Source: a virus. From it: a stretch of 21,682 bases of DNA. Under the pieces are notes generated by a model that was not told where the DNA came from, ran no database searches, and worked only from the letters and a program-made list of their open reading frames with translations. Shown piece by piece: positions 1-21,682 of this stretch. How positions within the stretch are numbered: position 1 is the stretch's first letter; each line of letters begins with the position of its first letter. Where the stretch lies: positions 1 to 21,682 of the IMG/VR virus record IMGVR_UViG_3300009091_000068. One strand, 5' to 3'. The translations under genes and the position numbers were made by a program.

Positions 1-140
1 AGTCCGTTGAGAATTGCTCCCCAATTCCCTCCAGGAATGAGCCCGCTAATCATCGCACTTCCAATGGTCATGAGAAGCGCTCTGATAATGCGTTCTGCCA
101 TAGCATCTTCATTCCAAAATCGTAAGAATAGATTCTTCAT
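1..140 (-). CDS. Holin-like small membrane protein (C-terminus cut by window edge)
   Basis: An open frame starts with ATG at 140 and runs off the left edge after 46 codons. A strong ribosome site (AGGAG) sits six bases before the ATG. The peptide has a short charged amphipathic N-terminus (MKNLFLRFWNEDAMAERI) followed by a hydrophobic, Gly/Ala/Ile-rich stretch that could be a membrane helix. It starts 11 bases after the endolysin stop, the usual place for a phage holin, which would permeabilise the inner membrane and release the endolysin. The holin call rests on position and hydrophobicity only. The second half is not in the window, so topology and length are unknown. Any other small membrane protein of the lysis cassette (for example an antiholin) is possible. 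Confidence 0.6.
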   Translation of the reverse strand, partial: MKNLFLRFWNEDAMAERIIRALLMTIGSAMISGLIPGGNWGAILNG

Positions 141-151
141 AAAATCTCCTT

Positions 152-718
152 TTATGCGGCGTCATTAAAGAATTCTTTAGAAAATTCTTTAACCAAATGC
201 ATTCGTGCAAGCCATCCACGTCTGAACTTCCTCTGTGAAGGGCGTTTACTGAGGATGAATAGCATCTCAGATCTGTATGCAATGAATGCTTTTACGAATT
301 CATCTGCATTAGCATTTTGAATTGCAGCGATCGTCGGCTCATCAAATACTCCAGTCTGTTGAATGCGCAGTATTCTCTGCGCATAGAGAGCAGCTCGTCC
401 TGGTCCGGAATGAACTGCGCAATCAAAGAGAACGAATGAGATGGCTGGATGAAATGTATCCCCACATATCGGATACCAATAAAAAGAGTAATATATTTCT
501 TCGATCTCCGCTAATTCAATATTTCCTACAAAGACAGTAGGAAGGTAATGCGCCTTTCGAAAAGCATCATACGTGGCTTGTGTAATCCCGACATTAGTCG
601 CGCCACCCCTATCCCCAGGACAATTGACGTATCCTCCCTCTAACCGCTTGATGAAGGCGAAAGCAAGGATAAAATTCTTTGATTTATTAGAGAATTTGGG
701 TTGATTAAGAGTAGGCAC
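152..718 (-). CDS. Endolysin, N-acetylmuramidase of glycoside hydrolase family 108
   Basis: This 188-residue protein should cut the glycan strands of host peptidoglycan at lysis. Near the N-terminus, residues 27-46 carry the hallmark of GH108 muramidases: E27-G-G-Y, then a GGATN segment and GIT. E27 is the expected catalytic acid. The remainder matches the usual layout of a short catalytic domain followed by a peptidoglycan-binding-3-like domain (about residues 90-180), and the length is typical. There is no obvious signal peptide, so export would depend on a holin, and a holin-like gene follows 11 bases downstream. The start is taken as GTG at 718. It overlaps the preceding nuclease gene by 14 bases and has only a weak AAAGA ribosome site, so translational coupling is likely. 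The family assignment is firm; the exact start is less so. Confidence 0.93.
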   Translation of the reverse strand: MPTLNQPKFSNKSKNFILAFAFIKRLEGGYVNCPGDRGGATNVGITQATYDAFRKAHYLPTVFVGNIELAEIEEIYYSFYWYPICGDTFHPAISFVLFDCAVHSGPGRAALYAQRILRIQQTGVFDEPTIAAIQNANADEFVKAFIAYRSEMLFILSKRPSQRKFRRGWLARMHLVKEFSKEFFNDAA

Positions 719-1091
719 TGTCTTTACACCGGGTTTGAAGTGTATTTAAATCGACTAATAGTTTGAGAAAAGCCGAGAATGGTATGATTACTAAAGGGTC
801 TTTAACGCGATTCTTCTTTATGATAACCGCAGGATTAGCGTACCCTTTCCGCTTGGCGTTTGCAACTGCCTGATCGTACGCCGCCCAAATATTGACTCGT
901 TCTACGTTCTTTGCTTCGATGCCGAAAGGGATGATTGCATGGGCCGCTCCTGTCATTTGAATATCCACCCCTTGTTCTCCCATCAGGGCTGGACGAAGGT
1001 GACATTCGAGAGTTGGAAATGCAGCAACAAATTGCTCAACAATAAAATTTTGTAGAACACGAGCTTTCGCTTTACATGATTTTACAGTCAC
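705..1091 (-). CDS. PD-(D/E)XK family phage endonuclease
   Basis: A 128-residue protein that fits the small phage PD-(D/E)XK nuclease family. The N-terminus (MTVKSCKAKARVLQ) and the core pattern look like that family: GVDI with D43, then IEAKN with E59 and K61, then an NIWAA helix, then a strand before a KKNR segment. D43, E59 and K61 are the expected metal-binding and catalytic residues. Most relatives I remember have IECKN, so Ala for Cys is a mild change. I chose GTG at 1091, preceded by AAGGATGGA, because it gives the usual family N-terminus; GTG at 1109 would add six residues. The role is inferred: DNA processing, structure-specific cleavage or host DNA degradation. It overlaps the upstream gene by 20 bases and the endolysin by 14. 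Confidence 0.8.
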   Translation of the reverse strand: MTVKSCKAKARVLQNFIVEQFVAAFPTLECHLRPALMGEQGVDIQMTGAAHAIIPFGIEAKNVERVNIWAAYDQAVANAKRKGYANPAVIIKKNRVKDPLVIIPFSAFLKLLVDLNTLQTRCKDSAYS

Positions 1092-1491
1092 CGAGAATCC
1101 ATCCTTCACTTCTAAGTATATCTGTCAGTAATTCTGGAGTTGTACGCAAATGCCTTATGACAGATCTACGCATTTGATCTGAGCTAACACTGAAGAATAC
1201 GCAAATATTCGCAAATGATGATGGCCACTCCTCATCTGTAGAAAGGAGCCATGCTATCGCTGTCACGACATTCGATCTCATGGTGACTGGCATTTCTTCC
1301 CATCGGTATTCTAACAATCGAGACAAATCCGCGAGGGATAAAAGAAATATTTTCTTGTATAAATCATATTCGGTCCTACTTCGAACGGCATGCACGTATG
1401 CATCATGACCGTCATGAGATACTTCGACTCCCCACGCATGCAGCAAATGAACAAAAGAAACAGCATCTCCACCACGACCGTCATGGAACAT
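1072..1491 (-). CDS. Hypothetical protein, 139 residues
   Basis: I do not recognise this protein. The ATG at 1491 has an excellent ribosome site (AGAGGAG, six bases upstream), and the gene overlaps its neighbours slightly at both ends (11 bases with the HTH gene upstream, 20 with the nuclease downstream). The sequence is a mixed helical globular protein, Ser/Arg-rich in the C-terminal half, with a His-rich patch near residues 15-35 (HLLHAW, HDGHDAYVH) that could bind a metal. There is no membrane segment or signal peptide. A competing same-strand frame at 1311-1667 lacks a comparable ribosome site and was not adopted. The position between an HTH protein and a nuclease suggests a DNA-related or accessory role, but nothing in the sequence shows it. 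Confidence 0.7.
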   Translation of the reverse strand: MFHDGRGGDAVSFVHLLHAWGVEVSHDGHDAYVHAVRSRTEYDLYKKIFLLSLADLSRLLEYRWEEMPVTMRSNVVTAIAWLLSTDEEWPSSFANICVFFSVSSDQMRRSVIRHLRTTPELLTDILRSEGWILGDCKIM

Positions 1492-1720
1492 CTGCTCTCC
1501 TCTTTCGGCTGACGATATAGTGGATCATGGGTTGAGAGATGGACACCCCCCGTTCCTCTGCGTATAGTTTCTTTATTTTTCCTTGAGACATTCCAAGCTC
1601 GTATAGATGTCGAATCTCCTGCACATCTTGAGGACAAAGTTTTCCGTTCCTTTTGTTCGCAAGACAAAGCTCTGGAGACGCTGTCTGGACTAGTCGAGAA
1701 AAATTAATTCTACGCGGCAT
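1481..1720 (-). CDS. Small helix-turn-helix DNA-binding protein
   Basis: A 79-residue basic protein. Residues 30-72 (PQDVQEIRHLYELGMSQGKI, then GVSISQPMIHYIV) follow the pattern 'DV-IR-LY-G-SQ--I---GVS---I--I', the helix-turn-helix found at the C-termini of many phage HNH endonucleases. A similar segment closes the HNH gene at 12001-12561. No HNH catalytic motif is present, so this is either a stand-alone DNA-binding protein or the leftover of a homing endonuclease inserted after the ribonucleotide reductase gene. It begins two bases after the reductase stop. Its ribosome site is poor (GGAGG lies about 18 bases away), so translation probably depends on coupling. The DNA target is unknown. Confidence 0.65.
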   Translation of the reverse strand: MPRRINFSRLVQTASPELCLANKRNGKLCPQDVQEIRHLYELGMSQGKIKKLYAEERGVSISQPMIHYIVSRKRRADVP

Positions 1721-1722
1721 GA

Positions 1723-3585
1723 TTATAGCTCACATTGACCTCCAGCACAGGCAATCTCTTGCGCTCTAGAGGTCAAATCATCGTATTCATGGATGTTTGT
1801 AAGATCGATCTCTTGAAGATATGGGACAAGATGCTCGTATTCCGTCTTCGTGATGCTCTCAAACGGAGCCTGGACGTAAGTTCCTCCGTCGTGAGGAAAC
1901 ACAGCAAGCCCATTATATGCATCCCTATTCGTCCACATCCAATCTCCGACGTCATCCCATTCTTCTTCTCGTACAGAAACCGTTGTTGATACATTATGTG
2001 TATTGTGGCCAGAAGTATGGCCTGCCACGATCCATGTGTCGTGGACGTGCTTCACCCGAGTCAAAAGATCTATAGCAGATTCCCCTCCACGGAGAATTGC
2101 TCCGTCGGGAGCGGCAACTGGGATGGAGATAACTGCTTCAAGAGACGGTTTGAAGAAATCATCTTCGATGAGGTCTGGGATACGAGTTTCCAAATACGAG
2201 TACAGTGGCTCATTTTTCATAAGACGAATCCTACGTAAAAAGTACCGATCATGCCACGCATGTATCCCAGACGAACATCCGAGCACAAGAGATGAAGTGC
2301 CAGAAGGTTTGACAAGAGTTGTCCTCGCGGCTGGATTAATCCCAATGAGTTTGGAGACTCCTTCATTGACGGTCTTTACAAGCTCCGCTGCTGCAATCAG
2401 ATCTAGTTGCAGAACACGTCCAGACGCTATCCCGGTCATTCCAACGCCTAGGAGAGCATCTTTTTCCGTCGTTCGTCGCCACACATCTCGAAGGTAATGG
2501 AAATTTGTATATCCGGCCTGCAACGTTGCGATGAATGACGCAGCGGCGGCTCGCTCCTCAAGTTCTTGTTGGCAAGAGACATCTGAGACATTGATATCAA
2601 CTAAATTACAAAATTGATTCGCCCGTAATGAGACTTCAGCACAAGGGTTCGTCGCGACTTCTGAATCATTTGTGAAGTAAATCCCAGGTTCTCCAGACCC
2701 AGATTTTGATACACGTTCCCACAACATACGAAAGTCTGCTTCTTTGACGCGATGCCTCAATAGAACAACGGAATTGTTGGCGCGGGCGCGTTGCGGATTC
2801 AGCTCATACCACTTCCCAACTTTAGAAGTAAGCATTTCCTCGTCGTCAAAAGAGAATAGAGAGATCATGGCACTACGGCGAATCCCTCCAGCCAAGACTG
2901 CATCCGCAATAAAACACATGATGTCGTGTACTTCGATCGGTCGAAGTTTTTCACCATTGGACCTTCGTTCGAACACTTTACGAATGTTGTGAAGACAATC
3001 TTGCAGCGGTTCTGGACCAGGGGCTTTTCCTCCTGCTGTCTTCAAAATCGATCCACGAGGACGGATATCACTGAAATCAAAATCTGGAATAGGCGTTCCA
3101 AAGAAATAACTTTTTGTCAACACTTTGACGGCATCCGCCCACCCTTCAATGGAATCACCAACCAAGAATCGACGGCGCTTCGTACTTTTCGTGATTTCAG
3201 GAAGTTCTGAAACGTGGTGAAACTGAATAGAGTATCCAACACCAGTTCCTCCAAGAAGCAAGAAAATGGCTTCGGAGAAAGCCTTCCAGTGATTCATGGG
3301 CATGTACGCACAATTATAGAGTCTAGAAGGTGATAACTCTATCGGACGACCGGAAAATTGAAGAGATCGCATGGACGGAAGGATCTTGTGCTGGCGAACA
3401 AAGTCAAAAGCGGATTGTAGCGTGGATAGAAAATCAACACTTACTTCTCCGTATTTTCTGCGATGCATATCCACGGTTCGGCTACAGATCTCTTGCCATG
3501 TTTCCCGTCGATTCTCCCGTGGAAGATGTCGAGCATATTTTCCGTACACAGTCAATTCCGATAGGACTTTATGAGAAAGATCCAT
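1723..3585 (-). CDS. nrdJ: Adenosylcobalamin-dependent ribonucleoside-triphosphate reductase (class II, monomeric)
   Basis: Reduces ribonucleotides to deoxyribonucleotides using adenosylcobalamin, feeding phage DNA synthesis. Numbered from the ATG at 3585 (620 residues), the key residues match the Lactobacillus leichmannii enzyme: C92 (YNCAY), C315-A-E317 (NPCAE), C326 exactly 11 residues after C315, and a C-terminal pair C613/C618 (CAGGQC). These correspond to C119, C408, E410, C419, C731 and C736 of that enzyme. LLGGTGVGYS near residue 112 is also typical. At 620 residues it is about 120 shorter than the 739-residue model, so some surface or regulatory segments are reduced. The ATG at 3585 overlaps the SbcC stop as TGATG and has GGAGG four bases upstream; a GTG at 3588 is possible but sits too close to that site. 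No thioredoxin or glutaredoxin is in the window, so host reductant is probably used. Confidence 0.95.
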   Translation of the reverse strand: MDLSHKVLSELTVYGKYARHLPRENRRETWQEICSRTVDMHRRKYGEVSVDFLSTLQSAFDFVRQHKILPSMRSLQFSGRPIELSPSRLYNCAYMPMNHWKAFSEAIFLLLGGTGVGYSIQFHHVSELPEITKSTKRRRFLVGDSIEGWADAVKVLTKSYFFGTPIPDFDFSDIRPRGSILKTAGGKAPGPEPLQDCLHNIRKVFERRSNGEKLRPIEVHDIMCFIADAVLAGGIRRSAMISLFSFDDEEMLTSKVGKWYELNPQRARANNSVVLLRHRVKEADFRMLWERVSKSGSGEPGIYFTNDSEVATNPCAEVSLRANQFCNLVDINVSDVSCQQELEERAAAASFIATLQAGYTNFHYLRDVWRRTTEKDALLGVGMTGIASGRVLQLDLIAAAELVKTVNEGVSKLIGINPAARTTLVKPSGTSSLVLGCSSGIHAWHDRYFLRRIRLMKNEPLYSYLETRIPDLIEDDFFKPSLEAVISIPVAAPDGAILRGGESAIDLLTRVKHVHDTWIVAGHTSGHNTHNVSTTVSVREEEWDDVGDWMWTNRDAYNGLAVFPHDGGTYVQAPFESITKTEYEHLVPYLQEIDLTNIHEYDDLTSRAQEIACAGGQCEL

Positions 3586-5459
3586 CACGCCTCCGCAAGC
3601 TGTGAGACGCCATTACGCCATTCCACAGTGAGTATTTTTGAAAAATAATTACTTAGTTTATCAGAGTGCGTGATACAAAAAACAGAATTACGTTCTTCAG
3701 CTAAGTGATGTAATAATGTGATAGCACGCTCAATTCCGACATCATCTAACCCTTCGAATACTTCATCAAGTACTGCAAAATCTAAGGTGTGTCCAAGGCG
3801 AGCACGGGCAAGATCACCTAATGCGAAGGTGCAAATGATGTCTGCCCGTCGGCGTTGGCCGTCGGAGCACCCTTCGTAATCGCCACTGGCGTCATTCATC
3901 TCGACACGAACATCGAATTTTTCTCGTAGCTCTCCGCTTGACAGCTCTGTCTGCGTATAGAAGGTAATACGAAGTTCTCCGTCCGTGAGAATCCCTGAAT
4001 AGAAGGCAGCTCGTTCATTCAGGAACGGAAGGACACCGTCCATGAGAAAGCTTTTGATCCCTTTATTCCCAAACCCCTCCACCCAGAATGCGTATTCCTC
4101 TTTTTCTACTTCTGCTTCCTTGTATCCAACTTCGTGTTTTGCGCGTTCGAGAACAAGCGCTTTTCGTGCATTTCGTTCCGCTTCCAGTAATTCAGTAAAT
4201 GGATTCTTCTCAATGGAATCCTTGATAGATTCGGCAGAACGAATAAATCTAATAATATTGTTTTTAATTGAAGAAATGTATAACGGAGCCTCCTTAAAAC
4301 GAGCCTGGAGGGACGTGCATTCTTGAGAAACTTGCTGAAGACGAAGGCGAAGCGCAGAAAGCTCAGGATTTCTTTTCGAGGCAAGTTGAGTGAGCAGGTT
4401 TGTCAGCCGATCAATCTCTTTCTCGAATGTTATTGCTTTTTCCTGCAAAACACGAATGAGTTTCTTCGCCTTCGCTTCAGAAAGTTTTTGAGCACACGTG
4501 GGACAACCTTGTTGGAACTTTTGAATCTTTTGAATCTCTCGTTCGACTCTCAGGCGTTCCCACATTGCCAGCTTATGCTTTTCTGTTACTTCTTCTTCTT
4601 GGGCTTCGACTTCTTTGGCGCGTTCTTCTTCGGCGCTGATGGTGCAGCGAAGCCGGCTCCGCTCGTCATCTTTGATCCGGAAGTCTTCTTTGGCGCGTTC
4701 TTCTTCTTCTGAGGCATGTTGTATCTCCTTGTTTCCTGCTTCTATATCAGCCTGGATCTTCTCCAGTCGGCTGTGTTGTTCGGCAGTATACTCTTTCTCT
4801 CGTTGACTGAGCGTTTCAATGTTCTGTGAAATTTCATTGAAACGGGTTTGTAGTTTCTGTATGAGAGAAGATTCTAGTATAGACTGCTCTTTCGCAATTG
4901 TAAACTTTTTAACGGCCTGTGCTCGAAATTGTTCAAGGTCTGTGAAGTTTAAGATCTCATCGAGGATCTTTTTCCTACTTGCGTCATCGAGTTGTGTGAA
5001 AAATTTCATACTGCCACGTCCAATGACGCAAGCGGACATGAACGTTTCATAGGACATTCCCGACAGAACTTCTTGTTCTACAAAGTCTTTCACCTCCTGG
5101 TTACCGGATCGTGTATGCCCGTCAACATTCACGAACGGCTTTGAAATGCGTTCGTGCTTTTGCGGTCGTCCGACGGTGAAACATCGTCCGTCATCAAGCA
5201 CACCATCGATCTCGACAAGACAATTTTTTCTTGCGAATAAGGAAACGACTTGACTTCCTTTGTACCCTCGAAGTGTCTTTCCAAATAAGCACCAAAGTAA
5301 CGAGTCCGGAAGAAGTGCAGACTTTCCACTTCCATTGGAATTGGACATCGCTCGATTGAAAACCCTGCCTTGGATGAGAATGAGTCCTTGATCGTGCAGA
5401 TCGATGGTCGTATCCGCATGAGACATGAAGTTCTGAAGCCGAAGATTAGTGAAATACAT
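3585..5459 (-). CDS. SbcC/Rad50-like recombination nuclease ATPase subunit (T4 gp46-like)
   Basis: The ATPase subunit of a Rad50/Mre11-type complex that resects double-strand ends for recombination. Its 624 residues resemble T4 gp46 in size and are far shorter than E. coli SbcC. Visible parts, in order: Walker A at 40-47 (NSNGSGKS, with Asn at the usual first Gly); a charged coiled coil from about 180 to 310; a zinc hook C319-P-T-C322 (GCPTC); the returning coiled coil; the ABC signature at 532-535 (SDGQ); Walker B ending in D565-E566 (FAVLDE); a D-loop (GLDD); and an H-loop His598 (CITHSD). It lies directly after the SbcD-like gene apart from a small Cys-rich frame, and its stop overlaps the reductase start as TGATG. 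Its own ribosome site is weak, so it is probably coupled. Confidence 0.93.
   Translation of the reverse strand: MYFTNLRLQNFMSHADTTIDLHDQGLILIQGRVFNRAMSNSNGSGKSALLPDSLLWCLFGKTLRGYKGSQVVSLFARKNCLVEIDGVLDDGRCFTVGRPQKHERISKPFVNVDGHTRSGNQEVKDFVEQEVLSGMSYETFMSACVIGRGSMKFFTQLDDASRKKILDEILNFTDLEQFRAQAVKKFTIAKEQSILESSLIQKLQTRFNEISQNIETLSQREKEYTAEQHSRLEKIQADIEAGNKEIQHASEEEERAKEDFRIKDDERSRLRCTISAEEERAKEVEAQEEEVTEKHKLAMWERLRVEREIQKIQKFQQGCPTCAQKLSEAKAKKLIRVLQEKAITFEKEIDRLTNLLTQLASKRNPELSALRLRLQQVSQECTSLQARFKEAPLYISSIKNNIIRFIRSAESIKDSIEKNPFTELLEAERNARKALVLERAKHEVGYKEAEVEKEEYAFWVEGFGNKGIKSFLMDGVLPFLNERAAFYSGILTDGELRITFYTQTELSSGELREKFDVRVEMNDASGDYEGCSDGQRRRADIICTFALGDLARARLGHTLDFAVLDEVFEGLDDVGIERAITLLHHLAEERNSVFCITHSDKLSNYFSKILTVEWRNGVSQLAEA
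4611..4706. repeat. 21-bp direct repeat inside the SbcC-like gene
   Basis: The 21 bases at 4611-4631 recur exactly at 4686-4706, a period of 75 bases (25 codons). Both copies encode EEERAKE in the ascending coiled coil of the SbcC-like protein. The simplest reading is a local duplication that lengthened the coiled coil. It has no evident regulatory meaning. Confidence 0.6.
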
Positions 5460-5465
5460 TACAGA

Positions 5466-5627
5466 TCAGTCGTCAGGCCAACAGATTTCACATCCGAGAT
5501 TGAACAAAGGACAGCACGAAGAACAGAATCCGTTCTCATGTAGCGTTTCAATTGGAACTGTTTCGTATGTACAACGCCTATTCCGACAGTGGACTTCTCG
5601 ACTGAGTAATACATTGCTTCGCGGCAT
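5466..5627 (-). CDS. Cys-rich putative zinc-binding micro-protein between sbcD-like and sbcC-like genes
   Basis: A 53-residue frame starting at ATG 5627 inside the end of the SbcD-like gene (50-base overlap) and filling the 118-base gap before the SbcC-like start. It holds seven Cys in its last 35 residues: HCRNRRC, then FCSSCC, GCEIC. The first two groups resemble a zinc ribbon. Without it this gap would be the only untranslated spacer in the SbcD-SbcC-RNR run. No strong ribosome site is present (GAGG lies about 12 bases upstream of the ATG), so expression would rely on coupling. A longer start at 5681 is possible but overlaps more. I do not recognise a family. It could be a real zinc protein or a chance frame; confidence is moderate. 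Confidence 0.5.
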   Translation of the reverse strand: MPRSNVLLSREVHCRNRRCTYETVPIETLHENGFCSSCCPLFNLGCEICWPDD

Positions 5628-6651
5628 CGAGGAGACGGCCTCTGTCGGCGTCAGGCGATTTTTGGGTAATGTACGAGCCACACACGTCCTCCCATGTCGT
5701 CAATTTGAGTTGTGGGCGTTCTGGAACCCTTTGCGCTGAAGAATCGATGAATGTTAATGTCCATCCTCTTGACGAGCAGAACCTGTCATTTACGATTCGT
5801 GGTTGGATGGAGTGGTTGGCAATCGTGATTTTGTAATACGTATTGTCATCTACGACGTACTGTTCGACTTCGTCAAGAGAAGAGAACGATACAGCAACAA
5901 ATTGCGGACCTGGGAGTGGAATGCTCAATGGAATTTCCGTGTCTGTCTTGTAGAAGATGGCTCGGCGTTGGCTCCCGACATCAGAGAAATTACGCTGCAC
6001 AAAAGATCCAACGTAAGAAACGTTCGTTCCATTAAAAAACTGTGGTTCATGCACGTGCCCTAGAAACGTCCATCTATACCTCTCCCATTCGAGTGAGTCA
6101 ATGGAGAAATATCCTGGAAGGACGAATTCACTTCCTGATCTTGCTCCATGAACTCCGACGTGTGAGAGGAGGATATGTGTAAGATTCATCGAAGCCATTT
6201 TAGAGAGAAAGCGAAAAGCTTGCTCCATCTCTGTGATATTCTCATTGTGAGGAATACACCTCCAGACATGGTCTTCAATCAGGAGATCCACTGGAGAACT
6301 AACAATCGTTGCGCCTGTACTAGCCTCTAAATCTTCTAGCGTGTTACGGATTCCTCCAATTGCGATATCGTGATTTCCGACGAAGATGATTTCTCTTATT
6401 CCGCTCTCAACGTTTTTTCTGATTCGACTGGCAACTTCAATATACGTGACTGCGTCAATGGTGTTTTTCTTATCAAACAGATCTCCAAGTCGGAAATGCA
6501 CATTGACGCTTCTTCTCACCATTTCTTCGTGCAGCCAGTCTTCAACGGCGAGCATCTCTGCGAGGCGCGAATTGACCCCCGTGCTAAGAACTGTAGAAAA
6601 CTGCTTATACGCGTCGTAGTGGTGATCTGAAGTAATACAGACCAAACCCAT
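5578..6651 (-). CDS. SbcD/Mre11-like metallophosphoesterase nuclease subunit (T4 gp47-like)
   Basis: The nuclease partner of the SbcC/Rad50-like protein; together they would process DNA ends for UvsX-driven recombination. The calcineurin-like phosphoesterase motifs appear in order in the first 215 residues: SDHHY (metal-binding D and H), GDLFD, GNHD, SHVGVHG and GHVHEP. About 140 residues follow for the capping and Rad50-binding region. Length (357 residues) is close to T4 gp47. The chosen start is the ATG at 6651, which overlaps the upstream stop as TGATG; a TTG at 6654 would add one residue. There is no strong ribosome site, so translational coupling to the small acidic gene is likely. The end overlaps the Cys-rich micro-frame by 50 bases. 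Confidence 0.93.
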   Translation of the reverse strand: MGLVCITSDHHYDAYKQFSTVLSTGVNSRLAEMLAVEDWLHEEMVRRSVNVHFRLGDLFDKKNTIDAVTYIEVASRIRKNVESGIREIIFVGNHDIAIGGIRNTLEDLEASTGATIVSSPVDLLIEDHVWRCIPHNENITEMEQAFRFLSKMASMNLTHILLSHVGVHGARSGSEFVLPGYFSIDSLEWERYRWTFLGHVHEPQFFNGTNVSYVGSFVQRNFSDVGSQRRAIFYKTDTEIPLSIPLPGPQFVAVSFSSLDEVEQYVVDDNTYYKITIANHSIQPRIVNDRFCSSRGWTLTFIDSSAQRVPERPQLKLTTWEDVCGSYITQKSPDADRGRLLDAAKQCITQSRSPLSE

Positions 6652-6896
6652 CAAAACAGTCCGAGTTCGATTGCTGCGCCGAGCGAAAGCGTGAGGCTCC
6701 CTGAGTCATCTACATTTCGCACTTCGGACGAATCGGAGATGTCTGTGTACTTGACCCAGAATTGATCCTTATCCGTGGTTTCAAAGAATTCCTCTACTCG
6801 ACAGAGAATTCTTTTCTGACCTTCGTCGTCATCAATTACACTAATTCCTTCGATTGTCACTTCAACGTCATCATAGGTCTTGCGGGTTGACGCCAT
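6651..6896 (-). CDS. Small acidic hypothetical protein, 81 residues
   Basis: Unrecognised. ATG at 6896 is preceded by AAAGGAGG about ten bases upstream, a good ribosome site. The protein is strongly acidic (DDDEG, EEFFETTDKD, DISDSSEV, NVDDSGS) and alternates charged and hydrophobic residues like a small beta-rich fold. It has no Cys pair, membrane segment or nucleotide motif. It overlaps the upstream HTH gene by 26 bases and the SbcD-like gene by one (TGATG), so all three are co-translated. An acidic protein beside recombination genes could mimic DNA or bind SSB, UvsX or nuclease subunits; this is inference only. Confidence 0.75.
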   Translation of the reverse strand: MASTRKTYDDVEVTIEGISVIDDDEGQKRILCRVEEFFETTDKDQFWVKYTDISDSSEVRNVDDSGSLTLSLGAAIELGLF

Positions 6897-7188
6897 GGCG
6901 GATAGCCTCCTTTATTTCTTTAGTAATTCTACTTCTTACGTGTTGCTGTGGAAGATCATACTTCGCGCAGAGTTCACCAATCTGCGCTCCGGCAAAATAG
7001 TCTTTTATCAAGGCTCGATCTCGTTTCTCCCGAAGGATCTGGAGCGCGGACGGAAGAAGTCTCCCGGAATAAAGCTTACACAGATAAACGGCTTTGACTT
7101 CTCCGATGACGGAAACTAATTCGAAAAAATTAAGTTTTTTCGGATATTGGGAGTATCCTGTTTTCACTTTCGATTTGATTTCGCTCAA
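6871..7188 (-). CDS. Putative helix-turn-helix protein, 105 residues
   Basis: The start is TTG at 7188, supported by GAGGA about seven bases upstream; no ATG lies near. The C-terminal 50 residues (ALIKDYFAGAQIGEL, then KYDLPQQHVRSRITKEIKEA) read as a helix-turn-helix of the sigma-4/GerE-like type: a helix, an 'IGELCAKYDLP' turn, then a basic recognition helix. The N-terminal half is helical and basic without a recognised motif. It sits between a membrane protein and an acidic protein in the recombination operon, overlapping both. It may regulate transcription or bind DNA structures; the target is unknown. The HTH call comes from sequence pattern alone. Confidence 0.7.
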   Translation of the reverse strand: MSEIKSKVKTGYSQYPKKLNFFELVSVIGEVKAVYLCKLYSGRLLPSALQILREKRDRALIKDYFAGAQIGELCAKYDLPQQHVRSRITKEIKEAIRHGVNPQDL

Positions 7189-7450
7189 AAGAATTCCTCG
7201 GTGAGTATTTGAATAAGATTCGACACAGAAGGATCAACGCAAATGATCCAAAAATTCCGAGTTTTGGGAACTGAAAAATGTTTCGAAGACAAAAATCCCA
7301 ACAAATTAAAACTAATATTGTTTGTAATCCGTTGTTAATGATGGCAAATAGGAGCCATGCTAACCATTGTGTAGAAGGGTCTTCCGGTTTAGAGGGAGGA
7401 GGGCCATTTTTATTCCAGGGTTTCCCCCCTCGCAGAAGAACCAGATCCAC
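7130..7450 (-). CDS. Two-helix membrane protein directly after uvsX
   Basis: A 106-residue protein beginning with GTG at 7450 that overlaps the uvsX stop as TAGTG; a G-rich stretch (GGGGTAGGG) just upstream may act as the ribosome site. A proline-rich N-terminus (WNKNGPPPSKPEDP) leads into two hydrophobic segments, about residues 29-52 (WLAWLLFAIINNGLQTILVL) and 62-82 (FPKLGIFGSFALILLCRILF). A charged tail of about 25 residues follows. Predicted topology is a hairpin with both ends on the same side. No family is recognised. Tight coupling to uvsX could mean it tethers recombination or replication complexes to the membrane, but it might simply be an accessory gene. The gene's 3' end overlaps the HTH gene by 59 bases. 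Confidence 0.7.
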   Translation of the reverse strand: MDLVLLRGGKPWNKNGPPPSKPEDPSTQWLAWLLFAIINNGLQTILVLICWDFCLRNIFQFPKLGIFGSFALILLCRILFKYSPRNSFERNQIESENRILPISEKT

Positions 7451-8526
7451 TACCCTACCCCATCAACGACGCCTTCTTCATCTTCGCTGGGAATGAGTTC
7501 GACATTCTGTTCGAAGATTAGCTTCGTTTTTGCTTTAAGTGCTTCGTATACTTCTGGGTTTGACCAGGATTCTTCTATGAGCATGTGCTTTCTCATCTGC
7601 CGGCCTTCGAAGTCTACCCATCCTTTCTTTGAACCAAATGCTCCTTTAGCGTACAGGAACTCGACAATGGAAGCATGGTCATCAATTCCAAGATGTGGTC
7701 CACGAACATTGATGAAGTACTCGACTTCTTGACCAGGAGGATTAAATCGGTTCTTCACGATTGTCGCTCGACAAGTCAGAGACTGAATCTCACCCGCTTC
7801 TTTATTCCGCTTTGTCGTGATGAGCTTGATGCGGGTAGAGGCGAAGTACTTAGGACCAGTACCTCCCCAGCTTATCGTCTTCTCTGCAAAAGGCATGGTT
7901 TGCATACGGAAGATCTCGTGGTTGGTGAAGATGAAAGCTACGTTCTCAGTTGAGATCTCCCCAACCAACTTCCGTAATGCCTTTCGGATGATTCGTTGAG
8001 CAAGCCCCATGGCGATCTCTTCATCAAAAGACTGCAATTTCTCTGCCAGAGGGGGGAGAGCGGCAAGGGAGTCTAATCCGATGACAATAGTGTTTTTTTG
8101 GTTCCTATCACGGGTCTTCTGGATGATGCTGTCTACGGCGATCCAACAGTCTTCTTGCGTTTTGACTTCTATGTGTCCAAGTTCTTCGTCACGAATTCCA
8201 CAGAGGCGCTTGGCGAAATCTTTACTAGTGCCGAACTCGGCATCGAGGTAATATGAGTATCCACCGCGCTTCTGATTTTGCGCCAGAAAGTCCAGTTCAA
8301 GAAGTGTTTTCCCAGTCTGGACATCACCATAAACTTCCATCACTCTTCCTACAGCTGCACCGCCGCCGATGGCGAGATTGAGCAAAGTGCTGGAGGATGG
8401 AATATACTCTGTTGGATCAGAGGAAAAGAGTTCGTCGCCCATAATCCCAGCGGTGATCCTGGTTCCTAATCTCTTTTTTAGATCCTTTAAAACAAGTCGA
8501 AGTACATCTTCAGTTTGTGTAGTCAT
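7450..8526 (-). CDS. uvsX: UvsX/RecA-like strand-exchange recombinase
   Basis: A 358-residue RecA-fold ATPase that should coat single-stranded DNA and carry out homologous pairing during recombination-dependent replication and repair. Walker A is at 67-74 (GDVQTGKT); the E97 of YYLDAEFG matches the catalytic Glu of RecA; Walker B ends in D152 (IVIGLDS). FTNHEIF and SWGGTGPKYFAS occupy the places of RecA's L1/L2-region segments. An acidic C-terminal tail (SEDEEGVVDG) is typical. Its neighbours, the gp32-like SSB upstream and the UvsY-like mediator before that, favour the T4 UvsX type over host RecA. Translation starts at ATG 8526. The best ribosome site (GGAGGG) is 14 bases away, within a hairpin loop (see 8533-8553). 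Confidence 0.9.
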   Translation of the reverse strand: MTTQTEDVLRLVLKDLKKRLGTRITAGIMGDELFSSDPTEYIPSSSTLLNLAIGGGAAVGRVMEVYGDVQTGKTLLELDFLAQNQKRGGYSYYLDAEFGTSKDFAKRLCGIRDEELGHIEVKTQEDCWIAVDSIIQKTRDRNQKNTIVIGLDSLAALPPLAEKLQSFDEEIAMGLAQRIIRKALRKLVGEISTENVAFIFTNHEIFRMQTMPFAEKTISWGGTGPKYFASTRIKLITTKRNKEAGEIQSLTCRATIVKNRFNPPGQEVEYFINVRGPHLGIDDHASIVEFLYAKGAFGSKKGWVDFEGRQMRKHMLIEESWSNPEVYEALKAKTKLIFEQNVELIPSEDEEGVVDGVG

Positions 8527-8532
8527 AGCTCA

Positions 8533-8553
8533 GTTGCTCTCCCTCCAAGCAAC
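8533..8553 (-). promoter_or_regulatory. Hairpin presenting the uvsX ribosome site in its loop
   Basis: In the minus-strand RNA, GTTGCT and AGCAAC form a perfect 6-bp stem around a 9-base loop TGGAGGGAG. The loop holds the only good ribosome site for uvsX. Linear spacing from GGAGG to the ATG at 8526 is about 14 bases, longer than ideal; folding of the intervening arm would shorten it. The stem is seen in the sequence. The control role is inferred. Confidence 0.5.
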
Positions 8554-8581
8554 AAATCCGGGTTAGACAACTTTCCCCTTT

Positions 8582-8625
8582 CTGGGCAACTCTAGGAGGA
8601 ACGTGATCGGATGGATGTTGCCCAG
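8582..8625 (-). repeat. 9-bp inverted repeat in the ssb-uvsX spacer
   Basis: CTGGGCAAC (8582-8590) and GTTGCCCAG (8617-8625) are perfect complements separated by 26 bases. They lie in the 119-base spacer between the SSB stop and uvsX. No U-tract follows on the minus strand (AAAGGGG instead), so it is not a standard intrinsic terminator. The GTTG/CAAC bases also occur in the nearby ribosome-site hairpin, so the two structures could compete. It may be an mRNA stability or translation-control element. Confidence 0.5.
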
Positions 8626-8645
8626 CAAGCCCGGCCCTGACGGTT

Positions 8646-9476
8646 TTAGTATTCGCGATCTTCTAGTAATGATCTGTCGATCACCTCGTCTACATCATCG
8701 GATGAAGCATCGTCATCTGGGAAGAGGTTCTGCTGTGCGACAGGTCTTGGCCGAGAAACCGGGCGCGGAGCGGAAGTGTGTCTTGGTTCCATGAGCCATT
8801 CAGTCAATGTGTTTGCTGGAACGATGTATCGAGAAACGTAGTCTTCGAGTGACCTTCTCTTCTCTCTCCAGTCCTTGACTGGGATCTCGGACTTATCGCC
8901 GGTCGGCTGGACGTTCTTGATGATATTCCACTTTTCCTGTTTCCCGTATGTAACGGAAAGCACCTGGCCTTCAGTCGGATGGACGATATTTCCCCAGCGC
9001 TTGAACATGGGCTGGATAAAATCTGCCATGGCGGACTTCGAGACTTCCCATGTCATGACTCCAGACTTCGGGTCATCCATGTTTACAATGTTCATGACAA
9101 ACCGAGGACGGCATCTGCACTTGTTCGCAAGCTTGATCGTCGTTTTGTCTTCGACGTCGCCCATGCGTGCTTCTGCGTACATTCCGTTGACGGCGCGGCA
9201 CATCGGGCAGTCCTGTTCTAGTGTTTCCTTGAGACAGGCAACTGCTTTCCGATTCGGATCTGCCCCACCTGCGATGAGCAGGATGTCGTAGTGTAACCCA
9301 AACTTTAAAAAGTATAGTCCTTTCGTCGTTGGTGGGAGAATCCTGATGTTGAATTCTCCTGGCTCCTGGGGAGCGAATCGTCCGGACGAAGCAGTTTCTC
9401 GTTTCCAGACTTCATTCAGCAAATCCATATCGAGCGTGTCATCATCAATTTCGTGTTGTTTCGATCGTGCTGGCAT
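8646..9476 (-). CDS. Single-stranded DNA-binding protein, T4 gp32-like
   Basis: A 276-residue protein that would bind single-stranded DNA during replication and recombination. Three parts resemble T4 gp32: a short charged N-terminal segment; a core with a zinc pattern H62-X18-C81-X8-C90-X2-C93 (in T4: H64, C77, C87, C90); and an acidic C-terminal tail (DDDASSDDVDEVIDRSLLED) of the kind that recruits partner proteins. A Pro/Arg linker (PRPVSRPRPV) joins core and tail. A second Cys pair (CRC near 118) lies just after the zinc motif. ATG at 9476 has AAGGAG about nine bases upstream. It heads a transcription unit with its own predicted promoter and structured leader (9513-9625), and uvsX follows. 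Confidence 0.85.
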   Translation of the reverse strand: MPARSKQHEIDDDTLDMDLLNEVWKRETASSGRFAPQEPGEFNIRILPPTTKGLYFLKFGLHYDILLIAGGADPNRKAVACLKETLEQDCPMCRAVNGMYAEARMGDVEDKTTIKLANKCRCRPRFVMNIVNMDDPKSGVMTWEVSKSAMADFIQPMFKRWGNIVHPTEGQVLSVTYGKQEKWNIIKNVQPTGDKSEIPVKDWREKRRSLEDYVSRYIVPANTLTEWLMEPRHTSAPRPVSRPRPVAQQNLFPDDDASSDDVDEVIDRSLLEDREY

Positions 9477-9512
9477 TCGGTGTCTCCTTCTCTGAATCGG
9501 TGTAGTTCAACG

Positions 9513-9591
9513 TTGGCGGGGTTCCGAGCGAAAAGCCTCTAGGGGTTCTATCTCAAGAAGGTGGAAAGGTTTTGCTTGGGAACCCCGCCAA
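9513..9591 (-). promoter_or_regulatory. 13-bp inverted repeat in the ssb mRNA leader
   Basis: TTGGCGGGGTTCC (9513-9525) and GGAACCCCGCCAA (9579-9591) are perfect complements separated by 53 bases. Imperfect further pairing is possible inside (GAGCGAAAAGCC with GGTTTTGCTTG). The outer arm begins at the predicted transcription start of the promoter at 9597-9625, so the mRNA would begin with a long stem about 40 bases before the SSB ribosome site. No U-tract follows, so it is not a terminator. Likely roles are 5'-end stabilisation or translational control of SSB (T4 gp32 controls its own mRNA). The 11-nt arm core recurs at 18898-18908. Confidence 0.6.
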
Positions 9592-9596
9592 TTCGA

Positions 9597-9625
9597 AAAA
9601 TACCACGGAAAAATTTCCGTGTCAA
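9597..9625 (-). promoter_or_regulatory. Sigma70-type promoter for ssb-uvsX with a palindromic spacer
   Basis: On the minus strand there is a perfect -35 box TTGACA (9625-9620), a 17-base spacer (9619-9603) and a -10 box TATTTT (9602-9597), with start expected near 9590. The -35 box overlaps the TGA stop of the upstream 76-residue gene. An 18-bp palindrome, CACGGAAA-AA-TTTCCGTG (9604-9621), covers nearly the whole spacer and looks like an operator. The same palindrome followed by TATTTTT could also be a weak intrinsic terminator for the upstream gene. Both readings fit, and both could apply. Confidence 0.6.
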
Positions 9626-9852
9626 TAGTCGTGCTTCATTTTTCGATTTAGCTCGGATATCGTTTTTTCCCAGGTTTCTTTGAATCCGAGCGCGTTAAAA
9701 TAAAAATCGAGTTCATCTGCTAGTTCCATAGAAATCTCGATTTTTGTTCCAAACGGAAGAAATTCTATTTCTGGAGTAAGTCCGTCAGATAGCATTAACT
9801 TACCTAGATCATTCAAGGTCTGCGTATCGGGATAACGCCATGCGACGCGCAT
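9622..9852 (-). CDS. Hypothetical protein, 76 residues
   Basis: Unrecognised. The ATG at 9852 (MRVAWRYPDTQ) is preferred; a TTG at 9861 would add three residues. Both lie inside the end of the UvsY-like gene (44-base overlap) and neither has a strong ribosome site, so coupling is likely. The protein mixes a beta-like segment (EIEFLPFGTKIEI) with an amphipathic C-terminal helix (ELADELDFYFNALGFKETWEKTISELNRK), suggesting a small globular alpha/beta protein. Its stop codon lies within the -35 box of the ssb promoter. The position between UvsY-like and SSB genes hints at a recombination-linked role, but no motif supports one. Confidence 0.6.
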   Translation of the reverse strand: MRVAWRYPDTQTLNDLGKLMLSDGLTPEIEFLPFGTKIEISMELADELDFYFNALGFKETWEKTISELNRKMKHDY

Positions 9853-10300
9853 TCCGTCCAAGGGTTCGTGTTTCTGAATCCATGGGAAGTGCTTGCGACA
9901 TCTGGATGTATTTTAGGCTGCGTTCTCTCTGCTCATAAGCCCGCACGACACCACGGACCAACGAGAGGTAGTGTGTGGCTTCGACGACTTTGTCGTCTGC
10001 TGCCACGGTGCGTTCATCAACACGAATTGCAGCTTTGATCGCCGCGTCGGTGACACGTCCAACGCCTTCCACCCCCGTACTCCGTAGCGTTCGATGGATG
10101 GTAGCTTCGAGAATGTCACGTTCAAGACTAAGATAGGAGACGGTTGCCTCCGCTCGCGCACATACACGAACGGCTTGGACGTATCTGATCGGCTGTTCGG
10201 CCCATTCTTTTGCAAGGTTTTCTTCATCGATTCTTAAGAGCGCTTTCAGCTCCTCCAATTCAGTATCCTGCTCTAACTTTGTCATGTCTCTCTGTTTCAT
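9809..10300 (-). CDS. UvsY-like recombination mediator (putative)
   Basis: A 163-residue, almost entirely helical protein. Its layout resembles phage proteins annotated as UvsY-like mediators: an N-terminal 'EELKALLRIDEENL' helix, then W-x-x-Q-P followed by an Ala/Arg-rich helix, a long LE-rich helix, a conserved-looking 'VTDAAIKAAI' segment near residue 90, and a final helix with YEQRERSLKYI. UvsY-type proteins load UvsX onto SSB-covered DNA, and the genes for SSB and UvsX follow two genes downstream. I chose ATG 10300, which overlaps the glycosyltransferase stop as ATGA and has AGGAG twelve bases upstream; an ATG at 10327 lacks any ribosome site. The assignment is from pattern and context, not a catalytic motif. 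Confidence 0.6.
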   Translation of the reverse strand: MKQRDMTKLEQDTELEELKALLRIDEENLAKEWAEQPIRYVQAVRVCARAEATVSYLSLERDILEATIHRTLRSTGVEGVGRVTDAAIKAAIRVDERTVAADDKVVEATHYLSLVRGVVRAYEQRERSLKYIQMSQALPMDSETRTLGRNARRMALSRYADLE

Positions 10301-10938
10301 GTCAATGCGAAGCTCCTGTGTTCCCATTTTTTTTGGAACTTTTCTCGATACTGCATATGCTCACGCATCCAAGGGATACCTACTGTGGCACACATTTCTC
10401 CAAGATGCGTCACATGTCCATGAAAGGGGATGTGAGGAGAAATGCCACGAGACTCTTCAACCTGGAGACAAAAATCTTCTACACACAAGTGGAAGCCATC
10501 GAACGTTTCTGTGTCAAACGAAAAACCGAATAGTGATTTCGGGATGAATATGGAGCAACTGTCCAACGTAGAAACGAACCGAGGAGCAACCGAGTACGCG
10601 TCCCCAGGAGGAGAAGCCGACCAGATGATATCCCCTCCAAGAGATTTCCCGACGACTCCGACGAGTCTGTCGTGAAGCCATGCGTGGTGCGCAAAGAGCA
10701 TGTCGTGGTGTTTCTGGGCGAACCTGATGTCTGCGTGGATCATCCCGACGACATCTATGTCATGCGTTTGCCCGAGTTGTAATAGGTAATTCCCGAAGAA
10801 TCCGTTTCCCTGGAACATCTTCGTGGAATTATTCACTCGAATCAGGATGTCTGCGCCCATCTGGTCCAAGCCTTCGAATCCTTCTGCTGTTCGGCCGAGG
10901 ATTCCGAGGAGGTAGCGCATGAGAAGACTATCGCACAC
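10297..10938 (-). CDS. Glycosyltransferase-like protein, GT-A fold (family 2-like)
   Basis: Up to 213 residues. Features of GT-A glycosyltransferases: ADILIRVNNS (second strand of the nucleotide-binding half) at 29-38; HADI at 68-71 in the place of the metal-binding DxD; GVVGKS near 94-99; an acceptor-side segment STLDSCSIFIPKS; and FDTETFDGFHLCVEDFCLQ near 141-159, where the acidic residues would include the catalytic base. A PFHGHVTHLG segment follows. Substrate is unknown: DNA, phage structural protein or host glycan are all possible. The start is unsure. GTG 10938 and ATG 10920 both lack ribosome sites, and the usual first beta strand of the fold is not clear in this frame; another frame just upstream resembles it (see findings). 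Confidence 0.7.
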   Translation of the reverse strand: MCDSLLMRYLLGILGRTAEGFEGLDQMGADILIRVNNSTKMFQGNGFFGNYLLQLGQTHDIDVVGMIHADIRFAQKHHDMLFAHHAWLHDRLVGVVGKSLGGDIIWSASPPGDAYSVAPRFVSTLDSCSIFIPKSLFGFSFDTETFDGFHLCVEDFCLQVEESRGISPHIPFHGHVTHLGEMCATVGIPWMREHMQYREKFQKKWEHRSFALT

Positions 10939-11315
10939 TGATGGGAACTAGTCAATTGAAGAAAATCAATAACGATTTCAGGAAATTCCAAATCCGCTAA
11001 GTACTTGATTTTACTCGTGAAACGAGTCAAAATTTTCTGTAAGTACCTGTTTTTGCTAAGGATTCTCTAATCAGAGTGTAAAGCTTCCCATGTTCTAGTT
11101 CTCCACTTTAACCTTCAGTAAAAGACACCGACCTTTACTTCGTGTGTACTTTACTGATAAGCATTACCGAATCACTAAATGTAACACGACTGTAACATAA
11201 GGGATCGGTTTGCGGAGAATACGAGGCCTATTCTCCGCACGGTGTCCCTGGGGGTCTAGACCGTTGCCGCGTGGCTGTACGGGGCTCTCTGCGCGTTCTA
11301 CGGGCATTCTCGTCG
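10939..11315. other. 377-nt non-coding region rich in inverted repeats
   Basis: No convincing gene was found here. From left to right: a hairpin at 11008-11033 (ATTTTACTCGT, loop GAA, ACGAGT, one bulged C, AAAAT); nested arms CAGTAAA/TTTACTG at 11116-11122 and 11150-11156 with an inner 4-bp stem; tandem TGTAACA copies at 11180-11186 and 11191-11197, spaced 11 bp; a perfect 11-bp stem with 7-base loop at 11211-11239; and a palindrome GGTCTAGACC at 11253-11262. The right part (about 11205-11315) is noticeably GC-richer than its surroundings. No U-tract terminator and no good promoter were recognised. A replication origin, regulatory region or structured RNA would all fit. Confidence 0.55.
11211..11239. 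repeat. Perfect 11-bp hairpin with 7-base loop
   Basis: TGCGGAGAATA (11211-11221), loop CGAGGCC, TATTCTCCGCA (11229-11239). This is the strongest simple stem in the window. It lies about 75 bases downstream of the methyltransferase-like gene in the transcribed direction. AAACCG follows on the minus strand and CGGTGT on the plus strand, so it lacks the U-tract of an intrinsic terminator. Confidence 0.7.
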
Positions 11316-11990
11316 TCACGGGGTGGCGCTTTGCCCTTTCACGAACGCCATTGTCTGAACTTTGTCTGATTCCACTATCGATTCGAGTAGAAGATACTGA
11401 TATCGACTCATCCAATCAGAAATTCCCCTTTCGGAGAAGTACCACGGTACGGTTTCAGGGGAGAAAAATGGTGATGTCTGAAGTTCGAAGGGTTCATCCA
11501 GGTCGAATAGAGGTAATGAGATTACTACGATCGTTGGACGAACGAGCATCAGAAGCTTTTCTGGTCGTTCGATACGCGGGAATTCGTCCATGATGGCGAG
11601 CAGTGCGACATCATCTGTTGGAATGTACTCTTCAATGTACGCGCTGATATCGAGGAGTTGGTGGACTGTCTTGAAGGAATGTCGTGGTTCGTATCCAACG
11701 ACGGAGTATCCGAGTTCGTAAAGGCTTGCGAGAAGGTATCCCGTTCCCGCCGGAGCGACGACGACTTTTCCTGGAGGGATATTCGGTGATTCAAAGCTCC
11801 GTTGGATGAGGTCAATTCTGGCTTGCATTCGTTGTTCCTGATTTGAATCGTACTCGAATTGACGCAGAGCAGCAGCTTCTTTGACGTCTGGAAGCGGAAG
11901 ATTGACCATGCTTTCCGCTACTCCGCAGGATGAGCAGAGTTGCATGTAGTGAAAATTCCTCATCAATTTGTTGCAAATGGAACAAAACAT
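11316..11990 (-). CDS. Zinc-ribbon protein with class I methyltransferase-like domain
   Basis: A 224-residue protein starting at ATG 11990 with AAGGAG seven bases upstream. N-terminal zinc ribbon: C3-x2-C6 and C19-x2-C22 (FCSIC, LCSSC). After a helical linker comes a Rossmann-like segment, KVVVAPAGTGYLLASLYELG near residues 75-94, then VVGYEP at 97-102. These match methyltransferase motif I (normally GxGxG, here PAGTG) and the acidic end of the second strand. LLMLVRPTIVVISLP resembles the fourth strand after 'lLkPgG'. The architecture resembles Methyltransf_23-type proteins with Cys-rich N-termini, some of which act on sugars. Substrate is unknown, and the altered motif I leaves activity in doubt. 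It follows the HNH gene and precedes the structured gap and glycosyltransferase-like gene. Confidence 0.65.
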   Translation of the reverse strand: MFCSICNKLMRNFHYMQLCSSCGVAESMVNLPLPDVKEAAALRQFEYDSNQEQRMQARIDLIQRSFESPNIPPGKVVVAPAGTGYLLASLYELGYSVVGYEPRHSFKTVHQLLDISAYIEEYIPTDDVALLAIMDEFPRIERPEKLLMLVRPTIVVISLPLFDLDEPFELQTSPFFSPETVPWYFSERGISDWMSRYQYLLLESIVESDKVQTMAFVKGQSATP

Positions 11991-12000
11991 TGTATGCTCC

Positions 12001-12561
12001 TTAAGAGGAAAGGTCTGCCAAGGTGTATCTTCTATCCTGGTTTTTTCCACTCCAGCGTTTTTTCCGTGGAGGGATTTCGTCTTCGCATCCTGGGACGAGA
12101 TGTTTCCATGTTTCTCTACGCACGATTAAAGAAATTGTCATTTTACTTACATTATATTGTTTTGCAAGCGCATTCATACTTAATTGCCTTTCATCATACA
12201 TTCTACGAATATTGAGCACATCTTGATTTTCTAATTTTGCACAATGGTGGTTTTCCCCGAAGTCTTTTCGACTTACGAGCTTCCGATGATACGGACTGAT
12301 GCAATCGATATCTTCGCATGTTCGGGCTAGGCGTTTGTCGTGAGGGAGTTTTCCGTAGACATGTTCCCATACGCTATTGTATGACCGATACGGCCACTTT
12401 TTGTTCCAGAACCAGCATTGCGATGGGCCGTCGGAACAGTAGATGTTCCAGTAAAAAGCATCGCCGTCATCTTTTGCACACCGAGCATTATATTTCACTT
12501 CTTCTTTTTCTTGGAATGTTAAAAGATCATCATTCTTATCGCCAACTTTGTCATCAATCAT
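12001..12561 (-). CDS. HNH-type (homing-like) endonuclease with C-terminal HTH
   Basis: A 186-residue protein starting at ATG 12561 (AAAGGAG about eight bases upstream), overlapping the polymerase stop as ATGA. The centre follows the phage HNH pattern: CWFWN near 49-53, WEH (H67), YGKLP, then C82-EDID-C87-ISPYH92, where a catalytic or zinc His usually stands near the first Cys (HxC...NP.C). The region around residue 81 has T-C instead, so the active site may be altered. Residues 108-152 form the helix-turn-helix (DVLNIRRMYDERQLSMNALA, NVSKMTISLIV). It is free-standing, not inside an intron, immediately after the DNA polymerase gene, a favoured neighbourhood for homing endonucleases. It likely spread as a mobile gene. 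Confidence 0.75.
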   Translation of the reverse strand: MIDDKVGDKNDDLLTFQEKEEVKYNARCAKDDGDAFYWNIYCSDGPSQCWFWNKKWPYRSYNSVWEHVYGKLPHDKRLARTCEDIDCISPYHRKLVSRKDFGENHHCAKLENQDVLNIRRMYDERQLSMNALAKQYNVSKMTISLIVRRETWKHLVPGCEDEIPPRKKRWSGKNQDRRYTLADLSS

Positions 12562-15038
12562 ATCTGTATCTCCTTTAGATTCCCGAAATGGATTCCCGTT
12601 TTGATTTCCACAGGGAGTGGGACGAGAAGCCAATCTTTGAGTACGTCTTGTGGAGTAGTCTCCATGATGTTTTTGCAGAGCTTTGCCGCAGAGTGAACGT
12701 CTCCTTCCGGGACTTCTAGGAGGAATCCGTCATGGAGATCATTAACGAAATACCACGGTAAGTTCTGCTTCCGAATGTGCCGAAGAATGGCGTTCATGGA
12801 CAGCTCAAGAAGATCGTGTCCGAGGCTTTGGACAACGTGGTTCCATCCTTCACGGAGCGCACGCTGTTGGATTTTTGGATCATTGGACTTCTTGGCGTGG
12901 GGAAGCCATCGAATGTGTCCAGTAGGCGTCGTGACATACCCGTTTAATGCTGCGAAGGATTGGTATTCCTCGATGGTTTCAAAGAGATCGACGTATTCTT
13001 GCCGCATCGCGGCAGCGACTGCCTTGCACTCTCTTTCATCCCAGATGAGTCCAGCTTTGTCGAACATCTCGTTCTGGATTCTGGACCACCCTGCGCCGTA
13101 AATGACGGCGAAATTGATGATCTTGGCGCATGGAGAGCGAGAAATATTTAGCTTCTTCGCGACGAGCGTGTGGGCATCATTAGGTTTTGGATTACATCCT
13201 TTCAGCATGTTTGCGTCATGCGAGTAGCAAGCAGCGAGTCGAAATTCGAGCTGCTCATAGTCTGGAGAAATGAACTGATATCCAGGCCGGGCTTTAATCA
13301 GCATACGAATATTGAATGGACTTTTCTCAATCGGACCATTGAATATTTCTTTTGGAATTCGACTTCCGTCAGGGCAATTTTGCGAGTTGGGTCTGGACGA
13401 TCCACGCCGAGCACTTTCGGTGAAATTGTGAAAGTCCGGATGAAGCCGACCGTCCTCCCATATCTTTTCGGAGAATCCCTTGATGAACATGCTGTAGTAA
13501 TAGCTGATTTGAGTAGAAGCGAGCATGCTCATGAGGAGCCTTCGTGCGTTTGGTTGGATGTCTTGTAGAATCATCATTTTAATAGATTTCGCGTCTAGAC
13601 TATCCTTTTTCCCATTTGTGAGAATCCCAGAAGGTTCTACTCCGAAAATTAAGAATAGTAGTCCTGCCATCTGTGGATAACTTCGAAGAGAAAACTTCTT
13701 TTTCTGAGCACGGAGTGAATCTGCGTGGGCAGCAACCTCGGGGATTTCAAGGACACGTGAGTAAATTTGCTCTTTTTCTTCTCTGAAAAACTTCTCTCTC
13801 CAAATCCATTCATCCCAGTCGATGAGTAAGCCGTGTTTTCGCATCTCGATGTTCAGAAGATAGCTCGGCTTTAATATGTTGTTATAAAAGAATTTTTGTC
13901 CTGTGTTGACGATTCTTTTCGAATACTTGTGAGCAATTTGGATCGTTGTGTCTCCATCACCAGCTCCGTATGGGCTCGCAAGGATATGGAGGGGGATTTC
14001 TCCATAATTCGTGATGTCATGGGTTTTCTTGAATTCTTCAAGTTCATCCTGGTATCCACCAGTGTCCGCATCAGTATACGCGAGTGCTTTTAGGGCATGG
14101 GTCGTGTCTGGACCGTGGATTGCCATGCTGCCGGTCATAGTGTCGAAGGCGACGTCAATCTCATGGATTGGAACTCCGAAGCATCGTTCGGCAACGATCA
14201 GATCTGGTCTGGCGTCATGGACGATGAGTTTTTTCGTTCGGAGAAGATGCGCAATTTTGTCTTTGACATCTCGGCGCCCAAGGAACACGGACTCTTGATG
14301 GTCTATTGGGATGAAAACGCCTGTTCGTTTCTTTGTAGAGAAGATGACTCCAAGACATACAAGGTTTGTTCCAAGCCATTCTAATGGTTCAAACTCCGTG
14401 TCAAACGCTAGGATATCAGCTTTCTCAAGATCGGCCAGGACATCAGCCAGCTGTGCTTCAGAGGAGACGACAGTATAGCGTTTCTTTAGTCTGGTGAGCT
14501 TGTCTGTTTTTCCATAGATCCCATCCAAATACGACTTTGCGACTTCAAGGTCCCGAAGAAAGTCCCGTTCCCGACGTGGATCGGCCAGAAGGCCGGCGGG
14601 GCTGAATGTCGGTAGGTACATAATTCCGTCTTGCTGGATGATCTCCCCGTGCCGGCGGGTAATATTGGAGAGGTTGAGAACTGATCGGAGTGGAATTGCG
14701 CCAAGCGTAATGACAAGTTTGGGCTGCAATGCTACGATGTCATTGCGGATGAATTGTTTACAGTACTTGATCTGCTTTGTCGTAGGCTTTTCGCCAGTGC
14801 AGCGGACAGCGTACCCACGGGTTATAGAGTACTTATGTAATCCTATTTTTCGTTCAAGCCTTTTGAGGTATTGACTCGCATCTCCCTGTGCAGGAGCCCC
14901 GATCTCATCGTCGAGACGTTCTGGAGACTCTGAAACGTAAAGGATGTCGTGTGGTTCTCTTCCAACGGTTTCTAGGAAGGGATTTTTTGCACATTCCCAT
15001 CTTCCGCATGCTTTGCAGTCGTCAGGGATGTTTTGCAT
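12558..15038 (-). CDS. DNA polymerase, family A, with N-terminal uracil-DNA-glycosylase-like domain
   Basis: The 826-residue replicative polymerase. Residues 1-185 resemble family 4 uracil-DNA glycosylase, with iron-sulfur Cys C8, C11, C80 and C93; the catalytic motifs are altered (SESPE for GEAPG, FSPAG for HPS). Residues 205-390 form a 3'-5' exonuclease with D213/E215, D279, D299 and D361/D363 in the expected motifs. The polymerase domain has motif A D593-Y...E598-x-R600, motif B R634...K639...F643...Y647-G648, and motif C H769-D770-G771 (usually HDE). F643 is kept where T7-like enzymes have Tyr. ATG 15038 has AAGGA about 12 bases upstream and overlaps the basic protein gene by 17 bases. 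A similar fusion is known from SPO1-like phages with modified DNA bases. Confidence 0.93.
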   Translation of the reverse strand: MQNIPDDCKACGRWECAKNPFLETVGREPHDILYVSESPERLDDEIGAPAQGDASQYLKRLERKIGLHKYSITRGYAVRCTGEKPTTKQIKYCKQFIRNDIVALQPKLVITLGAIPLRSVLNLSNITRRHGEIIQQDGIMYLPTFSPAGLLADPRRERDFLRDLEVAKSYLDGIYGKTDKLTRLKKRYTVVSSEAQLADVLADLEKADILAFDTEFEPLEWLGTNLVCLGVIFSTKKRTGVFIPIDHQESVFLGRRDVKDKIAHLLRTKKLIVHDARPDLIVAERCFGVPIHEIDVAFDTMTGSMAIHGPDTTHALKALAYTDADTGGYQDELEEFKKTHDITNYGEIPLHILASPYGAGDGDTTIQIAHKYSKRIVNTGQKFFYNNILKPSYLLNIEMRKHGLLIDWDEWIWREKFFREEKEQIYSRVLEIPEVAAHADSLRAQKKKFSLRSYPQMAGLLFLIFGVEPSGILTNGKKDSLDAKSIKMMILQDIQPNARRLLMSMLASTQISYYYSMFIKGFSEKIWEDGRLHPDFHNFTESARRGSSRPNSQNCPDGSRIPKEIFNGPIEKSPFNIRMLIKARPGYQFISPDYEQLEFRLAACYSHDANMLKGCNPKPNDAHTLVAKKLNISRSPCAKIINFAVIYGAGWSRIQNEMFDKAGLIWDERECKAVAAAMRQEYVDLFETIEEYQSFAALNGYVTTPTGHIRWLPHAKKSNDPKIQQRALREGWNHVVQSLGHDLLELSMNAILRHIRKQNLPWYFVNDLHDGFLLEVPEGDVHSAAKLCKNIMETTPQDVLKDWLLVPLPVEIKTGIHFGNLKEIQI

Positions 15039-15384
15039 GAATATAAGGTTCCTTTCTTTTCTTTTTTAAAGCCCTATGCTTCTCCGAATTAAATGGAAAT
15101 CTGATAATTTGTAACCTATGGTCGATGGCGTATTGATATGGAACCCAAATAGTGCAAGGAGCAAAATACTTTCTTCGTTTCTTCGGACCACGTGGGCTGA
15201 ATCCAAGTATTCGGCTTACGAATAGACTGACTTCGTCTGGTCGAGCATAAATACGAATACGTGCTATGACTCTCGCGATGTTCGTTCGAAGGGTCACGGT
15301 GCGCCCAGATATGGGGATGCCGTGCTTTACCCGGAGGTAAATGACTAACTCTGCTCTTGGAAAGAGCAGTGCCAGCACTTCCAT
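15022..15384 (-). CDS. Basic protein of unknown function, out of frame with the primase end
   Basis: Open frame downstream of the primase. The shortest conventional start is ATG 15384 (120 residues), with no ribosome site. The frame stays open far back into the primase gene, to ATG 15627 or 15741, and the residues encoded before 15384 (for example TSFATRLKDFQKWAQATYSE) look protein-like. The C-terminal half is very basic (RGPKKRRKYF, KHRALKKKRK), suggesting nucleic-acid binding. It may be an independent gene or the C-terminal extension of the primase reached by a +1 frameshift at the primase stop (CTC TGA at 15437-15442). It overlaps the polymerase start by 17 bases. No family recognised. Confidence 0.5.
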   Translation of the reverse strand: MEVLALLFPRAELVIYLRVKHGIPISGRTVTLRTNIARVIARIRIYARPDEVSLFVSRILGFSPRGPKKRRKYFAPCTIWVPYQYAIDHRLQIIRFPFNSEKHRALKKKRKEPYIHAKHP

Positions 15385-15436
15385 GGGAATTGGGAGAAGA
15401 ACTGGGACGCGAGGGATAAAAGGATCATTTGGAAGT

Positions 15437-16285
15437 TCAGAGTACGTGGCTTGTGCCCACTTTTGAAAATCTTTGAGCCGCGTCGCAAAGGATGTTAAAG
15501 TGTCCCATTTCGGCGGCTGAAACGCTTCCAGGATCTTTTCCTTCGTACGATATCGTAACCACTTGTGGGATGAGTCCTGACAAGCAGTATTTAATTCGTG
15601 CAGTTGCGTCACGTCCAGCGTCGTCATTGTCGAGTGCGAGGAAGACAGCTCTCGGACGACAGGACAAGAGGGCTCGTTGTTTGGCGTCGTTCCAGGTGCA
15701 TCCAACGACGGCGACGCCATATTTGGGAATTCTGAGGGCATCTAGTGGCCCTTCAACCAAGAGAACAACCCCTGTTTTCGCTGCTCGATCAAGGTTGAAT
15801 AGCACATTCGGGACTGCTCCTTCTGATTTTGACGGGGAATCATACTTCAGTTTACATGAATTCGTATAATCACGAGCCTGAAAATACACAAGATCACCAT
15901 TCCTAAAAAAAGGAATGATGATCCGTCCAGCGTATCGACCTTCGGTACAAAACCCAAGGCTGTAATCTAAAATTACAGCTTCGGGAATGTCTCTGCTTTT
16001 CAAGTATTGGAGCGCAATCGTTCCATGAGTACTCCAGAAATCCGTACGGTATTCGGTAGGGAGATGGAGTTGTACAGTCGGTGTGTCTACTTGATCTTGA
16101 AAATCAATTTCAATACTAAGATCGAAGCGTTCAATGAGTTCGGCTGCATTTCGTGTTTTGAATCCACAACGAAAGCAATGTCCGAATCCTTTCTGTGTAT
16201 TGATGTAGAGCTTTCGTTTGTAATCGGATTTTCCTGTGCGTGGAACATGGATCGCATCGGGACAGTTGATCCGAATTTCGCTCAT
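15437..16285 (-). CDS. DnaG-type DNA primase (zinc finger plus Toprim)
   Basis: A 282-residue primase that would make RNA primers with the DnaB-like helicase encoded upstream. The N-terminal zinc-binding motif is C8-x4-H13 ... C37-x2-C40 (CPDAIH, CFRC). The Toprim domain has the catalytic E178 in LLVEGPLDAL and the metal pair D219/D221 in LALDNDDAGR, ending with the usual KDP segment near 250. It is shorter than cellular DnaG (about 580 residues) and lacks an obvious helicase-binding C-terminal domain. That domain may be missing, or could be supplied by the out-of-frame basic protein that overlaps its end. ATG 16285 has no clear ribosome site and starts 12 bases after the 26-residue membrane peptide. 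Confidence 0.9.
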   Translation of the reverse strand: MSEIRINCPDAIHVPRTGKSDYKRKLYINTQKGFGHCFRCGFKTRNAAELIERFDLSIEIDFQDQVDTPTVQLHLPTEYRTDFWSTHGTIALQYLKSRDIPEAVILDYSLGFCTEGRYAGRIIIPFFRNGDLVYFQARDYTNSCKLKYDSPSKSEGAVPNVLFNLDRAAKTGVVLLVEGPLDALRIPKYGVAVVGCTWNDAKQRALLSCRPRAVFLALDNDDAGRDATARIKYCLSGLIPQVVTISYEGKDPGSVSAAEMGHFNILCDAAQRFSKVGTSHVL

Positions 16286-16297
16286 GGATGAATAGGG

Positions 16298-16378
16298 CTA
16301 GAAAGAGATCGTGGCTACGATGGTTAGAAAAACGAAAATCATATACGCCGCAGAAAGAAGATAAACTTCATATGGCAT
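16298..16378 (-). CDS. 26-residue single-helix membrane peptide
   Basis: A short frame between thyX and the primase gene. The ATG at 16378 has one of the best ribosome sites in the window (AGGAGG about nine bases upstream). The peptide starts MPYEVYLL and is nearly all hydrophobic (AAYMIFVFLTIVATISF), so it should form one membrane helix. Overlooked short frames of this kind are common in phages. Its function is unknown; it may couple translation to the primase gene 12 bases downstream, or modify the host membrane. Confidence 0.65.
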   Translation of the reverse strand: MPYEVYLLSAAYMIFVFLTIVATISF

Positions 16379-16409
16379 GTGCGTTCCCTCCTGAAAAGGA
16401 GAGTATACA

Positions 16410-17324
16410 TCAACGCACTGCGTTAGGCAATTCATGAAGGCGGTTTTGGGCTTTTTGTGGTGAAATGCTTTGTTCGGGATTGAGACAAAAATCAATTTCT
16501 TCACGGGGGTGCCTCTTTTCAAAAAATTCTTTTTGCTCTCTTTGGGAAAGCTCGTCAGATTCAGTGTCTAGGAATGCAATTTGCTTTCGTTCCATCCGAG
16601 AGAAGTTCACGGCATAGAAATCGTAGTCCTCCCATGCGGCAAACGAGATAGGGAAAAAAGAATTTACGAATTTTGCAATGACGAGGGCGTAATCACGAAT
16701 CTCCTTTTGTGCATGCGGATTGAGGCGTAAAGAAAGAAAATGAAAAAGATTTCGCAAGTCCATTTTCCAAAAGAACCGGGTGTATGCACTGAGTGGAAGA
16801 ACATTTCGCGCTTGCTCTCGGGCGACTCCAAGGTTAATCAGTTCTTGGTACGTAGCGAAGTCTTCTTGTGCTTCCGTAATCATCATCCCAGCGGCGAAGG
16901 CCGAGGCATCTTGAGTACTCCGGCCTTGAGAATTGGTCGTAGATTGTGTTTTCACTTCGTCTGGAATGAAGAACGTGGGAGGCATGACTGAATACCGTCC
17001 GGAATATTCGTTCCAACTTGCTGTGCGGTGTCTGACCCATTGTCGAGCCACAAAGATAGGACAGGCGATATCGAATTTCATGACACACATCTCGAATGGT
17101 GAAAGATGTTTGTGACGATAGAGATACCGAATGAGGTGCCGGGTTTCTGAAATTTTGCGGGTTCCTGCACCGTAAGAGATCCGGGCTGCCGCCTCGACGG
17201 CTAAGTCCGACCCCATGTAATCCACGAGTCCTACGAATCCGTGATCGTGAACTGGGTAATACTCTCCGATTCCTGTGTCAAACTGCATGTCTATTTCATC
17301 TGAGTTAGTGTTGTTTTGATCCAT
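16410..17324 (-). CDS. thyX: Flavin-dependent thymidylate synthase ThyX
   Basis: Makes dTMP from dUMP with methylene-tetrahydrofolate, FAD and NADPH. The diagnostic ThyX motif RHRxxSxNExSxRY is complete at residues 98-111 (RHRTASWNEYSGRY). Other typical parts are RHLIRYLYRHKHLSPFEM before it and NVLPLSAYTRFFWKMDLRNLFHF after it. At 304 residues it is slightly long for the family because of a charged C-terminal tail of about 60 residues. ATG 17324 has AAAGGA six bases upstream and overlaps the zinc-ribbon gene by 20 bases. With the class II reductase, it gives the phage its own dNTP supply. Keeping a dTMP synthase fits a genome whose polymerase carries a uracil-recognition domain, though that link is inference. 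Confidence 0.97.
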   Translation of the reverse strand: MDQNNTNSDEIDMQFDTGIGEYYPVHDHGFVGLVDYMGSDLAVEAAARISYGAGTRKISETRHLIRYLYRHKHLSPFEMCVMKFDIACPIFVARQWVRHRTASWNEYSGRYSVMPPTFFIPDEVKTQSTTNSQGRSTQDASAFAAGMMITEAQEDFATYQELINLGVAREQARNVLPLSAYTRFFWKMDLRNLFHFLSLRLNPHAQKEIRDYALVIAKFVNSFFPISFAAWEDYDFYAVNFSRMERKQIAFLDTESDELSQREQKEFFEKRHPREEIDFCLNPEQSISPQKAQNRLHELPNAVR

Positions 17325-17490
17325 TTTTTCCTTTACGTCGAAGTTTGAATTCCTTTTTACATCCTTGACAAGTTACTTGTCCGATGACAAGATCACGATT
17401 CTCTTTGTGACATACTTCGCATTGCCACAGGAACATCTCGCACGGAGGATGGCAAAGGTCGAACTGTACTTCGTACGATTTGATTGTCAT
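17305..17490 (-). CDS. Zinc-ribbon micro-protein, 61 residues
   Basis: ATG 17490 has GGAGG seven bases upstream, a strong ribosome site. Two Cys pairs, C24-x2-C27 (QCEVC) and C41-x2-C44 (CQGC), form a zinc ribbon; two further Cys at 13 and 17 precede it. The C-terminus is basic (KKEFKLRRKGKNGSK), suggesting nucleic-acid binding. The first 33 codons overlap the helicase gene's end, which encodes a disordered Arg/Ser-rich tail, so both frames can tolerate the overlap. The gene ends 20 bases into thyX. Function is unknown; context suggests an accessory to replication or transcription. Confidence 0.75.
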   Translation of the reverse strand: MTIKSYEVQFDLCHPPCEMFLWQCEVCHKENRDLVIGQVTCQGCKKEFKLRRKGKNGSKQH

Positions 17491-18838
17491 TTGAAGTCCT
17501 CCGTCTGCTGATTTGTTGTCGAATAGAAACGTCAGTCACAAGCTCGTTATACTCCGACTCTGTGATTTCTTCGATCCAAGAGCACTCGTAATCACCTCGC
17601 CAGTAGCTCACGAGATCTTTCCGCTCATTCCGGTTCAAGAACGGAACAATTCGGAAACGGTTGACTGAATAGTCGATTGCATTTTGCTCCATCCCGAACA
17701 TGGCGTCAACTGCGAATCCTTTTCGGGTCGATCCCGATTGATGCTCTGCGCCAAGACGCTCTGCGTTGAATCCACTAGCGTTAGTTTGAGATGCCGTGAA
17801 AACAGGAACTTCATATCTTCTTCCAAGATTTCGGAGTTGAACATATATTTCACTCAGCTCTCTCCACTCTTCCATTCCAGACGGTCCTTTGAGTAAATCA
17901 GCGTAATCAATTACTGGAATTGGAGTTTTTCCATATTTTGCTTGAATCATACTCATGTGTGCGTCAATCATTTCTACGGTCGCCATCTTCGCTGGGAATT
18001 CTTTGATGATGACATCGCCTTCAGTGTACATCTCGTATTCACTTGTTTGCTTAATGATATCATCCGTAAATTTTTCGATAGAGTTCGTGGGTTTGTGAGA
18101 AAGGCACCCGAGATACCGCTGAATACATTCCTTTTGATAGATCTCTAGAGTGTAGTGTACGACAAGATTTCCCATTTGAAAAAGTCCAGCTCCAACGTTG
18201 ATGAGAAATACTGTTTTCCCACGTTTGGCTGGAGCCATGAGCGCAATCAATTCTCCTCCGTGCGCTCCTCCACGAAGGGACAGGTCAATGGATCGAAGTC
18301 CACAAGGAAAGCTCGGGTTTACGTCTGCCTGAATGGCTACTGGCCAATCCTTACGAACGCTGATTCCAAGATCGGTAAAAGTAACTGGAAGTTTCTGAAC
18401 GTTGGACACATCGAGTGCGAGTTTGTCAATGTTGAATGATTGGAGGTTTCTCCAACACTGTCCAACGATTCCCGCCGCTTCTGCACGCTGGCAAAACGCA
18501 GTAAGTTCACTCTGGATAAACTGACGATCCAGATCTTCTTCTACGATTTGAAACAATTTACGTGTAGCGTCGATGTACGCTTCTTGGATTGTGGCATCAA
18601 AGACATGCTTACTCACTGCGACAACTAGGATTTCTTCAGTCGGAAGCTTTCTGTATTCATCCCAGTACGTGAATAGTGCCTCCGTAATCGTTTTATACAC
18701 TGCGGCGTTAAAATACTTCGTTTTGACTATCCCACGAGCCCGAGCAAGAAAATCCTGATCTCTGGCCATGAGTCCAACCAAAAGTTCTTGGAACTCTGGA
18801 GCAAGAAAATCTTGGAATTGCAGGTCATCAGTCGGCAT
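17393..18838 (-). CDS. DnaB-like replicative helicase
   Basis: A 481-residue RecA-fold hexameric helicase. The N-terminal helical domain (about 1-150) matches the DnaB N-domain in place and size. In the ATPase domain: Walker A at 202-209 (APAKRGKT, with the A-x-P-type start usual in DnaB), catalytic Glu in HYTLEIYQ near 232, Walker B D311 (VIDYADLL), the TASQTN segment near 348, and an Arg-finger region NRNERKD near 402. The C-terminal 45 residues are Arg/Ser-rich and probably disordered. I chose ATG 18838 (MPTDDLQF), directly behind a run of eight G. An in-frame ATG at 18874 would add 12 odd residues with no ribosome site. With the primase downstream it would form the primosome. Confidence 0.9.
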   Translation of the reverse strand: MPTDDLQFQDFLAPEFQELLVGLMARDQDFLARARGIVKTKYFNAAVYKTITEALFTYWDEYRKLPTEEILVVAVSKHVFDATIQEAYIDATRKLFQIVEEDLDRQFIQSELTAFCQRAEAAGIVGQCWRNLQSFNIDKLALDVSNVQKLPVTFTDLGISVRKDWPVAIQADVNPSFPCGLRSIDLSLRGGAHGGELIALMAPAKRGKTVFLINVGAGLFQMGNLVVHYTLEIYQKECIQRYLGCLSHKPTNSIEKFTDDIIKQTSEYEMYTEGDVIIKEFPAKMATVEMIDAHMSMIQAKYGKTPIPVIDYADLLKGPSGMEEWRELSEIYVQLRNLGRRYEVPVFTASQTNASGFNAERLGAEHQSGSTRKGFAVDAMFGMEQNAIDYSVNRFRIVPFLNRNERKDLVSYWRGDYECSWIEEITESEYNELVTDVSIRQQISRRRTSNDNQIVRSTVRPLPSSVRDVPVAMRSMSQRES

Positions 18839-18935
18839 ACCCCCCCCTATGGCACATATAGTGCATACATACAAAATTTATTTATGGCGCCAGAACAAAC
18901 CCCGCCAAGAAAGAAATACCCATTCTTTTGATCAT
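18839..18935 (-). promoter_or_regulatory. Helicase leader with G8 tract and the shared ssb-type motif
   Basis: The 97-base gap before the helicase contains, in transcribed order: GGTATTT (18920-18914), a 5-base gap, TTGGCGGGGTT (18908-18898), the palindrome TGGCGCCA, an A/T-rich stretch, the stem GCAC-TATAT-GTGC, and eight G (18847-18840) one base before the ATG. The first two elements also occur in the same order in the ssb promoter and leader, where GGTATTT overlaps the -10 box. No good -35 box was found here. It may be a promoter with its leader, or a processing or regulatory site. Confidence 0.45.
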
Positions 18936-19124
18936 TTATTTCATCTGTGTGACAGACCCACGGTGTTTTAACAAAGAAATATGCTTTCCAATAGCCCATT
19001 TTTTGACGATCGGCGGGGCAATGGTAATAATATTGTCTTTTGTCTTCACTGCGATTGTCCACCACGGGGAACGGCAATACCACCATGCAGAGTCATCCGT
19101 AAATGCTTTCGAGCTTTTCTCCAT
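18936..19124 (-). CDS. Small Trp-rich conserved-looking phage protein, 62 residues
   Basis: ATG 19124 is preceded by GAGGT nine bases upstream. The core (YCRSPWWTIAVKT, then IITIAPPIVKKWAIGK) looks like a small beta-sheet protein. It resembles a family of short actinobacteriophage-type proteins with 'PWWTV-V-T-D-G-I--APIVRK--G', although I cannot confirm this by search. Its function is unknown. It overlaps the end of the upstream 258-residue gene by 79 bases. A competing frame at 18847-19086 has no ribosome site and was not chosen. It is the last gene before the helicase leader. Confidence 0.65.
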   Translation of the reverse strand: MEKSSKAFTDDSAWWYCRSPWWTIAVKTKDNIITIAPPIVKKWAIGKHISLLKHRGSVTQMK

Positions 19125-19822
19125 GAGTTCTTTACCTCAAGAGGCGCAGAGTACAGTACTTTGTCATACAAGTTTAATAATTCAGCCCGTACTTTTCGCA
19201 TGTGCTTCTTCCCATGGATCTTTACGAGTCCTTCATACACGTAAGTATGCCATACGTCTGGAGCATCGAGAAGGATGTCGTAAAGTATCTTGATATTCTT
19301 CTCGTAATTTACCTTCCATACCCGTGGGTCTGAGATGCTGACCCACGGGTTGTTTGAAGTACTCACTGCTTCTAACAGGACATCTTCTTTTTTTCGTAAC
19401 CAAGGGTACACGATCTCGATGGAAGATGGGTCAGTAGAGGATTGAACATTTCGTTTTGACCAGGAAAGCCACCTTCGTCGATCGGCTCCAGAGTTGGAAA
19501 GAAAATAAGTAAGCGGAATCCAGCGCAAGCCATGCCAGCTACCGGAGGAGAATTGCGCCCCAAAAGGATAACAGCAGCGTGCCCACTGAAGAAACAAAAA
19601 CAGATAAGCAATATACTCAGGATCAAACCAAGAAAAAAGCCTTTCAGAGTTCGGGTCTTGTGTGAAGACATCGTGCATCCTTTCACGGAGTGCGACGACC
19701 GTCGGATAGGTTTTCGGTGGTGGTTTCGGCGGGAGTCTCAGTGGAGTTTCAATCTTGTATGCAAGAGCGTAGCGGTGGAGCGCGAGATAAGCAGACCATA
19801 CGTTTTCGTTAGTGATTGTCAA
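19046..19822 (-). CDS. Hypothetical protein, 258 residues
   Basis: Unrecognised. It starts with TTG at 19822, which has a good ribosome site (GAGGGG about five bases upstream) and overlaps the preceding stop by 14 bases; there is no ATG for 48 codons. The sequence is rich in Trp, Tyr and Leu (FSWFDPEYIAYLFLFLQWA near 63-81; GSWHGLRWIPLTYFL near 93-107) with a proline-rich N-terminal stretch (LRLPPKPPPKTYP). The C-terminal third is basic and helical (KIHGKKHMRKVRAELLNLYD). The 63-81 stretch is hydrophobic but contains charges, so a buried helix is more likely than a membrane helix. No catalytic motif is visible. Function cannot be inferred. Confidence 0.7.
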   Translation of the reverse strand: MTITNENVWSAYLALHRYALAYKIETPLRLPPKPPPKTYPTVVALRERMHDVFTQDPNSERLFSWFDPEYIAYLFLFLQWARCCYPFGAQFSSGSWHGLRWIPLTYFLSNSGADRRRWLSWSKRNVQSSTDPSSIEIVYPWLRKKEDVLLEAVSTSNNPWVSISDPRVWKVNYEKNIKILYDILLDAPDVWHTYVYEGLVKIHGKKHMRKVRAELLNLYDKVLYSAPLEVKNSWRKARKHLRMTLHGGIAVPRGGQSQ

Positions 19823-20045
19823 TTACACCCCTCAGAGTGCGAATTTCATTTTTAAGTCTTTTAATCTTCTTGTTTTGTTTTTTCGTGGTCGCCAATAACA
19901 AGAGAGAACCTGTAATCATTTGATTTTCAATTTCGATTGCTCGTTCCCATCCCTTCCAAGCAAGAGATCGTGCCTCCATCGTTTCGTTGCAGAGATCAGC
20001 AAGAATACGTTTTCCTTCATTGTATGAATCATGAAGATCATTCAT
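19809..20045 (-). CDS. Hypothetical coiled-coil protein, 78 residues
   Basis: ATG 20045 overlaps the upstream stop as ATGA, with GGGGA eight bases before it; a TTG at 20060 is an alternative. The protein is entirely helical: an N-terminal acidic helix (DLHDSYNEGKRILADL), a middle helix, and a C-terminal basic coiled coil (KKQNKKIKRLKNEIRTLRG). No family recognised. Length and composition suit a small accessory or scaffold-like protein. It overlaps the next gene's TTG start by 14 bases, so translation is coupled. Confidence 0.65.
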   Translation of the reverse strand: MNDLHDSYNEGKRILADLCNETMEARSLAWKGWERAIEIENQMITGSLLLLATTKKQNKKIKRLKNEIRTLRGVIDNH

Positions 20046-20284
20046 GTACAGGTTCCCCAAACGAGATCCTCTGGGATGTTTGTCTTGAGTCGTTTGGCGT
20101 GCTGATGCATAAAGATCTGAATTCTTTGTAGACTTACCTTCTTCCTTCTTTTTATCCGTCCCGAAGCGCCTGGTGATGTAAAGTTGTAATAGAGTGGTCC
20201 ATCAAGAGTGAAGCGAGGATCAATCTTGCTTTCCGTCCACCATTGCGGAGCACCGTAGTTTGGATCTTCAAAGACGTTATCCAT
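20042..20284 (-). CDS. Hypothetical protein, 80 residues
   Basis: Unrecognised. ATG 20284 overlaps the upstream stop as TAATG; a weak GGA site lies five bases upstream and AGAAGG further away. The N-terminal half is acidic and aromatic (NVFEDPNYGAPQWWTESKIDPRF). The second half is basic and helical (RIKRRKKVSLQRIQIFMHQHAKRLK), possibly nucleic-acid binding. There are no Cys pairs or hydrophobic segments. It belongs to the upstream cluster of small coupled genes. Confidence 0.65.
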   Translation of the reverse strand: MDNVFEDPNYGAPQWWTESKIDPRFTLDGPLYYNFTSPGASGRIKRRKKVSLQRIQIFMHQHAKRLKTNIPEDLVWGTCT

Positions 20285-20652
20285 TAAAATCCATACCTTC
20301 TTTGGTATGCCTCCTCTGCTCGTATTTGTGCTTCGAACCTGCGTTGGTTTTCATATCGTTCCAACGTCTTTTCGTCAAGAGCCTTCTCGTCAACTACGAG
20401 AATTTTTCCTGAACCATTACATTCCGGGCATGGTTGATCGTATACTCCTCGAAAATAATCTTCCGGGAAATCAGGGTCGTCATAGCACGCTTCCGACCAT
20501 TCGGAAGAAGTAAATCCTCCTCCGTCTGGTTCGATGTGACGTGTGGTCGTACCTTCTCCCTGGCAAGAATCACAAATTTCCCATTCAGCAGGAAGAAACA
20601 CTTCCTCTTCCCACCCATCGTCGTCAATCATCAAAAAGCGAATGGTCGCCAC
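20284..20652 (-). CDS. DnaJ-like CxxCxGxG zinc-finger phage protein
   Basis: A 122-residue protein from GTG 20652. It has two halves of a DnaJ-type zinc finger, CDSCQGEG (near 27-34) and CPECNGSG (near 75-82), separated by an acidic loop (SEACYDDPDFPEDYFRGVYD). This is a very common small phage protein of unknown function; a beta segment ending in LPAEWEIC before the first motif is also typical. GTG 20652 is preferred because GTGGAG lies nine bases upstream and it gives the usual short N-terminus. ATG 20661, ATG 20631 or TTG 20691 are alternatives. It may bind RNA or act as a chaperone partner; neither is shown. It overlaps the upstream gene by 29 bases. Confidence 0.8.
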   Translation of the reverse strand: MATIRFLMIDDDGWEEEVFLPAEWEICDSCQGEGTTTRHIEPDGGGFTSSEWSEACYDDPDFPEDYFRGVYDQPCPECNGSGKILVVDEKALDEKTLERYENQRRFEAQIRAEEAYQRRYGF

Positions 20653-21004
20653 CCCAGTCATCTCCACTTCTGTATTCGAATGTTTTGCCAACCCTGCTTA
20701 TGGCAAACGGTGCTCCACAGCACGAGCATCCCCTTTCGTAGAATGACCTTCCAGTAGCAGTTTCAAACGAACGGATAGCTTCTCCAATAGAAGAAGCCCT
20801 AATGTATGTTGATCTTCTCCAGCCGTGCGGGACAGGGGCACCACCACAGAATGGTTCCCAAGGCTCATCCCCTTCATAGGAGGGTTTATCCCAATCTTTA
20901 GGGAGTTTCCATCCAGCGGCAAAAAGGTTTTTGTAATCCTGTTCAGTAAGCCACCAATCTCCTCCTGAGTTGTTTTCCTGAAGTTCATACTTATGCTTGG
21001 CCAT
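20624..21004 (-). CDS. Hypothetical phage protein with C-terminal CSCC motif, 126 residues
   Basis: ATG 21004 (MAKHKYELQENNSGG) has AAAGG eight bases upstream. Features: a Trp-rich N-terminal region (GDWWLTEQDYKNLFAAGWKLP), a WEPFCGG segment near 51-57, and a C-terminal GCSCCGAPF motif that, with the earlier Cys, could bind zinc. The overall pattern resembles small conserved phage proteins of unknown role. It overlaps the upstream gene by 14 bases and the DnaJ-like gene downstream by 29. Confidence 0.7.
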   Translation of the reverse strand: MAKHKYELQENNSGGDWWLTEQDYKNLFAAGWKLPKDWDKPSYEGDEPWEPFCGGAPVPHGWRRSTYIRASSIGEAIRSFETATGRSFYERGCSCCGAPFAISRVGKTFEYRSGDDWGGDHSLFDD

Positions 21005-21173
21005 TGCACGCCTTTCTGAATTTCTGTGCATCAAAGCGGTCGTTATCCTCTTCGAAGAAATCGACAAAAAGATTTACAATGTCTTTAGAAGAAAAAATGA
21101 TTCCGTGTTCATCGCAGTCGAGAAAGAGTTCACGTATAAGCTTGGCAGCTCGCTTATAGTCTTTTCTAGACAT
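20991..21173 (-). CDS. Small conserved-looking phage protein, 60 residues
   Basis: ATG 21173 has GGAGG eight bases upstream, a very good ribosome site located inside the previous gene's last codons. The protein starts MSRKDYKRAAKLIREL and ends with DNDRFDAQKFRKACNG. This matches a widespread short phage family whose members begin with 'M-RKDY--iA--i' and end with 'DNPRFD--RF--AC'. The role of that family is unknown. Its acidic middle (LFLDCDEHGI) is not distinctive. It overlaps both neighbours slightly (8 and 14 bases). Confidence 0.75.
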   Translation of the reverse strand: MSRKDYKRAAKLIRELFLDCDEHGIIFSSKDIVNLFVDFFEEDNDRFDAQKFRKACNGQA

Positions 21174-21333
21174 TTGGTTTTCCTCCACTGAAGAGATACC
21201 CAAGAATTAGTGTAATGGCGTCTTCTACATGTTTGTCGTCTTCCTTCTTTTGCTTTCGAGGAAGTGGGAGTTCATCTTTGTGTTCTTTGGTTTCGGGGTA
21301 CTCGAAGGGATTGAAATCAGGATTACTTTTCAT
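21166..21333 (-). CDS. Short hypothetical protein, 55 residues
   Basis: Overlaps the upstream gene's stop as ATGA (ATG at 21333) and ends 8 bases inside the next gene, so it fills what would otherwise be a 156-base gap. GGGAA lies about six bases upstream of the ATG. The N-terminal two thirds are charged and proline-containing (NPFEYPETKEHKDELPLPRK); the C-terminus is hydrophobic (HVEDAITLILGYLFSGG). No family recognised. Position and couplings make it likely to be real. Confidence 0.6.
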   Translation of the reverse strand: MKSNPDFNPFEYPETKEHKDELPLPRKQKKEDDKHVEDAITLILGYLFSGGKPNV

Positions 21334-21659
21334 GAATATTCCCATGTGTATGGAATGCTTCTATTGACTTTCCAGTCAAGAGCATTACGGCGAGCGTCAA
21401 TGAACACATTGACTGCTACGAAGACAAGTATTTCTTTTCCGCCGGAAAGAAACACCTTAACAGATGAATATTCTTTGTCTGGAATTTCACGAAAACAGAC
21501 AATTTTTGATGCGGGGATGAACCTTCCATCACTCGTAACTAATAAATCACCGATTCTTCCTATTGAACGTGTTTTTACTGGATGTGTTCCGTCGAGATCC
21601 GGGTAGTCTTCTATTCTTGTACGAGCGGCCTCAAGGACGATGTCTTTTGACATTCTCAT
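21330..21659 (-). CDS. Hypothetical protein, 109 residues
   Basis: The first complete gene of the window in transcribed order. ATG 21659 has AAAGGA about seven bases upstream; ATG 21653 would remove two residues. The sequence looks like a small beta-rich domain: GDLLVTSDGRFIPASKIVCF, then KVFLSGGKEILVFVAVNVFID. A 'loop-Gly-strand' pattern of this sort appears in SH3-like or gp-type DNA-associated phage proteins, but I do not recognise a family. It overlaps the following 55-residue gene as ATGA. Only 23 bases lie upstream, so I cannot see its promoter. Confidence 0.7.
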   Translation of the reverse strand: MRMSKDIVLEAARTRIEDYPDLDGTHPVKTRSIGRIGDLLVTSDGRFIPASKIVCFREIPDKEYSSVKVFLSGGKEILVFVAVNVFIDARRNALDWKVNRSIPYTWEYS

Positions 21660-21682
21660 TAACCTATCCTTTCTACACGAAA

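Follow-up and report, generated by a model that had tools for sequence, protein, structure and literature searches.

A short repeat before ssb and the helicase gene

The question raised by this locus is whether a short sequence that recurs before two replication genes marks a regulatory element common to both, or whether each copy has its own explanation. The locus lies in a virus record of 21,682 bases (IMGVR_UViG_3300009091_000068), which was analyzed over its whole length and is referred to here as the window. Its genes, carried on the minus strand, include nrdJ, SbcCD-like genes, recA, ssb, polA (with a UDG-like domain), a primase gene, thyX, and a gene for a DnaB-like replicative helicase (17393–18838, minus strand; PF03796, E 2e-14; phrog_19, E 3e-47). 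The ssb gene (8646–9476, minus strand) encodes a T4 gp32-type single-stranded-DNA-binding protein (SSB) of 276 aa (PF08804, E 3e-7; phrog_1192, E 4e-13), whose residues at the zinc-ligand positions, H62, C81, C90, and C93, are conserved in an SSB alignment (A1).

Some other features of the same strand deserve mention. The overlapping frames 10297–10938 and 10842–11030 (together 10297–11030) look like one protein with a frameshift near 10938–10960, which may be natural or an assembly error. The frame at 12558–15038 encodes a family A DNA polymerase that unites an N-terminal uracil-DNA-glycosylase-superfamily domain and a 3′-5′ exonuclease domain in a single chain. A 37-aa ORF with an APPIVKKW motif (18936–19049), easily missed at a 50-aa ORF cut, begins with a GTG that shares bases with the upstream ORF’s stop codon (GTGA).

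The initial annotation had reported two minus-strand copies of the element in non-coding gaps, and we recovered both with 0 mismatches: GGTATTT-N6-TTGGCGGGGTT at 9604–9581, in the gap before ssb (9621–9477), and GGTATTT-N5-TTGGCGGGGTT at 18920–18898 (GGTATTTCTTTCTTGGCGGGGTT in full), in the gap before the helicase gene (18935–18839), which comes after the small GTGA-coupled ORF 19049–18936. The scan that it had proposed, for GGTATTT-N(5,6)-TTGGCGGGG over the 21,682-base record, returned these two copies only, both in non-coding gaps. With the spacer widened to 3–8 nt, no third match appeared anywhere in the record. A third copy of TTGGCGGGGTT had escaped it; this one is on the plus strand (9513–9523), and it and the ssb copy are the two arms of a perfect 13-bp inverted repeat.

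The accompanying argument, that order and spacing speak against chance, holds only weakly. Dinucleotide shuffling yields a comparable pair (an 11-nt block and a 7-nt block whose spacing agrees within 1) in 26% of strands, on average 0.3 per strand, and repeated 11-mers, even 13-mers, are frequent in the window. For an 11-mer common to any pair among the five non-coding gaps, P is about 0.04. Local alignment of the ssb gap with the helicase gap gave P 0.002 when that pair is taken by itself and 0.10 when it is treated as the best of the ten gap pairs. A pattern search of all IMG/VR for GGTATTT-N-TTGGCGGGG produced 91 matches, about the chance level; 61 of the 73 distinct sites analyzed fall within open frames of at least 300 nt, and the partner arm was absent at all 73. 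The text match is real but only weakly beyond chance.

Predicted promoter and leader hairpin of ssb

At ssb, the GGTATTT block coincides with the −10 of a predicted sigma-70-type promoter (9597–9625, minus strand) that consists of TTGACA (9625–9620), a 17-nt spacer, and TATTTT (9602–9597), with TG ahead of the −10. It agrees with the consensus at 10 of 12 positions and was one of the two best promoters in a consensus scan of 8500–19100. The earlier proposal that this copy spans the −10 to the early transcript is borne out by the promoter match (TTGACA-17-TATTTT). The promoter spacer also harbors a palindrome, CACGGAAATTTTTCCGTG (9604–9621), which lies directly 3′ of the upstream ORF’s stop and gave a terminator-like match in the scan; it could act as an operator, or it could form, together with GTATTTTT, the upstream gene’s intrinsic terminator.

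Downstream of the −10, the 5′ arm of the hairpin, TTGGCGGGGTTCC (9579–9591, minus strand), holds the repeated 11-mer and starts at about +1. The 3′ arm, GGAACCCCGCCAA (9513–9525, minus strand), pairs with it perfectly over 13 bp. Together, the arms make up the window’s sole perfect 13-nt inverted repeat with a loop of 3–100, and 3% of block shuffles have one. The 13-bp stem encloses a 53-nt loop with inner helices, and the predicted fold of the leader RNA has an energy of −38.9 kcal/mol (z −3.3). The Shine–Dalgarno sequence (SD) of ssb, GAAGGAG (9484–9490, minus strand), lies outside the hairpin and is unpaired in the predicted fold. The hairpin itself is well supported.

We looked for further structure in this leader. 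Pairing of CCUUCUU in the loop with GAGAAGG at the SD would give an SD-loop pseudoknot, which was not beyond chance (P 0.11 vs. shuffled loops); no H-type pseudoknot like that of T4 was seen. An Rfam scan of the window gave nothing at or above the gathering threshold, the same scan of 8500–9660 at E up to 5 gave chance matches only, and a search for the exact hairpin gave no match. In the neighboring recA leader (8527–8645, minus strand), CTGGGCAAC and GTTGCCCAG form an inverted repeat with a 26-nt loop; the fold of this leader as a whole is no better than shuffles (z +0.3).

A hairpin motif before ssb in distant relatives

Searches for near relatives through ssb, RecA, PolA, and the helicase found none, or proteins at about 25% identity, and megablast among phages gave no match to the window. 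Distant relatives were found through NrdJ and SSB. The NrdJ search yielded 80 loci, several of which have ssb, recA, helicase, nrdJ, and thyX together at 25–60% identity, and a profile of SSB (from alignment A1) yielded 80 ssb loci. Most of the ssb leaders in these relatives present TTGACA-17-TATATT, a hairpin at about +1, and then the SD and ssb, with stem sequences that are unrelated to one another. The common motif is AG-8bp-GAGAUUUG-8bp-A-CUnUAAC, comprising an 8-bp stem, an 8-nt loop, and a bulged A, and it is located 43–77 nt upstream of the gp32-type ssb of marine phages (loci L183–L262 and the NrdJ loci). Among the relatives, sequence conservation covers both the loop GAGAUUUG and the adjoining A-CUnUAAC. 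Subclasses have G-rich 5′ arms (L203, L219, L252) or GGUUnAAACCC inner hairpins (L211, L212, L119, L249, L255), and several ssb leaders have no such hairpin (e.g., L202, L216, and L238). Rfam gave no ssb-leader match in six relatives.

Among cultured phages, Microcystis phage Mel-JY01 is the closest in its SSB; its ssb-recA is likewise preceded by a long A/T-rich stem, the fold of which is not significant (z −1.3). As a separate observation, L119:16805–16960, on a viral contig, matches a permuted tmRNA (RF04321, E 5e-7), which is possibly phage-borne or a host tmRNA.

Pairing in the motif is maintained by changes on both sides of the stem. In one alignment (A2), each of the 8 pairs has changes on both sides and 95% of cells are paired; covariation is 1.04, compared with at most 0.26 for slid partners. 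A second alignment (A3), which was built by the model from its matches and so leans to the structure, has 94% of cells paired and a covariation of 0.96. When the outer AG-CU pairs and the bulged A were included (A4), 100% of cells paired, 8 of 10 pairs had double changes, and covariation was 0.97 vs. at most 0.20 for slid partners. The alignment seeds had been picked as hairpins, which makes these covariation figures partly a matter of construction; the location of the matches is the independent test.

A covariance model (R1) matched 38 ssb loci with E ≤ 0.0013; every match fell on the strand of ssb, just upstream of the gene. On the NrdJ-selected loci, which were not chosen by ssb, the model gave ten further matches, each with ssb 46–77 nt downstream (HMM E ≤ 5e-79). 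Across 17 whole phage records of up to 190 kb, 11 had exactly one match at E < 1e-3. A model-free rule (8-bp stem, loop of 4–12, CTnTA), framed after some of the same leaders had been seen, picked out 46 of 73 ssb leaders; among other leaders it picked out 8 of 516, and for shuffled leaders the figure was 1.2 of 73. The relatives’ helicase leaders do not carry the ssb-leader hairpin motif.

Run against the window with filters off, R1 found no match at the ssb leader, and its best score, 9.6 bits, fell elsewhere in the window. The two structures differ in dimension: an 8-bp stem with an 8-nt loop in the relatives vs. a 13-bp stem with a 53-nt loop in the window. Each stands at about +1 of a predicted sigma-70 promoter before ssb. 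What the window hairpin has in common with the relatives’ motif is its place in the same series of promoter, hairpin, free SD, and gp32-type ssb; it is an analogue by position and may do the same job.

A candidate autogenous operator

On balance, we think it probable that the hairpin forms a leader acting in cis on ssb, and not part of a promoter class shared with the helicase gene; it would most likely serve as an autogenous translational operator like that of T4 gene 32. Autogenous control by gp32 is a textbook case that has been studied in T4 and RB69. The gp32 proteins of these phages repress their own mRNA by nucleating on a structured element at its 5′ side and spreading over the less structured ribosome-binding region (PMC535899, PMC3014915). 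In the window, an ordinary sigma-70 promoter would give a transcript that begins with the long hairpin TTGGCGGGGTTCC/GGAACCCCGCCAA, followed by the unpaired SD and ssb. Excess gp32-type SSB would nucleate on this leader and spread over the ribosome binding site, repressing its own translation as T4 gp32 does. The 5′-terminal hairpin may additionally protect the 5′ end of the mRNA.

More tentatively, the gp32-type ssb genes of a broad set of marine phages and, in a longer form, of the window phage may share an undescribed family of 5′-terminal hairpin operators that let SSB repress translation of its own message, with a hairpin in place of the T4 pseudoknot. The T4, T2, and RB69 gene 32 operators likewise belong to a gp32-type SSB; in them, a structured 5′ element stands some 45–75 nt ahead of the start codon, and the ribosome binding site comes after it. 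In T4, the leader has GCTATGAGGTAAAGTGTCATAGCACC ahead of an A/T-rich SD region (PMC535899, PMC3014915). The T4 operator, however, is an H-type pseudoknot with UUAAA repeats, whereas the window’s hairpin has 13 bp and a long, internally paired loop, and that of the relatives has 8 bp, a bulged A, and a conserved GAGAUUUG loop. The window sequence over the ssb ribosome binding site (9512–9477), CGTTGAACTACACCGATTCAGAGAAGGAGACACCGA, has no A+U-rich UUAAA/UAAA repeats. Because these repeats, a defining feature, are missing, we do not class the window leader as a member of the T4 operator.

Other known elements resemble the motif in part. In T4 and RB69, the gene 43 (DNA polymerase) operator lies about 40 nt before the start codon and takes the form of a simple hairpin with a conserved loop; it binds the gene product and represses translation (PMC3014915), but it serves another protein family and has a different loop sequence. 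The STAXI motif (Weinberg 2010) is a structured element sometimes found near ssb genes (PMC2864571); it consists of tandem pseudoknots, often with UUCG loops, rather than a single hairpin at the start of a gp32-type ssb transcript. Our literature search returned the T4/RB69 work and the unrelated STAXI only. A 2017 survey of 224 RNA candidates lay outside its coverage, so an earlier description is possible.

The main alternative is that the ssb hairpin is a 5′-terminal mRNA stabilizer that blocks 5′-end-dependent decay and is no protein operator. 5′ stem-loops have an established general role in mRNA decay, as in ompA, where a hairpin likewise occupies the extreme 5′ end of the mRNA, upstream of an unpaired SD. 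Such a role would suit an arm that starts at about +1 in the window, hairpins that start at +1 in the relatives as well, and a stem whose sequence varies freely while its pairing stays. It would not, however, call for a loop GAGAUUUG and a flank A-CUnUAAC that are conserved in sequence, which a pure stabilizer does not need, nor for a motif restricted to ssb; in both respects, the relatives depart from an ompA-type stem-loop and point to a specific ligand. Because the loop and 3′ flank are conserved in the relatives, we favor a specific ligand and regard stabilization by itself as unlikely.

The helicase copy

The initial annotation had offered a phage-specific promoter class as one explanation of the repeat. 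Under this scheme, the ssb and helicase operons would share one promoter or initiation class in which GGTATTT would be the −10 and TTGGCGGGG would be either the initially transcribed element or one bound by an activator. The order of the blocks is the same, their spacing is 6 and 5, both copies occupy non-coding gaps before replication genes, and the gap pair taken alone reaches P 0.002; in addition, 6871–7188 encodes a protein resembling phage late transcriptional activators (phrog_836, E 7.5e-9). However, a sigma-70 −35/−10 pair at 16–18 nt spacing occurs at the ssb copy (10/12) and not at the helicase copy, where direct reading showed no −35 at the matching distance. The element is also absent from the window’s other gaps, and as the best of ten gap pairs the match weakens to P of about 0.1. 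Nor do the relatives have a common ssb/helicase element: in 13 of 14 phages compared, the longest string common to the two leaders is within chance. We rejected a shared promoter class, given the missing −35 and the lack of further copies, and consider it improbable; the predicted ssb promoter is of the ordinary sigma-70 type. In the 1 exception among the 14 phages, L162, the ssb leader (about 424–461) and the helicase leader (upstream of the start at about 6940) share the 11-mer AGAGTTATCAC, each within a short hairpin (GTGATAGAGTTATCAC at the helicase).

A shared 5′ leader regulated together, the other explanation that had been offered, survives in part: the ssb leader looks regulated, but a leader class common to the helicase gene is unsupported, with no arm and no fold there. 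The predicted fold of the helicase leader is no better than shuffles. GGCGGGG is present in both gaps, but at the helicase it has no downstream partner, and a shared leader RNA, whether for put-like antitermination or as a common fold, was rejected on these grounds. A read-through RNA would offer the helicase copy a potential pairing partner in CCCCGCC at about 19018–19012; this was rejected, since the CCCCGCC falls inside the coding sequence of the small ORF 19049–18936 and is unused in the predicted fold. The helicase copy has no partner arm and is probably a chance look-alike; its sharing of the 5′-arm sequence only is most likely a coincidence.

A reading of the inverted repeat as an element of the DNA (operator or origin), and not as an RNA structure, is very improbable: a further palindrome in the promoter spacer (9621–9604) and GGCGGGG in both gaps would fit, but the repeat lies downstream of the −10, and the compensatory changes in the relatives’ stems, with an asymmetric conserved loop and 3′ flank, are the mark of RNA.

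Implications

For the repeated element, a structural RNA explanation of one copy replaces the idea of a shared promoter. With its covariation and its restriction to ssb, the leader hairpin of dozens of uncultured phages is a concrete candidate RNA for SSB binding. SSB binding to such leaders, if true, would show how widely, and with what RNA shapes, phages limit their own SSB.
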